Shown piece after piece: positions 1-64,000 of a DNA stretch of 64,000 nucleotides. The notes under the pieces were generated by a model. The model made no database searches and was not told the DNA's origin. It worked only from the letters and a program-made list of their open reading frames with translations. This stretch comes from Oceaniferula flava (lineage in GTDB: Bacteria > Verrucomicrobiota > Verrucomicrobiia > Verrucomicrobiales > Akkermansiaceae). Made by a program: the position numbers and the translations under genes. The stretch lies in the NCBI RefSeq assembly GCF_016811075.1, contig NZ_JAFBGL010000010.1, positions 62,001-126,000 of the forward strand, written 5' to 3'. Position 1 is the first letter of the stretch. Every line of letters starts with the position of its first letter.

Positions 1-2
1 AT

Positions 3-203
3 TACAGCAATGCGCATGAGGTGCTCAACGAGGGCAAGACGCTGAAGTGGAGATACAAGCTGGCCGAGAGTAAAACCAAGCCGATTGAGCTGGTGATGGT
101 GGCGACGGTGCCGCTGCCGTGGTGGCTCTACGCTGCGGCGGGTTCCGTGCTGGTGGTCTTGCTCCTGCTGCTGTGGTCCCTGATTCGCAGGCTCAGAGCT
201 TGA
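3..203 (+). CDS. C-terminal end of an unrecognised membrane protein (partial)
   Basis: This is an open frame entering from the left edge and ending at TGA 201-203, so only about 66 C-terminal residues are visible. They comprise a polar stretch, then one strong hydrophobic segment (WWLYAAAGSVLVVLLLLLWS), and a basic end (IRRLRA). That layout indicates a C-terminal transmembrane anchor with a short cytoplasmic basic tail. The family cannot be told from this fragment. A GTG at 21 is in frame, but the frame stays open upstream of it to the window edge, so it is probably not the start. Confidence 0.6.
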   Translation, partial: YSNAHEVLNEGKTLKWRYKLAESKTKPIELVMVATVPLPWWLYAAAGSVLVVLLLLLWSLIRRLRA

Positions 204-238
204 TCGGGGAGCTGTCGACGAAGGCTAGAGTCGCAGAC

Positions 239-271
239 AGAAAAAAACCTGCACCGAACGAACGGAGCAGG
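239..271 (-). terminator. Rho-independent terminator of rpmJ
   Basis: On the minus strand the arms CCTGC-CCG and CGG-GCAGG enclose a 6-nt loop and are followed by seven T. It lies about 70 nt past the rpmJ stop. A CTTTT run follows the hairpin on the plus strand too, so it may also end the unknown gene that stops at 203. Confidence 0.7.
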
Positions 272-340
272 CTTTTGAAAAATATTTAAGTCAATTGGGG
301 AAGTAATGACGAGTAACGGTCGGAAACCGTGACTGCGGGA

Positions 341-505
341 TTACTTCACGCCTTTTTTGCTCAGGCGAGTTCCCTTGGTAGCACCTTGACGGGCTTTGAA
401 CTTAGGGTTGCTCTTGCAGATCACGTAGAGCGTGCCTTTACGCTTCACCACCTGGCAATCAGTGTGGCGCTTTTTCATGGAGAGAAGTGAGGAAAGAACT
501 TTCAT
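341..505 (-). CDS. rpmJ: 50S ribosomal protein bL36, zinc-free (YkgO-like) form
   Basis: bL36 is a small protein of the large ribosomal subunit. I start it at the ATG at 505 (MKVLSSL), giving 54 aa; the open frame continues 11 codons upstream, but family members begin MKV. The pattern [22 protein letters not shown] matches the form that lacks the CxxC...C...H zinc site: only two Cys remain (in TDCQ and VICKS). In E. coli this is the YkgO type, induced under zinc starvation. Here it stands alone, away from the ribosomal operon 14 kb away, with its own candidate promoter and terminator. A lysine-rich tail extends past the usual FKARQG end. Confidence 0.9.
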
Positions 506-586
506 GGTAGAGGTGGTGTTGGAAAACGGTTGACGCATCCGATTTTAAACCCTGATTTTCGGGCTGGGATGCAGGTCGGGGCGGGG

Positions 587-614
587 AAAATACCCAGATT
601 GGATACTGTGTAAA
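587..614 (-). promoter_or_regulatory. Candidate sigma-70 promoter of rpmJ
   Basis: Reading the minus strand, TTTACA (609-614) and TATTTT (587-592) are separated by 16 nt. The 5' leader to the rpmJ ATG would be about 75 nt. It lies in the gap between the serA stop and rpmJ, consistent with separate transcription of rpmJ. Motif match only. Confidence 0.4.
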
Positions 615-636
615 GCCTATTTCTGGGAAAATCCGG

Positions 637-2241
637 TTAAATTTCAATTGCAGTGACCGAGAGGACGCCCGGTGCGTCGGATAAGCTGGCGACGATTTCA
701 GCGCTTGGGCTGGTGTCGAGCTCGATGACATTGAGGGCATTGCCTTCGGACTTGTTCCGTGCCAGCGAGAGGTTGGCAATGTTCAAGCCGGCGGAGCCGA
801 GGGCACTACCGACAAGGCCAACGATGCCTGGGCGATCGTCATTGCGCACGATGAGGAAGTTCCCCTTGATGTTGGTATCGACGAACAGGTGATCGATTTC
901 CACGATCCGTGGCGACTGACCGATGATGGTGCCGGCGACGCGGAATTTCTTACCATCCTTGCGCAGCTCGGCGACGATGAGTTCGGCGTATTCGGTCTGG
1001 GCGGTGATGGTGGACTCGACGGTTTCCAGCCCCATGTCGCGGGCGACTGCCGGTGAGTTCACGATGTTGACCTGGCCGTCCGGACGGGCGGCTTCAAGGT
1101 AACCGGTGAGCACAGTGCGGGAAATCAGGGATGTGTCCTTTTCCGCAAGTTCTCCGTGGTAGGAAACGCGGATGGAGTCCGGATTGGCTGGGCCGAGTTT
1201 GGCGAGGAACTTGCCGAGTGAGGTGGCGAGATCGAGGTAGCCGCCGATTTCGCTGAGTGCCGCGGCATCGAGCGATGGCATGTTGATCGCATTGCGGATC
1301 TCCCCGGTGGTGAGGAAGTCGCGCAGCTGCTCGGCCACTTGGATACCGACGTTTTCCTGAGCTTCATTGGTAGATGCTCCGAGGTGCGGCGTGAAGGAGA
1401 CATGTTTTGGCAGGTTGAATAGCGGGTGGTCGGCTGATGGTGGCTCGTCTTCGTAAACGTCCAGTCCGCAGCCGGCGATGTGGCCGGATTCGATGGCGGC
1501 TTTCAGTGCGGCTTCATCGATGAGGCCACCGCGAGCGCAGTTGACCACCAAGGCTCCCTTGTTCATCAGGGCGAGGCGATCGGCGTTGATGATGTGCTTG
1601 GTGTCATCGGTCATTGGCACGTGCAGAGTCACCACGTCGGCGCCGGTGAGGGCTGCGTCAGGGCTCTCGGCGAGCTCGACCTTGAGTTGGTCGGCGCGGG
1701 CTTGAGTCAGGAAGGGGTCGTAGGCCACGACGGTCATGCCAAATGCTTGGGCGCGCTTGGCGAACTCTGCGCCGATGCGGCCCATGCCGATGACGGCGAG
1801 CCGCTTGTTGTTGATTTCGATCCCTTTGTAAGCCTTGCGTGCAGCAGGGAAGTCGCCAGCCAGCACTCCCGCGTGGGCGGGACCGATGTTGCGGGCTGCG
1901 GAGAGCATCAGGGTGAAGGCTAGCTCGGCGGTGGAGATGGTGTTCCCGGTGGGGGTGTTCATCACGATCACACCGTGGTTGGTAGCCGCATCACGATCGA
2001 CGTTATCAACGCCGACACCAGCACGGCCGACGGCTTTCAGCTCGGTGGCGGCGGCCAGCACCTCGGCAGTGACCTTTGTCTGGGAGCGGATGATCAGGCC
2101 ATGGTAGGATGGAATGATTTTCAGCAACTCCTCCGGGCTGAGGCCGGTGTTCACGTCCACCTCGATCTCCGGGTGGTTGCGAAGAAGATCTACACCGATG
2201 TCTGAAATAGGGTCTGAAACGAGAATGCGCTGCTTGGCCAT
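637..2241 (-). CDS. serA: D-3-phosphoglycerate dehydrogenase
   Basis: This enzyme oxidises 3-phosphoglycerate to 3-phosphohydroxypyruvate with NAD, the first step of serine synthesis. The 534-aa product is the long (type I) form. It has an N-terminal substrate domain, an NAD-binding Rossmann motif GMGRIG near residue 150, catalytic Arg in NCARGGLIDE, Glu in YEDEPP and His in TPHLGAST. An intervening domain (about 320-450) and a C-terminal ACT domain (about 460-534, DRPGIVGLVGSALG) follow; the ACT domain is the usual site of serine control. I chose the MAKQRILVSDP start at 2241; an in-frame ATG three codons upstream (2250) is equally possible. Confidence 0.95.
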   Translation of the reverse strand: MAKQRILVSDPISDIGVDLLRNHPEIEVDVNTGLSPEELLKIIPSYHGLIIRSQTKVTAEVLAAATELKAVGRAGVGVDNVDRDAATNHGVIVMNTPTGNTISTAELAFTLMLSAARNIGPAHAGVLAGDFPAARKAYKGIEINNKRLAVIGMGRIGAEFAKRAQAFGMTVVAYDPFLTQARADQLKVELAESPDAALTGADVVTLHVPMTDDTKHIINADRLALMNKGALVVNCARGGLIDEAALKAAIESGHIAGCGLDVYEDEPPSADHPLFNLPKHVSFTPHLGASTNEAQENVGIQVAEQLRDFLTTGEIRNAINMPSLDAAALSEIGGYLDLATSLGKFLAKLGPANPDSIRVSYHGELAEKDTSLISRTVLTGYLEAARPDGQVNIVNSPAVARDMGLETVESTITAQTEYAELIVAELRKDGKKFRVAGTIIGQSPRIVEIDHLFVDTNIKGNFLIVRNDDRPGIVGLVGSALGSAGLNIANLSLARNKSEGNALNVIELDTSPSAEIVASLSDAPGVLSVTAIEI

Positions 2242-2292
2242 GGCGTGCATTTACTGGCTGCACGGGGGATTGTCAAAGCGAAGGCGAGACAT

Positions 2293-3456
2293 TTATGATA
2301 GATCTCTGTCAGTAGCAGGCTTTTCCATTTCCAAGACCATGAAGCGGGTTCCCAGCATCGCCGGGTGGGTCAAGGTCTGGAACTGGCGTAAAAGGTGGGG
2401 CGTCTCCGCAGTCAGTGTTTGTTCCAGTTCCAATAGCCACGACTTGGCGTGATGAGTCAGCCAGCTCGCCTGGGTGCTCAGGTTGAGCAGGTGAAATCCG
2501 GCGAGACGGGCTTCCTTTTCCAAGCGGGAAAAATCCACATGGCAGGTGATGTCAATCTCCCCGGGGCTGGCCAGTGGGTTGTCGGATTTCTGATGCTGGT
2601 GGTAGGTTTGCAGGGTGCCCTTACTGCGGTCCGGATGATAGTAGTCGTCCGCATGGTGGCCGTAATCGATGGTGATCAGCAGCCCACGCTCAAGCGTTTT
2701 CCCCGCGCTTTCGGCGAAGTCTCTGAGGCCGGGGTTGTATTCCGTGGTGTAGCCGTCCGGGTAGCCGTCCGGGTAGCCGTCCGGGTAGCTGGCTCGTTGG
2801 TCGAGCGAGTGGCAGAAGTCCGCCAAGGCTGGATCGCCGATAGCGGTTTCGATGAAGCTTAGGCCGTCGTCACCGTGATCCACCCGCAGCTCCTGCCATT
2901 GATCGTGGCGACGACGGATGAGGTCGACCGGAAAGGCGTCAATCAGTTCGTTGGAAAGAATGGCGCCGGTGACGTTTTGGATTTCCGAGAATGAGGACCG
3001 CGAGCTAAACTTGCCATCGAAGTCGGCCGCGAGCTTCTCCGCATGCTGGGTGCGAAGGCTGGGTGAGGTTTCGATCAGGTGGTAGTGCAGAGCCTGAAAA
3101 AAGTCGGGGCTGTTCTTGCGAGCTTCCGTCAAGAGATCGTGACACAGCGCGCCATCGTGAGCCCCTGGTTCGATGATGTGAAAGGCAGATGGTTTGCCAA
3201 TTTTCGACCAATAATCCGCCAGTCTCCTTGCGAGGATCAGTCCGAAACAAGGGCCGATGCTGACGCTGGTGATGAAGTCGCCCTGCTTGCCCACACGCTG
3301 ACTGGGTTGGGAATAGTAACCGCGAGTGGAGTCATAAAGTGCCGCCAGCATGAAATCGCGAAACCGCATTGGTCCGTGGGTCATGATCTGCTGACTCAGC
3401 GACTCAGCCAAGGGGGCGGTATCTGGAACTTCTTCACTGAAAGCGGGGGTTGCCAT
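2293..3456 (-). CDS. SAM-dependent methyltransferase, MidA/NDUFAF7 family (DUF185)
   Basis: The product is about 387 aa. Family hallmarks are an N-terminal helical region (MRFRDFMLAALYDSTRGYY), the strongly conserved GDFITSVSIGPCFG, and the SAM-site region IIEPGAHDGAL. Mitochondrial NDUFAF7 methylates an arginine of a complex I subunit; bacterial substrates are mostly unknown. I start it at MATPAF (3456) because the longer frame (to 3537) would run into the divergent penicillin-binding protein gene. A 12-bp tandem repeat adds a YPDG-YPDG-YPDG segment near the middle. The divergent start sites leave about 79 bp for both promoters. Confidence 0.85.
   Translation of the reverse strand: MATPAFSEEVPDTAPLAESLSQQIMTHGPMRFRDFMLAALYDSTRGYYSQPSQRVGKQGDFITSVSIGPCFGLILARRLADYWSKIGKPSAFHIIEPGAHDGALCHDLLTEARKNSPDFFQALHYHLIETSPSLRTQHAEKLAADFDGKFSSRSSFSEIQNVTGAILSNELIDAFPVDLIRRRHDQWQELRVDHGDDGLSFIETAIGDPALADFCHSLDQRASYPDGYPDGYPDGYTTEYNPGLRDFAESAGKTLERGLLITIDYGHHADDYYHPDRSKGTLQTYHQHQKSDNPLASPGEIDITCHVDFSRLEKEARLAGFHLLNLSTQASWLTHHAKSWLLELEQTLTAETPHLLRQFQTLTHPAMLGTRFMVLEMEKPATDRDLS
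2749..2790. repeat. 12-bp tandem repeat inside the MidA-type gene
   Basis: The unit GTAGCCGTCCGG occurs three times in a row, followed by a half copy. On the coding (minus) strand it specifies Pro-Asp-Gly-Tyr repeats. The unit is a multiple of 3, so copy changes would lengthen or shorten the protein without shifting frame. Confidence 0.9.
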
Positions 3457-3535
3457 TGTCTTATTCTGAGAGTATGAGTTATGAAATCCCGAGGGTCGAG
3501 CCGCTGATTCGGTGCCCTCGAAGTCACATTCTATC

Positions 3536-5983
3536 ATGGGTAAAATTCGATCCAGTCAAGGAGGAGCGCGAAGCGGTAACAGCAGAAAGGGCCGCAAGAG
3601 ACGATTCTTCAAGCTCAAATGGCTGATGTATTTATTCATCCTCGGACTCATCTTGCTGGGCGTGGGGTATTTTGTTTTCCAGATTAAGACCCAACCGTTC
3701 AAAGACAAGGCGGCGGAGTATGACTTGAGCATGATCAACGATGTTGAGGTGGTCAGTCTGATTCTCGATCGCAAAGGTCGGGAGCTCGGTCGGATCTTTG
3801 TGGAAAACCGAGATGTCATCAGCATTAAGGATGTGCCGCAGACGATGGTGAACGCGCTGGTGTCCGGTGAGGATCAGCGGTTTTTTGAACACGACGGGGT
3901 CGATCGCCAAGGTGTGCTTCGTGCTGTTTGGCTCAACTTCAAGGCTGGTCGACAGACTCAGGGGGCGAGCACCTTGACCCAGCAGTTGGCGCGGAATGCA
4001 TTTCACCTCAAAGAAGAAGCGGACGAGCAAGGCTGGAGTGGGATCGAACGGAAGGCCGTGGAAGCCTTCCTCGCTCAGCGGATCGAGAAGCGCTACAGCA
4101 AATCCGAAATTCTCGAGTTCTACCTGAACCGGGTGCCCTTTGGTAGTGGCTTCTACGGTATCCGGTCGGCCTCACTGGGGTATTTCGGCAAGGAGCCTCA
4201 AGACCTGACCGTTTCCGAATGCGCCTCGTTAGTGGGGTGTATTAAAAACCCCACCAAGATCTCTCCTTTGAATAATCTGGAGATGAACAAAAAAGCCAGG
4301 AACCAGGTTCTTAAGCGGATGGCTGCGGAGGGGTTCCTCTCGGACGGAGAGAGTGCTGAACTGCAGGAAAAGGAAGTGGTGATCAATCCCAAACCTCTCC
4401 AGCGAGGTGCCTCGCACTTGTATGAACGCATTGCTTCCGACGTGCGTAAGCGTCTGGGTGAGGATGCCATGACCCAAGGCGGTTTTACCATTCACACGAC
4501 GATCGATCTGGATGTCCAGAAGGCCATGGAGGCGAGCTTGCTCAAGAGCCTAGCCACCGCGGAATCCGTGGAGGGCTACGATCATCCCAAGTATGAATCG
4601 TATCGTCGGGAAGACGGTAAGCCAGACTACCTGCAGGGGGCTGGACTGATGATGGATAACCGGAGTGGCGCCGTGATCGCCTACGTGGGAGGTCGGGACT
4701 TCACCCACAACCAATTTGACATCGTGCAGCTGGGCCGCAAACCCATTGGTACTGCCTTTTTCCCCTTCATTTATACGGCTGCGCTCGAGCAAAAGATGTC
4801 GGCCGCCTCGCTTCTTCTAGATGCCCCGATGAACAACCGTGCCATCATGCTGGATGGTCGCGAAGGTGTGCTGGGTGAGTGGGGGATGGAGATTCTTCAT
4901 CCTCAGTATGAAGGCGAAATTACGATGCGCCGTGCCCTTGAGGTCTCGAAAATTGGAGCTTCGGTGAGGTTGGGGAAATCTCTCGGTCTGGGCACTGTGA
5001 TGGAGACGGCTCGCAAGTTCGGGCTGACATTTCCAGAAACGAAATTGCTTACCCGGATGCTGGTGGGCACCGATCAATTTTCGCTGCCGGACATGGTGCG
5101 TGCCTACTCCGCCTTTCCCAACGGCGGTAGAACGACCAACCGGATGTTCATGATCGATCGCATTATCGACTCTTCAGGATCGGTGCGTTATCAGGCAAGT
5201 AAGCAGTCGGCGTCCGATCCAATCTTGGACGAGCAGACATCTTTTGTCATGCACAGCATGCTGCAAAGTTCGCTGAAAAGTAATTCAGGAGGAGAAGGGG
5301 CCCCCGTCTTGACTGACGATCCGTCGTTGGCGGGAAAAACCGGCACCACCTATGATTTTGCAGATAACTGGTATGTAGGCTACAACAGCCAAGTGACCTG
5401 CGCCGTCTGGGCTGGCTTCCTTCATGGTCGTCGCGATCCAATTTACCCCGGAGCATTCAGTCGGGAAACCGTGTTTCCTGTTTGGGCTGCGAGCATGAAT
5501 GCCGCGGCGAGTGAGTTCCGGGGGCAAGCCATCGAAACTCCTGACGGATTGGTGAGTTTGGAAATCTGCAGGGCCTCCGGCTTGCGCAAAACGAAATACT
5601 GCCAAGAGTATAAACGCAATCCAGTCACGGGGAAAGAGACCTATGCCAGCACAGCTTTTCGCGAGTATTTCATCGAGGGCACGGCTCCATCCGGATACTG
5701 CGATGTTCACGGGGTGGTTGATGGCACCTTGGCGAAAAATTATGATTTCAGTGCCGATGGCACCAAGGCATCGACGTCACGCGCCATCCCCATCCAGCCC
5801 AAGGCTCCGTTGCTCTTGGGGAACGATCCCTATGGCACCGAGCAGCCGGATTTTGTTCCCAGAGATGCTGCGGCGGTCAGTCGTGGTGCCGGCATTGTGA
5901 ACTTTGATCAGCTTGACGCCGAGGACAAGGATGCGGCGATTATTCTCGATCGTCCGCGCCGCGTCAGTATTCAGGAGGACTGA
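3536..5983 (+). CDS. Class A penicillin-binding protein with degenerate transpeptidase site
   Basis: This is a PBP1A-type cell-wall polymerase of about 815 aa. A basic cytoplasmic N-terminus is followed by one membrane anchor (about residues 27-50). The GT51 glycosyltransferase domain is intact: EDQRFFEHDGVD, GASTLTQQLARN, and EKRYSKSEILEFYLNRVPFG. In the C-terminal transpeptidase domain the acyl-serine motif SxxK reads T-A-F-F (residues 406-409, in RKPIGTAFFPFIYTAAL), SxN reads S-K-I (471-473), and only KTG (601-603, AGKTGTTYDFADNWYVGY) is kept. The fold looks preserved, but serine acylation is not expected. I start at ATG 3536; a GTG at 3512 is in frame. It is divergent from the MidA gene. 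Confidence 0.93.
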   Translation: MGKIRSSQGGARSGNSRKGRKRRFFKLKWLMYLFILGLILLGVGYFVFQIKTQPFKDKAAEYDLSMINDVEVVSLILDRKGRELGRIFVENRDVISIKDVPQTMVNALVSGEDQRFFEHDGVDRQGVLRAVWLNFKAGRQTQGASTLTQQLARNAFHLKEEADEQGWSGIERKAVEAFLAQRIEKRYSKSEILEFYLNRVPFGSGFYGIRSASLGYFGKEPQDLTVSECASLVGCIKNPTKISPLNNLEMNKKARNQVLKRMAAEGFLSDGESAELQEKEVVINPKPLQRGASHLYERIASDVRKRLGEDAMTQGGFTIHTTIDLDVQKAMEASLLKSLATAESVEGYDHPKYESYRREDGKPDYLQGAGLMMDNRSGAVIAYVGGRDFTHNQFDIVQLGRKPIGTAFFPFIYTAALEQKMSAASLLLDAPMNNRAIMLDGREGVLGEWGMEILHPQYEGEITMRRALEVSKIGASVRLGKSLGLGTVMETARKFGLTFPETKLLTRMLVGTDQFSLPDMVRAYSAFPNGGRTTNRMFMIDRIIDSSGSVRYQASKQSASDPILDEQTSFVMHSMLQSSLKSNSGGEGAPVLTDDPSLAGKTGTTYDFADNWYVGYNSQVTCAVWAGFLHGRRDPIYPGAFSRETVFPVWAASMNAAASEFRGQAIETPDGLVSLEICRASGLRKTKYCQEYKRNPVTGKETYASTAFREYFIEGTAPSGYCDVHGVVDGTLAKNYDFSADGTKASTSRAIPIQPKAPLLLGNDPYGTEQPDFVPRDAAAVSRGAGIVNFDQLDAEDKDAAIILDRPRRVSIQED

Positions 5984-6077
5984 TGACTGGTAAAGGCTTC
6001 GCATAGCGCGCTGCCTACAGGAAATCAGGTCAACTGCTGGCTTGCACTTTCAGGCACGCTGGAACATCGTTTTTTCC

Positions 6078-7400
6078 GTGCCGAATGCTACCCCAAAGAA
6101 AAGGACCTGGGCGGCCTGTGCCTGCCCTGTTTGCCGATTTGTTTTTCGCATACCGAAGAATCACCCCGGTGCGGGTGTCGTTTGTCCTGCCTGCCACTAT
6201 CTTTTGAACATCCCCAAGGGGAAAACCACGCAGGTGCCTTCGAAGCAGGCGTCACACGCCACTCTACCACCAGCGCCTCGATCAGAACGGAAAGAAGGAT
6301 CCATTCCCGCGAAGCCAATGGGGCAGGGGGATGTCGTGGCAACCGGATCCACGGTTGAGACTTCACAAGGTGCCTCCGATGAGCCACCAAAGGTCACGAA
6401 AGCACCGACCGATAGTCAGGAACCGCGTTCTTCAGGGCGCCGCCGTGTGCGCCAAGGTGGCCCCGCAACTGAAAGCAAACCGAACTGGGAGCAGGGTTCG
6501 GGTAAAAGCAGTAGCGAGTCAGAGGGTGACAAACCGGTGATGTGGATTGTTGGTGGATCGCTGTTAGGACTCAATGTTGTGGCCGTGGGAGCTTGGCTGA
6601 TGTTTGGAAATAACGACAAAACCCCGACCTCCGTCGCAGACCCAAGCGAAGAATGGCAGCCCGCCGTGAGCGCGCTGGTTCCGGAGGAAAAGGATGAGCT
6701 CAGTGAGGAGGAGAAAAAGGAGAAGCAAGAAATTCAAAAGAACCTCGATCGTGGCAACGACGTGCTCGCCCAAGCGGATGAGGTGGTGAAGAAGTTTCTC
6801 AACGTCACCAAGGTGGAAGATTTCGAGTCGGTGGTTAGGCACCCCGAGGTCACCATGCCCAAGATCAAAGCCTGGTATGAAAAACATCCCTTGGAGCCCA
6901 CACCAGTGAAACAGGTCGGCTACGGCGGTCGCGTCACCGTGAAAGGGAATATGGCCTCGCTGGCCCTACAAATGGAAGACTACACCATCCGACAAGTCGC
7001 CATGGTCAAGGGAGACGACGGTTATCGGGTCGATTGGGAAAGCTGGGTGGCTTGGACCGAGATGCCTTGGGACGAACTCTTCGAGAAGCGCCCGGTTGAG
7101 CCTCAGACGGTCTTCGTGCGCTGCTCGCTGGATACCTATTACAATCGCTATTTCAGAGACGATAGCAAATGGGTCGCAATCAAGATGACCAACCCTGGAT
7201 CTGATCGAACCCTCTACGGCTACGCCGACCGCGATGACCCCACCTTGATGCGCTTGCTGGCGGATGTCGGTGGCCATTCCTCGGCCGCGGTCTTGAAAAT
7301 TCGTTATCCTGAAGAGGCCGTGGCCGGAGACCAGGTCATCATCACCGAGCACGTGTTAAACGGCTGGGTGGCCCCTGAAGACACCGAACCGGAAGAGTGA
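6078..7400 (+). CDS. Zinc-ribbon membrane protein of unknown function
   Basis: About 440 aa, not assigned to a named family. The N-terminus carries two CxxC pairs (CACPVC and CPAC) flanking RFVFRIP...LLNIP, a four-Cys zinc-ribbon pattern like the short fingers at the start of many planctomycete and verrucomicrobial membrane proteins. About 90 low-complexity, Ser/Pro/Gly-rich residues follow, then one membrane segment (VMWIVGGSLLGLNVVAVGAW), an acidic/lysine-rich coiled region and a globular C-terminal domain. The start is uncertain: GTG 6078 or TTG 6042. The stop overlaps the next gene's GTG by 4 nt, implying translational coupling. Confidence 0.75.
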   Translation: MPNATPKKRTWAACACPVCRFVFRIPKNHPGAGVVCPACHYLLNIPKGKTTQVPSKQASHATLPPAPRSERKEGSIPAKPMGQGDVVATGSTVETSQGASDEPPKVTKAPTDSQEPRSSGRRRVRQGGPATESKPNWEQGSGKSSSESEGDKPVMWIVGGSLLGLNVVAVGAWLMFGNNDKTPTSVADPSEEWQPAVSALVPEEKDELSEEEKKEKQEIQKNLDRGNDVLAQADEVVKKFLNVTKVEDFESVVRHPEVTMPKIKAWYEKHPLEPTPVKQVGYGGRVTVKGNMASLALQMEDYTIRQVAMVKGDDGYRVDWESWVAWTEMPWDELFEKRPVEPQTVFVRCSLDTYYNRYFRDDSKWVAIKMTNPGSDRTLYGYADRDDPTLMRLLADVGGHSSAAVLKIRYPEEAVAGDQVIITEHVLNGWVAPEDTEPEE

Positions 7401-8809
7401 ACGAAGCAAAATTTATGAGCGACTACCAAGGACGGGACACTCCGTCTACCTACGATAAAGCCCTGCGGATCAACCTGGATGCTGAGAAATACGGCACCTT
7501 TGCGGAGATTGGAGCCGGCCAAGAGGTGGGCAACTGGTTCTTTCGCGTTTCGGCCTCCGCTGGCACAGTGGCCAAGACTATTTCAGCTTATGACATGACC
7601 ATGAGCGATGCCATCTACGGCAAAGCCAAGCGTTATGTGTCCCGTCAGCGTGTGGCGTCGATGCTGAAATATGAATACGATCTGCTGGTCGAGCGCCTCT
7701 CGGCCGGTCGCGGCGATAACACCACCTTTTTCTCCTTTTGCAACACCGTGCGCGCCCGGGGCTACCAAGACACCGGCGAGTGTCACGGCTGGCTGGGGAT
7801 TCGGCTGCAGCTTCGTCCCAATACCGATGCCTGTCAGATCCTGATTCACGTCAGATTGCTGGACGACGAGAATGTCGACCAAATGGAGGCGCTTGGCATC
7901 ATCGGGGTGAACCTGCTGTATGCCGCGTTCTATTACCGGGAGAACTTGGTGAACTTTACCGAGTCGCTGATGGACGGGCTGACCAAGGAGCGAGTGGAAG
8001 TGGATATGCTCAAGTTCAGTGGCAAGGGGTTTGAGATGATCGATAACCGTCTCTGCCACCTGCAGCTGGTGCGCAGCGGCCTCACCGATGCGGCGATGTT
8101 TCTCCCGGACGGCGAGGTGGTGCCACCGGCGGAGGCGCTGTATCGCAAACCTTTGATTCTACTGCGTGGCAGTTTTGAGCCGGTGACCAACCTGCACATG
8201 GACATGCTCAAGCAGACGCGTGAGGTCTTTCAACAGAACCTGCCCGAAGATCAGCGCGATGCCACCATCGAGCTCTGTGAGATTTCCATGAATAACCTGC
8301 TGCGTGAAGGGGAGGTGGATCACCTCGCCTTCATCGATCGCGCCGACGCCCTGCAAGCTCTGGGGAAAACGGTGCTGATCTCACGCTGCCCGGAGTTCCA
8401 TCGCATTGCCAGCTACCTGAGCCGATACACCACCAGTCCGATTGGCATTGTGCTGAGCATCGGTCTGTTGAATGAATTGTTTAAGGAAAAGTGGTCGGAG
8501 AACCTTGCCGGCGGGATTTTGGAGTCGTTTGGGCGCTTGTTCAAAAACGAGCTGTCGCTCTACGTCTACCCGTGGAAAAACCGCAAGACCAAGGATTTGG
8601 TGACGGCCGAGAATTTCCAGACTCCGGAGAACCTCAGTCACCTCTACACCTACTTCCGCGAGCAGGGGCTGATTCATCCGATCCCTTGCGGCGAGGACCG
8701 ACTGCTCGATTTCACCGGGCGCGATATTCAGAGAATGATTGCCGAGGGCGATGAAACATGGAAGTCTCTCGTGCCGGAACAGGCTCGATTAGCGGCATTG
8801 CATCGCTAG
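7397..8809 (+). CDS. Conserved protein of unknown function
   Basis: The 470-aa soluble protein has no signal peptide or membrane segments. Strong motifs near the N-terminus are FAEIGAGQEVGNWFFRV, GTVAKTISAYDMTMSDAIYG and YVSRQRVASMLKYEYDLL. I recall close relatives in cyanobacteria and other phyla that databases label variously (for example TonB receptor or nicotinate-nucleotide adenylyltransferase). I see no beta-barrel, TonB box or nucleotidyltransferase HxGH motif to support either. It begins at a GTG overlapping the preceding stop (ATG 7415 is an alternative), and the NAGS-like gene begins 42 nt after its end, so the three genes probably form one unit. Confidence 0.8.
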   Translation: MNEAKFMSDYQGRDTPSTYDKALRINLDAEKYGTFAEIGAGQEVGNWFFRVSASAGTVAKTISAYDMTMSDAIYGKAKRYVSRQRVASMLKYEYDLLVERLSAGRGDNTTFFSFCNTVRARGYQDTGECHGWLGIRLQLRPNTDACQILIHVRLLDDENVDQMEALGIIGVNLLYAAFYYRENLVNFTESLMDGLTKERVEVDMLKFSGKGFEMIDNRLCHLQLVRSGLTDAAMFLPDGEVVPPAEALYRKPLILLRGSFEPVTNLHMDMLKQTREVFQQNLPEDQRDATIELCEISMNNLLREGEVDHLAFIDRADALQALGKTVLISRCPEFHRIASYLSRYTTSPIGIVLSIGLLNELFKEKWSENLAGGILESFGRLFKNELSLYVYPWKNRKTKDLVTAENFQTPENLSHLYTYFREQGLIHPIPCGEDRLLDFTGRDIQRMIAEGDETWKSLVPEQARLAALHR

Positions 8810-8851
8810 CGGAAGCTTGCACCATTGAAACAATCACGATAATCAAGTTCT

Positions 8852-9901
8852 GTGTCCTGGGGAGATGTTAGAGGTCTGCTGCAATACGTTCCGCAATTTC
8901 GCGGGAAGGTATTTGTCATCCTTGTCGATGCACCGGTGACCGCCCTAGCGGAAACGATGCTGGATCTACTCTCCTTGCAAAACATCGGGGTGCAGCTGGT
9001 CATCGGCAGCACCGTGCACAGCACTGATGATCTGCTCGATCGTGCCGCCGAGGTGGAGTTGAAATACAGCCAGGCGGTGTATTCCGGTGGCGACTCCAGT
9101 GTGGAGGCTATCGGCGAAGCGCTCGCCGCCCTGCAGCGAGGTCAGGCGGTCGTGGCTGATTTCCATGGTTCCGACGCATTCAGCCCATCCGTGGCGCAAT
9201 TTGCGGTGGCCATTGATGCCCGCAAGTTGGTTCTGCTGCACCCGGCCGACAGCATGCCGGCGCAAGGCGCCATCCGGGCCGCAGGTGTGAACGATTCCGA
9301 AAGCCCATTGATCCTCGCCGCTGCCAAGATTTGTGACTCCGGAGTCCCCCGGGTGCATATCCTCGATGGCAGCCTGCCTGCGGTCTTGCTCGATGAGCTT
9401 TTCTCCAATGAGGGGGTGGGCACCATGGTTTATGCCGATAGCTACCGGGTAGTTCGTCCGCTGCGGGAGGACGACATCGTCGAGCTGCTGGGAATGATCA
9501 GCCGCTCGGTGCGCAACTCCACGTTGGTTCCGCGGGGCTACAGCGATATTTTAGCCAATATCTCCGATTACTCAGTGATGGATATCGATGGCAACGTGGT
9601 AGGCAGCGTGGCACTGCATCACTATGAGGGGGCGGATATGGCGGAAGTGGCCTGCCTTTACGTCAAACAGGCCCACGAGGGACTCGGTTACGGGATCGAA
9701 CTGGTCCGCCATGCCGAACAACAGGCGCAGCAGGCAGGTGCCGCCTCGGTCTTCGCCTTGACCAACCGGGCGGCAAAATTTTTCCAACAATTGGACTACC
9801 GCGAGCTGCCGGCCGATCAGATCCCGGCCAACCGTCATGAGCAGCTGCTTGCCAGCGGGCGCGACTCGCGGGTGTTCGCCAAGGTGGTGTCGACGCCCTA
9901 G
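8852..9901 (+). CDS. N-acetylglutamate synthase-like protein with shortened kinase domain
   Basis: Resembles ArgA, which acetylates glutamate with acetyl-CoA to begin arginine synthesis. At 349 aa it is about 95 residues shorter than E. coli ArgA. The N-terminal amino-acid-kinase-like domain (about 1-200) starts typically (LLQYVPQFRGKVFVI) and ends with the hallmark HILDGSLPAVLLDELFSNEGVGTMV, but the middle is compressed and the usual glycine-rich loop is replaced by VDAPVTALAE. The C-terminal GNAT domain (about 205-349) looks complete (EVACLYVKQAHEGLGYGIELV, acetyl-CoA loop). Start is GTG 8852. In ArgA the kinase domain binds the inhibitor arginine, so feedback control may be altered here. 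Confidence 0.75.
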   Translation: MSWGDVRGLLQYVPQFRGKVFVILVDAPVTALAETMLDLLSLQNIGVQLVIGSTVHSTDDLLDRAAEVELKYSQAVYSGGDSSVEAIGEALAALQRGQAVVADFHGSDAFSPSVAQFAVAIDARKLVLLHPADSMPAQGAIRAAGVNDSESPLILAAAKICDSGVPRVHILDGSLPAVLLDELFSNEGVGTMVYADSYRVVRPLREDDIVELLGMISRSVRNSTLVPRGYSDILANISDYSVMDIDGNVVGSVALHHYEGADMAEVACLYVKQAHEGLGYGIELVRHAEQQAQQAGAASVFALTNRAAKFFQQLDYRELPADQIPANRHEQLLASGRDSRVFAKVVSTP

Positions 9902-9911
9902 GCCACCGCAT

Positions 9912-11138
9912 TCACGGCCAGGCCGCAACGATGACGATGCCACCGACCAGCGAAACGCCAAAGGCCGTGCAGAGCGGTTGGATGAGCTGCTTTGGTCCCA
10001 GTAGGATGGCGATGCCGGCCTTGAACACGAGGTTGGCCATGCCGCCGATCAGAATAGACCTCCAGCCGGTGGCGGCGTCCAATTTCCCCTCGGCGACCAG
10101 CTGCGCGGACGATAGCGTGATGGCATCCATGTCGGTGAGTCCGGAAATGGCTGCAACAATGTAGACGCCCTGGTTGCCCAGGTGGTCGTTGGCGGCGGCT
10201 ACTCCGATCAAAACCACGGCATAAAGCAGGCCGAAGACCACTGCCGCAGGAAGGTCGGACGGTGGTTTGTGCTGGGATTCCGGTTGTCGCTGCTTGCGTG
10301 TGCGCCAAAAAACGGCCGCGGAAACCAGCGCCATCCACAGCATCATCGCAATGATCGGATAAACAAGTTTCTGCCAATGGCTGGAAGCCACCAGGCCGAT
10401 CTCAAACAGCACGCGGGCGAACACAATGGTCGAGGCAATCATGATCACGCAGGTCACCAATCCGGCGGGGATGCCTTCCTCGGACTTGGCCCGACGGGAA
10501 AAGGAGACCGTGGTGGCGGTGCTGGAGATCAAGCCGCCCAGCAGTCCGGCGGCGAGGGTTCCTTTTTTTGCCCCCATGAACTTGGAAACAAAATATGCCA
10601 GCAACGAGAGGCCCACGATCAGCACCACCATCATCCAGATCTTGAATGGATTGATTGCGGCGTAAGGGCCGTAGCTCTCGTTGGGTAGAAGCGGCAAGAT
10701 CACCAGGCTGAGCAGGGTGAGTTTGGCGATCGCCTGCAGGTCAGCCATGCTGAGGTTTTTGGAAAATCGATGCAGCGGTCGTTTCGCCTGCAGCAAAAGC
10801 ATGCAGCAGCCGGTCAATAGGATAGCAATCGGTTCTTGGCCGACTTTTAAGGTGGCGCCAATGATGAAGGCGAGCAGGCAAGCGATCTCGGTGGTGAAGC
10901 CGGGACCGTCTTCCCGCTCCGGATGCACGGAGCTGGCGACCAACATCGCAGCGACAGCTCCCAGGGCGATGGCCATCGACCAGCTGCCGAGCGCCGCCGA
11001 TGCCGCACCGAGCAGGGTGATGAGAGGGAAGGTGCGGATGCCGGCAATGTGGCCCTTGATCGCTTCGCGCTGCAGACCCAGGAGCAATCCTAGCGCAAGC
11101 GCCAGGAGGTATGGTTGGAGTTCAGTCCATGCAATCAT
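9912..11138 (-). CDS. MgtC/SapB family membrane protein with DUF4010 domain
   Basis: The 408-aa protein is almost entirely hydrophobic, with about a dozen predicted membrane segments. The N-terminal third is MgtC-like (LALALGLLLGLQRE, AGIRTFPLITLLGA). The rest matches DUF4010, including KGTLAAGLLGGLISSTATTVSFSRRAK. MgtC proteins act in magnesium limitation and membrane energetics in pathogens; the role of this two-domain form is not settled. It converges with the NAGS-like gene with only 10 nt between stops. Confidence 0.85.
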   Translation of the reverse strand: MIAWTELQPYLLALALGLLLGLQREAIKGHIAGIRTFPLITLLGAASAALGSWSMAIALGAVAAMLVASSVHPEREDGPGFTTEIACLLAFIIGATLKVGQEPIAILLTGCCMLLLQAKRPLHRFSKNLSMADLQAIAKLTLLSLVILPLLPNESYGPYAAINPFKIWMMVVLIVGLSLLAYFVSKFMGAKKGTLAAGLLGGLISSTATTVSFSRRAKSEEGIPAGLVTCVIMIASTIVFARVLFEIGLVASSHWQKLVYPIIAMMLWMALVSAAVFWRTRKQRQPESQHKPPSDLPAAVVFGLLYAVVLIGVAAANDHLGNQGVYIVAAISGLTDMDAITLSSAQLVAEGKLDAATGWRSILIGGMANLVFKAGIAILLGPKQLIQPLCTAFGVSLVGGIVIVAAWP

Positions 11139-11212
11139 CTGAGTTGAAAGAGTGACTGGTCAATCTATCACAGCTTTTCCGGTAGATCGACGGCTTTCTG
11201 GGCGGCGCGGGC

Positions 11213-11247
11213 ACAAAAAAAGCGCCGACTCGTTTGAGTCGGCGCTT
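11213..11247 (-). terminator. Rho-independent terminator of the second EF-G gene
   Basis: Perfect 12-bp arms AAGCGCCGACTC / GAGTCGGCGCTT around a 4-nt loop, followed on the minus strand by a T run. It lies about 28 nt past the EF-G stop. Confidence 0.9.
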
Positions 11248-11274
11248 GGAAATGAGATGAGTGGTTAAGAACGA

Positions 11275-13398
11275 TTACTTGTTCTTCTCTTCCTCACGCT
11301 TCTTGACCTCGGCGATGACCTCGTCGGCCACGTTCTTAGGACATGCAGCGTAGTGGGAGAACTCCATGGAGAACTGGCCACGACCGGATGTCATGGTGCG
11401 AAGGTCACCGATGTAGCCGAACATGTCGCTCAGTGGAGCATCGGCTTTCACGCGGATGCCGGTAGGTGTGCGGTCCTGCTCCTTGATCATACCGCGGCGG
11501 CGGTTGAGATCGCCGATGACGTCACCCACGTTGTCTTCTGGAGTGAAGACGTCGAGCTTCATGATCGGCTCGAGGAGTGTTGGTCCGGCTTTCGGGATGG
11601 ACTGACGGTAAGCGGCCTTGGCGGCAATTTCGAAGGCAATGGCGGAGGAGTCAACGGCGTGCTGAGCACCGTCAACCAGAGTCACCTTGAAGTTCAAGCA
11701 GGGGAAGCCGGCGAGAACACCTTTGTCCTTGGACATTTTGAAGCCTTTTTCAATCGCAGGCCAGAATTCCTTCGGCACATTACCACCGACAACTTTGGAT
11801 TCGAATTCGAAATCGACACCTTCTTCCGGGTCAAGTGGCTCGATGATGTAATCAATCTTACCATACTGACCGGAACCACCGGACTGCTTCTTGTGGGTGT
11901 AGCTGTCTTCGATGCGCTTGGTGATGGTCTCGCGGTAGGCAACCTGTGGTTTACCCACTTCGACTTCCACCTTGTGGGTGCGCTTGAGGATGTCCACCTT
12001 AATGTCGAGGTGAAGCTCGCCCATGCCCTTGAGGATGGTTTCGCCGGAGTCCTGATCGGTCTCAACGATGAAGGTAGGATCTTCTTTCACCATCTTGCCG
12101 ATGGCTGTGCCGAGCTTCTCAGCATTGGCCTTGTCCTTGGCTGCCACAGCGATGGAGATCACTGGATCCGGGAACACCATTGGCTCGAGAGTGGCTGGGT
12201 GGTCTTTGTCACAGAGAGTGTGACCGGTCTGGACGTTCTTCAGTCCGACCAGGGCGACGATGTCACCGGCCTGTGCGCCGTCCAGCTCGATACGGTCGTC
12301 AGCGGACATCTCAACGATGCGGCCGACACGTTCGGTCTTGCCGGTGAAGGTGTTCAGCACGGTGGCACCTTTCTCAAGTTTTCCGGAGTAAATACGGGTG
12401 AAGGTCAGGGCGCCATACTGGTCATCCATGATCTTGAATGCGAGCGCACGGAGCGGGCCGTCCGGGGTGACGGTGGCGAACTCGCCGGTCTCGTTACCTT
12501 CGGGGTCAACCTCTGGCTGAGCGGGAACTTCGGTAGGGGAAGGGAGGTAGTCGACCACGGCGTCGAGCACCAGCTGCACACCTTTGTTTTTGAAAGCGGA
12601 TCCACAGTAAGTTGGGAAGAAGGCCAGCTCGATGGTGCCCTTGCGGATGCACTTCTTGAGGTCTTCGATGCTTGGCTCGTTACCGTCGAGGTATTCCATC
12701 ATCATCTCATCGTCCTGCTCCACGGCAGTTTCGATGAGTTCGGCACGGTATTTCTCCACGTCGTCGACCATGTCGGCTGGGACGTCTTGGATTTCGTAGT
12801 TCTCAGGCTGACCGGAGTCATCCCAGACCCAGGCTTTGCGGGTGAGAAGGTCAACCACGCCGGTCATGTTGTCCTCGATGCCGATTGGCAGGACCATGAC
12901 GAGCGGCTTGGCTGCGAGCACGTTTTTGATTTGGTCGACTACGCGGTAGAAGCTGGCACCTGTGCGGTCGAGCTTGTTGACGAAGATAATACGGGCAACC
13001 TTGGATTCGTTTGCGTAGCGCCAGTTGGTCTCGGATTGAGGCTCAACACCACCAGATCCACAGAACACGCCGATACCACCGTCGAGAACTTTGAGCGAAC
13101 GGTAAACTTCCACAGTGAAGTCAACGTGACCGGGAGTATCGATGACGTTGAAGCGGAACTTGTCTTTGGCCCACTGATTGCTGCTGCCACCCCAGAAGCA
13201 ACTGACAGCGGCGGACTGAATAGTGATACCGCGCTCGGCTTCCTGCTCCATGAAATCGGTGGTAGCTTCACCATCGTGAACTTCGCCGATTTTGTGGGAT
13301 TTACCTGTGAGCTTGAGGATGCGTTCCGTGGTCGTGGTTTTACCAGCGTCCACGTGGGCGAAAATACCGATGTTTCTGTAGAGAGAAAGGTCTGACAT
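11275..13398 (-). CDS. fusA: Elongation factor G, second paralogue
   Basis: This 707-aa translational GTPase has all five EF-G domains: P-loop AHVDAGKTT (about 14-22), DTPGH, NKLDR, domain II, domain III-IV ([13 protein letters not shown]) and domain V ([22 protein letters not shown]). It differs clearly from the EF-G in the str operon 2 kb away: RGITIQSAA rather than RGITITSAA, and [20 protein letters not shown] after G3. From memory it is close to the second EF-G of some marine gammaproteobacteria and planctomycetes. Such extra EF-Gs may be specialised for translocation or ribosome recycling; which applies here is unknown. It has a strong own terminator and an AT-rich leader without a Shine-Dalgarno site. 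Confidence 0.93.
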
Positions 13399-13503
13399 TG
13401 CTTTGTGTTCTTAGTTGTTTGGGTGGCATCCGAAATTTCGGCTGCTAAAAAGGTGGTGCCGAACGATCGTAACGGCGGCGTGTAACTAGCGGATTATGAA
13501 CAT

Positions 13504-13549
13504 TTGGCAACCTTAGATTGAAAAATATGGCATTTTTATGCTATTTTTT
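13504..13549 (+). promoter_or_regulatory. AT-rich near-palindrome between fusA paralogue and tRNA-Met
   Basis: AAAAATATGGCAT-TTTT-ATGCTATTTTT (about 13521-13548) is an imperfect inverted repeat in the 221-bp divergent spacer. TTGGCA (13504-13509) and TATGGC (13526-13531), 16 nt apart, are a weak candidate promoter for the tRNA. The same TATGGCATTTT string precedes the tRNA-Glu gene. Confidence 0.3.
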
Positions 13550-13619
13550 ATGGACAAGGATGAGTTCTCCATCTACTTCGTCCCGCGCCGCGGCAACTAC
13601 GCCGTGAGCGAGATTGAAT

Positions 13620-13694
13620 GGCAGGGTAGCTCAGGGGTAGAGCAGAGGACTCATAAGCCTTTTGTCGGGAGTTCGAATCTCCCCCCTGCTACCA
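13620..13694 (+). tRNA. tRNA-Met (CAT)
   Basis: The cloverleaf folds by eye: acceptor GGCAGGG/CCCTGCT (first pair G-U), D stem GCTC/GAGC, anticodon loop CTCATAA with CAT at 13652-13654, T arm GGGAG-TTCGAAT-CTCCC and encoded CCA. The stem lacks the three G-C pairs of initiator tRNA, so it is elongator Met, or possibly tRNA-Ile2 whose C34 is modified to lysidine; the sequence alone does not decide. The anticodon stem has one A-G mismatch next to the loop. Confidence 0.93.
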
Positions 13695-13742
13695 ATCTCT
13701 CCCTCGCTTCTTTTAAATACGTGAGGAGGCCCTGACTCTGAC

Positions 13743-13771
13743 CCGGCGATTATGCCGGACTTTTTGTTTCG
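13743..13771 (+). terminator. Probable terminator after tRNA-Met
   Basis: CCGGC / GCCGG arms around a 6-nt loop followed by ACTTTTTGTTT. An outer pairing GACTCTGAC with GTCAGAG further out could enlarge the structure. Confidence 0.5.
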
Positions 13772-14198
13772 GCTCTGGTAAGTGTCAGAGAGTCGGTGGT
13801 CACGCAAATGGCGCCGGTTTTTATTCGGCTTAACGACCGTTCTGATTGCTTTGGGTAAAAAATATCGAAAAAAATCCAAATACGTCTTGCCAGACGGGGT
13901 TTGATTTGTATATTCGCCGCCCCCCGAAGTGGCCTCGGGGTAAAAATAGGCCGCAAAACAACGAAGAAAGCTGCAGGAAAGCAGTTAAACTATCGGGTAG
14001 CTCCGGATAAGAGGCGGTTTTCGAGGTCACTTAATATACCTCGTGCCTCTTGGGCGCACCTCGGTGGTTTTTATGATTTCCCACCCGCTGGATTCACTTT
14101 CAGGATCGTTTAGCGATTCGACAAACCCAGCCGAATTTTCAAACAAAACAACTCAGACGATATCTCTCTGATACTTTAACCAAAACCAAAGCAGGAAT
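13772..14198 (+). promoter_or_regulatory. Non-coding leader region of the str/S10/spc superoperon
   Basis: No credible gene lies between tRNA-Met and rpsL. A candidate sigma-70 promoter is TTGCCA (13887-13892), 16 nt, TATATT (13909-13914). It would give an untranslated leader of roughly 280 nt before rpsL, long enough for a regulatory RNA element. I recognise no named leader family. The stretch just before rpsL is A/C-rich with only a weak AGGAAT near the ATG. Confidence 0.45.
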
Positions 14199-14573
14199 AT
14201 GCCTACCATCAACCAGCTCGTCCGCAAGGGACGCAAAACACCGGTGACCAAATCAAAGTCACGCGCACTGAACAACTGCCCGCAACGTCGTGGCGTTTGT
14301 CTTCAGGTTATGACCCGCACACCTAAGAAGCCTAACTCCGCTCTTCGTAAAGTGGCCAAGGTTCGCCTGACCAACGGCCAGGAAGTGATCGCCTACATCG
14401 GTGGTGAAGGTCACAACCTCCAGGAGCACTCCATCGTTCTGGTCCGTGGTGGCCGAGTGAAGGATTTGCCAGGTGTTCGTTACCACATCGTTCGTGGTGC
14501 CCTTGATACCCTGGGTGTCGATAAGCGTGGTCAGTCCCGCTCCAAATACGGAACTAAGCGTCCGAAGAAGTAA
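14199..14573 (+). CDS. rpsL: 30S ribosomal protein uS12
   Basis: Small-subunit decoding-centre protein of 124 aa, the normal length. [15 protein letters not shown] and [17 protein letters not shown] carry the decoding-site lysines in their wild-type (streptomycin-sensitive) form, and Asp in KDLPGVR is the residue often beta-methylthiolated. It opens the collinear ribosomal operon, 32 nt before rpsG. GCAGGAAT just upstream is a weak ribosome-binding site. Confidence 0.98.
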
Positions 14574-14605
14574 TTTTTTCAACTTAACTTTAACTATATA
14601 ATACC

Positions 14606-15079
14606 ATGGCTCGCCGCAAAAGAGTTTACAATCGCCCTGAAACACGGGATCCCCGCTACGATAGTCCCGTAGTCGGAAAGCTGATCAGCAAGGTAATGCG
14701 TGACGGAAAGCGTTCTGTTTCCGAGCGTATCGTCTATTCTGCTATCGATAAGGCTAACGAAGGAACTGACACCATCGATCCGCTCGAGGTGGTCACCCGT
14801 GCCCTTGAAAATGCCAAGCCACGCGTAGAGGTGAAAAGCCGTCGTGTGGGTGGCGCTACTTACCAGGTGCCTCTGGAAGTGGACGCAGGTCGTTCCGAGT
14901 CCCTCGCAATGCGTTGGCTCGTGACCTTCGCTCGAAATAAGAAGGGCACACCAATGCACGTCGCTCTCGCTAACGAGATCAAAGACGCTGCCAACAACCA
15001 GGGCAATGCCGTTCGCAAACGCGACGACATGCACAAAATGGCCCAGGCAAACCGCGCATTCGCTCACTTCCGCTGGTAA
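14606..15079 (+). CDS. rpsG: 30S ribosomal protein uS7
   Basis: 157 aa, usual length. It nucleates assembly of the 30S head and binds 16S rRNA; in E. coli it also represses its own operon through the rpsL-rpsG spacer. Family motifs DPRYDSPVVGKLISKVMRDGKR and GGATYQVPLEV are present. The 32-nt spacer before it is A/T-rich with no Shine-Dalgarno site and too short for the E. coli-type S7 regulatory structure. Confidence 0.98.
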   Translation: MARRKRVYNRPETRDPRYDSPVVGKLISKVMRDGKRSVSERIVYSAIDKANEGTDTIDPLEVVTRALENAKPRVEVKSRRVGGATYQVPLEVDAGRSESLAMRWLVTFARNKKGTPMHVALANEIKDAANNQGNAVRKRDDMHKMAQANRAFAHFRW

Positions 15080-15130
15080 CAGTCAACCGTCAGCGGTTTT
15101 TTTACGCACCCATTCAACACCTCATCTGTC

Positions 15131-17284
15131 ATGTCTGAGAATCCCAATCATCCCAAGCGCCCATATCCTCTGGAGCGTACGCGGAATATTGGGATTGCTG
15201 CGCACATTGACGCCGGTAAGACCACGCTCACCGAGCGTATTCTGTTCTACACCGGAATGATCCACCGGATCGGTGAGGTGCACGATGGTGCTACCGTGAC
15301 GGACCACATGGAGCAGGAGCGCGAGCGGGGGATTACCATTACCTCCGCCGCTGTCACCTGTGAGTGGATCCAGAAGAAGAACGACGGTGTCTTTAAGCTC
15401 TTTGAAAACCAGAAAGAGCGCATTAACATCATCGATACTCCCGGTCACGTTGATTTCACCGCCGAGGTCGAGCGTTCGCTCCGTGTCCTCGATGGTGCGA
15501 TTGTGGTCTTCTGCGGTGTGGCTGGAGTTCAGCCGCAGACAGAGACCGTTTGGCGCCAGGCCGACAAGTATCAGGTGCCTCGCATCGTCTTTGTCAATAA
15601 GATGGACCGCACCGGGGCCGACTTCGAAAGCGTCTTTGCCGACGTGAAGGCGAAGTTCGGTGTCAATGCTGTCCGTATCCTCATTCCGATCGGCTCCGAA
15701 GAAAATCTTCAGGGCCAGATCGATGTCGTCAACATGAAGGCCGTCATCTACAAGGATGACGACACCATGGGCTCCACCTTCGATATCAACGATCTCGAAG
15801 GTGATCTCCTCGCTGAAGCCGAATCGGCTCGTGAGGAACTCGTTTCCATCCTCTGCGACTGTGACGAGCAGCTCGGTGAGAAATTCCTCATGGAGGAAGA
15901 GATCACCTCAGCCGACATCAAAGCCGCCCTTCGCCGCGCTACCATCGCCAATGCGGTGGTTCCGGTTGCTGGCGGTTCCGCTTTTAAAAACAAGGGGGTT
16001 CAGTTCTTGGTCGACGCTGTTGTCGACTACCTGCCAAGCCCGCTCGACATTCCTGCTGCCGTTGGTCACGAACCTGGTGACGAAGAGGTGGAGGTGCTCG
16101 CCAAGACCGACGATAACGAACCGTTCTGTTCCCTCGCATTCAAGCTATGGGCAGACAAATATGTCGGTAAGCTCGTTTTCTTCCGCGTTTATTCTGGCAC
16201 CGTCTCCAAAGGGGACATGGCCTACAATCCACGCACCCGCAAGAAGGAGCGCATCGGTCGTCTGATCAAAATGCACGCCGACAAGCACGAGGACATCGAG
16301 ACCTGTTATGCGGGTGATATCGCCGCCATCGTCGGACTGAAAAGTGTCCAGACCGGCGACACCATCTGTGAGCAAAAGTTCGACATCATGCTCGAACCAC
16401 CACTTTTCCCAGAGCCCGTCATTTCCATGGCTGTCGAACCCAAAACTGTGGTCGACCAGGAAAAGATGTCCATCGCTCTCGCTCGTCTTTCCGAGGAAGA
16501 TCCTACCTTCTTGGTGAAGACCGACGAAGAAACCGGCCAAACCATCATCTCCGGCATGGGTGAGCTTCACCTCGAAGTCATCGTCGATCGGATGATGCGC
16601 GAGTTCAAAGTGGCTTGCGGTGTCGGTAAACCACAAATCGCCTACCGCGAAACCATCACCCAGCCACACGGCGGTGAAGGCAAGCTGGTCAAGCAGTCCG
16701 GCGGCAAAGGCCAATACGGCCACGTTGTGCTCGACGTCGCTCCCGGCGAAAAAGGCAAAGGTCTTACCATCGATAACCAAGTTGTCGGCGGTGCCATTCC
16801 TAAAGAATTTATGAATGCCGTCTTCTCCGGTGTTCGCGAAGCCATGACCAATGGCGTCATCGCTGGCTACCCAGTCGTCGATGTCCACGTCAACGTCACC
16901 GATGGCTCCTACCACGATGTCGACTCCAACGAGAACGCGTTCAAAATGGCAGCTATCTTCGCCATGAAAGACGCATTCCGCCAGGCCGGCCCCATCCTCC
17001 TTGAACCCGTCATGGACGTTGAGGTGGTCACTCCTGAAGAATATCAGGGCGACATCATGGGCGATCTCAACCGTCGCCGCGGTCAGATCCAGGAGATCGA
17101 AAACAAACCTTTGCATGCTGTGCTTAAGTGCAACGTGCCTCTCGCAGAGATGTTCGGCTACTCCACCGCCGTTCGCACTCTTTCCAGTGGTCGCGCCGAC
17201 TACACCATGAAACCAGCCAGCTTTGAGCAAGTCCCACAAAACGTTGTGGATGAGCTCACCAACGACTACGCATACGCCAGTTAA
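15131..17284 (+). CDS. fusA: Elongation factor G (str-operon copy)
   Basis: 717-aa GTPase that drives tRNA-mRNA translocation and, with RRF, ribosome recycling. It has P-loop [39 protein letters not shown], the domain IV loop [11 protein letters not shown] and domain [17 protein letters not shown]. Its position after rpsG marks it as the canonical EF-G. A short insertion (about residues 77-92, [13 protein letters not shown]) follows the switch I region. The tuf gene normally next in this operon is absent: rpsJ starts 41 nt after the stop. Confidence 0.97.
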
Positions 17285-17325
17285 TTTAAACCAACCTACC
17301 TCTGTAACTCTAACAAACATCCGCC

Positions 17326-17634
17326 ATGCAACAGCAGAAAATCAGAATCCGCCTCCGTGCTTACGATCACCGCGCTATCGATAAATCCGCTCTGGAAATC
17401 GTCGAGACCGCTAAACGCACAGGAGCCAAAGTCGCCGGTCCTATCCCATTGCCTACCCGCATTGAGAAGTTCAGCGTTAACCGTTCGGTCAACCAAGACA
17501 AAAAGTCAGCCGAGCAGTTCGAAATCCGTACTCACAAGCGTATGCTGGACATCGTTGATCCAACTGCACGCACCGTGGACGAGCTCAAGAAGCTCAACCT
17601 TCCTGCTGGTGTAGACATCGCCATCCGCATCTGA
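17326..17634 (+). CDS. rpsJ: 30S ribosomal protein uS10
   Basis: 102 aa; head protein of the 30S subunit, also NusE of transcription antitermination. [28 protein letters not shown] and the loop [17 protein letters not shown] are diagnostic. It follows fusA directly, so the str and S10 gene blocks are joined here without tuf. Upstream sequence lacks a Shine-Dalgarno site. Confidence 0.98.
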
Positions 17635-17692
17635 CCTGTCACCGCGGAATCCATTACGAATCACAAATTATAATTACTAATCCCAAAATACC

Positions 17693-18340
17693 ATGGCACT
17701 AGGACTACTAGGAAAAAAAGTCGGTATGACTCGCATCTTCGATGCCGAGGCTGGCACATCCATCCCTGTCACCGTCATCGACGTAGCTGGCAATGAATTT
17801 CTCCAAGTCAAAACTACCGAGACAGACGGCTACTCCGCTGTTCAAGTTGGTTATGACGATCAAAAAGAGTTCCGTCTGAATCTCCCTCAGCGCGGACACT
17901 TCGGCAAACACAGCGTCGCTGCTAAGAAGCTCGTCAAAGAGTTCCGTTTCGACAGCGATGCCGACATCCCTAACACCGAGGAAGCCCACCCAGGCGCCGA
18001 GCTCTTTGAAGCTGGCCAGTGGGTTGACGTTCTCGGAACCACCAAGGGTAAAGGTTTCCAGGGTGTAGTGAAGCGTTACAACTTCGCCGGACAGCCTGAC
18101 TCACACGGTCACATGATGCACCGTCGTCCTGGTGGCGTGGGTGCAGGCACATGGCCTGGTCGTATCTGGAAGAACAAGAAGATGCCCGGTCGTCACGGTG
18201 TCTACAACCGCACTGTCCAGAATCTCAAAGTCGTTCAGGTCCGTCCCGAAGACAACATCGTTCTCGTCTCAGGTGCCGTTCCCGGTCACAAAGGCGCTTA
18301 CGTCACCATCCGTCCAGCCGTTAAGAAAACAGCGAAGTAG
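17693..18340 (+). CDS. rplC: 50S ribosomal protein uL3
   Basis: 215 aa; early assembly protein near the peptidyl-transferase centre. GLLGKKVGMTRIFDAEAG at the N-terminus and MHRRPGGVGAGTWPGRIWKNKKMPGRHG (the loop reaching toward the catalytic centre) are present. E. coli methylates a Gln in this loop, where GVGAGT occurs here. The 58-nt spacer upstream is A/T-rich and G-poor. Confidence 0.97.
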   Translation: MALGLLGKKVGMTRIFDAEAGTSIPVTVIDVAGNEFLQVKTTETDGYSAVQVGYDDQKEFRLNLPQRGHFGKHSVAAKKLVKEFRFDSDADIPNTEEAHPGAELFEAGQWVDVLGTTKGKGFQGVVKRYNFAGQPDSHGHMMHRRPGGVGAGTWPGRIWKNKKMPGRHGVYNRTVQNLKVVQVRPEDNIVLVSGAVPGHKGAYVTIRPAVKKTAK

Positions 18341-18378
18341 AGTCCATCTACTCACACTAACCATTATCTACTGAGAAA

Positions 18379-18984
18379 ATGTCTAAAACACTCTCTATCA
18401 AAGATGCGCAAGCAGCAAACATCAATGTGATCGAAGGTCACAAGGGTGACCAGGCTGTGCACGATCTCATCACCGCTTACCGCGCTAATCGCCGCAGCGG
18501 CACCGCTTGCACCAAGACCCGTGGTGAAGTCAAGGGCTCCAACAAGAAGCTCTGGAAACAAAAAGGCACCGGCCGCGCCCGTGCTGGCACCACCAAAAAC
18601 CCAGTTTGGCGTGGTGGTGGTATCGTTTTCGGTCCCCGTCCTCGCGACTACTCCAAAACCGTCAACAAGAACGTCCGTCGCCTCGCTCTGCGCAAGGTCC
18701 TCGGTGACTTGATCGCTGCTGAAAACGTGATCTCTGTCGATAGCTTCTCCATCGCTGACGGCAAAACCAAGTCCTTCGTTGCTGCTGTCAAAGGTTACTC
18801 CGAAGCCCGTAACGTGGTTGTTGTCGCTGAAAAGTTCGACGACAAAACCTACCTCGCCGGTCGCAACGTGCCAAACGTTCTGCTGATCACCGCATCTGAG
18901 ATGAACATCGAGCAGCTTCTGCGTGCCGATACCGTCATCATCGTTGAAGACGCATACGAAACCCTTGCTCGCCGCACCGCTTAA
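18379..18984 (+). CDS. rplD: 50S ribosomal protein uL4
   Basis: 201 aa. It lines the peptide exit tunnel and in E. coli also controls the S10 operon. The tunnel-loop sequence [30 protein letters not shown] is conserved, with no macrolide-resistance-type change that I can recognise. Spacer to rplC is 38 nt. Confidence 0.97.
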
Positions 18985-19021
18985 TCGCCTCCGGCCTCAC
19001 ATCTAACTAATTTTCATCACC

Positions 19022-19306
19022 ATGAAAGATATCTACCAGGTCATCGACACCGTTCTCATCAGCGAAAAAGCGACCCTTCTTCAGGAGGAGAACAACGAAT
19101 ACGTGTTCAAAGTCGACCGCAACGCCAACAAACTTGAAATCAAGCGTGCTATCGAGCAGCTCTTCGGCAAAAAAGTCGAGACTGTCCGCACCATGAACTG
19201 CAGTGGCAAGAAAAAGCGCGAGCGTCGTTCCGATGCTGGCCGCACCGCCAACTGGAAAAAAGCCATCGTCCGTCTGAAAGAGGGCGAGACACTTGATCTC
19301 GTCTAA
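19022..19306 (+). CDS. rplW: 50S ribosomal protein uL23
   Basis: 94 aa, within the family range. It sits at the exit of the peptide tunnel, where trigger factor and SRP dock. The order DTVLISEKATLLQEENNEYVFKVDRNANK and GKKVETVRTMNCSGKKKRERR matches. Leader CTAACTAATTTTCATCACC has no Shine-Dalgarno site. Confidence 0.96.
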   Translation: MKDIYQVIDTVLISEKATLLQEENNEYVFKVDRNANKLEIKRAIEQLFGKKVETVRTMNCSGKKKRERRSDAGRTANWKKAIVRLKEGETLDLV

Positions 19307-19373
19307 TCCCGTCAGACCGACACCTCAATTTCACAACGCTGAAAAACGATAACATCGAACCCAATAGCGAACC

Positions 19374-20213
19374 ATGCCTCTGAAAAAATTCAAACCAGTG
19401 ACACCTTCGAACCGCTACAAAGAGTGGCCAAGTTACGAAGAGATCACCAAAACAACCCCTGAAAAGAGCCTTACGCGTCCCCTCAAAAAGAGCGGTGGCC
19501 GTAACAACCAGGGCCGTATCACCTGTCGCCACAAAGGTGGTGGTCACAAACGCAAATACCGTCTCGTTGACTTCAAACGCAACAAGCAAGACGTGCCAGC
19601 AACCGTGATCAGCATCGAGTATGATCCCAACCGCACATGCCGCATTGCCCTCATTCAATACGAGGACGGTGTGAAAAGCTACATCCTCGCCCCTGTCGGC
19701 CTGGAAGTGGGTGCAACCGTGATCTCCAGCAACAGCGCCGCGCCAAAACCTGGCAACGCCATGACGCTGAACAACGTGCCACTGGGAACTGCCATTCACA
19801 ACATCGAGATGAGCCCCGGCACCGGTGGTAAGATCGCTCGTTCCGCTGGTCAGCAAGCCGTCCTTTCCAACCGTGAGGAAGGTGGCCACGCCTTGGTCAA
19901 AATGCCATCCGGCGAAATTCGTAAGTTCAACGGCAACTGCCTCTGCACCATCGGTCAGGTCGGTAACCGTGACCACATGAACGAAGTTTCCGGAAAAGCA
20001 GGCCGCAGCCGCTGGAAGGGCATTCGTCCTACCGTCCGCGGTATGTGCATGAACCCCGTCGATCACCCCAACGGTGGTGGTGAGGGTAAATCCAAGTCCG
20101 GTGGTGGTCGTCAGCACCTCACCTCTCCTTGGGGTCACACCAAAGGTCAGAAGACTCGCAAGAAATACAAGCCGAGTAACAAGTTCATCGTGTCCCGCCG
20201 CAAGAAGAAGTAG
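19374..20213 (+). CDS. rplB: 50S ribosomal protein uL2
   Basis: 279 aa. It contacts the peptidyl-transferase centre and inter-subunit bridge. The C-terminal signature [20 protein letters not shown] holds the conserved histidine important for activity, and the end is a basic tail ([20 protein letters not shown]). Long antisense frames over this gene are coding shadows. Confidence 0.98.
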
Positions 20214-20256
20214 TAGCGCGAACCATCCATTACTAATCATCAATCATTAATTAACA

Positions 20257-20526
20257 ATGCCACGCTCACTCAAAAAAGGCCCATTTGTTGATCAGAAGCT
20301 TCTCGCTAAGATCGACGCCGCTGAAGCCAGCAAGGACAAAAAGCCCATCAAAACATGGAGCCGCAAGTCCGTCATTACTCCTGACTTCGTAGGTCACACC
20401 TTCCACGTCCACAACGGCAAGTCATTCGTGACCGTCTACGTGAACGAGAACATGGTCGGCCACAAGCTCGGTGAATTCTCACCAACACGTATCTTCAAGG
20501 CACACGGCGGTATCGGTAAGCGCTAA
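20257..20526 (+). CDS. rpsS: 30S ribosomal protein uS19
   Basis: 89 aa, head of the 30S subunit. [18 protein letters not shown] and the C-terminal [15 protein letters not shown] are typical. In most bacteria rplV follows at once; here a 750-bp gene for an exported protein lies between them. Confidence 0.98.
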
Positions 20527-20570
20527 TCCGCTTTTCTGAACACACCGTCCACGTCCCACCCATTACCCGC

Positions 20571-21320
20571 ATGTCAGTCAACGCGCACATCACCTCAGCA
20601 CTCGCCGGAGTCCTTCTCCTCGGCGCTGGGGTTCCGTGCCAGGCGCAGGCGGGTCATGGTGCCGGGGCAGGGGACAAGGATCGCCAGATCCGCCTGCTGG
20701 AACGACAGCTTGATAAAGTCAAAAACCAGAACCTCGTATTATCACGTGACCTCGCCGTTTCCAAGAAACGTGAGGCCGAGCTCTCCAAGAGCGTGAACGA
20801 GCTTCGACTGCGTTTTGCCGCACTCGGCAATAACCTACTCAACGGTGGCGAGGATGCCATTCTCGAGGCGGTAAAAAATGCAGAAGTGCTCGATAAACGA
20901 AATTCTGCTACGGAAAAAGCCGTTCATAACTTGATGGCAAATTTGCGTGAATACCTACGCACAGCTATCACAGCGGACCCTGCAGCCAGGGTTCGTCTGG
21001 AAACTTCGATTAGAGAGCTTGACGCAGCCCTCGGTTTAAGGCAAAAGCCGCGCCCGCAGATTGCTCAAGGTAATCTGCAGCAAGCAAAAATCATCAGCAT
21101 CGACGCCGAAAGCGGACTGCTGGTTATTAATGCAGGTGAGAATCAGTCCGTTCGACGCGGCATGACTTTCGCCATATTGCGCGGTAACCGCAAGGTGGCC
21201 GAGGCAATCGTTGCTGAAACCCGCAAGGACTTCAGTGGCGTATTACCCACCGAGCTTGAAAATCCAAAAGACCAAATTCGCGCAGGCGACATTGCATCCA
21301 TACAAACCGAACAACGATAA
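20571..21320 (+). CDS. Exported coiled-coil protein inserted in the S10 operon
   Basis: 249 aa, no family that I recognise. It begins with a signal peptide (hydrophobic ITSALAGVLLLGAGV, likely cut near CQAQA). A long charged helical stretch follows (about 35-90, with heptad-like RLLERQLDKVKNQNLVLSRDL), then a helical middle. The C-terminal domain (about 170-249) reads AKIISIDAESGLLVINAGENQSVRRGMTF...RAGDIASI, a small beta-rich module also seen C-terminally in exported planctomycete and verrucomicrobial proteins. It has no ribosomal-protein features, yet sits in the same strand and rhythm between rpsS (44 nt) and rplV (39 nt), so it should be co-transcribed at high level. Its adenine-richer tail and its content do not look like an insertion-element gene. 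Confidence 0.85.
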   Translation: MSVNAHITSALAGVLLLGAGVPCQAQAGHGAGAGDKDRQIRLLERQLDKVKNQNLVLSRDLAVSKKREAELSKSVNELRLRFAALGNNLLNGGEDAILEAVKNAEVLDKRNSATEKAVHNLMANLREYLRTAITADPAARVRLETSIRELDAALGLRQKPRPQIAQGNLQQAKIISIDAESGLLVINAGENQSVRRGMTFAILRGNRKVAEAIVAETRKDFSGVLPTELENPKDQIRAGDIASIQTEQR

Positions 21321-21359
21321 ACCACTCACCTTCTCAACCCACCTTTAACCACTAGACCG

Positions 21360-21839
21360 ATGGAAGTTAAATCCACTTACAAATACGCCCGCATCTCGCC
21401 TAAGAAGGCTCGTGATGTTGCCCGTGCCATTCAAGGCATGCCCGTTTCAGACGCTCTCGATGCGCTTGCTTACACACCTCGTAAAGCAGCTGCGCTGATC
21501 GGCAAGACGCTGAAAAGCGCTGTCGCCAATGCTGAGAACAACCACGAGCTGATTGCTGATGACCTCACCGTCAAAGAAGCAACCGTGGGTGACGGTCCTA
21601 CTTTCAAGCGCTTCAAGCCACGTGCCCGCGGATCCGCAGGTGCTATCCGCAAGCGCACCAGCCACCTTTACATCATCCTCACCGATGAGGAGGAAATCCC
21701 TGAGCCACGTGAACGCTCATCCAAGCCGAAGAAACGCAGCGTCGTTGCCAAGCCTAAAGCTAAGAAAGAAGCAGCTCCTAAGAAAGAGGCCGCTCCTGTC
21801 GAAGCAGAAGAAGCCAAGGCAGAAGATGCCGCTGAGTAA
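21360..21839 (+). CDS. rplV: 50S ribosomal protein uL22 with long C-terminal tail
   Basis: 159 aa against about 110 in most bacteria. Residues 1-117 are the normal uL22 (YARISPKKARDVARAIQGMP, and the tunnel hairpin FKRFKPRARGSAGAIRKRTSHL). The extra 40 or so residues are low-complexity, first basic (KPKKRSVVAKPKAKKE) and then Ala/Glu-rich. The tail would protrude from the core fold; its role is unknown. Confidence 0.97.
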   Translation: MEVKSTYKYARISPKKARDVARAIQGMPVSDALDALAYTPRKAAALIGKTLKSAVANAENNHELIADDLTVKEATVGDGPTFKRFKPRARGSAGAIRKRTSHLYIILTDEEEIPEPRERSSKPKKRSVVAKPKAKKEAAPKKEAAPVEAEEAKAEDAAE

Positions 21840-21875
21840 TCGCCCGACTAAACAACTTCAAAAAAACATTACATC

Positions 21876-22580
21876 ATGGGCCAGAAAATCAATCCGATCT
21901 CGTTCCGTCTCGCCGTCTCCAAGGACTGGCGCTCCAAGTGGTATGCCACTGGTAACGACTACACCGATAAACTCCACGAGGACCTGAAGATCCGCAAATA
22001 CATCAAGAAGCGTCTTCACATGTCCGGTATCTCCAAAGTGGTTATCGAACGTGCATGGAACAGCGTGCGTGTCACCCTGTCCACTGCTCGTCCCGGTCTT
22101 GTGATCGGCCGTAAAGGATCCGAAATCGAAAAAATGACCAACGATCTCACCAAACTTTGCGGTGGTTCCCAGGTGAAAATCGACATTCTCGAAATCCGTA
22201 AGCCTGAGCTCGATGCTCAACTCGTTTGCGAAAACGTCGCCATCCAGCTTGAGCGTCGTATTGCTTTCCGCCGCGCCATGAAGCGTGCTATCCAGACCGC
22301 CATGGAATTCGGTGCCGAAGGTATCCGCATCCGTTGCGCCGGTCGTCTCGGAGGTGCAGACATCGCCCGTGCCGAGTGGTATCGCGAAGGCAAAGTGCCA
22401 CTTCAGACACTGCGTGTGCCAATCGACTACGGCTTTGCCGAAGCGAACACCGTTTACGGTATCATTGGCATCAAGACCTGGATCAATAAGAAGGAAGAAA
22501 CAGAACAACAAGGAGGCGGCGGTGGACGTCCTCGTGGTGGCCAACGCCGCGATCGTAACGACCGCAACAACAACCGCTAA
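21876..22580 (+). CDS. rpsC: 30S ribosomal protein uS3 with Gly/Arg-rich tail
   Basis: 234 aa. It lines the mRNA entry channel and has helicase activity together with S4 and S5. The KH domain motif [12 protein letters not shown] and C-terminal domain ([38 protein letters not shown]) are normal. The last 25 residues are unusual: a run of five Gly followed by [17 protein letters not shown], resembling RGG RNA-binding tails. Confidence 0.97.
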
Positions 22581-22613
22581 TCGACGGTTCGCCCACAACC
22601 ATAACATTTAATT

Positions 22614-22620
22614 AGGAGGA
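22614..22620 (+). promoter_or_regulatory. Strong Shine-Dalgarno site of rplP
   Basis: AGGAGGA, 7 nt before the rplP ATG. It stands out because most other genes of this operon have no such site, and it indicates that the ribosome of this organism can use one. Confidence 0.8.
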
Positions 22621-22627
22621 AAATATC

Positions 22628-23047
22628 ATGCCATTAATGCCAAAAAGAGTGAAGTTCCGCAAGACTCAGCGCGGAAACCGCGGCGGAAACGCCCAACGCG
22701 GAAACACCGTATCATTCGGTGACTTCGGGCTGCAGTGCCTCGGACGCGGATGGATGACCAACCGTCAGATCGAAGCCTGTCGTGTTGCCATCAACCGTAA
22801 ACTCAAGCGTAAAGGAAAAGTCTGGATTCGTGTCTTCCCTCACAAATCCATCACCGGCCGTCCACCAGAAACTCGGATGGGTAAAGGTAAGGGTGCTGTG
22901 GAAGCATGGGTCGCTGTGATCCGCCCTGGAACCATGCTGTTCGAAGTCGGCGGTGTTTCAGAAACTGCTGCCAAAGGCGCACTCCGTCTCGCATCCTACA
23001 AGCTCGGCGTTCCTACCCGTTTCGTCGTCCGTGGAAACCACGGTTAA
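22628..23047 (+). CDS. rplP: 50S ribosomal protein uL16
   Basis: 139 aa. It binds near the A-site tRNA elbow and helps organise the 50S central protuberance. [20 protein letters not shown] and [21 protein letters not shown] are diagnostic; the Arg in the GRPPETRMG loop is hydroxylated in E. coli. It is the one gene in this operon with a full AGGAGG site. Confidence 0.97.
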
Positions 23048-23088
23048 GAATTCAACGTTAAACATCAACAATTCAACATTCGAAAGCC

Positions 23089-23292
23089 ATGGCTCAGACA
23101 AAAATCTCAGAAATCCGCGAGCTCTCCACTGAGGAGCTCACCAGCAAGCTGCGTGACCTCAAGCAAGAGGCACTCAACCTCCGCCTGCAACAGGCGACAG
23201 GTCAGCTTGAGAACACCGCACGCCGCCGCCTCGTTCGTCGCGAGACCGCTCGTGTGCAAACCATCCTCAAGCAACGCGCACAACAGGCGTAA
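23089..23292 (+). CDS. rpmC: 50S ribosomal protein uL29
   Basis: 67 aa two-helix protein near the tunnel exit. [34 protein letters not shown] and the ending [14 protein letters not shown] are typical. The 41-nt spacer before it is A/C-rich without a ribosome-binding site. Confidence 0.96.
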
Positions 23293-23328
23293 CTAGGATA
23301 CTAGCAACCCACATAACATTCAAATCTC

Positions 23329-23595
23329 ATGAGCGAATCAAACACTCAAGCAGCCGGTCTCCGCAAGACCCGTGTTGGCATCGTTGTCTCCACATCCATG
23401 GATAAAACCATCGTTGTTGAATACACCAACCGTGTGCCGCACCCACGTTTCAAGAAGATCATCAAACGATCCAAGAAATTCTACGCACACGATGAAAAAG
23501 GCGAAGCCGCCGTTGGCGACAAAGTCAGCATCATCGAGACCAAGCCTATTTCCAAGAAGAAGTGCTGGAAACTCCAGGAGGTCCTCAGCCACTAG
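23329..23595 (+). CDS. rpsQ: 30S ribosomal protein uS17
   Basis: 88 aa OB-fold protein that binds 16S rRNA early in assembly. RKTRVGIVVSTSMDKTIVVEYTNRVPHPRF and VGDKVSIIETKPISKKKCW are present. A 76-nt spacer with a small perfect hairpin separates it from rplN. Confidence 0.97.
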   Translation: MSESNTQAAGLRKTRVGIVVSTSMDKTIVVEYTNRVPHPRFKKIIKRSKKFYAHDEKGEAAVGDKVSIIETKPISKKKCWKLQEVLSH

Positions 23596-23608
23596 TCTTC
23601 TCTGTCAA

Positions 23609-23625
23609 TGCCGCCCTGGGCGGCA
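23609..23625 (+). promoter_or_regulatory. Hairpin between rpsQ and rplN
   Basis: TGCCGCC-CTG-GGCGGCA, a perfect 7-bp stem with 3-nt loop and no T run, at the junction where S10-block genes end and spc-block genes begin. It could be a processing or control site; no function shown. Confidence 0.4.
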
Positions 23626-23671
23626 CTGGTCACCCACTCACTAACAACCATTTCCCAATACCTATTCTGCT

Positions 23672-24037
23672 ATGATCCAGATGGAATCCAAAGTTCAAAT
23701 TGCCGATAACACCGGCGCTCGCGTCGCCAAGATGATTGGCGTCATCGGCAAGCGCACCAAGGTGGCTCGCGTCGGCGATGTTATCACCGCCCACGTGCGT
23801 GAAGCTATCCCAACCGCCAGCATCAAAAAAGGTGAGGTCGTCAAGGCCGTGGTCGTGCGCTCCGCCTACCCAGTCCGCCGCGCGGATGGTTCAGTGCTTC
23901 GTTTCGACTCTAACGCTATTGTCATCATCGACAAGGACGGTAACCCCAAGGGCACTCGTATCTTCGGACCCGTTGCTCGTGAACTCCGTGAGAAGCGTTA
24001 CATGAAGATCGTCTCCCTCGCACCGGAAGTTCTCTAA
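23672..24037 (+). CDS. rplN: 50S ribosomal protein uL14
   Basis: 121 aa, normal length. It forms an inter-subunit bridge and is the dock of the silencing factor Rsf[27 protein letters not shown] and the C-terminal [27 protein letters not shown] match. It is the first gene of the spc block. Confidence 0.97.
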
Positions 24038-24075
24038 TTTCCCTAAGCAATCTAATCTTTAACATTCAAAAGACC

Positions 24076-24303
24076 ATGAGAATCAAGACCCACGTCGCAA
24101 AAGGCGACACCGTCGAAGTCATCGCCGGTAACCACAAAGGCAAGCAGGGAACCGTGCTTTCCGTTAATGCCGCCAAAGGCCAGGTCGTCGTCGAAGGCGC
24201 CCGCGTCATCAAGAAGGCCATCCGCAAGTCTGAAGAAAATCCAGACGGCGGCATCCTCGAACAAGACGGCCCAATCGCCATCTCCAACGTAAAAAAAATC
24301 TAA
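24076..24303 (+). CDS. rplX: 50S ribosomal protein uL24 (short form)
   Basis: 75 aa, shorter than the usual 100 or so. The KOW motif ([21 protein letters not shown]) and [21 protein letters not shown] are intact. What is missing is the C-terminal extension. uL24 is an assembly initiator near the tunnel exit. Confidence 0.95.
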
Positions 24304-24304
24304 C

Positions 24305-24365
24305 CTGAGAAGAGGTAACTCATCTCTTCTGTTATTAACCATTTAAGAGCTCACAAGGCTCTTTT
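24305..24365 (+). promoter_or_regulatory. Two hairpins in the rplX-rplE spacer
   Basis: AGAAGAG/CTCTTCT around a 9-nt loop (about 24308-24330), then AAGAGC/GCTCTT followed by TT (24345-24365). At 107 nt this is the longest spacer inside the rpsQ-rplO stretch. In E. coli ribosomal protein S8 represses the spc operon by binding near the rplE start, so this is the right place for such a control element or an attenuator. The link is inference. Confidence 0.4.
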
Positions 24366-24410
24366 CCACCGCGCTTAAGCGACCCAATAACAATAAGCTG
24401 ACCCGCAACC

Positions 24411-24980
24411 ATGACACCTACACTACTAACATACTACAAGGATAAGGTAGTCCCGGCTCTGACTAAAGAGCACGACTACAAAAACCCGCATCAAGTGCCA
24501 GCACTTGAGAAAATCGTCGTCACCACCCACGTTGGATCTGCATCCGACCGTAAACAAGCTGTGGAAGACGCCATCGAAGACATCTCCAAGATCACCGGCC
24601 AGAAGCCTAGCATCTCCTACGCCCGTAAGAGTGTTGCGAACTTCAAAGTGCGCGAAGGTGAAGCTGTGGGTGCTCGCGTTACCCTTCGCGGTAGCCACAT
24701 GTGGGAATTCCTTGACCGCTTTATCAACATCACCGCTCCGAACATTCGTGACTTCCGCGGAATTTCACCCAAGAGCTTTGATGGCCGTGGCAACTACGCT
24801 GTAGGTATCAACGATCAATCGATCTTCCCTGAAATCGAGCTCGACCAAATCAAACGTCAGCTCGGATTCGACCTCATTTTTGTCACCACCGCCAATACCG
24901 ACGATGAAGGCCGCGCGCTGCTCAAAGCGCTTGGAATGCCTTATCGTGAAAACAAGAAAAACGACGACGAAGCTGCTTAA
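24411..24980 (+). CDS. rplE: 50S ribosomal protein uL5
   Basis: 189 aa. It binds 5S rRNA and contacts P-site tRNA. The family features are VPALEKIVVTTHVGSAS, GQKPSISYARKSVANFKVREG and RDFRGISPKSFDGRGNYAVGI. The gene for uS14 (rpsN), normally next, is missing: rpsH starts 44 nt later. Confidence 0.97.
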   Translation: MTPTLLTYYKDKVVPALTKEHDYKNPHQVPALEKIVVTTHVGSASDRKQAVEDAIEDISKITGQKPSISYARKSVANFKVREGEAVGARVTLRGSHMWEFLDRFINITAPNIRDFRGISPKSFDGRGNYAVGINDQSIFPEIELDQIKRQLGFDLIFVTTANTDDEGRALLKALGMPYRENKKNDDEAA

Positions 24981-25024
24981 TCAGTGGATCGCAAATCATA
25001 ACCATCTAACGAATTACAAGCACT

Positions 25025-25426
25025 ATGGCAGTTTTAAGTGACCCCATTTCTGACTTTCTCACCCGTCTCAAGAACGCATCACGCGCAAGCAATGAGTTCT
25101 TCACCGCTCCTCATTCCAAAACCAAGGAAGCCATCGCCAAGATCCTCGAAGACGAAGGCTACATCTGGAACTACGAGGTAAGCACCGACGGCAAGTTCAA
25201 AGAACTCAAAGTCAAAGTCAAATACTCCGATAACGGCACTCCCGTTCTCACGGATGTGAAGCGCGTTTCCAAACCTGGAATTCGCCGCTATGTTGGTGCA
25301 GGAGAAATCCCGCGTGTCCTCAATGGCCTCGGCATCTCTATCGTCTCCACCTCCAAAGGACTGAAGACAGGAACGCATGCCCGTAAGGAAAAACTCGGCG
25401 GCGAACTGCTCGCATTCGTCTGGTAA
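25025..25426 (+). CDS. rpsH: 30S ribosomal protein uS8
   Basis: 133 aa. It binds helix 21 of 16S rRNA, and in E. coli it is the spc-operon repressor. It shows SDPISDFLTRLKNASRA, and the C-terminal LNGLGISIVSTSKGLKTGTHARKEKLGGELLAFVW, the rRNA-binding end. It directly follows rplE. Confidence 0.97.
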   Translation: MAVLSDPISDFLTRLKNASRASNEFFTAPHSKTKEAIAKILEDEGYIWNYEVSTDGKFKELKVKVKYSDNGTPVLTDVKRVSKPGIRRYVGAGEIPRVLNGLGISIVSTSKGLKTGTHARKEKLGGELLAFVW

Positions 25427-25471
25427 TCACCGCAAGTTTAACAACCTATTTAACCAAAGAAGGATAACACC

Positions 25472-26011
25472 ATGTCACGTATTGGATTAAAAACCATCTC
25501 TCTGCCAGAGAAAGTCAGCATCAAGTCTGACAATGCTGGCACCGTCACCGTCGAAGGCCCCAAGGGCAAACTTGAGTGGACCATGCCAAAAGGCATCACC
25601 CTCGAGGAAGAAAGTGGCACCGTCACCGTGAAGCGCAACAGTGAGCACCGCGTGGTGCGCGCACTCCACGGCACATCACGCAGCTTGATCAGCAACATGA
25701 TCGAGGGCGTTAGCAATGGCTTCGTCAAGCAACTTGAAATTCAGGGCGTCGGTTTCCGTGCGGCTGTGAAAGGCAAGGACCTCGACCTCAGCCTCGGTAA
25801 GTCACACCCGATTCTTCACCCTATCCCCGAGGGCCTCACCGTCACCGTGGACCAGAACACCAACATTAAGGTGGAGGGAATCGATAAGCAACTCGTCGGT
25901 CAGTTCGCCGCAGAAGTTCGCCGTTACTATCCACCAGAGCCGTTCAAAGGCAAGGGTGTCCGTTACGTCGGTGAGCGCGTTCGCCGTAAAGCTGGTAAGA
26001 GCGTCCAGTAA
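25472..26011 (+). CDS. rplF: 50S ribosomal protein uL6
   Basis: 179 aa, two duplicated domains. It lies near the sarcin-ricin loop. GLKTISLPEKVSI at the N-terminus and the C-terminal PPEPFKGKGVRYVGERVRRKAGK are diagnostic. AAGAAGGA about 8 nt before the ATG is one of the few purine-rich ribosome-binding sites in the operon. Confidence 0.97.
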   Translation: MSRIGLKTISLPEKVSIKSDNAGTVTVEGPKGKLEWTMPKGITLEEESGTVTVKRNSEHRVVRALHGTSRSLISNMIEGVSNGFVKQLEIQGVGFRAAVKGKDLDLSLGKSHPILHPIPEGLTVTVDQNTNIKVEGIDKQLVGQFAAEVRRYYPPEPFKGKGVRYVGERVRRKAGKSVQ

Positions 26012-26054
26012 GCTCAGTGCCTTAACTACTAACTACTAACTAATTTAGAAACTA

Positions 26055-26411
26055 ATGAGCACTCTCAATCGTAAAGAAGTTCGCAAGCGCATTCACCGCC
26101 GCATCCGTAAGAAGGTGTCCGGCACTGCAACTTGCCCACGTCTCGCTGTCAGCTATTCCAACCAGCACATCTACGCCCAGGTCATTGATGACGTAGCCGG
26201 TAACACACTCTGTGCCGCCTCCAGCATCGACAAAGGCATTGAAAAGGCAGCCTCCAACCAAGAAACTGCCTCCAAGGTCGGTGAACTCGTCGCCAAGCGC
26301 GCCAAGGAAGCCAACATTGAAAAGGTAGTCTTCGATCGCGGTGGCCACCTCTACCACGGTAAAATCAAAGCCCTCGCAGACGCCGCCCGTGAAGCCGGCC
26401 TTCAATTCTAA
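26055..26411 (+). CDS. rplR: 50S ribosomal protein uL18
   Basis: 118 aa. It binds 5S rRNA in the central protuberance. [18 protein letters not shown] and [27 protein letters not shown] are typical. The leader consists of repeated ACTAACTA units ending in TTTAGAAACTA, a very low-G context without Shine-Dalgarno. Confidence 0.97.
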
Positions 26412-26425
26412 CCCATTTATCTATC

Positions 26426-27118
26426 ATGTCTGATAACACAGAAAAAAGTGCACCTAAAGCAGCCGAAGTTGAGGCTAAGCCAACCAATGAAGCTGCACCA
26501 GCTGCCAGCGCTACTCCAGCGGCAGCAGCTGAAGCTCCTAAAGCCGACGAACGCCGTGGCGGTCGTGGTGGACAAGGTGGCCGTGGCGGTCGCCGTGAGC
26601 GCCCACAGCGCCAGGCTCCTCCCAAGCCAATGACCGACGACGGTAAAGAGCTGCACGAGAAGGTGGTCTTCATCAACCGTTGTGCCAAGGTGGTCAAAGG
26701 TGGACGTCGTTTCAGTTTCTCCGCCCTCATGGTTTCCGGTGATAAGGAAGGCCGCGTAGGTGTTGGATTCGGTAAAGCCCAAGAGGTGATCGAATGCATC
26801 CGCAAGGGGGGGCAAGACGCCAAGAACTCACTGCAGCGTGTGAAGCTGGTTAACGGAACCATCCCGCACGAAGTGCAAGCTGAGCACGGTGGTGGTGTTG
26901 TTCTTCTCAAGCCAGCCTGCCCCGGAACCGGTATTATTGCCGGTGGTGGTGTGCGCGCCGTTTGTGAAGCCGTCGGTATCACGGATGTGCTTGGTAAGAG
27001 CCTCGGCTCCAACAACCACGCCAACGTTGTCAAGGCCACCATCAAGGCCCTCTCCCAGCTGCGCACTCGTGAGGACGTCCTCGCTAGCCGTGGCAAACAA
27101 GTCAAAGAGTCCCTCTAG
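26426..27118 (+). CDS. rpsE: 30S ribosomal protein uS5 with N-terminal Ala/RGG extension
   Basis: 230 aa against about 166 in E. coli. The uS5 core starts near residue 72 ([24 protein letters not shown]) and has [14 protein letters not shown] and the C-terminal domain [19 protein letters not shown]. The extra N-terminal 70 residues are Ala/Glu/Pro-rich and then [20 protein letters not shown], an RGG-like RNA-binding tract. uS5 sits at the mRNA entry channel beside uS3. rpmD (uL30), usually next, is absent; rplO starts 44 nt later. Spacing to rplR is only 14 nt. Confidence 0.97.
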
Positions 27119-27162
27119 GTGATTCTCCAAACTTCCAACTGAATACTTCAAACTAATCTATC

Positions 27163-27612
27163 ATGAATTTGCACAATCTTAAACCACGCCCCGGTGCCAA
27201 GCACCGTGTTAAGCGTCTCGGTTGCGGCGAGAGCTCCGGCCTCGGCAAGACTTCCGGTCGTGGCCACAAGGGTCAGAAGTCCCGCTCCGGCGGTGGCGTT
27301 CGCCCCGGCTTCGAAGGTGGTCAGATGCCACTTCACCGTCGTCTTCCAAAGCGCGGTTTCAACAACACTCGTTTCCAAGACAAGATCGCAGTCGTCAACG
27401 TAGGATCACTCGATGATCGTTTCGAAGACGGTGCGACAGTCACCATGGAGTCGCTGAAAGAGGCACGCCTGGTCAAAGGCACCTACGTCACCGTGAAAGT
27501 TCTCGGTGAAGGAGATCTCTCCAAAAAACTCACTGTGGAAGGCTGCAAGGTCAGCTCCTCCGCGAAGGAGAAGATCGAAAAAGCTGGCGGATCCGTCGTA
27601 GAAGCCAGCTAA
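27163..27612 (+). CDS. rplO: 50S ribosomal protein uL15
   Basis: 149 aa, late-assembly protein. [37 protein letters not shown] and [15 protein letters not shown] are typical. It follows rpsE without rpmD between them. A 176-nt spacer with hairpins separates it from secY. Confidence 0.97.
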
Positions 27613-27652
27613 TTCAGCAACGTGCTTCGCGAAATGAAATAACTGCTATTTT

Positions 27653-27736
27653 GAAGGGGAAGTGCTTGCGCACTTCCTCTTCATGCGTATAAACCCTGCG
27701 CGCTCCTTTCGCCTTGTGCGGAGGTGCCTCAGCACC
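27653..27736 (+). promoter_or_regulatory. Structured rplO-secY spacer
   Basis: A 13-bp hairpin (arms 27653-27665 and 27670-27682, core GGAAGTGC/GCACTTCC) is followed by a smaller one (GGTGC-CTCA-GCACC, about 27723-27736). Neither has a T run, so they look less like terminators than like a processing or translational-control region before secY. Two near-identical AACTGATAAC tracts lie just before the start codon. Confidence 0.4.
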
Positions 27737-27788
27737 CGCCAGTTTCTCTGGCAACTGATAACTTCTAACTGATAACTCTAATTTACCT

Positions 27789-29297
27789 ATGATCTCCGCA
27801 TTTGCGAGCACATGGAAAGTCCCGGAACTACGGGAACGCATTCTTTTTACCCTGGCGATGATTGTCATCATCCGTCTCGGTGTTCACGTCACTCTTCCAG
27901 GAGTTGATGCCAGCGTCATTGCTGATTACCTTGCTGACAAGCAGTCCAAAGGAGGTGACTCCGGTGCGGGTGCAGCCGTTGGTGCCATGCTGGGCTTCTT
28001 CTCAGGTGGAGGTCTTCAGAAGATGGGGGTATTTGCCCTCGGTATCATGCCTTACATTTCTGCTTCGATTATGATGCAGCTGATGACCGCTGTGGTGCCC
28101 AAGCTTTCCAAGCTGGCACGTGAAGACGGTGGCCGTGAGAAAATCAACCAATACACCCGTGCGATCACCATCATCATTGCTCTGGTTCAAGGTTACCTTC
28201 TGGCCATTAGCTTGAAGAACCCTGGTAACATTCCCGGCCTTCAAGGTATTCGCGACTTCGGTGAAGTGGTTCCCAACCACGGATTTGCCTTCATTGCGAT
28301 GACCGTGCTGACCATCGTCACCGGAACCCTGCTGCTCATGTGGATTGGTGACCAGATCACCGATCGCGGTTTGGGTAACGGAATTTCCCTGATCATTACC
28401 GTCAACATCATCTCCGCCCTTCCCGGTGCACTGGTGATCACATGGCAGACTCTGATTTCTGGCAATGCCGGCCCTGGTGCCGCTGCCTTCCTCGTCTTCC
28501 TTGTGGCCTTCCTGATCTTCGTGATTGCGGCCACCATTGCCATTACCCAGGCGCAGCGCCGGATTGCGGTTCAATACGCCAAGCGTGTGATGGGACGGAA
28601 GCAACTCGGCGGCCAGACCCAGTATCTGCCACTGAAAGTCAACTACGCCGGTGTGATGCCGATCATTTTCGCCACTGCGATTCTCTCACTGCCGACCTTC
28701 GTTCTGCAGTCTGCGTTTCCTACGGCTGAGTGGTCACGCAAGATCCAAGACGTGCTTGCCGGTGGTGGTCTCGGTTACTACCTGATCGCCGGTGTAATGA
28801 TCTTCTTCTTCTCCTACTTCTGGGTGGCAACAATGTTCCAGCCTAGCGAGATCTCGGAGAACCTGAAGCGCAGCGGTGGTTACATCCCCGGTGTCCGTCC
28901 AGGAAAGCCAACGGCTGATTTCCTCGATTTCACCATGACCCGTCTGACCTTCGCCGGTGCCATCTTCCTGACCATCATCTTCATCCTTCCGTGGGTGGTG
29001 TCGCAGATGCCTCGTGGAATCATCGGCAGTGAGCTGCCGTTCTTGGTGACCTCCTTCTTCGGTGGCACCAGCTTGCTGATCATCGTGGGTGTGCTGCTTG
29101 ACTTCATGCGTCAGGTCGAAACTCACCTGCTGCAGCGGAACTACGATGGCTTCCTGCGCAAAGGCAAAATCAAAGGTCGCTACGACCGTCTCCAGAACAC
29201 TGGTGACCGCGCATCTGGAACTTCAATGGTTTACCTCTGGGTATTCATCGCCGTGGTTGTGGTGGTGGGCGTGTCCTACTGGATCTACCAAGGTTAA
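27789..29297 (+). CDS. secY: Protein translocase subunit SecY
   Basis: Channel subunit of the SecYEG export complex in the inner membrane. 502 aa, longer than the 443 of E. coli. Ten membrane segments are expected; the opening ISAFASTWKVPELRERILFTLAMIVIIRLGVHV, the cytoplasmic loop RRIAVQYAKRVMGRKQLGGQTQYLPLKVNYAGVMPIIFA and ETHLLQRNYDGFLRKGKIKGR are typical. Extra length lies in the first periplasmic region (about 45-75, Gly/Ala-rich, plug area) and in the loop before the seventh segment. It ends the ribosomal operon; adk, map, infA and the alpha block do not follow. Confidence 0.97.
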   Translation: MISAFASTWKVPELRERILFTLAMIVIIRLGVHVTLPGVDASVIADYLADKQSKGGDSGAGAAVGAMLGFFSGGGLQKMGVFALGIMPYISASIMMQLMTAVVPKLSKLAREDGGREKINQYTRAITIIIALVQGYLLAISLKNPGNIPGLQGIRDFGEVVPNHGFAFIAMTVLTIVTGTLLLMWIGDQITDRGLGNGISLIITVNIISALPGALVITWQTLISGNAGPGAAAFLVFLVAFLIFVIAATIAITQAQRRIAVQYAKRVMGRKQLGGQTQYLPLKVNYAGVMPIIFATAILSLPTFVLQSAFPTAEWSRKIQDVLAGGGLGYYLIAGVMIFFFSYFWVATMFQPSEISENLKRSGGYIPGVRPGKPTADFLDFTMTRLTFAGAIFLTIIFILPWVVSQMPRGIIGSELPFLVTSFFGGTSLLIIVGVLLDFMRQVETHLLQRNYDGFLRKGKIKGRYDRLQNTGDRASGTSMVYLWVFIAVVVVVGVSYWIYQG

Positions 29298-29325
29298 GAC
29301 CGAAACACGATCTTTTACAGATTTC

Positions 29326-29363
29326 AACCCGGCCCGCAGAGATTGCGGTCCGGGTTTTTCTTT
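29326..29363 (+). terminator. Terminator of the ribosomal superoperon
   Basis: Arms AACCCGG-CCGC and GCGG-CCGGGTT (one C-T mismatch, 7-nt loop) followed by TTTCTTT, about 30 nt after secY. Confidence 0.85.
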
Positions 29364-29432
29364 GTTGAGGAAATGGCGATCGCACTGATTGGCCGTGGAC
29401 TAAGCGGGGGATTTGGACTATTGCCATCGCCT

Positions 29433-31007
29433 ATGAAATCAGCTCAAGCGTCAAGTTCGCAGGACTTTGACCACAATCGTCTGTTTGAGGAAATCCTAGC
29501 GGCTCGCGAACGCGTTTATTCGGTTGGCGAGGCGACGCCGCTGCAGCAGTTGCCACTGCCCGATCTCGATGCCCAGGTGTGGGTCAAACGTGAAGACCTC
29601 GGGCCCATCAAAGCCTACAAATGGCGCGGCGCTTACAATGCGATGGCGGCCCTCACTGCCGAACAGCGCAGCATGGGGGTAGTGGCGGCTTCCGCCGGAA
29701 ACCACGCCCAAGGGGTGGCACTTGCCGCTAAGGCGCTCGGCTGCCAAGCCGTGATCTTCATGCCGCGCTCCACTCCGGAGGTGAAACAAAGCGAGGTGCG
29801 CCGTTTTGGCGGTGACCATGTGGAGATCCGCCTGATCGGTGACACCTACGATGATGCCGGCCATGCGGCACGGACCTATTGTGAGGAAACTTCCGGCGTT
29901 TACATCCACCCCTACGATGACGAAGTCACCATGGGAGGGCAGGGAACCTTGGCGGACGAGGTGGTGATGAGCGGTAAAGGGCCGTTCGACCGAGTTTATG
30001 TCGCTATCGGTGGTGGTGGACTCGCTGCGGCGCTGGCTTGCTGGCTGAAACGCTATTGGCCCGAGGTGAAAGTCTACGGGGTCGAAGGCGTGGAACAGGC
30101 GTCGATGACCGCAGCCCTGGCTCACGGCAGCCCGGTCGAGCTCGATTACGTCGATGTCTTTTGTGACGGCACGGCAGTGAGAAAAGTTGGGTCGATCACC
30201 TTTGAGTATTGTCGCAGCTTGCTCGACGGAGTGATCACTGTGACCAACGATGAAGTTTGTGATTCCATCCGCACGCTCTGGGAAACCCTGCGGGTGATTC
30301 CTGAGCCGAGTGGAGCCATGGGCCTGGCAGGGTTGAAAAAACACTACCATACTGGAGAAATTGGCTCTGGCGAGAAGGTGCTGACGGTGATCAGCGGAGC
30401 CAATATGGACTTCGCCCAACTCAGCGGTATTGCGCAGCGGGCGGGGATCGGTTCCAAACAACGCCGCTTTCTCCGCGTGCCCATCCCCGAGGGCAAGGGC
30501 TCGTTGGTCGAGTTCCTCGAGCAATTACCGGAGGAGATCAGCATCGTCGATTTACAATACGGCAGAAACGATTCCGAGGTGCAGTTTCCTGTGCTCGGCT
30601 TGATCGGATCCGAGTCCGATTACCAACAGCTCGATGCGGTGCTGGCGCAACGCGGTGCCAATGCCAGCGACGTGAGCACGGATGAAGATGTCGATTACCG
30701 GATCATCAACTACGCCCCCGAGCTGTTCCACTATCCACTGTTCATCAACATTGAATTTCCCGAGCGGGCCGGTGCCTTCCTGCGCTTCATGAATGAAGTC
30801 AAGGACATCGCCAGTCTGTGTTATTTCAACTACTCCTACTCTGGTGAGAGAGTCGGACGTGCTCTGGTGGGCATGGAATTCAACTCCGCCGATGACCAGC
30901 AGGCATGCCTGCAGCGGATCCTCGCGATGTGTGGCAAAAATATCCGCGCTGCCCGTGAGGTCAGTGATGAGACATTCTATCGTCTTACCGGGCATTCACG
31001 AGGCTAA
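29433..31007 (+). CDS. ilvA: Threonine dehydratase (biosynthetic type)
   Basis: PLP enzyme converting threonine to 2-oxobutanoate, first step of isoleucine synthesis. 524 aa from ATG 29433; the frame is open upstream but runs through the secY terminator. PLP lysine is in VKREDLGPIKAYKWRGAYNAM, with the phosphate loop AIGGGGLAAALA and SAGNHAQGVALAA. Two ACT-like regulatory repeats occupy about 345-520 (RRFLRVPIPEGKGSLVEFL and LFINIEFPERAGAFLRFM), the arrangement that gives isoleucine feedback inhibition in E. coli IlvA. Confidence 0.95.
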   Translation: MKSAQASSSQDFDHNRLFEEILAARERVYSVGEATPLQQLPLPDLDAQVWVKREDLGPIKAYKWRGAYNAMAALTAEQRSMGVVAASAGNHAQGVALAAKALGCQAVIFMPRSTPEVKQSEVRRFGGDHVEIRLIGDTYDDAGHAARTYCEETSGVYIHPYDDEVTMGGQGTLADEVVMSGKGPFDRVYVAIGGGGLAAALACWLKRYWPEVKVYGVEGVEQASMTAALAHGSPVELDYVDVFCDGTAVRKVGSITFEYCRSLLDGVITVTNDEVCDSIRTLWETLRVIPEPSGAMGLAGLKKHYHTGEIGSGEKVLTVISGANMDFAQLSGIAQRAGIGSKQRRFLRVPIPEGKGSLVEFLEQLPEEISIVDLQYGRNDSEVQFPVLGLIGSESDYQQLDAVLAQRGANASDVSTDEDVDYRIINYAPELFHYPLFINIEFPERAGAFLRFMNEVKDIASLCYFNYSYSGERVGRALVGMEFNSADDQQACLQRILAMCGKNIRAAREVSDETFYRLTGHSRG

Positions 31008-31118
31008 GATCGCGACTAAAAAGTAGCCGGAATCCGCTTGAACGCGCGGGATTCCTCGAATTTGAGCTTGCTTGCCATCTCTCCAGACGTTAATCCCCCT
31101 GCACATCAATCACTTCCT

Positions 31119-31385
31119 ATGGGTAAGCAACACAAAAAAATCATCAAACGCAGCCGCCGCAAGCAGTATCTGAAGCGCAAGAACGAGCAAGCCAAGAGCA
31201 GCGTAGTTCGCAAGGAATCAGCACCAGCTAAGAAGACCGTGAAAAAAGCAGCCGCTAAAAAAGCAGCGACCAAGAAAACGGCTGCCAAGAAGACCGCTAA
31301 AAAAGCTGCAACCAAAAAAGTAGCAGCTAAGAAGACCGCTAAAAAAGCAGCGAAGAAAGCTGCCCCTAAGAAGGACGAGGAGTAA
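31119..31385 (+). CDS. Small histone-H1-like lysine/alanine-repeat protein
   Basis: 88 aa, extremely basic. The N-terminus GKQHKKIIKRSRRKQYLKRK is followed by repeated KKAAAKK/KKTAKKA units to an acidic end (KKDEE). Such tails bind DNA non-specifically in eukaryotic H1 and in bacterial H1-like proteins. The N-terminal basic block looks conserved rather than repetitive, so it may be a distinct RNA- or DNA-binding element. I start it at ATG 31119; 27 upstream codons are open but do not resemble it. The same type of repeat begins RpoD in this window. A good terminator follows. Confidence 0.85.
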   Translation: MGKQHKKIIKRSRRKQYLKRKNEQAKSSVVRKESAPAKKTVKKAAAKKAATKKTAAKKTAKKAATKKVAAKKTAKKAAKKAAPKKDEE

Positions 31386-31410
31386 TCCTCAGCGATTCAA
31401 GTTTTCAACG

Positions 31411-31449
31411 AACAAGGCCGCTTGCGTAATGCAGGCGGCCTTGTTGTTT
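31411..31449 (+). terminator. Terminator after the H1-like gene
   Basis: AACAAGGCCGC / GCGGCCTTGTT with further inner pairing (about 15 bp in total, 5-nt loop), followed by GTTT. It lies between two convergent genes and could serve both. Confidence 0.75.
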
Positions 31450-31471
31450 AAATGGGGTAGGGGGGGGCTGA

Positions 31472-31912
31472 TTAGAAGTTACGTGAGACGTAGTTCCAGC
31501 CGGTGACTTTGCCATTGCTGAAGTCCACCGATGAGCCACGGCGGGGGACGTAGTGGACGGACGGAATGTAACCGATGCCATAACGCGGGCCGTAACCGTG
31601 ACGACCAAATCCGTAGCCGTAGTAGGGGCTGAAGCCGCTGCTGTAAACCGGAACCATCTGGGTGTAATCCCAGCGTTCGTAATCCTTGCCGTCTTTGTTT
31701 CCGATGACTTTGCCGTCGGGGTGTCCCATGGCGAGGAAGACAGCCGGTTTATTCATCCCCCGGGCAATCTGGCCCTTGCTCACCAGTTCTTGGTGTTTCG
31801 GGCTGAGAGATTTGTAAATAGACGGATTGTCTTCGATTCTGCTCGTGGGGGTGCTGCTGCAGCTGGCTAATAGAGCCAGTAGAGGAAGGCTTAGAAATAG
31901 AATAATCTTCAT
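31472..31912 (-). CDS. Lipoprotein of unknown function, weak SmpA/BamE-like features
   Basis: 146 aa. Lipoprotein signal with lipobox LLASC (Cys 18), so anchored to a membrane facing the periplasm. The stretch GQIARGMNKPAVFLAMGHPDGK followed by DYERWDYTQ resembles the turn found in SmpA/BamE-type domains (gxtkxxVxxxlGxPd). The C-terminal half is Tyr/Gly-rich (YYGYGFGRHGYGPRYGIGY). The family placement is tentative. Confidence 0.8.
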   Translation of the reverse strand: MKIILFLSLPLLALLASCSSTPTSRIEDNPSIYKSLSPKHQELVSKGQIARGMNKPAVFLAMGHPDGKVIGNKDGKDYERWDYTQMVPVYSSGFSPYYGYGFGRHGYGPRYGIGYIPSVHYVPRRGSSVDFSNGKVTGWNYVSRNF

Positions 31913-32076
31913 GACAAAGCCAATCTAGCTGAGCAATGGGAGGCTTGCAAATAGGGAATCATCCACAGCGCCAGAGCTGGTCGATGATTTAAATGAAAAA
32001 GTTGGAGAAACAAGCTTGCCAAGATAGAGCGAATGGAACCAATCTTGCAGGAGCAACCCAACACACAGATTATTTT

Positions 32077-32364
32077 ATGTCAGAAGAATTGATCCCAGCC
32101 GATGAACTAGACGACGCCCTGAAACGCTGCCCGGAGTGGGAAGCTGAAGGAGATAGCATTACCCGCACGATCGAGTTTGAGGAATACATGGAGGGCATCG
32201 ATTTCGTCAACGACCTCGCTGAGATCGTCGATGAGGCACAGCATTTTCCCGAAATCGATATCCGCGACTGCAAAGTGACCCTGCGTCTGAAGACCGAAGA
32301 TGCGGGTGGCGTCACCGAGATCGATGTGGAGCTCGCCTCACGGATCGATAATATTGTCGACTAA
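32077..32364 (+). CDS. Pterin-4a-carbinolamine dehydratase-like protein, catalytic residues degraded
   Basis: 95 aa from ATG 32077, fitting the family length. ITRTIEFEEYMEGIDFVNDLAEIVDEA, CKVTLRLKTEDAGGVTEIDVELASRID follow the PCD fold exactly. PCD recycles 4a-hydroxytetrahydrobiopterin. The active-site HHP is H56-F57-P58, and the third His (in THDAGG of active enzymes) is Glu74. Only one of three catalytic histidines remains, so the dehydratase reaction is doubtful. No phenylalanine hydroxylase gene is nearby. A strong terminator follows. Confidence 0.85.
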   Translation: MSEELIPADELDDALKRCPEWEAEGDSITRTIEFEEYMEGIDFVNDLAEIVDEAQHFPEIDIRDCKVTLRLKTEDAGGVTEIDVELASRIDNIVD

Positions 32365-32393
32365 GTAGAGGCTATCTCCGACTAACAATTTTC

Positions 32394-32433
32394 ATCAGCG
32401 TCATGACCTTAGGTGTGACGCTGATTTTTTTTT
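32394..32433 (+). terminator. Terminator of the PCD-like gene
   Basis: ATCAGCGTCA / TGACGCTGAT (10 bp) followed by eight T. Confidence 0.92.
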
Positions 32434-32488
32434 GGTAGGGCTGATTGGTTTCGCTCAGCGATTTGGGCCAGACGCGGCCAATGAGCCT

Positions 32489-33220
32489 TTATCGAGGAAG
32501 CAGGATTTCCTCGTTGTCCATGCCGGTGAGGTTTCGCAGGCCGGAGACGAAGCGCCACATGGTGACCATCAGAATCACGAGCATCGGCACCCCGATCACG
32601 GCAAAACCCCAGCCGGTGAGTTTGGCCACACCATCGTTGAAGGCTTCCTGGGAGCCGGTGTTGCCTCTGAGGAAATACATGGCGAGGAAGTAGTTCATCA
32701 CCATGCTGATGAAAAAGGAGCCAGCCAGCAGCAGGGTGCCGGAGAAGAGTAGCTTTTTGTATCCCTCGTTGTTTTGTTTTTCCTGCACCCGCTTTTCAAT
32801 CATGGGGATGTTGAAAAAGTCCGGGTTGTAGAGGAACACGCGGACTAGGGGCGTCTTGGTCCAATGGGAAATCAAAATGGTGACGCCAAAAACGAAGGGG
32901 ATGGCGGCTTCTTTCAAGGCGAACCATAACGGCGCCTGTTCATCCACGGTGCCATTGTCCCGATACGCCATGATGGCAATGCCTCCGGTGAGTAAGATAC
33001 TGACGACACCCAAGATCGAAAAGAAGTTCGGCTTCTTGGTTTTGATCAGGTGGTGAATGCCGTAGGCCACTGGCAGCGAGACGGCGATCAGCATGCCGTA
33101 GACGGGGCCCACATTCCAGAAGTCATCACCGTTTTTACCAAGAAAACTCAGTGCGGTGATGGGAATGAGCACGTTCCACATGATGTTCACCAGTGGGTTC
33201 TCTTGTTGTTGTTTGGCCAT
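32489..33220 (-). CDS. VC0807-type membrane protein of unknown function
   Basis: 243 aa from MAKQQQ (ATG 33220); 21 further codons are open upstream. Five or six hydrophobic segments (ILIPITALSFL..., YGMLIAVSLPVAYGIHHL, ILGVVSILLTGGIAIM, IPFVFGVTILISH, LLLAGSFFISMVMNYFLAMY, GWGFAVIGVPMLVILMV). Layout and motifs such as FFNIPMIEKRVQEK and FISMVMNYFLA are like the uncharacterised VC0807 family. It is followed on the minus-strand side by the fbaA gene upstream, separated by that gene's terminator. Confidence 0.75.
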   Translation of the reverse strand: MAKQQQENPLVNIMWNVLIPITALSFLGKNGDDFWNVGPVYGMLIAVSLPVAYGIHHLIKTKKPNFFSILGVVSILLTGGIAIMAYRDNGTVDEQAPLWFALKEAAIPFVFGVTILISHWTKTPLVRVFLYNPDFFNIPMIEKRVQEKQNNEGYKKLLFSGTLLLAGSFFISMVMNYFLAMYFLRGNTGSQEAFNDGVAKLTGWGFAVIGVPMLVILMVTMWRFVSGLRNLTGMDNEEILLPR

Positions 33221-33260
33221 GGGATGGGTAGGTTCGACGGATGTCTGGAAGGTGTGTGTA

Positions 33261-33293
33261 ATAAAATAGCGGCGGCTTTTCAACCGCCGCTAT
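33261..33293 (-). terminator. Terminator of fbaA
   Basis: ATAGCGGCGG / CCGCCGCTAT (10 bp, 8-nt loop), followed on the minus strand by TTTATT. It lies 20 nt past the aldolase stop. Confidence 0.85.
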
Positions 33294-33312
33294 GGGAAAA
33301 GATCGGTGTCAG

Positions 33313-34344
33313 TTAGACTTTGCCGTAAACTGATTTACCGGAGGAAAGCAGGTCGTCGCAAGCTTCCTTGAGGCGATCGCAGAGACCTTGTTCGCCTTTT
33401 TTCAGGTAGCCACGGGGATCGTAAACCTTCTTGTTGCCGACTTCGCCGTCGATCTTCAGCACGCCTTCGATGTTCTCACACATGTGGGTGACGATCGGGC
33501 GGGTGAAGGCATACTGGGTGTCGGTGTCGATGTTCATTTTGACCACACCGTAGTCGAGGGTCTCGCGGATGTCCTCGAGGCTGGAGCCGGAGCCACCGTG
33601 GAAAACGAGGTCCATCTCGGCTTCGGCACCGTATTTGTCGGTCACGACCTTTTGGCCGTCGCGCAGGATGGTCGGCTTGAGTTTCACGGAGCCTGGCTTG
33701 TAGGCGCCGTGCACGTTGCCGAAGGTGGCGGCAAACATGAAGCGGCCGATGCCGTTCAGTGTTTCGTAGACTTGCATCATGTCCTCAGGAGAGGTGTAGA
33801 GCTTTTCAGCGGGCAGGCCGGAGGTGTCGTGACCGTCCTCTTCGCCGCCGACGCAGCCAGCTTCGATTTCGAGGATGATGTCGAGTTCGGCACACTCCTT
33901 GAGGAGGTCCTTGGAGATCTCGAGGTTCTCATCGAGCTCAACGACGGAGCCATCGAACATGTGGGAATTGAACAGGGGACCTTTGCCTTCGGCGATGCGC
34001 TTACGTGAGGCATCGAGCAGAGGGCGGAGGAAGCTGTCGACTTTCTGCGGGTGGCAGTGGTCGGTGTGCAGACCGACGAGGATGTCGTATTTCTCGGCCA
34101 GGAGGTGGGTGGCTTCGGCGAGCACGATGGCACCGAATGCCTCATCGGCAACGGCGGTGCCGGAAGCAAAGCTGCCGCCGCCGGTAGAAACTTGGATAAT
34201 GCCATCGGAGCCGGCTTCGGCAAAGGCCTTGAGCGCACCGTTGATGGTGGTCAGGGAGGTGATGTTGATGGCTGGGTATGCGTAGCCGCCTTCTTGGGCA
34301 GCGTCGAGCATGGCGGCGTATTGTTCAGGTGTTGCAACTGGCAT
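33313..34344 (-). CDS. fbaA: Class II fructose-bisphosphate aldolase
   Basis: Zinc enzyme of glycolysis and gluconeogenesis, cleaving fructose-1,6-bisphosphate. 343 aa, class IIA size. Zn and catalytic residues are visible in VGLHTDHCHPQKVDSFLRPLL (Asp, His), IEAGCVGGEEDGHD (Glu), TFGNVHGAYKPG (His) and LVFHGGSGSSLEDI (His). Monocistronic, with its own terminator. Confidence 0.96.
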   Translation of the reverse strand: MPVATPEQYAAMLDAAQEGGYAYPAINITSLTTINGALKAFAEAGSDGIIQVSTGGGSFASGTAVADEAFGAIVLAEATHLLAEKYDILVGLHTDHCHPQKVDSFLRPLLDASRKRIAEGKGPLFNSHMFDGSVVELDENLEISKDLLKECAELDIILEIEAGCVGGEEDGHDTSGLPAEKLYTSPEDMMQVYETLNGIGRFMFAATFGNVHGAYKPGSVKLKPTILRDGQKVVTDKYGAEAEMDLVFHGGSGSSLEDIRETLDYGVVKMNIDTDTQYAFTRPIVTHMCENIEGVLKIDGEVGNKKVYDPRGYLKKGEQGLCDRLKEACDDLLSSGKSVYGKV

Positions 34345-34409
34345 GACGTGCGCGGTTTACCACGGAGTCGGCGCTGAGGCAAGTCATCGTCTATGACATG
34401 CAGGGCACG

Positions 34410-34436
34410 AAAAATCCCCGCCGGATCTGGCGGGGA
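34410..34436 (-). terminator. Terminator of the Nudix gene
   Basis: TCCCCGCC / GGCGGGGA around a 6-nt loop, with a TTTTT run on the minus-strand side. It lies about 107 nt past the Nudix stop; nothing else is evident in that gap. Confidence 0.7.
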
Positions 34437-34543
34437 CTGCGTTGCAAAGCGGATTTGGGCCGTTTGCCAGCTCTCCTTGGTCTCCCTTTTCAGGGATGGG
34501 ATTGCGTTTTTTCAGCGGTGAGTATGGCTCGGGAGTGCTTGGC

Positions 34544-35173
34544 TTACAGCTCCTCGATCACATCCACGCAACAGCGGGTCCACGTTTCCAAGCGATCGTA
34601 GAGTTCTCCGCGGAGTTCTTCGAGGGTGGTGAAAGCGAGGTTGGCGATGGCGTCTTCGTTGGCCGCGACGTCATCGTTTTCCAGGTCGATCATGTGCACC
34701 ACGCCGAGGTGGACTTGGCCGACGGTATTCGAGTCGTCATTGAGCAGGGCGACGATTTTGTTAGTGTGGCCACCTTCGATGTTGAGTTCCTCATCGATTT
34801 CACGCTCCACCCCGGCCATGTAGGTATCGAATCCAAGATGGTCCTCTCGCTGGTCGACCGGATTGATGTGGCCACCAATGCCGATGGAGACTTGCGCGTG
34901 CAGGCGTGATTCGCCGCCGGACTTGCCGCGGGTGTAGTGCAGGTAGCGGGTTCCCTGGTCGTCTTTCACGCGGAAGATGCAGTAGGGAATCAGCTGCTTA
35001 TGAGACGGGTCGTCCTCGGCGGCGCCCCGATCCATGAAAAAGTTGTTTTCCGGATTGAGCAGCGAAGGCAGGTAAGCATCGACATCCGCATTGATCCCTT
35101 GGAACTCTCCGAGTTCATCGAACAGGGAGCGGCGCACCACGAGGATTTCCTCGCCTTGATAATCTTTAGCCAT
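34544..35173 (-). CDS. Nudix hydrolase-type phosphoesterase
   Basis: 209 aa. The Nudix box helix reads GVEREIDEELNIE, matching RExxEE with a slightly unusual front half. The protein opens with EEILVVRRSLFDELGEFQG and has QVSIGIGGHINPVDQ before the box, a layout I associate with uncharacterised Nudix phosphoesterases. The substrate is unknown; the family cleaves nucleoside diphosphates linked to other groups. DUF5069 protein gene lies 18 nt upstream of it in the same direction, so they are likely co-transcribed. Confidence 0.85.
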   Translation of the reverse strand: MAKDYQGEEILVVRRSLFDELGEFQGINADVDAYLPSLLNPENNFFMDRGAAEDDPSHKQLIPYCIFRVKDDQGTRYLHYTRGKSGGESRLHAQVSIGIGGHINPVDQREDHLGFDTYMAGVEREIDEELNIEGGHTNKIVALLNDDSNTVGQVHLGVVHMIDLENDDVAANEDAIANLAFTTLEELRGELYDRLETWTRCCVDVIEEL

Positions 35174-35191
35174 GATGATGTGCGGTGTGGA

Positions 35192-35713
35192 TTATCCCTG
35201 GCTGTAACACTGGCGGAGATACTCGATCATGTGAGCATCGTCGTCGCCGGAGGCCCAGACGTGGCGGAGGAAGTCGGCCGGGTGGATGTCGCCATGCTTG
35301 CGCAGGAATCCACGATCGCCACCGCAGCCATACATCAGGTTCGGGTGCAGTTCACCGGCGAGCTTGGCACGAGCTTTGGCAAGAATGCGGGGGAAGTAGG
35401 CCACATTGTCGAGTGTCTCACCCCGGGCAGGGATGTCATCGGAGCTGACTTCCTTCTCGCTGAGCTGGCCGTTTTGCACTGTGTGCAGGTAATCGCGACG
35501 AACGGCAGCGACTAACAGAGCGGTCGATTCAGTGGGCTCGCCGCCATCAACCAGGTCTTCTACAAAGTCAAAAAGCTCGCGTGGTTTGTAGCCGATGGAT
35601 TTCAGAAATGCGAGATCCTCCGGCTCGTAGTAGGAGTGAAAATCGCTGTTGCCACTGCGGTATTTTTCCACACAGCTGCGGAAAAGTTGAAGAAATTGGT
35701 CGTTCCAGGTCAT
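35192..35713 (-). CDS. DUF5069 protein
   Basis: 173 aa from MTWNDQF (ATG 35713). The longer frame to 35827 would run through the efp terminator. The C-terminal part has DUF5069 hallmarks: NVAYFPRILAKARAKLAGELHPNLMYGCGGDRGFLRKH. The family is common in Verrucomicrobiota and planctomycetes and has no known function. No membrane segment or signal peptide. Confidence 0.8.
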   Translation of the reverse strand: MTWNDQFLQLFRSCVEKYRSGNSDFHSYYEPEDLAFLKSIGYKPRELFDFVEDLVDGGEPTESTALLVAAVRRDYLHTVQNGQLSEKEVSSDDIPARGETLDNVAYFPRILAKARAKLAGELHPNLMYGCGGDRGFLRKHGDIHPADFLRHVWASGDDDAHMIEYLRQCYSQG

Positions 35714-35805
35714 GATATGGTGATGGGTGAGATGTTGTGATTGGGAAATGGGGGACGATTGCCACTTGGGGCGACAGCAGGTTATGGTTGGGGCGTTGTG
35801 GGCGC

Positions 35806-35845
35806 AAATAAAAACAGCGGACGGCATGGAGATGCCGCCCGCTGT
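35806..35845 (-). terminator. Terminator of efp
   Basis: ACAGCGG-CGGCAT / ATGCCG-CCGCTGT (13 pairs, one mismatch, GGAG loop) with TTTTATTT on the minus strand. Confidence 0.88.
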
Positions 35846-35868
35846 TGGAAAGGATAAGGACTCAGCCC

Positions 35869-36435
35869 TTAGTTGGCGCGGCCGGAGTAGCTGCCGTCCG
35901 TGGTGTTGATCTTCAGCTTGTCGCCGGGTTTGACGAACAGGGGAACTTGAACCACCAGGCCAGTTTCGAGAGTGGCTGGCTTGGTGGGGTTGTTCGCGGT
36001 GTCGCCTTTGATGCCCTCGGAGGACTCGGTGACTTCGAGCTCGACCACGGCTGGCACGTCGACGGTGACAGCGTTGTCTTCGATGAACAGAACCTCAGCG
36101 GTCATGCCCTCGACGAGGTAGTTTTTGTTATCGCCGATCAACTCTTCGTTGAGGGTGATGGTTTCATAGGTGTTCATGTCCATGAAGTTGAAACCAGTAG
36201 GATCGGAGTAAGAGAACTCGAGCTTTTGGCGATCGGTTTCCACGATCTCCACCTTGTCGCTGGAAGCGAAACGGATGGTTTTGGTTTTTCCGGTTTGGAA
36301 GGAACGGATGGTGGCGGCGATCAGGGCGTTGCCTTTTCCGGGGGTGCGGTGCTCGAGGTTGAGCACGATGCCGGTTTCACCTTCATACTTGATGCATTGG
36401 CCTTTTTTAACGTTGGTTGCGACTATGGATGCCAT
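35869..36435 (-). CDS. efp: Elongation factor P
   Basis: 188 aa from MASIVATN (ATG 36435). EF-P enters the ribosomal E site and relieves stalling at consecutive prolines. The three beta domains are complete, ending PLFVKPGDKLKINTTDGSYSGRA. The tip loop is HRTPGKGNAL with Lys at position 34, the residue that is beta-lysylated by EpmA/EpmB in E. coli; neither enzyme gene is in the window. 35 open codons upstream do not belong to the protein. Confidence 0.97.
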   Translation of the reverse strand: MASIVATNVKKGQCIKYEGETGIVLNLEHRTPGKGNALIAATIRSFQTGKTKTIRFASSDKVEIVETDRQKLEFSYSDPTGFNFMDMNTYETITLNEELIGDNKNYLVEGMTAEVLFIEDNAVTVDVPAVVELEVTESSEGIKGDTANNPTKPATLETGLVVQVPLFVKPGDKLKINTTDGSYSGRAN

Positions 36436-36530
36436 GTGAGTTTTAAATGTTGAGTTGTGATTCTTAAAATGGGCGGGGGCGCGCAGTGTGGTTGCGGAGT
36501 TTGAAGTTGCAAGAGTGAAATTGCTGGATT

Positions 36531-37061
36531 CTAAGGCCAAGGGACTTGAACCAGAGGGGCTTCCACAGTGCTGCGCAACTCATCGTAGCGTGAGGGCGCG
36601 TGGAGGCGGACACGGAGGTTGATCAGCTCACCTGCTTCACGCTCCTCCGGCATGATCGGCACGGTGTAGTTGCGCGTCACTGGGCCGCTGAGAAGCTTGA
36701 GCGGCTTCGGCTCCGCCAGCGTCAGACCTTCCATGGGGCGCCTGCCGGGAATGAGCTTCTGACCCTCAGCATCGCTGAGCCCGACCTCGATCAGGTCGTC
36801 CGTGTTGCTGTAAAGGCAGGTGAAGGCCAGGTGTGCGCCGCTGTGGTTGGTCACCGTGTAGTCAAAGCTCAAGGAGTATTGGTTCTCACCTTGCCGCTCT
36901 AACACGACATCGCTGATGGTGAGGGAGATTTGCGAAAGGTCGACCTTACCGTGCGGCGGGGTGGTGACGGTGGGGAGCTTCGAGGGATCGGGGGCTCCGC
37001 AGGAAACCAATGCCAGCAGGGTTAATGCCGGCAGGATGAGTAATCGATGACGACGGAACAT
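36531..37061 (-). CDS. Lipoprotein of unknown function
   Basis: 176 aa. Lipoprotein signal RRHRLLILPALTLLALVSC with Cys 21. The mature part looks like an all-beta domain (SLTISDVVLERQGENQYSLSFDYTVTNHSGAHLAFTCLY). No family recognised. It lies 19 nt after the kdsD-type gene in the same direction and just upstream of efp. Confidence 0.8.
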   Translation of the reverse strand: MFRRHRLLILPALTLLALVSCGAPDPSKLPTVTTPPHGKVDLSQISLTISDVVLERQGENQYSLSFDYTVTNHSGAHLAFTCLYSNTDDLIEVGLSDAEGQKLIPGRRPMEGLTLAEPKPLKLLSGPVTRNYTVPIMPEEREAGELINLRVRLHAPSRYDELRSTVEAPLVQVPWP

Positions 37062-37080
37062 GGTAGGAGGCGTGCGTGGC

Positions 37081-38058
37081 TTAGATGAGTTTGAGACGGG
37101 CGAAATCTTGGGTGTCGATCAATCCTATCGGTCGACCCTCGGTATCTAACACCACGATGTCATCGATGCGGTGCGTGCCGATGGTTTTGACCGCTTCGGC
37201 CGCGAGCGAGTCGGAGTTCAGCGTGATCGGCTGGCTGGTCATCAGCTCGCTGATCTGACTGGAGCCGATGGTGGGGTCTTCTTGAAAAGATCGGGCAAAA
37301 TCGCCGTGGGTAAAAATGCCGGCCAAAGTGCCGTCTTCAGCAGTGATCACACAGGCACCGCTGCGGGCGGCGGACATGGCTTCCAAGGCATCGTGCACCG
37401 TGGCGCTGGGTGGAATGCAGGCTAGGGCATCGCCGGAGCGCATGATGTCGGAGACCTTGGTCAGCAGTGCTCTGCCCAGCGATCCGCCGGGGTGGAAGCG
37501 TGAGAAGTCCTCCTCGGTGAAACCGCGCGACTCCAGCAGTGCCATCGCCAGCGCATCGCCCATCACTAACATCGCGGTGGATGAGGACGTGGGTGCCAGG
37601 TTGAGCGGGCAGGCCTCTCGCTGGATGCTGGTCAGCAGGGTGACATCGCTGTGTTTTCCCAAGGTGGAATTGGCTTTACCGGTGACTCCGACCACTTTTA
37701 CGTCGGTGCGTTTGATAAAAGGTAAGAGGTCTAACAGCTCGCTGGTTTCTCCGGAGTAGGAAAGGGCGATCACGGCATCACCATCCGAGATGATCCCCAA
37801 GTCACCGTGAAGGGCGTTCTGTGAGTTGAGGACCACGGCGGTGGCTCCGGTGGAGTTCAGAGTAGCGGCGATCTTGTGACCGATGTTTCCCGACTTGCCA
37901 ATGCCGACAACCACGATCTTGCCCCGGTTTTCAATGGCCTCCTTCAACAGCTCGACAGCTTCACAGAAAGAGTCACTGAGCGAGGCGGCAACCCGTTGCA
38001 GTTCCTCGATCTCGATTTCAAAGACTCGGCGCCCCTTTTCCACGTAGTTGATGTCCAT
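37081..38058 (-). CDS. kdsD: Arabinose-5-phosphate isomerase (KpsF/GutQ family)
   Basis: Interconverts ribulose-5-phosphate and arabinose-5-phosphate, first step toward KDO of lipopolysaccharide. 325 aa from ATG 38058 (a TTG at 38079 is also in frame). N-terminal SIS domain: VVVGIGKSGNIGHKIAATLNSTG, SYSGETSELLDLL and FHPGGSLGRALLTKVSDIMRSG. Two CBS domains follow (about 205-325). Its presence supports a KDO-bearing outer membrane. Confidence 0.93.
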   Translation of the reverse strand: MDINYVEKGRRVFEIEIEELQRVAASLSDSFCEAVELLKEAIENRGKIVVVGIGKSGNIGHKIAATLNSTGATAVVLNSQNALHGDLGIISDGDAVIALSYSGETSELLDLLPFIKRTDVKVVGVTGKANSTLGKHSDVTLLTSIQREACPLNLAPTSSSTAMLVMGDALAMALLESRGFTEEDFSRFHPGGSLGRALLTKVSDIMRSGDALACIPPSATVHDALEAMSAARSGACVITAEDGTLAGIFTHGDFARSFQEDPTIGSSQISELMTSQPITLNSDSLAAEAVKTIGTHRIDDIVVLDTEGRPIGLIDTQDFARLKLI

Positions 38059-38156
38059 GTCTGGGTAAGCTTTAGCCAATGCGCTGCGATGCTAAAAGCC
38101 CAAAAAACAAAGGTTTGAGAAGAAAATGAAACTTTTATATCATTTTTTCTTGTCGT

Positions 38157-38177
38157 TCTGAAAATTTATGGCATTTT
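38157..38177 (+). promoter_or_regulatory. TATGGCATTTT element upstream of tRNA-Glu
   Basis: GAAAATTTATGGCATTTT lies 32-50 nt before tRNA-Glu. GAAAAATATGGCATTTT lies before tRNA-Met at 13520-13536. The shared 11-mer may be part of a tRNA promoter, although its distance to the two genes differs. Confidence 0.3.
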
Positions 38178-38208
38178 CCCGCCGCGCCCAGCGCACCACG
38201 AAGAAAGC

Positions 38209-38283
38209 GACCTGTTCGTCTAGTGGTTAGGACTCCGCCCTTTCACGGCGGCAACACGGGTTCGAGTCCCGTACAGGTTGCCA
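38209..38283 (+). tRNA. tRNA-Glu (TTC)
   Basis: Cloverleaf by eye: acceptor GACCTGT/ACAGGTT (first pair G-U), anticodon stem CCGCC/GGCGG with loop CTTTCAC and anticodon TTC, T arm with GGTTCGAGTCC, discriminator G and encoded CCA. 75 nt. Confidence 0.95.
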
Positions 38284-38322
38284 TTTCGCCTCAACTCTGA
38301 TCATCAGAGTTGAGGCGAAATG
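38282..38322 (+). terminator. Perfect 19-bp hairpin directly after tRNA-Glu
   Basis: CATTTCGCCTCAACTCTGA and its exact complement flank a TCA loop. The left arm begins in the CCA end of the tRNA. Only CTTTAT follows, so it is a poor textbook terminator, but tRNA 3' processing or termination is the likeliest role. Confidence 0.6.
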
Positions 38323-38438
38323 CTTTATAGGAGGTGCGTTTTTTGAAGCTGCCCGAGAAGAAGGCCAAGGAGTAGTTAGATGCTCCTGCTTGCCTCCTCG
38401 CATGAGACTGGAAGCTACGTTGTTTTCCCCTAAACGCA

Positions 38439-38475
38439 ATTCACCCCGACCCTCAATGATAGAGCCGGGGTGAAT
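38439..38475 (-). terminator. Inverted repeat after nagB
   Basis: ATTCACCCCG / CGGGGTGAAT arms (10 bp) around a 17-nt loop, 42 nt past the nagB stop on the minus strand. No T run, so weak evidence for intrinsic termination. Confidence 0.45.
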
Positions 38476-38516
38476 GTAGTCTGGGACCGCTTCTAGGTGT
38501 GAAGAGTGATGAAAAG

Positions 38517-39287
38517 TTAGACCTGTGACGGCATGCGGAGCGCGGAGGCTGCGGCTTCGTCGAGGTAGAAAACCGCGTTGTCGTGCTCTTGCAGGAAGGA
38601 GGCACTGACCTGATCGCAGACTGGGCCTTGCACGGCTTGGCGAACGATCTCAGCCTTCTTCTCGCCCCAAGCCATGAGCACCAGTCGGCGCGCACTGAGA
38701 ATGGTGCCGCAGCCCATGGTGATGGCTGCGGTTGGCACCTGATCGATGCCTCCAAATGCGGGGGCGGCATCCTCCCGCGTGATCGCGTCCAGCTGGATGG
38801 CGCGTGTCACGGAGTCCTTGGGGGATCCTGGTTCGTTGAATCCAATGTGGCCCGTGCGTCCGATGCCGAGGATTTGTTGGTCGATTCCACCGGCATCGAT
38901 AATTGCTTGTTCATACTCGGCGCAGTGTGCGGCAATGTCTTCCTCGGCGACGGTGCCGGAAGGGATGTGGATGTTTTCCTCCTTGATGTCGATGTGGTCG
39001 AACAGATGGGTGTGCATGAACTTCCAGTAGCTTTCCGGGTGTTCGGGAGGGAGTCCGGCATATTCATCCAGATTGAATGTGATGACGTTGGCGAATGAAA
39101 GGCCATGCTCCTCATGCAGTCTGATGAGTTCCTGGTAAAAAAGGATGGGAGTATTGCCGGTGGCGAGACCGAGCACCGTGGGTTGGCCTTTGGCATCATT
39201 CCGGAGAATGAGCGCGGCAGTTTCGGCTCCGAGCTTGGCAATCGCTGAGTCGGATGAAGAGAAAATTTCTACAGGCACCTTGTTCAT
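38517..39287 (-). CDS. nagB: Glucosamine-6-phosphate deaminase
   Basis: Converts glucosamine-6-phosphate to fructose-6-phosphate and ammonia, feeding amino sugars into glycolysis. 256 aa. Family motifs: GLATGNTP, NLDEYAGLPPEHPESYWKFMH (catalytic Asp and neighbours), and ILGIGRTGHIGFNEPGS with the active-site Asn-Glu-His region. Most relatives have GIGxDGHIGFNEP; Asp is Thr in the GRTGHIG turn here. No nagA beside it. Confidence 0.92.
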   Translation of the reverse strand: MNKVPVEIFSSSDSAIAKLGAETAALILRNDAKGQPTVLGLATGNTPILFYQELIRLHEEHGLSFANVITFNLDEYAGLPPEHPESYWKFMHTHLFDHIDIKEENIHIPSGTVAEEDIAAHCAEYEQAIIDAGGIDQQILGIGRTGHIGFNEPGSPKDSVTRAIQLDAITREDAAPAFGGIDQVPTAAITMGCGTILSARRLVLMAWGEKKAEIVRQAVQGPVCDQVSASFLQEHDNAVFYLDEAAASALRMPSQV

Positions 39288-39411
39288 GCTGCTTGCTTAA
39301 AGGGGAACCAGCTTCCTTTCAATCTCGAACAGGAGGACAAATTTTAGCGAAGGGGGCTATTTCTTGACTAATCACGAAACAAAGCGGGGGTGGCGTATCG
39401 CTGTGAGGCTG

Positions 39412-40560
39412 ATGAAATTCTTATTAGGCGCATTGGGCTGGATGTTGATGATTCTGGGAGCGCAGGCCGCAGAGGCCAACTTGGATAAGGCCTTGGCCCT
39501 GGCGGGAGAAAATCGTGCCCAGCTGGAGCAGGCCATCGAGCAAGCACCGGCCGCCCAGAAAAAGGCGATGCAATTCCTCATCCGCTACATGCCGGAGCGT
39601 GATCTCAAGTCTTTGAAGGCTGATTATCTGCTCAACAACGTCGCCTGGGCTTATCGGGCACGTGAAACCTTCCCATGGGCGAAGGAGGTTCCGGAGGAGA
39701 TCTTTTTCAACGACGTGCTGCCCTATGCCGCGCTGAACGAGCGTCGCGATGACTGGCGGGAGGACTTTTTCAATCGCTTCAGCAAGTATGTCAAAGGGGC
39801 CAAAACTCAGGAAGAGGCCCGACTGGCGGTGTGCCAGAATATCAAGGATGAGGTGAAGGTGAAATACAGCACCAAGCGCAACAAGGCCGACCAGAGCCCT
39901 TACGAATCGATGGAGACAGGTTTGGCCAGCTGCACCGGACTCTCGGTCTTACTCAACAATGCTTTTCGGGCCGTGGGGATTCCTTCACGCATTGCCGGAA
40001 CCCCATCGTGGACGACCAAACGCGGGAACCATAACTGGGTGGAAATCTGGACGACGCATGACCGTCAGTGGCATTTCACCGAGTATTATTTCGATAAAAA
40101 AGGTCTCGATCGTGGATGGTTCTTGGCAGATGCCGCCAGAGGCAATGCGCAGAGTTTGTATCACAGCATTTACGCCAGTTCGTGGAAGCCGACGGGGCAG
40201 CATTTCCCCTTGGTGTGGGATTTGAAAATCCGCTACGTGCACGCCGTCAATGTCACCGATCGCTACGTTCAGCTGGGCGGGGTGAAGTCCGGTGAGGATG
40301 TCTGCGAGCTCCGCATCCATTGGATGAAGGGTGGGGAACGGGTGGCCGCCGAGCTACGCGTGGTCCAGGGTGATGTGAATTTGGGTGAAGGGGTGAGTCC
40401 CAAGGCCACCGACGACATGAATCGCTATTTCACCGTCAAGGCGCGCAAAGGCCAGCTTTACATCATCGCCTGGAAAGATCCTGTCAGCGGCAAGATCCTG
40501 CAAAAAACGGTGAAGACGCCCAAGGAGGAAGCTTGGTTGACCGTGAACCTGGCGGAGTAA
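39412..40560 (+). CDS. Exported transglutaminase-like protein
   Basis: About 382 aa from ATG 39412 (a TTG at 39364 is in frame). Signal peptide KFLLGALGWMLMILGAQA. The transglutaminase-like papain-fold core shows Cys in GLASCTGLSVLLNNAFRAVGIPSR, His in GNHNWVEIW and Asp in FLADAARGN, the complete triad. The C-terminal part looks like a beta domain. In bacteria such proteins are usually peptidases or peptidoglycan-associated enzymes; the substrate here is unknown. Confidence 0.88.
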   Translation: MKFLLGALGWMLMILGAQAAEANLDKALALAGENRAQLEQAIEQAPAAQKKAMQFLIRYMPERDLKSLKADYLLNNVAWAYRARETFPWAKEVPEEIFFNDVLPYAALNERRDDWREDFFNRFSKYVKGAKTQEEARLAVCQNIKDEVKVKYSTKRNKADQSPYESMETGLASCTGLSVLLNNAFRAVGIPSRIAGTPSWTTKRGNHNWVEIWTTHDRQWHFTEYYFDKKGLDRGWFLADAARGNAQSLYHSIYASSWKPTGQHFPLVWDLKIRYVHAVNVTDRYVQLGGVKSGEDVCELRIHWMKGGERVAAELRVVQGDVNLGEGVSPKATDDMNRYFTVKARKGQLYIIAWKDPVSGKILQKTVKTPKEEAWLTVNLAE

Positions 40561-40636
40561 AACCCAGGTGTTTTATCCGATCGCGCGTGGAGGTCGGAGT
40601 GAGGCGAAGAGTGTCTTTGTGGAGCCTTCCGCAGCC

Positions 40637-40660
40637 CAGGGCATCGGTCACGATGCCCTG
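40637..40660 (+). terminator. Hairpin after the transglutaminase gene
   Basis: CAGGGCATCG-GTCA-CGATGCCCTG, perfect 10 bp, followed by AGAAAATATTTC. It may also serve the convergent DoxX gene. A second small repeat (GAGCC/GGCTC) lies nearby at 40677-40697. Confidence 0.5.
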
Positions 40661-40706
40661 AGAAAATATTTCACGGAGCCCCCGCATAGAGGCTCGGAGC
40701 GCTGAG

Positions 40707-41114
40707 CTAGCTGCCGCGTTTGTGATCGAGAGAAAGCTGATTGTAGCGATCTCTGAAGGCAAGTAGTGCGGCGAGGTAGGCCAGATACACCATCTGGGAG
40801 CCGGCATTACCCCAATTTTCCAGCAGACAGGTGCCAAAGATCAAGGAGATCATCAGCAGTGAGGCGGCGACCAGGGTGTGGCGGGTGAACAGACCCAGAA
40901 TTAAGAGGATGCCGACGCCGAGTTCCACGAAGGGGACGGCATAGGCGTAAGGTTTCACCATGGCGGCTGGTAGGACGGTTTTCTCAAACTGTCCGGTGAT
41001 GTGATTGGCGAAACCTGAGAGTTTGGGCAATCGCACCGCGCCGTGGATGAGCAAGTTCACCCCCATTCCGAGGCGGGCGAGGGTGTAGGCCAATGTCTGA
41101 TCTGATGTGTTCAT
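40707..41114 (-). CDS. DoxX family membrane protein
   Basis: 135 aa from ATG 41114 with four hydrophobic segments. LARLGMGVNLLIHGAVRLPKLSGFA, PYAYAVPFVELGVGILLILGLFTR and the C-terminal segment are typical of DoxX/DoxD-like proteins. They are linked in some bacteria to redox and sulfur stress; function here is not evident. Confidence 0.85.
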   Translation of the reverse strand: MNTSDQTLAYTLARLGMGVNLLIHGAVRLPKLSGFANHITGQFEKTVLPAAMVKPYAYAVPFVELGVGILLILGLFTRHTLVAASLLMISLIFGTCLLENWGNAGSQMVYLAYLAALLAFRDRYNQLSLDHKRGS

Positions 41115-41176
41115 AGGAAATTGGCAGCAGCATATCACTGAAACGCGATGGCGCTAGTGGGAATCTGTTATTGGGG

Positions 41177-41214
41177 GGAAATAAAACAGGCGACCCTCAA
41201 AGAGGATCGCCTGT
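41177..41214 (-). terminator. Terminator of rpoD
   Basis: ACAGGCGA-CCTC / GAGG-TCGCCTGT with one mismatch and a 3-nt loop, followed on the minus strand by TTTTATTT, 20 nt past the rpoD stop. Confidence 0.9.
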
Positions 41215-41234
41215 GGAAAAATGAGAGCTGCGCG

Positions 41235-43085
41235 TTAGGGCAGGTTGGGAAGCTCGATGAAGCCTTCCAGTTTGCGAATCCGTGTGGGGTGACGCATTTT
41301 CCGCAGGGCTTTGGCTTCGATCTGACGAATACGCTCGCGGGTCACTTGGAACTGACGACCCACCTCTTCGAGAGTGCGGGAGTAGCCGTCCTTGAGGCCG
41401 AAGCGTTGCTCCAGCACTTCGCGTTCGCGCTCGGTGAGGGTGTCCAGGACATCGCCGATTTTCTCTTTCAGCATGGCGAAGCCAGCTTCTTCCATCGGGT
41501 TTTCAGCGGCCTTATCTTCGATGAAGTCACCGAAGGAGGTGTCGTCTGAGTCGCCCACGGGGGCCTGCAGGGAGATCGGCTGTTGGGCCATCTTGAGAAC
41601 GGCTCGGACACGCTCGACGGGAAGGTGAATTTCCTCCGCGATTTCGTCGGGGCTGGGTTCACGACCGTATTCCTGCACCAGCTGCTTCTGCACACGCATC
41701 AGCTTGTTGATGGTTTCGATCATGTGCACCGGGATACGGATAGTCCGTGCCTGGTCAGCAATCGAGCGGGTGATTGCTTGGCGAATCCACCAGGTGGCGT
41801 ATGTGGAGAACTTGTATCCGCGGCGATATTCGAATTTTTCCACAGCCTTCATCAGGCCCATGTTGCCTTCCTGAATGAGGTCGAGGAATGATAGTCCACG
41901 GTTGGTGTATTTCTTGGCGATGGAGATCACTAGGCGAAGGTTGGCCTCCACCATCTCTGTTTTTGCCTGATAGGCTTCGCGGGTGCGTTTGCGCAGATCG
42001 CGGCGAGTGGTGATGAAGTCCTCGGTCTTGTGCCAGGCGAGTTGCTGGATTTCACGAACCTTGGTTTCAAACTCCTTGTCGCCAGGCTTGGCGTTGAGTT
42101 TGCGATCGTATTTCCAGAGTTTCTTCTGGTGGTCTTCCACCTGGGCATTGAAGTCTTCGACGACTTTCTGCTTGTAGTAGAAGCGGTTGTAGAGGCGGGT
42201 CACGGAGGTGAGGTTCTTCTCAAATGTTTCAACCAGCTTCTTCTTACCCCGTGGGTTCTTGGCCTGAAGTTTGCGGAAAATTTGATCGTTGTCCTCGTGC
42301 AAGTTGCGCACTTGTTCGCAGAGTTTCGGCAGGGCGCGCATGTAGCGCTCACGGCTTTCGATTTTCTTGTCCTGAATGACACGGTCGAAACGTTCCTTAC
42401 CGCGAGTCAGGCGATCGGCGAGGTCGAGGTAGCAGTTGGCAATGAATCCGAACTTGTGCAGCTCGGCATTGGCGGCGATCTCGGCGTCTTCGATGCGCTT
42501 GGAGATTTCCACCTCCTGCTCACGGGTCAGCAGTGGCACTTGGCCCATCTGCTTGAGATACATTCTTACCGGATCATCGAGGATATCGAGTTTCTGGTCG
42601 GTCTTGGGGCCGGTGGCTTCATCGGCGTCGTCCTTTTTGCGGTCGCGGTAGGAGTCCACTTCGGAGGCATCAATGATATCGAACTCCATCTTGCGGAGAC
42701 GATCGAGGATGGCTTCGACATCGCCGGGGTCGACCAAGTCGTTGGGCAGCACCTCGTTGACGTCATCGTAGGTGAGGTATTCCTGCTCTTTGGCCAGTTT
42801 GATGAGCTCGCGGATCTTCTCTTGGATCTCCGGAGTATCGATGCGGCTCTTAGGAGCTTTTTTGGATGCCTTTTTTGCCGTGGCTTTCTTGGCGGGAGCT
42901 TTTTCAGCAGCGGGCTTTGTGGCGGCTGCTTTCTTGGCGGGTGCCTTTTTCTTGGCGGTGGCTTTTTTAGCGGCTGCCTTGGTCGTTGCTTTTTTTGCCG
43001 GAGCTTTAGCGGCTTTTTTGCTCGCCTTCTTAGCGGGAGCTTTTTTTGCCGTGGTTTTTTTAGCGGCTGCTTTTTTGGATGCCAT
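41235..43085 (-). CDS. rpoD: Primary RNA polymerase sigma factor with Lys/Ala-rich N-terminus
   Basis: 616 aa from MASKKA (ATG 43085). Regions in order: 1.1-like segment ([34 protein letters not shown]), 1.2 ([21 protein letters not shown]), non-conserved region, 2.1-2.4 ([39 protein letters not shown]), 3 and 4.2 ([30 protein letters not shown]). Residues 2 to about 78 are [14 protein letters not shown] repeats, like histone H1; actinobacterial HrdB/SigA have comparable tracts. The frame extends 19 codons upstream of the chosen start without resembling a sigma factor. Confidence 0.95.
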
Positions 43086-43160
43086 AAGAGTGGTATGAAA
43101 ATGGATGGGATGCGCTGACAGGAATAGTAGGTGTGGATGCATCTTGGATACACCTCACCT

Positions 43161-43188
43161 ATTCTAGGGCCCAGAGGTTAGAAACCAA
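43161..43188 (-). promoter_or_regulatory. Candidate promoter of rpoD
   Basis: On the minus strand, TTGGTT (43183-43188), 16 nt, TAGAAT (43161-43166), giving a leader of about 70 nt. Further upstream AATCTCT-GCG-AGAGATT is a small hairpin at about 43198-43215 between murA and this promoter. Motif match only. Confidence 0.4.
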
Positions 43189-43269
43189 CGGGGCGCGAAT
43201 CTCTGCGAGAGATTGCCCTAGGTCAAGGGAAAACTTACAATGGCAAGGAGTTATGAATCAACTCTCGAA

Positions 43270-44547
43270 TTATTCTTTCACACGTTCGATGTCTGCTCCG
43301 AGCATGACAAGTTTGTCGTCAATGTTCTCGTAACCTCGGTCGATGTGATAAAGGCGGTGGATTTCCGTGGTGCCTTCGGCGCATAGTCCAGAGAGCACCA
43401 AGGCAGCGGAAGCCCTAAGGTCAGAGGCCATTACGGGGGCTGCGGAGAGTTTTTTACCCCCTTGAATCACGGCAGTGCCATTATCGACTTTGATGTCTGC
43501 CCCCATCCGGCTCATTTCCGCGCAGTGCATGAAGCGTTGGGGGAAAATGGTGTCCTCGACCACCGAAATGCCATCTGTGACGGCGAGTAGGGAGGTAAAC
43601 TGCGCCTGCATATCGGTGGGGAAACCTGGGAAGGGGGCGGTGACGATGTTCACGCCTTTGGGGGCTGCTCCCGGGGTGACGGTGCAGGAGGTCCCTTGTT
43701 CGTTGAATTCCACCCGATGGCCGGCTTCGATGAGTTTTTCGGTAGAAGGTTTGAGGTCCTCTTGGCAGACGCGGTTCAGGGTGACTCCTTTTTCCGGACA
43801 TCCAGCCATGGCGGCGGCGCACATGAAGGTGCCGGCTTCAATGCGGTCGGGGATGACGGTGTAGTCCACTCCGTGTAGTTTCTCCACGCCTTCGATTTCG
43901 ATTCTGCGGGTGCCGGCTCCGGTGATCTTGGCTCCCATTTGATTGAGGAAATTGGCCAAATCGACCACTTCAGGTTCGCAGGCGGCGGATTCGATGACCG
44001 TTTTGCCCTTGGCCAAGACGGCGGCCATCATCATGTTATCGGTGCCTAACACGGTGGGACCATGTTTGCCTCGGAGGTCGCACTCGTCACCGTGGAGACC
44101 GTTTTCAGCCACGATGTGCATGTTGCCACCTTCCATATCAATATTCGCTCCGAGCGCTTCCAGCCCCTTGAGGTGCAGGTCGACCGGGCGGTCGCCAATC
44201 ACGCAGCCGCCGGGGAGTGAGACGCTCGCCTTGTGCAAGCGGGCGACCAGTGGGCCCATGATGCAGATGGAAGCGCGCATTTTCCGCACAATATCGTAGG
44301 GCGCGTCGTGGCTGATGGTGCCTGCGGTGATGCGCACGGTGCCGCTTGATCGTTCCACCTCGGCACCGAGTGCGGTGAGGATCTGGATCATGTAATTGGT
44401 ATCGGAAACATCGGGCACCCGACGGATGATGCAGGTTTCCCCGGTGAGCAAGGTGGCTGCGAGGATGGGGAGGGAGGCATTTTTGGAGCCTGAGATATGC
44501 ACGGTGCCTTGAAGCGTGTTGCCGCCTCTTACGAGAAGTTTGTCCAT
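43270..44547 (-). CDS. murA: UDP-N-acetylglucosamine 1-carboxyvinyltransferase
   Basis: First committed step of peptidoglycan synthesis, adding enolpyruvate from PEP to UDP-GlcNAc. 425 aa from MDKLLVRGG (ATG 44547); 59 open codons upstream overlap prmC and are not part of it. SGSKNASLPILAATLL at the N-terminus and GGCVIGDRPVDLHLKGLEALGA, whose Cys is the fosfomycin target. Cys is present, so sensitivity is expected rather than the Asp-type resistance. It follows prmC after 25 nt. Confidence 0.96.
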   Translation of the reverse strand: MDKLLVRGGNTLQGTVHISGSKNASLPILAATLLTGETCIIRRVPDVSDTNYMIQILTALGAEVERSSGTVRITAGTISHDAPYDIVRKMRASICIMGPLVARLHKASVSLPGGCVIGDRPVDLHLKGLEALGANIDMEGGNMHIVAENGLHGDECDLRGKHGPTVLGTDNMMMAAVLAKGKTVIESAACEPEVVDLANFLNQMGAKITGAGTRRIEIEGVEKLHGVDYTVIPDRIEAGTFMCAAAMAGCPEKGVTLNRVCQEDLKPSTEKLIEAGHRVEFNEQGTSCTVTPGAAPKGVNIVTAPFPGFPTDMQAQFTSLLAVTDGISVVEDTIFPQRFMHCAEMSRMGADIKVDNGTAVIQGGKKLSAAPVMASDLRASAALVLSGLCAEGTTEIHRLYHIDRGYENIDDKLVMLGADIERVKE

Positions 44548-44572
44548 GTTGTCTGGGTGTGAGGAATTGGGA

Positions 44573-45451
44573 TTAGGAAATGGGGGCTGGCTCCGGCTCC
44601 GGGGCGCCGGGGAGGACGGCGATGGGGAAGCGTGCGATGCCGTTGAGGTCCTTGTGGGTGGTGATGTGGGTAAAGCCTGCCGCCTGCAGCATCTTTTCCA
44701 CCGCATCGGCTTGGTCGTGACCAATCTCCAAGGCGATGGTGCCGCCCGGAACTAAATGCGAAGGTGCTTGCTGAATGAAATCCCGCAAGATGTCCAGCCC
44801 ATCTTTGCCGCCGAAGAGCGCGCTGTCAGGATCTCTGAGAACCTCCACCGAGAGCTGTGAGCGATCGGTCTCGGCGATATAGGGGAGGTTGGCAGCGAGG
44901 ATGTGGAAGGTTTGGTCCTGCAGTTCGGTAAAGAGATCGGTCTGGACCAGCGAGTAGCGACTGAGCCCTAACAGGGTGGCGTTTTCCTCGGCGAGCGCCA
45001 AGGCGTCTTCCGAGATGTCAGCCAGCACGAGTTCATTGCAGCGGCCGCCGAGCTCGGCGGCGAGAGTCAGGCCGAGCACACCGGAGCCGGTGCCCATATC
45101 GAGAATCCGCAGATCATCGCCCATGGTGGCATTGAGGATCAGGCTGGCAAGCTCCTCAGTCTCGGGGCGGGGAATCAGCGCGCGGGCGTCGGTTTTAAAC
45201 TCGCGGCGGTAGAATTCGACGGTGCCGAGGATGTGCTGCAGTGGCTCACCATCGCCGCGACGTTTGAGGTTTTGCCGCAGGGGGATCAGTTCTTCCTCGG
45301 CCATCGGGCGATCGAACTGCATGTAGAGTTCCACTCGCGAGCAGCCGAGCTGATGGGTAACGAGCAGCTGCATGTGACGGCGTGCGTCATCGATGCCTTT
45401 CTTCTCCAGGTAAACGGTTCCTTTTTCGATAATATCGAGGACGGTGGTCAT
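44573..45451 (-). CDS. prmC: Peptide chain release factor N5-glutamine methyltransferase
   Basis: Methylates the GGQ glutamine of release factors RF1 and RF2. 292 aa with the N-terminal helical domain, PLQHILGTVEFYRREFKTDARALIPRPETEEL and SAM motif ILDMGTGSGVLGLTLAAEL. The substrate-binding tetrad is N-L-P-Y (AANLPYIAETD) where most family members have NPPY. The last residues are Pro/Glu-rich. It is likely in one unit with murA. Confidence 0.93.
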   Translation of the reverse strand: MTTVLDIIEKGTVYLEKKGIDDARRHMQLLVTHQLGCSRVELYMQFDRPMAEEELIPLRQNLKRRGDGEPLQHILGTVEFYRREFKTDARALIPRPETEELASLILNATMGDDLRILDMGTGSGVLGLTLAAELGGRCNELVLADISEDALALAEENATLLGLSRYSLVQTDLFTELQDQTFHILAANLPYIAETDRSQLSVEVLRDPDSALFGGKDGLDILRDFIQQAPSHLVPGGTIALEIGHDQADAVEKMLQAAGFTHITTHKDLNGIARFPIAVLPGAPEPEPAPIS

Positions 45452-45475
45452 GTTAGCAAGGGTGGCGGCAGCAGG

Positions 45476-46006
45476 TTAGAGAAAGACAGGTTTACTGCCG
45501 GTGGGAAGAGTGGCTTCGGAGGGTGGGCCAGGGAAATGCTCGCCGATGAATTTGTCCCAGACGTCGCGGGTTTCATCGGAGATGGTTTCGTTTAGTTTGT
45601 CCTCGCAGCTGCCGCAGATCAGCATGGGGAAGGGGCCTTTGATCAGATGATCGCCACTGAACATACCTCCGAGGGTGTAGTTGTTCAGGCCTTTGGCATC
45701 GACGCCACAGGTGAGGCACTTGGCGATGTAGTCCTCAGTGTCAGAATCCGATCCCAGGGTGGCCTCCCGCTTTTCCATATCGGCATGGTCATGCATGAAG
45801 TCAAACATGGCCACGCGAGACTCCTCGGAGAGTTTGGAATTCAATTCTTCGCGACACTCAAAGCACATCGCCAGCTCGAACACACATTCCCCGGCGGCAA
45901 AGGATTTGTTCACAATATACATATCCTTCTCACTGAGCAAACCCTCGCAGGCACAGCACTGGGTGAAGGGTTTTCCTGTTTCTAGGGATGTAAAATGATC
46001 CGGCAC
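45476..46006 (-). CDS. Cysteine-rich protein of unknown function, two similar halves
   Basis: 176 aa, GTG start at 46006. Two halves each carry a pair of CxxC motifs: CCAC with CFEC, and CLTC with CGSC, spaced by 35-40 residues. The second halves have similar following text (CREELNSKLSEESRVAMFDFMHDH against CEDKLNETISDETRDVWDKFIGEH), so it is probably an internal duplication of a zinc-binding unit. No family recognised. Acidic, with no membrane segment. Confidence 0.75.
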   Translation of the reverse strand: MPDHFTSLETGKPFTQCCACEGLLSEKDMYIVNKSFAAGECVFELAMCFECREELNSKLSEESRVAMFDFMHDHADMEKREATLGSDSDTEDYIAKCLTCGVDAKGLNNYTLGGMFSGDHLIKGPFPMLICGSCEDKLNETISDETRDVWDKFIGEHFPGPPSEATLPTGSKPVFL

Positions 46007-46063
46007 AGAGGCGATGATGGTGGATGCGATGAAGAAATCAAGACAAGAGCGGAAAGCTGGGCA

Positions 46064-46822
46064 TTACGTCAGCTCAATGAGGACCGGGCAGTGGTCGGAA
46101 CCTAACACATCGGCAAGAATGTCGGCCTTTTCGACGCGCTCCATGAAAGGGGTGGAAACACAGAAGTAATCGATTCTCCAGCCAATGTTCTTGCCGCGGG
46201 CCCCCGCACGGTAGCTCCACCAGCTGTAGGCCTCGGTGGTGTCGGGGTGGAAGTGACGGAAGGTATCGGTGAAGCCTGCGGCCACGATGTTGTCAAATCC
46301 AGCTCGTTCCTCATCCGAGAATCCGGCATTTTTGCGGTTCTGTTTCGGACGGGCGAGATCGATTTCCTGGTGGGCGACATTCAGGTCACCGCAGAATACG
46401 ACTGGTTTGTCGTTCTCCAACATTTTGCAGTAGGCCAAAAAATCGGCATCCCAGCGTTGGCGGTAGGGCAAGCGCAGGAGTTCGTTTTTGGAGTTCGGTG
46501 TGTAAACGGTGACTAAGAAATAGTCCTCAAACTCGGCGGTGATCACGCGGCCTTCGGTGTCGTGTTCATCAATTCCGATGCCGTTGGTGACCTTGAGAGG
46601 TTCTTGTTTGGAAAAAATCGCTGTGCCGGAATAGCCGGCTTTCTCGGCGGAGTTCCAGTAGGTGTGATAGCCGGCGGCCTCAAGTGGGAGGTCCACTTGC
46701 TCGGCACGGGCTTTGGTTTCTTGCAGGCAGAGGATGTCTGGCTGATGTTCGGCGAGAAATTCGGAGAAGTTCTTTTTGATCACGGCACGGATGCCGTTGA
46801 CGTTCCAGGAAATGAGACGCAT
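46064..46822 (-). CDS. xth: Exodeoxyribonuclease III
   Basis: AP endonuclease/3' exonuclease of base-excision repair. 252 aa. [21 protein letters not shown] (metal-binding Glu), [43 protein letters not shown] (catalytic Asp) and LGSDHCPV (His) are all present. Confidence 0.96.
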
Positions 46823-46873
46823 GGGTGATGTATGGGTGAGTAGGTAAAGGAAATGTGGCTGGTTAGGATCGGT

Positions 46874-47221
46874 CTAACCGGGAGGCCAGGTCATCGGGCG
46901 GCCGGCGAGAATGTGCAGGTGCAGGTGCGGAACCTCTTCTCCTCCATGTGGACCATTGTTGATTACGGTGCGGAAGCCTGCTTCGGCGAAGCCTTCTTGC
47001 TCGGCAACTTTGCGTGCTGTGAGCAGGAGGTGGCCGAGCGTTGCTTGATCCTCGGCTTCCGCCCGGGCAATGCGAACGATCGCTTTCTTCGGCACGATCA
47101 AGAGGTGCACCGGTGCTTGTGGGTTGATGTCGCGGAAGCACAGGCAGAGGTCGTCCTCATAGATGATGTCCGCCGGGATTTCGCGGTCGCAGATTTTCTG
47201 GAACAGTGTTTTTTCAGCCAT
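46874..47221 (-). CDS. HIT family purine nucleotide hydrolase (HinT-like)
   Basis: 115 aa. FQKICDREIPADIIYEDDLCLCFRDINPQAPVHLLIVPKKAI and the histidine triad HLHLHIL identify the HinT branch, which hydrolyses AMP-linked amines. Full length, 51 nt upstream of xth in the same direction. Confidence 0.93.
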   Translation of the reverse strand: MAEKTLFQKICDREIPADIIYEDDLCLCFRDINPQAPVHLLIVPKKAIVRIARAEAEDQATLGHLLLTARKVAEQEGFAEAGFRTVINNGPHGGEEVPHLHLHILAGRPMTWPPG

Positions 47222-47248
47222 GGTAAGGAGCGGGTGACAGGAGTTGTG

Positions 47249-47812
47249 TTAGGCCAGCGTCAATCGGATCTCGCGAGGGTTTGGCAAGGTGGAGTGACCG
47301 TGGGTGGTGAGGAAGGTGATGATCTCCTGATGCAGTTTCTCGCAGGGAGCGGTCCAGCGTTTCGCACCGCGGAGAAGTTTGACACAATCGCGGGTGCCTG
47401 TGAAGTAGAGCTCTTCGACGCCGTGAAGTTTTAAGTCCTCAATCTCATCGTGTACTTGATTGAAAAAAGCGAGTTCGAAGCCATTGCCGGCTTCCTTGGC
47501 TGCCCGCGTGAGGCTGAGCTTCACCGGTGGAGCGAGCAGTGGCAGGGTGTTGGCGATGGCTTCGCAGCCGATCCTTTCTAACATCCGGCGCACCCGCGAG
47601 TGCAGCTCCTCGATGGTGAGAACTCGCAGCGGGCATTTGTGTTCGAGGTAGTGGATGATGCCTTCTAACAGGTCGTCAATGAATGGGAAGTCCTCACGCT
47701 CGGCGGCGATGGCGCCTCGGTGGATCGCTTCACGCAGCCACGCAGTATCGTAGCCGGTCACTTGGTGACGGCCGATCTGGAGCACGGGGCGATTTCCGAC
47801 GATGCAAATCAT
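47249..47812 (-). CDS. Unknown protein next to nrdR, possible degenerate ATP-cone
   Basis: 187 aa, no named family. After MICIVGNRPVLQIGRHQVTGYDTAWLREAIHRGAI, the run IIHYLEHKCPLRVLTIEELHSRVRRMLERIGCEAIANTL has the spacing of an ATP-cone (charged helix, turn, xxEELxxRVxxMLxxxGxxxxA), as in NrdR and ribonucleotide reductases. The rest (about 100-187) is unassigned. It lies 39 nt downstream of nrdR in the same direction, so a nucleotide-sensing role is a reasonable guess, no more. Confidence 0.75.
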   Translation of the reverse strand: MICIVGNRPVLQIGRHQVTGYDTAWLREAIHRGAIAAEREDFPFIDDLLEGIIHYLEHKCPLRVLTIEELHSRVRRMLERIGCEAIANTLPLLAPPVKLSLTRAAKEAGNGFELAFFNQVHDEIEDLKLHGVEELYFTGTRDCVKLLRGAKRWTAPCEKLHQEIITFLTTHGHSTLPNPREIRLTLA

Positions 47813-47851
47813 GCTGGGGAGGCGGGCAGGACGGGGGTAATGTTCTGGGGC

Positions 47852-48343
47852 TTATTCTTTGAAGAGCTTGCGTTGGTGGGGGTCTCTGGAGGCGCGGTGT
47901 TCGAGCGCTTGAATTTCGCGGATGAACTCACCCACGTTATCGAACTGACGGTAAACGGAAACATAACGGACGTAGGCCACGGGATCGATCTCGTGGAGTT
48001 TGCGCATCACCTTTGGGCCAATGCTGCTGGACGGCACTTCCGTTAGGTGATCCTTGTGCAGTTCGGCGAGGATTTCTTCGACGGCTCGGTCCAGGCGGTC
48101 CATGGACACGGGGCGCTTCTCGCAGGCTTTGACCAGTCCGCGAAAAATCTTCTCTCGGTTGATCGATTCCCGGGTGCCGTCGCGTTTGACCACTTGCAGC
48201 TCGGTGCGCTCGATCTGTTCATAGGTGGTGTAGCGGTAGTCACAAGCGAGGCAGACCCGCCTGCGGCGGGTCGTGGTTCCGTCCTTCGACATTCGGGAGT
48301 CGATGACTTTATCTTTTAGCGAGCCGCACTGGATACAACGCAT
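47852..48343 (-). CDS. nrdR: Transcriptional repressor NrdR
   Basis: Represses ribonucleotide reductase genes by sensing ATP/dATP. 163 aa. Zinc ribbon MRCIQCGSLKDKVIDSRMSKDGTTTRRRRVCLACDYRYTTYE, then ATP-cone KRDGTRESINREKIFRGLVKACEKRPVS. Full length. No nrd genes in the window. Confidence 0.96.
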   Translation of the reverse strand: MRCIQCGSLKDKVIDSRMSKDGTTTRRRRVCLACDYRYTTYEQIERTELQVVKRDGTRESINREKIFRGLVKACEKRPVSMDRLDRAVEEILAELHKDHLTEVPSSSIGPKVMRKLHEIDPVAYVRYVSVYRQFDNVGEFIREIQALEHRASRDPHQRKLFKE

Positions 48344-48445
48344 AGGGGTAATTCTGCTGTTGATGCGGAAGCTAGTGCAGCAGGTAGAGGGGTATCAAAG
48401 CAAAAATGCCCCTATATTCAGTCGCTGATGGCGATCGTTAAGGTT

Positions 48446-48474
48446 TCAATACTATTGTTTTTGGAATTAGTCAA
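48446..48474 (-). promoter_or_regulatory. Candidate promoter of nrdR
   Basis: On the minus strand, TTGACT (48469-48474), 17 nt, TATTGA (48446-48451). The leader to nrdR would be about 95 nt and contains AGGGG/CCCCT around a 16-nt loop (about 48390-48415). The rest of the 258-nt gap between nrdR and the prenyl synthase has no gene that I can support. Confidence 0.35.
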
Positions 48475-48601
48475 AAACCTCTGTATTTCACCCAAATCAT
48501 CCGAATTCGGGAGTAAAAAAATGGCGCTCCAGTGAGGTGCGTGGATGGAGAGTAGCTCGCGGGCGGCGATCGCTTGTATGCTCGCTCGCGCGGATTAACC
48601 C

Positions 48602-49603
48602 TTAGCTTCGGCAGGCGTTCAGCAAGCCGTCCAGGTAGTGGGTGATCTCGGTGAGACCATCGCGCCACTCTCCGCTCTCGAGCACCTCGAGGTCTTCACG
48701 CGCTTCGTTGAGCATGGTGGAGGCGGTGTCGAGGGCGCTTTCCACAGCTCCTTCGTATTCGGCGATGCCGATCAGCACCGGGAGATCGAGGGGTTGTTGC
48801 TCGATGATGCGTTTGTTGAGTTTGTCGCGTTGGGCCGGGTCGGCCTTTTCGATCAGGTTGAGCAGCGGCAGGGTGAGTTTGCCTTTTTCCAAGTCGGTGC
48901 GCAGGGTTTTGCCGACTTCGGCTTCGGTGCCGACCAGGTCCAGGCAGTCGTCATAAATCTGATACGCGGTGCCGAGCTTCAGGCCGTAATCATAGAGTCG
49001 TTGCTCAATGTCTTCGGAAACCCCGGAGAGTGATGCGGCGATGCCGGTGGCGGCTGCGAACAGGGCACCGGTTTTCATCTCGATGATGTGGAAGTAATCG
49101 TCCTTGGTTAGAGTGAGGTCAAAACGACGCTGGGTCTGCATCACTTCACCTTGGCAAACCTCGCGGGAGGCTTTTCCCACCTTGCGGCAGATATCGATGC
49201 TGTCGAACTCAGTGGCTAACAGCAGGGAGTGGGAGAACAAGGCATCGCCTAACAAGACAGCCATGCCGTTGCCCCATTTGGCATTGGCGGTTGGCACGTT
49301 CCGGCGGGTGTCTGCACCATCAATGATATCGTCATGCACCAGTGTGGACATGTGGATGAGCTCGAGAATGACGCCAATCTTCAGGTGGCCTTCGTCCACG
49401 CCCCCGGTGGCACCACCGGCGAGAATGGACAGCACAGGGCGGATGCGCTTGCCGCTGGTGTTGCAGATGTAATCGATATACGGCTCCACGGAAGGGTCAA
49501 AGGCACGAACCTGGTCGCGAATTTGCGCTTCCACTTCCTTGAGCTCTTTCTTTACAAGTTTGAAAGGAATTCGAGGAATGGTGCTGGGTTTAATCAATGA
49601 CAT
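48602..49603 (-). CDS. Polyprenyl diphosphate synthase (octaprenyl/heptaprenyl type)
   Basis: 333 aa from MSLIKPST (ATG 49603); the frame is open 58 more codons, but that would overlap aroK. Makes the isoprenoid chain, probably the quinone side chain. GKRIRPVLSILAGGATGG, the first aspartate motif LVHDDIIDGADTRR, GDALFSHS and the second motif YQIYDDCLDLVG (DDxxD) are all present. Chain length cannot be read safely. Confidence 0.92.
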   Translation of the reverse strand: MSLIKPSTIPRIPFKLVKKELKEVEAQIRDQVRAFDPSVEPYIDYICNTSGKRIRPVLSILAGGATGGVDEGHLKIGVILELIHMSTLVHDDIIDGADTRRNVPTANAKWGNGMAVLLGDALFSHSLLLATEFDSIDICRKVGKASREVCQGEVMQTQRRFDLTLTKDDYFHIIEMKTGALFAAATGIAASLSGVSEDIEQRLYDYGLKLGTAYQIYDDCLDLVGTEAEVGKTLRTDLEKGKLTLPLLNLIEKADPAQRDKLNKRIIEQQPLDLPVLIGIAEYEGAVESALDTASTMLNEAREDLEVLESGEWRDGLTEITHYLDGLLNACRS

Positions 49604-49679
49604 GTCGGAAATGGTGGCTAAATCTTGAGCATAAACCGGTAAGTTTGGCAATGGCGGTTTGCTGCGTTTGGGTGGTGGA

Positions 49680-50276
49680 TCAGGCTGAGCACGAGCTTGA
49701 AGGATTTTCTTCTGCATCGTGAGGGGTGCCGAAGTGATAGCGAGCGCTTTCGAGAATTCCACAAGAAATTTCATCAAATTCTAAGCCCGATGTGCTTATT
49801 TTCAAATGGGAAGCGTCTTCGTAGAGCGGTGTGCGGTCGCTGAGCATGTGACTGATCAGGCCCATCGGGTCGTTACACTGCAGGAGCGGTCGGTTATTAT
49901 TGCGCGATGTCCGCTCGTAAGTTTCCTCCGCCGAACAGAATAACCAGACGACAAATCCCAGCTGCTGCAAGAGCTCCCGGTTTTCTGGTCGGAGCACCAT
50001 GCCTCCACCGGTGGAGATGATGTGGTGGTTGAGCTCATCGTCGAGCAGCGATTGGAGCAGCTGCGTCTCCATCGAGCGGAATGCGTCCTCGCCCTCATCG
50101 GCGAAGATTTCCGCCACGCTTTTGCCAGCTTGCTCCTCGATAACGTGATCGGTATCGATCAGGGGGTAGGAAAGTTTCTGGTGCAGAACGCGGCCGAGCG
50201 TGGACTTACCACAGCCCATGAAGCCGACCAGCACGATATTGCGCAGGCGGTGACATGAGGCTGTTATTGTTTCCAT
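49680..50276 (-). CDS. aroK: Shikimate kinase
   Basis: Phosphorylates shikimate in the aromatic amino acid pathway. 198 aa from METITAS (ATG 50276). P-loop GFMGCGKST, DTDHVIEEQAGKSVAEIFADEGEDAFRSMETQLL (shikimate-binding Asp and Arg), STGGGMVLRPEN and the lid NNNRPLL. It ends with a Ser-rich tail not found in E. coli. Confidence 0.93.
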   Translation of the reverse strand: METITASCHRLRNIVLVGFMGCGKSTLGRVLHQKLSYPLIDTDHVIEEQAGKSVAEIFADEGEDAFRSMETQLLQSLLDDELNHHIISTGGGMVLRPENRELLQQLGFVVWLFCSAEETYERTSRNNNRPLLQCNDPMGLISHMLSDRTPLYEDASHLKISTSGLEFDEISCGILESARYHFGTPHDAEENPSSSCSA

Positions 50277-50407
50277 GGGGTGAGTGTAACGGATGGAGTC
50301 CATCCATGGCGATAGGGAAGATGGATAATTATGTCACCACGGCACGAAGTCCGTATTTGCCGTCAATTTCCTTGGTTCTGAGCCCCGCTTAAGCTAATCC
50401 GAACGGC

Positions 50408-51439
50408 GTGAGCGAAACACGTATCATCGATGCCTCCGATCCAGCGGAGCAAAATAAAGTCGTGCAAGAGGTCGTCGATCTCCTTGCCGCCGGAGAAGTT
50501 GTGGCCCTGCCTACGGAAACCGTTTACGGTCTAGGCGCTGACGCCCTCAACCCGGACGCCGCCGCCAAGGTGTTTGACGCCAAGGAAAGACCCTCGTTTG
50601 ACCCGCTGATTGTGCATGTGGGGTCCTACGAACAGGTGGATGAGGTGGCCGAGGTGCCTGAGGATCTGAAGGAAATCGTCGCCAAGCTGATGAAAGCCTA
50701 CTGGCCCGGCCCCCTGACGCTGGTGCTGCCGAAAAAAGACTGCGTGCCGGACATCGTCACCAGCGGACTGCCAACCGTGGCGGTGCGAATGAGTGCACAC
50801 CCGATCATGAAAGCGGTGGTCCGCGCTCTTGGAAACCCGATCGCGGCGCCGAGCGCTAACCGATTTGGCCGAATCAGCCCGACCTCTGCCTCCGCGGTGG
50901 AAAAAGAACTGGGTGGCCGCATCCCTGCCATTGTTGATGGCGGTGCCTGCCGCGATGGCTTGGAGAGCACCATCATCCGGCCCGAGGCCGGGGAAAAACG
51001 CCCGACGCTGCACATGCTGCGCTCCGGTCCGGTGACCAAGGAGATGCTGCAACGCTTCGGCCGAGTGGAACGCCCCAAGCGCAATCGCTCGAACGAGGCG
51101 CCCGAAGCTCCCGGCCAACTGGCCAATCACTACGCCCCCGTCACGCCGCTGCGCCTGCTCAGAAGCTTTGCCGATTTCAAGCCTGAGGAAGGCAAAAAAT
51201 ACGGACTGCTCAGCTACTGTGGTGCAGAGAAGGCCGGGTTCATCAATGCTTACGATTGGGCACAGGTGGAGGAGCTTTCACCTGGCAATGGCAAGCTGGC
51301 CGAGGCCGCCGTGCGCTTTTTCTATGTCCTGCGTCAGCTCGATGAAAGTGGCGTCGATGAAATCATTGCCGAGCCGGTGTCAGAAACTGGACTGGGTGTG
51401 GCTATCATGGACAAGCTTCGTCGCGCCAGCATCCGTTAG
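50408..51439 (+). CDS. tsaC: L-threonylcarbamoyladenylate synthase (Sua5 type)
   Basis: Makes threonylcarbamoyl-AMP for t6A37 modification of tRNAs that read ANN codons. 343 aa from GTG 50408. YrdC domain (about 10-210): LPTETVYGLGADALNP, KERPSFDPLIVHV, YWPGPLTLVLPK, PIAAPSANRFGRISPTSA, then the Sua5 linker APGQLANHYAPVTPLRLL and a C-terminal Rossmann-like domain. It is the long two-domain form. murJ follows 57 nt later. Confidence 0.94.
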   Translation: MSETRIIDASDPAEQNKVVQEVVDLLAAGEVVALPTETVYGLGADALNPDAAAKVFDAKERPSFDPLIVHVGSYEQVDEVAEVPEDLKEIVAKLMKAYWPGPLTLVLPKKDCVPDIVTSGLPTVAVRMSAHPIMKAVVRALGNPIAAPSANRFGRISPTSASAVEKELGGRIPAIVDGGACRDGLESTIIRPEAGEKRPTLHMLRSGPVTKEMLQRFGRVERPKRNRSNEAPEAPGQLANHYAPVTPLRLLRSFADFKPEEGKKYGLLSYCGAEKAGFINAYDWAQVEELSPGNGKLAEAAVRFFYVLRQLDESGVDEIIAEPVSETGLGVAIMDKLRRASIR

Positions 51440-51496
51440 GCGGCTGACTCAATTGCGCCATCAATCACGTTCCCAACTTTAAGACCCCATCCCTCC

Positions 51497-53548
51497 ATGC
51501 TCCGCGCTTTGATGCAAGTATCCGGCTTCACCGCCATCAGTCGGGTGTTAGGTTTCTTGCGTGATATTCTGATTGCCCGCTATCTGGGCTCAGGGCTGTT
51601 AGGCGATGCCTTTTTCTCGGCCTTCCGTTTTCCCAACCTCTTCCGCCGCATCTTCGGCGAGGGCGCCTTCAACGCCGCCTTCGTGCCGATGTTTGGTCGT
51701 CGATTGGAAAAAGATGGCGAAGAGGAGGCGATGAAGTTCGCCTCGAATGCGTTCTCCACTCTATTAGTCGTGCTGATCGCGCTGACCATCGTGGCGATCC
51801 CATGTATGAAATGGATCATGGGCGCGGTGGTGCCCGGGTTTAAGGCGAAGGTGGAAATGCCGATTTCCTCCGCGGCAGGGGAGGCGAGCGAACGTTTCTC
51901 GGTGCGTGTCGATGGCATGCGCGATGTCTATCTGACCGTGCCGGAGCAGAGTGTCGATGGTCTGGACGGGGCCTACACGCTGACGAACCTGCATTTCGTC
52001 GAGGAAAAGCAGCGCGAGTTTCTGCAGTTCTTCGGCACCGGCGAGCGAGGCTCTGTCGCAAGTCTGCAAGAGGTCACAGCCGAATACACGGCTCAGGAAC
52101 AGATCCGGGCGGAGAAGGATCATCGCGAACCGAATCCAGCCACCCAACATCTGCTGCCGAACGCGGCCGAGGCGTCAGGTGCGGCGACCGAAGCCGACCA
52201 GTCGCGCTGGGTGATTGGCGGCAATGGTCAGGCGCGGATTCGACTCCCCAAGGGGCACGACTACGGCTGGTTCGAAGGGGAGCTGGTGCGCAGCGGAGTG
52301 CCTGATTCCGTGTTGCCCATGGATGCCAATGGCCGTGCTCCAGAGCTGCAAATTTACCGCAACCACCCGGACACTTTTGACCTCACTGTTAGGCTGTCTC
52401 AGATCACCTTTTGCTATCTCTTGTTCATGGCTCTGGTCGCGCATCTCAGCGGCACCCTGAACACCTTCAAGATCTTTGGAGCCCCCGCGGCCGCACCGAT
52501 CCTGCTGAACCTGGTTTTCCTCGTCGGACTCGGGGTCTTCGTCGCTGGAATGAAATCCGAGCTGCCCGCCCATGTGCTGGCCTGGTGTGTGGCGGTGGCG
52601 GGCTTGCTTCAATTCATGATGCTCTACGGCGCGTGTCGGAAAAATGGTTACCACATCCGGGTGCAGAAGCCTGTGTTTGACGGCTCGATCAAAAAGTTGG
52701 TCCTGCTCATGGGGCCGGGCATTCTTGCCGCCGGAATTCAGCAGATTAACTTATTGGTCGGTGGCGTTATCGCCTCGTTCAAGGCGGGGGCGATTTCCTG
52801 GCTGTATTATTCCGATCGCGTCTACCAGCTGCCACTCGGCATGATTGGCATTGCGCTCGGGGTGGTGCTCTTACCCGAGGTCACCCGACTGGTGCGGCGT
52901 GACGACATGCAAGGCGCCTCCGACAGCATGATGCGAGGCATGGAACTGGGACTCATCATCACGCTGCCGGCTGCGGTCGCCATGATGGTCATCCCTGTGC
53001 CGCTGATCAGTGTGCTGTTCCAGCGGGGTGAGTTCACTGCCGAGGATGCGCGCCAGACGGGCATGGCGCTGCAAGGATTCGCTCTGGGGCTGCCCGGCTA
53101 TGTGCTGATCAAGGTGCTTCAGCCCGGCTACTTCGCCCGTGAGAACACCCGCGCGCCAATGATCATGGCCGGCATCACCGTGGCGGTGAACATCGTGGTA
53201 AGCTTACTTTTATTCGGGCCGTTTGGGCATGTTGGCATCGCCATTGCCACCACCGTTTCCGCCTGGGTCAATGTGGTCTTGCTGTCGCGCGGCTTGCGCG
53301 GTCTGTTGCATCCCGGCAAAGCGTTCATGGGCAAGCTGCTGCGCATCATCGCCGCGAGTGCGGGGATGGGCGCCTTGGTCTGGCTGGCATATCAAGCGGT
53401 GGGCTCGTGGTTTGACGAGGCATTCATTCAGCAGTGCATCGCTCTCGCGCTGCTCATTGGTCTGGGGATCTGCACCTATGCGATGATGATTCTGGCGATG
53501 AAGGTGACCAGCGTGGCGGAACTGAAAGCCGGCTTCCGGCGCGGCTGA
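51497..53548 (+). CDS. murJ: Lipid II flippase MurJ with large extra loop
   Basis: Moves lipid II across the inner membrane for cell-wall synthesis. 683 aa against about 510 in E. coli. SGFTAISRVLGFLRDILIARYLG and FFSAFRFPNLFRRIFGEGAFNAAFVPMF with the conserved cytoplasm-facing arginines are intact. After segment 3 (ending VVPGF, residue 115) an extra stretch of about 178 residues precedes segment 4 (LTVRLSQITFCYLLF, about 296). The remainder (segments 4-14) is normal. The insert is hydrophilic and by MurJ topology would face the periplasm. Confidence 0.93.
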   Translation: MLRALMQVSGFTAISRVLGFLRDILIARYLGSGLLGDAFFSAFRFPNLFRRIFGEGAFNAAFVPMFGRRLEKDGEEEAMKFASNAFSTLLVVLIALTIVAIPCMKWIMGAVVPGFKAKVEMPISSAAGEASERFSVRVDGMRDVYLTVPEQSVDGLDGAYTLTNLHFVEEKQREFLQFFGTGERGSVASLQEVTAEYTAQEQIRAEKDHREPNPATQHLLPNAAEASGAATEADQSRWVIGGNGQARIRLPKGHDYGWFEGELVRSGVPDSVLPMDANGRAPELQIYRNHPDTFDLTVRLSQITFCYLLFMALVAHLSGTLNTFKIFGAPAAAPILLNLVFLVGLGVFVAGMKSELPAHVLAWCVAVAGLLQFMMLYGACRKNGYHIRVQKPVFDGSIKKLVLLMGPGILAAGIQQINLLVGGVIASFKAGAISWLYYSDRVYQLPLGMIGIALGVVLLPEVTRLVRRDDMQGASDSMMRGMELGLIITLPAAVAMMVIPVPLISVLFQRGEFTAEDARQTGMALQGFALGLPGYVLIKVLQPGYFARENTRAPMIMAGITVAVNIVVSLLLFGPFGHVGIAIATTVSAWVNVVLLSRGLRGLLHPGKAFMGKLLRIIAASAGMGALVWLAYQAVGSWFDEAFIQQCIALALLIGLGICTYAMMILAMKVTSVAELKAGFRRG

Positions 53549-53612
53549 TTAGCTGGAAGATATCGATTTTTTTTCCTGACAAAGCGCGCTCAGGAACCGA
53601 GTATCAGTCATC

Positions 53613-54383
53613 ATGATTTCTACACCATCACGTTTCCTCACTCTCGGCCTGGCTGGCCTCGTATTGACCGGTTCTGTTAGCGCGGAACCTGCCAAGAAAA
53701 AGGTCGTCACACCGAAACAACCTTGGAGCGACTACCGGGTGCACGACACCGAGCGTCCCCATCCGGAAAAGGTCAAGACCGCCGGCGCCATCACCACGCC
53801 CGCACCGGCCGATGCCATTGTCCTCTTCGACGGCAAAAACACCGAGGCCTTTACCAAAAATTGGAAGGTGGAGGACGGAGTCATGATTGCTTCCCCAGGG
53901 AAAAACCTCACCAAACAATCCTTCGGCAGCATCCAAATGCACGTCGAATGGAGAATCCCCGCTGGCCGCAAGGTTCAGGGGCAAGGCGGCGGAAACAGCG
54001 GCATTTTCATGATGGATCGCTATGAGGTCCAAGTGATGGAAAGCCACACCAATGTCACCTACGCCGATGGTCAGGCTGGTGCGCTCTACGGTCAGACGCC
54101 ACCACTGGTGAACGCGTCCGCTCCCCAAGGTGAATGGCAAAGCTACGACATCATTTTCGAAGCTCCCGTCTACGGCGAAGACGGCATGAAAACTCCCGCC
54201 TACATCACCGTGATCCACAATGGCGTGGTGGTGCAGCAGCATCAGAAATATTACGGCCCGACCGTTTTCAGAAAGGTAGCGAGCTACCCGAAAACACACC
54301 CGGAAAAAGCCCCCATCCAGTTCCAGTGGCACGGTGACCCGATCGAATACCGCAACATCTGGGTGCGCGAGCTGAAGAAGTAA
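53613..54383 (+). CDS. Exported DUF1080 protein (3-keto-disaccharide hydrolase-like)
   Basis: 256 aa. Signal peptide FLTLGLAGLVLTGSVSA. The lectin-like DUF1080 jelly roll spans about 65-254: VLFDGKNTEAF, GSIQMHVEWRIPAG, GGGNSGIFMMDRYEVQVMES, QSYDIIFEAP and FQWHGDPIEYRNIWVRELK. This family is expanded in planctomycetes and Verrucomicrobiota and is linked to sugar breakdown. Stops converge on the TauE gene, 35 nt away. Confidence 0.9.
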   Translation: MISTPSRFLTLGLAGLVLTGSVSAEPAKKKVVTPKQPWSDYRVHDTERPHPEKVKTAGAITTPAPADAIVLFDGKNTEAFTKNWKVEDGVMIASPGKNLTKQSFGSIQMHVEWRIPAGRKVQGQGGGNSGIFMMDRYEVQVMESHTNVTYADGQAGALYGQTPPLVNASAPQGEWQSYDIIFEAPVYGEDGMKTPAYITVIHNGVVVQQHQKYYGPTVFRKVASYPKTHPEKAPIQFQWHGDPIEYRNIWVRELKK

Positions 54384-54418
54384 TCACACGCTCTGAACCG
54401 TCACATCGCTCGGCCCGT

Positions 54419-55171
54419 TCATACCAATTTTTGGATGAGCAGGCAGAGGGCGATGATGATGGTGGTGCCTAGAATTTTTTGCATCGTCCGCGGCTTGAGT
54501 GATGTCGCCCCAAGCGCGGCCCCGAGCATTCCTCCCACCGCCACCGCGATCATCAGCGGATAGTAGTCGAGCAGGCTCACCGAGTGATGATGCAGTCGGG
54601 CAATGAGGCCGGTGATGGAGTTCAGCCAGATGAAGATGGCGCCACTGGCCGCGGCTTGTTTTTCCGTGCCCAATCCAACGATCAGGATGAAGGGAACGAG
54701 GTAGATCCCGCCTCCGATGCCGACCACCCCCGCGATAAAGCCCAGCAGCGCACCCGCGATGAGGCTGAGTGCGAGCTTTTGCCAGCCCTTGAGGTTCCAG
54801 CTGAGGGAGGTTTTTTGGTAAAAGAAGATGCGGATGACGACAATCGTCAGCGAGGCGAAAAGAATCCCGTAGAACACACCCTTGGGAAGGTGGAGCGATC
54901 CTCCGAGGTAGGCCATCGGCATCGAGGTGACCAGGAACGGGGTGATGATTTTCCACGATGCGTGCCGGTGCCTGATGAACTGGTAGCTGCCGGCGGAGGT
55001 GACGATGAGGTTCAGCGATAGCGAGATCAGGGGGATGGCCAGCGGGGCGACTCCGGAAACGGCCAGCAGTGCCGTGTAACACGAGCCTCCTCCCAGGCCG
55101 ACGGATGCACTGCAGTAGGAGATGCAGAGAAAAACAGCAGCTAACAGAAGTAGGGTGGAGATGTCAGGCAT
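54419..55171 (-). CDS. TauE/SafE family membrane transporter
   Basis: 250 aa from MPDISTL (ATG 55171); about 97 open codons upstream run past the start of the divergent gene and are not credible. Eight or so membrane segments in two repeats, with SVGLGGGSCYTALLAVSG and GFIAGVVGIGGGIYLVPFILIVGL as the repeat signatures. The family exports or imports sulfite, sulfoacetate and related anions; substrate unknown. Confidence 0.88.
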   Translation of the reverse strand: MPDISTLLLLAAVFLCISYCSASVGLGGGSCYTALLAVSGVAPLAIPLISLSLNLIVTSAGSYQFIRHRHASWKIITPFLVTSMPMAYLGGSLHLPKGVFYGILFASLTIVVIRIFFYQKTSLSWNLKGWQKLALSLIAGALLGFIAGVVGIGGGIYLVPFILIVGLGTEKQAAASGAIFIWLNSITGLIARLHHHSVSLLDYYPLMIAVAVGGMLGAALGATSLKPRTMQKILGTTIIIALCLLIQKLV

Positions 55172-55314
55172 GGCGCAGTGTGGATGCGAGCAGTGTTCAC
55201 GGAGATTTGAAAAAGAACAGCAGAACATCGACGGGCGCGGGGGAAAGTGGCCTGCGGATGTTTTTCGATCTCGGGGTTGCAGAATGACGCTTGCTCGGCA
55301 TCTTCTCCGCAACG

Positions 55315-56382
55315 ATGAAAGATTCCATTCTACTACAAGCAACCCGCATTGGCGCATGGCAACTCCCCAACCGCCTGGTGATGGCGCCACTGACCCGCTG
55401 CCGCGCCAGCGAAGGTCGGGTGCCCAATGCCATGATGGCCGAGTATTACGCCCAGCGCGCATCGGCCGGGCTGATCATTTCAGAGGCAACCTCTGTGTGC
55501 CCGATGGGCGTGGGCTATCCCAACACGCCGGGGATTTGGTCAGAGGACCAGGTGGCTGGCTGGAAGCTGGTGACCGATGCCGTGCACGCTGCCGGTGGCC
55601 GCATCATTCTCCAGCTGTGGCACGTCGGCCGCATTTCTGATCCGGTCTATCTCGATGGCGCGCAGCCCGTGGCTCCCAGTGCCATCGCCGCCGAAGGGCA
55701 TGTCAGCTTGATCCGACCCGAAAAGGCCTTCGAAACTCCCCGGGCGCTTGAGCTCGATGAAATCCCCGCCGTGATCGAAGCCTATCGCAAGGGGGCGGAG
55801 AATGCCAAGAAGGCGGGCTTCGATGGGGTCGAACTTCACGGTGCCAACGGCTACCTTCTGGATCAATTTTTGCAAAGCAGCACCAACCAGCGCGAAGACG
55901 CGTATGGTGGATCGATAGAAAACCGCGCCCGTTTGATGTTGGAAACGGTGGACGCCGCCATCTCGGTCTGGGGCGCTGATCGGGTCGGCTTGCACCTGGC
56001 TCCCCGCTGTGATGCACACGACATGGGCGATGCCCATCCTGAGGAAACCTTCGGCTATGTCGCACGCGCGATGAAGCAGCGGGGGATTGCCTTTCTCTTT
56101 GCTCGCGAAGGCATGGAAGAACCTCGGCTGGGACCGATGCTCAAGAAGGAGTTCGGCGGTGCCTTTATCGCAAACCAAGAGCTGTCGTTTGCCGATGGAG
56201 AAAAGCTCGTCGAGGCCGGCGAGGCCGATGCCATCTCATGGGGGAAACGTTTCATCGCCAATCCGGATTTGGCCGAACGCTTGCAGCAAGGAGCCGAGCT
56301 GAACGAGCCTCAGTCGGAAACTTTTTACGGTGACGGCCCGGAAGGATACACCGATTACCCGAGCCTTGACGGCGCTGTCTAG
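55315..56382 (+). CDS. nemA: Old yellow enzyme family NADH:flavin oxidoreductase
   Basis: FMN-dependent ene-reductase of 355 aa from ATG 55315. NRLVMAPLTRCRASEGRVPN, LWHVGRISDP, the substrate His/Asn pair in GVELHGANGYLLDQFLQ and NQREDAYGGSIENRARLMLE, and the C-terminal GYTDYPSL are all as in NemA. It reduces activated alkenes, nitro compounds or N-ethylmaleimide in relatives. Natural substrate unknown. Confidence 0.93.
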   Translation: MKDSILLQATRIGAWQLPNRLVMAPLTRCRASEGRVPNAMMAEYYAQRASAGLIISEATSVCPMGVGYPNTPGIWSEDQVAGWKLVTDAVHAAGGRIILQLWHVGRISDPVYLDGAQPVAPSAIAAEGHVSLIRPEKAFETPRALELDEIPAVIEAYRKGAENAKKAGFDGVELHGANGYLLDQFLQSSTNQREDAYGGSIENRARLMLETVDAAISVWGADRVGLHLAPRCDAHDMGDAHPEETFGYVARAMKQRGIAFLFAREGMEEPRLGPMLKKEFGGAFIANQELSFADGEKLVEAGEADAISWGKRFIANPDLAERLQQGAELNEPQSETFYGDGPEGYTDYPSLDGAV

Positions 56383-56418
56383 GCAGGCGTTATCGAAGCA
56401 ATATATCCCTCTAACAAT

Positions 56419-56454
56419 CCCCTTGAGTCAGCTCGTTGACAGTTGACTCAGGGG
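56419..56454 (-). terminator. Inverted repeat at the 3' end of the MoxR-cluster operon
   Basis: CCCCT-GAGTCA / TGACTC-AGGGG, 11 bp with one bulge and a 13-nt loop. It overlaps the last codons of the small membrane protein gene and ends 36 nt from the nemA stop, so it could separate the two convergent units. No long T run. Confidence 0.5.
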
Positions 56455-56790
56455 AACACTGAAACCAATCAAGAAAAAGAGCACCGCACCGAGTAGGATC
56501 ATCCAGCCCATCGTGAGTGCTGCAATGAAGCGGCTTTGGTGCTGGTCGTTTTTGGCCAGGAAAATTAAAGCAGCTACGAGGACAGCAAGATAGAACAGAG
56601 CGGCAAAGGTGAAGCCGCCCGAGCTGCTGGCGGTGATGACCATCTGCGAGATGAGTGGCAGCACGAGCTCTTCCTGCTCGGCTAGGGCAGTGAGCTTGGC
56701 TCCGAACGATGCCAGCGTCGTTGCTGCGACCAAGTGCGCGAGTAGCAAGGCTGCGGTGGCACCGACGCGTGTGATAAGCGACTTACTCAT
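56428..56790 (-). CDS. Small membrane protein of unknown function
   Basis: 120 aa with three hydrophobic segments (VGATAALLLAHLVAATTLASF, FTFAALFYLAVLVAALIFLA, ALTMGWMILLGAVLFFLIGF). Its start overlaps the sulfatase stop by 4 nt, so they are translationally coupled. No family recognised. Confidence 0.75.
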   Translation of the reverse strand: MSKSLITRVGATAALLLAHLVAATTLASFGAKLTALAEQEELVLPLISQMVITASSSGGFTFAALFYLAVLVAALIFLAKNDQHQSRFIAALTMGWMILLGAVLFFLIGFSVPLSQLSTS

Positions 56791-58202
56791 GGGGTGAAAA
56801 ATTGGGATTCTAACTGAGCTGCGACTTTTTGAGTTTGCTCGCTGTTAGGGGTTTCGGTTTCCGGGAAGCGGAACAAATTGTAGTCGGTCGCTTTAGACTT
56901 CGATGTTTGGCGAGTGAGGCGGTAGCGGTCGGTCCGTAACGACTGCGATCCTTTCCAGAACGATCGAGCGATACCGTCGCTCTCCGCCGTCGCGACTTTC
57001 AGTTGCGGAGCGAGTGAGGCTCCATCGAGTGTGTTAGGTTTAACAACCCCAGTGAGTTCGCACAGGGTGGGGAAAATATCGATGGTCTCGGTGATGGCAT
57101 CGGCCGCTGTTCCGGCTTGCTTCATTTCAGGAGAGCGAATGATGAGAGGTGAATGCAGAGCTTCCTCGTAGAGATTGTGTTTTCCCCAGATACGGCGCTC
57201 GCCAAGGTTCCAGCCGTGATCGCCCCAGAGCACCACGATGGTGTGATCCTTCTGGCCTGATTGTTCCAGGGCGTTGAGAATTTTTCCCACCTGGGCATCA
57301 ACGTAGCTCACCGACGCGTAGTAGTGGCGGCGGACGTGGGCGGCGTAGGCGGTATCCTCGCGCGGGTCTTTTTCCTCATGGCTGTAGCCCCCCAAGAACT
57401 CACCGCTCTTGCTCCAGGTGAGTGAGCGTTCGGGTTTCTCCGGATGCTGCACGGGTGGCAGGTCTTTGCCCTCGTAGAGATCCCAATACTGCTTGGGCGC
57501 GGTGAAGGGGAGGTGCGGTTTGATCAGGCCCACGGCTAACAGCCATGGCTTTTCTTGCTTAGCGAGCTGGCTGATGTGTTCAAGCGCCGTGTTGGTGATC
57601 AGTCCGTCGGGGTAAAGGGTGTCCGGTCCTTCTTCGATCTCGATTGCGGGAGATTTTCCCCGGCTGCGCGGCACACCGTGAGCGAGCCCATGCATCGCAC
57701 GCTGCGGCGTTTTCCACTCGCCACTGGGCATCAAGTGCTGATCCCAGGCGCCCGGCATTTCCACTTTGCTAGGATCGTTCCATTCCTTGCCCATCAGTCC
57801 GCCCGGGTGGTGGCTGACCTTGCCGATGGAGATGGTGGTGTAACCGTTATCTCTGAAGGTCTGGGGGAGCGTGGTCGTGGACTGCGCTCTTTTGTGAGCT
57901 GCGGAAATAGCACCATTTCCCAGGTCGGCCCCGGTCCTCGGGTAGCGACCGGTGAGGAGGGCGGCGCGGGAAGCCCCGCAGGTGGGGACTTGCACGTAAT
58001 GCCGACTGAACAAGCGCCCTTGCGCAGCGAGCCGGTCAATGTTCGGCGTGTACATGTGCTCCTTGCCATAACAGCCCAATTCAGGGCGTAGGTCATCGAC
58101 GCAGATGAAGAGAATGTTCGCCTTCTGCTCCGCGCTCAGAGTGAGTGGAGCGAGGAAGAAGAGCGAGGTGACGAGACGTTTCAGGGGGCTGGTGAATCGC
58201 AT
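56787..58202 (-). CDS. Exported sulfatase (iduronate-2-sulfatase-like)
   Basis: 471 aa from MRFTSPL (ATG 58202). A signal peptide (KRLVTSLFFLAPLTLSA) is followed by the alkaline-phosphatase-fold sulfatase. NILFICVDDLRPELGCYG supplies two metal Asp; the active Cys is in TCGASRAALLTG, the CxAxR motif converted to formylglycine by a sulfatase-modifying enzyme not encoded here. IVVLWGDHGWNLGERRIWGKHNLYEEALHSPLII matches the iduronate-sulfatase branch. Cleaves sulfate esters of polysaccharides. The 18-nt spacing to the VWA gene puts it in the MoxR operon. Confidence 0.93.
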   Translation of the reverse strand: MRFTSPLKRLVTSLFFLAPLTLSAEQKANILFICVDDLRPELGCYGKEHMYTPNIDRLAAQGRLFSRHYVQVPTCGASRAALLTGRYPRTGADLGNGAISAAHKRAQSTTTLPQTFRDNGYTTISIGKVSHHPGGLMGKEWNDPSKVEMPGAWDQHLMPSGEWKTPQRAMHGLAHGVPRSRGKSPAIEIEEGPDTLYPDGLITNTALEHISQLAKQEKPWLLAVGLIKPHLPFTAPKQYWDLYEGKDLPPVQHPEKPERSLTWSKSGEFLGGYSHEEKDPREDTAYAAHVRRHYYASVSYVDAQVGKILNALEQSGQKDHTIVVLWGDHGWNLGERRIWGKHNLYEEALHSPLIIRSPEMKQAGTAADAITETIDIFPTLCELTGVVKPNTLDGASLAPQLKVATAESDGIARSFWKGSQSLRTDRYRLTRQTSKSKATDYNLFRFPETETPNSEQTQKVAAQLESQFFTP

Positions 58203-58219
58203 GAGTAATGGGTGATCGG

Positions 58220-60457
58220 TTAGAAAGTGCCGTTGAGTTTGCGCCCAACCCAGAACAGTCCTAACAAGGCAATCAGACAGGCTGCTGTGATCCAGCTGGA
58301 CCATAATGGCGTCCGGGTTTCCATCGGTTGGGGATCGGGGAGGGCTTGAATCTCTTTAATGAGGTTCGCCAGGTTTTCCCCCTGGAGTAGTCGGCCCCGA
58401 GACACGGTGGCCATTTCCTTCAAAACATCCGGTCTGGCGGGCACCCCGGTTTTTTCGATTTCAGAACCTTGAGCCAGAAGCGTAGTGGTGATGCCGTGCG
58501 CTTTGTCTTCGCCGATGACAGCTTCAATTTTCCAAGCGCCGGGCTGGGCTATTTTGAACCGACCACTATAGCTGCCCCATGCGCCCTTGGCTTTATCTAG
58601 GCTGATTCTTCGGGTTTTGCCGTCTGGGGAGGTGATGTCCACCAGCACGTCGCCGTCTTTCAGAGGGGCGCCGTATTGGTCGAAGGCATTGGCATTGAGG
58701 GTTACTGTATCGCCGGGTTTCGGGCGATCCGGGGTGAAGTAAAGTCGGATGCGTTCACCGGCCGCCATGTTGCGCTGGTAGGACATCCATCGTGCCACCT
58801 GGCCCCAGAAACGGTAGTGGTAGAGATCTTCCACGCCACGGCGCCAGCGCCAGGCGGAATCGTGCCCGAGGAAGAGGACTTTGCCATTGCCGGCTGTCTT
58901 GGTGACCAGCATGGGGATGCGGCCAAATTCATTGGAGCGGTTCGCGTGCACCGCCAGCACATCTGTGCCGCCCTTGGCCTTGATCACTGGGGCATGCCAG
59001 TAGAAGCCGGGCAGGCTTTTCCAGATCACCGGATTGTCTTCCTCGGTATTGCCCAGCATGGTCAGCAAGGACCCTTTGCCTTCCGAGGTTAGGTTGATCT
59101 GTGATGGAGTGGCATCGCTGTAGCCTTCCTTGCGCTTGGCATCCAGAATGACCGGGATGAGATCACCCAGCGGGCTGTCGATCAGGCTCATTTGATTGCC
59201 TTGTCGACCGGGAATAAAAACGATGCCGCTGGCTTGGCTCTCCACCAAACCTTTTAGCAGCTCCGCCTGCTCGGTGGTGATGCCGCCGTTGCCAATACCG
59301 ACGTCGCCGATGAAAACGACATCGTATTTCTGCAAGTCTTCCAATTTTTCAGGGAAGCTTTGAATGTAACCCGGGCCGTCGCCTTTTCCTAACTGGGGAT
59401 GGAGCATCAGGCAGTCGACCGAGACACCGGGGTCGCGATAGAGTGCGTTGCGGATGAAGCGGTATTCCCAGCGAGGGGTCGACTCGATCACGAGCACGTT
59501 GAGCGATTCCTTACGGCCCGCGATGGTGAATTTACGTTTGTTGTTCTTCGCCACCATCTCGCCGTTGGCCACGGGGATGGAGAGTTCCAAGGTGGACGAT
59601 CCTTCGGTGGTCAATCGCCAGAGAATGGAATCGTGATATTCCTCGCCGGCGGGGATGGTGATGTTCTTGGTGCGTTCGATGCCGGATTTGATGTCGCGCA
59701 GGCGAACCAAAGTGCGCACGTCACGGTCCAAAGAAGAAAGGATGGTGAAGGGGATCTGCACGTTCTCACCGACGATGCCGTAGGTGGGGGCGGTGACGTT
59801 GGAGATGTCGAGGTCAGGAAGACGGTCGTCACTGCCCACAGGAATGGCGTAGAGGGGGATGTTGCGGCGGCGCATTTTCTGGGCAGCTGCGACGGGGCCT
59901 GAGCCCGTGTTCCAATCGCCATCCGACAGAAGAACCACGGCGCGGAGGTTGTTGTGTTCTTCTAACAGGTTGTCGAGAGCTCCATTGATATCGGTGCCGG
60001 CCAGCGCCAGAGTGGCGGGATCGGCATCTTTCGGTGGGGCTGAAAATGGCTGCTCAAAGACGCGGTTGCGGTCGTCGTTTTTCAGCGGTGTGAAAAGGTC
60101 GCTGCCGAGAACTTTTTCCATCCACTCGGAACGAGGCACCACTTCCTGACTCGCACTCAGCTCGAGGGGGAGGATGGCGTCGGCCGTGGTGGCGGAGCGC
60201 GAGGCATCGTAGAGGATGGCGACTTCCGGCTTGCTGTCAGGTTCGCTGACGACACGCCACTCGGGCTGCCAGAGCATGAGCACACAGATCAGGGCGCAGA
60301 GAAAGCGGAGGACTTCCAATGCCCCGGTGCGTTTGCGCCGGGTGGAACGTCTGATGGCCATCACGCAGAGCGTCGCGATCGCTAACAACGCAATGATGCC
60401 GACCCATAATGTGACGGGGGTCGGAGAGAAAACGAGTTGGTTGATTGAAAAATTCAC
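58220..60457 (-). CDS. Membrane-anchored VWA-like protein of the MoxR/Bat cluster
   Basis: 745 aa. Two N-terminal membrane segments (TLWVGIIALLAIATLCVMAI, ALICVLMLW), a VWA-like domain (VAILYDASRSATTADAI, with DASRS in place of DxSxS, and VVLLSDGDWNTGSGPVAAAQKM), a glutamine-amidotransferase-like domain (about 335-545, DVVFIGDVGIGNGGITTEQ), a beta domain and a C-terminal membrane segment. Starts with GTG, 6 nt after the BatA gene. Long periplasmic portion. Function presumably with the neighbouring MoxR complex; not established. Confidence 0.85.
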   Translation of the reverse strand: MNFSINQLVFSPTPVTLWVGIIALLAIATLCVMAIRRSTRRKRTGALEVLRFLCALICVLMLWQPEWRVVSEPDSKPEVAILYDASRSATTADAILPLELSASQEVVPRSEWMEKVLGSDLFTPLKNDDRNRVFEQPFSAPPKDADPATLALAGTDINGALDNLLEEHNNLRAVVLLSDGDWNTGSGPVAAAQKMRRRNIPLYAIPVGSDDRLPDLDISNVTAPTYGIVGENVQIPFTILSSLDRDVRTLVRLRDIKSGIERTKNITIPAGEEYHDSILWRLTTEGSSTLELSIPVANGEMVAKNNKRKFTIAGRKESLNVLVIESTPRWEYRFIRNALYRDPGVSVDCLMLHPQLGKGDGPGYIQSFPEKLEDLQKYDVVFIGDVGIGNGGITTEQAELLKGLVESQASGIVFIPGRQGNQMSLIDSPLGDLIPVILDAKRKEGYSDATPSQINLTSEGKGSLLTMLGNTEEDNPVIWKSLPGFYWHAPVIKAKGGTDVLAVHANRSNEFGRIPMLVTKTAGNGKVLFLGHDSAWRWRRGVEDLYHYRFWGQVARWMSYQRNMAAGERIRLYFTPDRPKPGDTVTLNANAFDQYGAPLKDGDVLVDITSPDGKTRRISLDKAKGAWGSYSGRFKIAQPGAWKIEAVIGEDKAHGITTTLLAQGSEIEKTGVPARPDVLKEMATVSRGRLLQGENLANLIKEIQALPDPQPMETRTPLWSSWITAACLIALLGLFWVGRKLNGTF

Positions 60458-60463
60458 GGGTGA

Positions 60464-62419
60464 TTAGGATTTCGTATTTTTCAACTTGGGCTGGAGGCAG
60501 AGGATGGCTTCGGTGATGAGGAATACGAGCATGGCGATCAGGAAGGCGCGCCAGATTTCGCGGGCGAGAGATTCAGATTCGCCTGCATCTTCGAAGAGTT
60601 TGTATGGCACCCCCTCTAACACCGAGTTGAGTTTCGCGGTGGTTAAAATTTGCCATTGATCTTCGGACTTGGGTCGGTTGGTTGCCAGAAGTCGGTCGCC
60701 CAGTTGCCACACCCCGGCTTCGTATGGGGCATTGCTGCTGGTGGACTTGGCGTGAGTGTCGAGACGGCGTCGGGTTTCGCCATCGGCAGCCATCGACTTT
60801 CGACTTCCGGTGATCGCTGCGAAGGCGGATCCAAAGCGATTGTCGCCCTGCTCGATCATGCGCTGCACGATGGGCAGGAGCGCGTCGGCGTCGGCGAGAT
60901 TCGACCAGGTGTAGTCCGGTAAGGTGGCAATGAAAATAGCGCTGCCATCGCCGATGACTTTGCGCACGAGGAACGGTTTTTCATCGTCCCAGAGAGCGAG
61001 TGACGTCGCCTCGCCAAGAATCTCCCGGCGTTTGATGGCCTTCAGTTTGGGAACGGGGATCTGAGTGCCTTCGAGGCCGTTGCGCAGGGGGCCATCTGCT
61101 TGGTCCCACTCGGAAATGATGAAATACTGTCCTTGGGGGGCGGTGCTCTGTTCACCCCAGGAGAGACCGGCGAAGTTGGTGTCGGATTCTCCCAATGGGG
61201 GCAGTAGAATGGCGGCTCCACCGGATTCGATGTAACGCATGAACTCTTCAGCCACGGGACCATCCGGAAGGGCTGCCTGCCAGATGATAAGGGTGGCACT
61301 GGACCAGTCGATATCATGAGCGCTGTTCGGAGAGACGCGGGTGGCTTCGCTGCGGTCGAAACCCGGAGGGGCGGCGGCGAGCTCGAGCCATTCGGGTGCT
61401 TCGCCACCTTCACTGACCAGATAAGTCTTCGACGGACTGTCTTCTCCGTAGGCAAAATACGAAACGTTGTCGCGGAGATTGGTGTCGGCTGGCAGGGAGA
61501 CAAAGCCGTGCCCCCGGCCCTCGCGCGTGCCGAGGGGGAGACGTTTTTGGAACTGATAGGTCTGGCCGTTGACGGTCACCTTGTCCGCACTGCGTGTGCC
61601 ATTGACACTGTAGGTAATAGGGATGGCGGCGGGGCCATCGGAATCGGTGCGGGTCAGTTCCAAGTCCAGCACCAGTTCATCTTCGGTGCGGCGCGATGCA
61701 AGGACGCGGATCGAGATGTTGTCTTTTGGTGCGGACGCGAGGGAGAGAATGCGCAGGGTGGTTTTTTGCGGTAAATCATTCAAGCCCGCGCGGATGGCGG
61801 CCCAGCGACCTTCTTCCGGTGACCAATCGGACTCCTGTAAATCCGAGGCCACCCAGATCTCGGTCCGACCCGGTGAGTGGTCTAACACATAATCAATGGC
61901 GGTGGAGATGAGTGTGGGGATGGAGGCCTTGGTATCGGTGGCGGAGGTGGAACTCAGTTCCTCCAGCGCATCTGGGGAGGGAACGTCCTGGGCCTTGCCG
62001 CTAGCGCTATCGATCAATACCAAGCGCGGCGAATTCAGCTCGCTGAGCGACTTGCGCACGCTGGCAATGGCACTGGCACGCTTGCTCTCGCGGCTGCCGG
62101 GTGATTGCTGCTCCATGCTGGCGGAGCGATCCAAAACCAAGATCACGGTGTCCACTTTTCCTCCGCTCCAGCCTAAAAAGCCACCGACCAATGGTCGAGC
62201 AATGGCGAACACCAAGGCAACGATCGCCAAGGCACGGCAGGTCAGAATAATGAGATACTTCAGCTTCTTCTTGCCGCGCGATTCTCTGGTCGCCTTCAGT
62301 AGGAACTCCATGGCCGCCCACTGCACGGTGCGGTGCCGTCTGCGGTTCAGAAGGTGAATGACGATTGGGATGCTCGCCGCGAGCACGCCCCAAAGCAGGA
62401 ATGGTGATAGAAAAGACAC
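60464..62419 (-). CDS. BatA-like membrane protein with VWA domain
   Basis: 651 aa, GTG start. The N-terminal BatA motif FLSPFLLWGVLAASIPIVIHLLNRRRHRTVQWAAMEFL is diagnostic, then a second membrane segment (IARPLV region), a VWA domain with intact MIDAS start (DTVILVLDRSASM), a large periplasmic part with amidotransferase-like text (SSATLIIWQAALPDGPVAEEFMRYIESGGAAILL), and a C-terminal membrane helix. Called aerotolerance-related in Bacteroides. Confidence 0.9.
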   Translation of the reverse strand: MSFLSPFLLWGVLAASIPIVIHLLNRRRHRTVQWAAMEFLLKATRESRGKKKLKYLIILTCRALAIVALVFAIARPLVGGFLGWSGGKVDTVILVLDRSASMEQQSPGSRESKRASAIASVRKSLSELNSPRLVLIDSASGKAQDVPSPDALEELSSTSATDTKASIPTLISTAIDYVLDHSPGRTEIWVASDLQESDWSPEEGRWAAIRAGLNDLPQKTTLRILSLASAPKDNISIRVLASRRTEDELVLDLELTRTDSDGPAAIPITYSVNGTRSADKVTVNGQTYQFQKRLPLGTREGRGHGFVSLPADTNLRDNVSYFAYGEDSPSKTYLVSEGGEAPEWLELAAAPPGFDRSEATRVSPNSAHDIDWSSATLIIWQAALPDGPVAEEFMRYIESGGAAILLPPLGESDTNFAGLSWGEQSTAPQGQYFIISEWDQADGPLRNGLEGTQIPVPKLKAIKRREILGEATSLALWDDEKPFLVRKVIGDGSAIFIATLPDYTWSNLADADALLPIVQRMIEQGDNRFGSAFAAITGSRKSMAADGETRRRLDTHAKSTSSNAPYEAGVWQLGDRLLATNRPKSEDQWQILTTAKLNSVLEGVPYKLFEDAGESESLAREIWRAFLIAMLVFLITEAILCLQPKLKNTKS

Positions 62420-62452
62420 GGAAGATTATGAGGGTGACGGGGGATGGTGAAG

Positions 62453-63349
62453 TCAGGCTTTTCCCTTCTTGGTGAGTCGGCTTGTTAGGAAATCATGCAC
62501 GATCTCCTCGTAATCCTGATCGGTGGTGATCAGGTGGTAATCGGCATGGATATCATGGCACTTGCCTTTGACCGTGGCCATGAATTCCTTCATTGCCTCA
62601 CGGTATTCGTCGGCGACCAAGGTGGGCTCGGCGACAATGGAGGTCTTGTCTTCCATATCGACAAAGCGGTGCGGACGTTCGAAGTCAAAAGCGATCTCCT
62701 GCTTGTCCAGCATGTGGAAAACGGCGACGTCGTGCTTGCGGTAGCGCAGGTGCTGGAGGGCGTCTCCCAGAGCGTTGGTGTCGCAAAAGAGGTCGGAGAG
62801 TATAATCACCAGCGCACGTTGGGCGACTTTTTCGGCAATGGTGTGCAGCGCTTCCACCAGGCCTGTCTCCCCGGTCGGCTCGGTATTCGCCAGCACCTCG
62901 AACATGTGGTTCAGGTGTGCCGGACGCCGTGTCGGTGGGATCTCCACGTGGATTTTCTCCTGGCAAACCGAAAGCCCGGCGGCATCTCCCTGATCGATGA
63001 TGAGGTAGGACAGCGTGGCCGCGAGTTTGCGGGCAAACTGAATCCGGGCATCGTCGGCGGCGGAGAAGCCCATCGAGCCACTGGCGTCTAACACGAAGTA
63101 AGCGCGCAGGTTGGTGTCTGCTTCAAATTCCTTGATGTAATAGCGATCAGATCGGGCGTAGGCTTTCCAATCGAGCCTGCGGGTGTCGTCGCCCTGCACG
63201 TATTTCCGGTATTCGGCGAATTCGACGGACGACCCTCGATGCGGCGAGCGGTGTCTACCAGCGACGTTACCGGTCATTGCTTGGCGGGCCTCCAGGGGGA
63301 TGGCGCCAAGTCGCGACAGGGCTTCGGGGTCTAAGAAATCGTATTTCAT
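62453..63349 (-). CDS. DUF58 protein
   Basis: 298 aa. SSVEFAEYRKYVQGDDTRRLDWKAYARSDRYYIKEFEADT is the DUF58 signature; AYFVLDASGSMGF shows an intact VWA-type MIDAS (DASGS). Standard partner of MoxR ATPases, which are thought to act as chaperones for metal-dependent complexes. 45 nt downstream of moxR, in the same direction. Confidence 0.93.
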   Translation of the reverse strand: MKYDFLDPEALSRLGAIPLEARQAMTGNVAGRHRSPHRGSSVEFAEYRKYVQGDDTRRLDWKAYARSDRYYIKEFEADTNLRAYFVLDASGSMGFSAADDARIQFARKLAATLSYLIIDQGDAAGLSVCQEKIHVEIPPTRRPAHLNHMFEVLANTEPTGETGLVEALHTIAEKVAQRALVIILSDLFCDTNALGDALQHLRYRKHDVAVFHMLDKQEIAFDFERPHRFVDMEDKTSIVAEPTLVADEYREAMKEFMATVKGKCHDIHADYHLITTDQDYEEIVHDFLTSRLTKKGKA

Positions 63350-63394
63350 GTTTGCTTCGAGAGTGCAGGACGGCGGAATGACTAGCGGGAGACC

Positions 63395-64000
63395 TTAGGC
63401 CTCGCGCATTTCCTCCACCAAGCGGTCGACCACCTTGGCGGCCGTCATGCCCTGGGACTCGGCGGCAAAGTTGGTCAGCACACGGTGGGTGAGCACCGGG
63501 CGTGCCACCGCTTCGATGTCCTCGAGGCGAGCCATGTAGGAGCCGTTCAGGGCAGCTCGTGCCTTGGCGCCGAGAATCAAATACTGCACGGCACGCGGGC
63601 CTGCACCCCAGCCAACGAACTCGCCAATCCAGTCGGGAGCGGCTTCGGTGCCGGCGCGGGTCTTGCGCACGATTTCGACGGCGTAGTCGTAAATGTGATC
63701 CGGCACGGGAACGCGGCGGACCAGTTGTTGGAATTCGATGACCTGCTCGCCATTGAGAATGTGTTTGAGTGCTTTCTTGGCAGTGCCGGTGGTCTCACGG
63801 GCAATGCGGAGCTCTTCTTCGTGCGACGGGTAATCGACGTTGATGAGGAACATGAAGCGGTCCAGCTGAGCCTCGGGCAGAGGGTAGGTGCCTTCTTGCT
63901 CCACCGGGTTCTGCGTTGCCAGCACGAAAAAGGGTTTGTCCAGCGGGTAGGTTTTACCCAGCACGGTGACCATGTTTTCCTGCATCGCTTCGAGCATCGC
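63395..64000 (-). CDS. MoxR family AAA+ ATPase (N-terminus outside window)
   Basis: About 200 C-terminal residues are visible. [19 protein letters not shown] is the MoxR Walker-B-to-sensor region; [24 protein letters not shown] and [12 protein letters not shown] belong to the C-terminal lid. Walker A lies beyond the right edge. First gene visible of the MoxR-DUF58-BatA operon. Confidence 0.93.

Follow-up and report, generated by a model that had tools for sequence, protein, structure and literature searches.

The junction between rpsS and rplV is among the most stable gene neighborhoods in bacteria. In the Oceaniferula flava DNA analyzed here (the window, 64,000 nt in length), this junction holds an open reading frame (ORF) of 249 codons with an ATG start, inside the S10/spc-type operon. 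This raises the question of what the gene encodes, how it came to lie there, and whether its position matters. A sequence-only reading had placed the ORF between rpsS and rplV on the same strand, with spacers of 44 nt after the former and 39 nt before the latter, and both the coordinates and the Pfam matches of the flanking genes to S19 and L22 agree with this (Table 1). Across the order, the two spacers have medians of 25 and 23.5 nt. In the Pfam search, the 249-aa protein gave no significant match and no ribosomal one, and a literature search found no account of the gene. Taken as a whole, the data make it likely that this is an old, dispensable envelope scaffold gene, phylum-specific within the Verrucomicrobiota sampling, vertically inherited and transcribed together with the ribosomal genes.

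Table 1. Features of the rpsS-rplV junction in the window.
Feature	Position	Strand	Basis
rpsS (ribosomal protein S19), upstream neighbor	20257..20526	+	Pfam Ribosomal_S19, E 4e-38
Helical/coiled-coil protein of 249 aa, predicted to be exported, with a FlgT_C-like barrel at the C terminus	20571..21320	+	ORF, phylum-wide homologs, AlphaFold2 model
Putative signal peptide at the N terminus, with an AQA-type end (about residues 1-26)	20571..20648	+	Hydrophobicity test, 117 homologs; cleavage site predicted
Long helices, residues 34-84, 94-131, and 137-154; conserved A-L-G turn at 84-86	20670..21032	+	AlphaFold2, alignment
C-terminal six-stranded barrel, residues 172-244	21084..21302	+	AlphaFold2 (residues 165-249), Foldseek
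rplV (ribosomal protein L22), downstream neighbor	21360..21839	+	Pfam Ribosomal_L22, E 2e-37

Other features of the window deserve mention in their own right. At 24411-25426 (+), rpsH directly follows rplE, and rpsN (S14) is missing from its usual place; no L30 gene was seen ahead of rplO. Two elongation-factor-G-like genes lie close together, at 11275-13398 (-) and 15131-17284 (+), one of them divergent from the str operon. The small protein encoded at 31038-31385 (+), MGKQHKKIIKRSRRKQYLKRKNEQ..., is basic and has a Lys/Ala-rich tail resembling histone HC2 (weak Pfam HC2 match); it may represent a known small PVC signature protein.

Homologs of the 249-aa protein were found in 56 of 58 relatives. 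Among members of the genus, dN/dS (NG86) ranges from 0.08 to 0.19 in the ten least diverged pairs, with a median of 0.15 over 32 pairs. The ORF is thus a real gene under purifying selection, with dN/dS of about 0.1 to 0.2, and the low ratios together with the homologs exclude a chance ORF. Within the order, all 54 genomes that carry both flanks on the contig, Akkermansia muciniphila included, have a homolog between rpsS and rplV; two further genomes are cut by contig ends and fall outside this count. A search with a narrower alignment, which covered Akkermansiaceae-type records only, returned the gene flanked by rpsS and rplV at 41 of 41 named loci, including A. muciniphila, Roseibacillus, and Haloferula luteola.

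The survey was extended to the class by searching for the S19 and L22 Pfam domains, which yielded 138 genomes with both genes on one contig. The rpsS-rplV gap measures at least 500 nt in 74 of these, 380 to 499 nt in 13, 100 to 379 nt in 10, and less than 100 nt in 41. In terms of gene content, the insert is full-size in 74 genomes, one of which shows no detectable homolog; another 13 carry a short form with the barrel only, and the remaining 51 have no insert. Where the DNA of the gap was read, spaces of 380 nt or more contained a homolog in all cases except one, and smaller spaces contained none. The exception is a 576-nt gap (G107/L097) that possibly holds a decayed or replaced copy. Reading of 11 mid-size gaps showed the short form to be 111 to 130 aa long, consisting of an N-terminal hydrophobic segment and the C-terminal barrel only. 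Losses were repeatedly clean, with 25 to 60 nt remaining; two 0.9-Mb genomes without the gene retain 175 and 340 nt with no detectable homolog. One junction (L105, 949-2622) encodes a 558-aa version with a long low-complexity N-terminal region rich in Pro, Thr, and Ala.

To trace the history of these states, a tree was built for 127 genomes from S19 and L22 plus portions of L2 and S3; gene-less genomes were included on purpose, so that the rows are not a random draw. The states require 11 changes on this tree, compared with 48.6 in shuffles, and its starred branches force at least 8 changes for the gene-less state. The gene occurs in both halves of the midpoint-rooted tree, whose root serves for drawing only and was not inferred. 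These observations fit a single ancestral insertion that predates the divergence of the phylum's classes, with some ten later losses and one truncation; given such a root and such a choice of rows, the number of losses is approximate. The short-form genomes make up one clade, together with gene-less lineages, indicating that a single event probably removed the helical part and that the barrel is the retained core. In addition, pairwise identity of the protein tracks that of the ribosomal proteins (Spearman 0.60, over pairs that are not independent), as vertical descent predicts. The complete loss in many lineages (51 of the 138 class genomes; the two 0.9-Mb genomes) means that the gene is not needed for life.

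The sequence-only reading had also proposed a check of the junction across the Verrucomicrobiota, and this located homologs at the same place in several classes. For the other classes of the phylum, tabulated positions put a homolog between rpsS and rplV in 15 sampled genomes, and direct reading adds two more (L136 and L138). This phylum-wide synteny, together with dN/dS, rules out a recent insertion as well as a chance ORF. In 21 genomes, rpsS and rplV are widely separated or split across contigs, and there the homolog is found immediately upstream of rplV. Direct reading of three of these split loci showed the gene heading an rplV-rpsC-rplP run next to a divergent gene in L126 and L143. In L133 (68-2729), where the S10 operon is split, the homolog and rplV are immediately preceded by genes named tatA- and tatC-like from sequence inspection. 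It is thus rplV, and not rpsS, that is the constant partner. Further members of the split-operon families lack the gene or have a homolog elsewhere (an ortholog or a paralog). The neighborhoods of paralogs that were examined revealed no consistent functional partner. Tandem membrane-anchored coiled-coil paralogs were seen in Akkermansia and other genomes (L186, 4819-6410; L191, 3413-5287; L192, 4576-6421).

The gene had been suggested to be a lineage marker. Its conserved, phylum-wide place bears this out, and no recent insertion underlies it; as a strict marker, however, it falls short, with roughly ten losses inferred within a survey that covered Verrucomicrobiota. An uncharacterized exported protein in so stable a junction could nevertheless serve as a gene-order marker for the phylum, and the full, barrel-only, and absent states offer a natural series for studying function. 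The position itself might also be a frozen accident, in which an ordinary envelope protein sits at a place without regulatory meaning, kept since breaking the S10 operon is costly. The repeated clean losses, the lack of the gene in roughly one third of the class genomes sampled, and its low codon adaptation (see below) are in line with this. However, the link to rplV was kept in the 21 genomes broken between rpsS and the gene, so the place survives large rearrangement, and we consider an accident possible but on balance doubtful.

Regarding expression, neither a promoter-like site nor a same-strand terminator-like site was found around the gene. Together with the short spacers, the lack of such sites is consistent with co-transcription of rpsS, the gene, and rplV, without proving it; the operon-like membership noted earlier is likewise upheld. 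By contrast, the proposal that the protein is made at ribosomal-protein levels found no support. Measured against the ribosomal genes of the window, codon adaptation of the gene is 0.473, versus 0.64 to 0.80 for the ribosomal genes themselves (leave-one-out); other long ORFs of the window average 0.588. Over 53 loci of the order, the gene averages 0.597 versus 0.710 for neighboring ribosomal genes and falls below the lowest ribosomal neighbor in 39. There are also families in which its value is as high as that of its ribosomal neighbors or higher. Because of the low codon adaptation, ribosomal-level production is unsupported for the O. flava genome. These values also bear on the idea that co-transcription was itself selected, with a barrel protein that must rise and fall with growth. 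Such growth-envelope coupling would agree with phylum-wide persistence in a growth-regulated operon and with the predicted export of the product, but codon use argues against high production and related sister lineages live without the gene, which makes the idea unlikely.

The protein is predicted to be exported by Sec. A hydrophobic core near the N terminus (at least 1.6 on the Kyte-Doolittle scale) is present in 110 of 117 homologs, compared with 3 of 106 interior-stretch controls. Lipobox-like patterns occur in 11 of the 117, and several outer members have N termini resembling membrane anchors. The window protein has no K/R ahead of its hydrophobic core, which is unusual but not disqualifying for an export signal. 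This conserved signal, combined with the lack of a ribosomal Pfam match, argues against a ribosomal protein of the S10 operon, i.e., a cytoplasmic component. A cytoplasmic action on the ribosome or on rplV translation, as a regulator or assembly factor, would account for the ribosomal-operon position and the constant adjacency to rplV, and the mature window protein is basic (pI 9.7). Yet the median mature pI over the homologs is only 5.9, the N termini are hydrophobic and in some cases lipobox-like or anchor-like, and the barrel has its closest relatives by sequence among periplasmic proteins, leaving this explanation highly improbable.

The full-length AlphaFold2 model, based on 80 relatives, displays the helices and the barrel listed in Table 1 with a mean pLDDT of 86 and a pTM of 0.49; given this pTM, the placing of helices and barrel relative to each other is not settled. 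Modeled alone, the barrel reaches a pLDDT of 94.9 and a pTM of 0.84. The invariant or nearly invariant residues of the wide alignment, besides the initiator Met, are G189, G197, R204, R218, G239, and D240, all in the barrel. The export signal and the modeled architecture support the exported helical and beta protein originally described.

The reading that we favor, an old and dispensable envelope scaffold gene, would unfold as follows. The gene would have inserted into the S10 operon, immediately 5' of rplV, at a time when the classes of the GTDB Verrucomicrobiota had not yet diverged, with vertical inheritance since. The S10 mRNA would include it, so that the supply of protein would follow growth, and weak codon adaptation would keep its level below that of the ribosomal proteins. 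After export by Sec, the product would be periplasmic or, in some lineages, tethered through a lipoprotein anchor or a membrane helix. The helical part may span or oligomerize, and the FlgT/TsaP-like barrel may dock onto an envelope partner, making the protein a scaffold or assembly factor that is useful but, as the many losses imply, dispensable. A bolder version, in which a phylum-wide envelope assembly factor has its synthesis wired to ribosome production by its place before rplV, strikes us as rather unlikely; if true, growth and envelope building in Verrucomicrobiota would be directly linked at the genetic level. The locus offers a directly testable case of ribosome synthesis coupled to the cell envelope.

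Several known systems resemble parts of this protein. When the barrel profile was compared with solved structures, TsaP was the best sequence match (PDB 3jc8; E 2.2e-5). FlgT_C (PF16538) matches 14 of 65 members at E <= 0.01 (best, 1.7e-5), with no match above the curated Pfam cut-off in either 30 or 58 genomes searched. By Foldseek, the modeled barrel appears to share the fold of the FlgT C-terminal barrel, the top matches being 8z5n (TMq 0.70) and 3w1e (TMq 0.66) with a probability of 1.00 and E values of only 0.006 to 0.008. Close behind in score come numerous F1-ATPase N-terminal barrels, so fold likeness alone is not specific. FlgT (3w1e, H-ring; 8z5n, LPHT ring) has in common the barrel fold, the G-V-R-x-G-M and final G-D pattern, and an extracytoplasmic setting. 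However, it is a flagellar H-ring protein of three domains whose gene belongs to a flagellar locus, whereas the protein described here combines helices with one barrel in a ribosomal context. With TsaP, which is associated with the type IV pilus secretin, the likeness is limited to the C-terminal barrel; TsaP has an N-terminal LysM, in contrast to the helical region and ribosomal-operon context found here, and the listed Pfam matches of 80 members include no LysM. MreC shares the order of export or anchor segment, coiled coil, and barrel, with weak profile and fold similarity, but it has two barrels and belongs to the mreB locus, unlike the single barrel encoded outside that locus here, and only 1 of 80 members has a Pfam MreC match. 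Filing under FlgT_C, TsaP, or MreC was rejected on these grounds (Pfam cut-off, LysM, or second barrel and Pfam MreC match missing), although the barrel may work like one of the FlgT_C/TsaP type. As for the genomic setting, secY, adk, map, and rpoA are near-universal non-ribosomal genes in ribosomal operons. Like them, the rplV-adjacent gene is a non-ribosomal gene kept within the S10/spc cluster; unlike them, it has no assigned function, is lineage-specific, and encodes a protein predicted to be exported.
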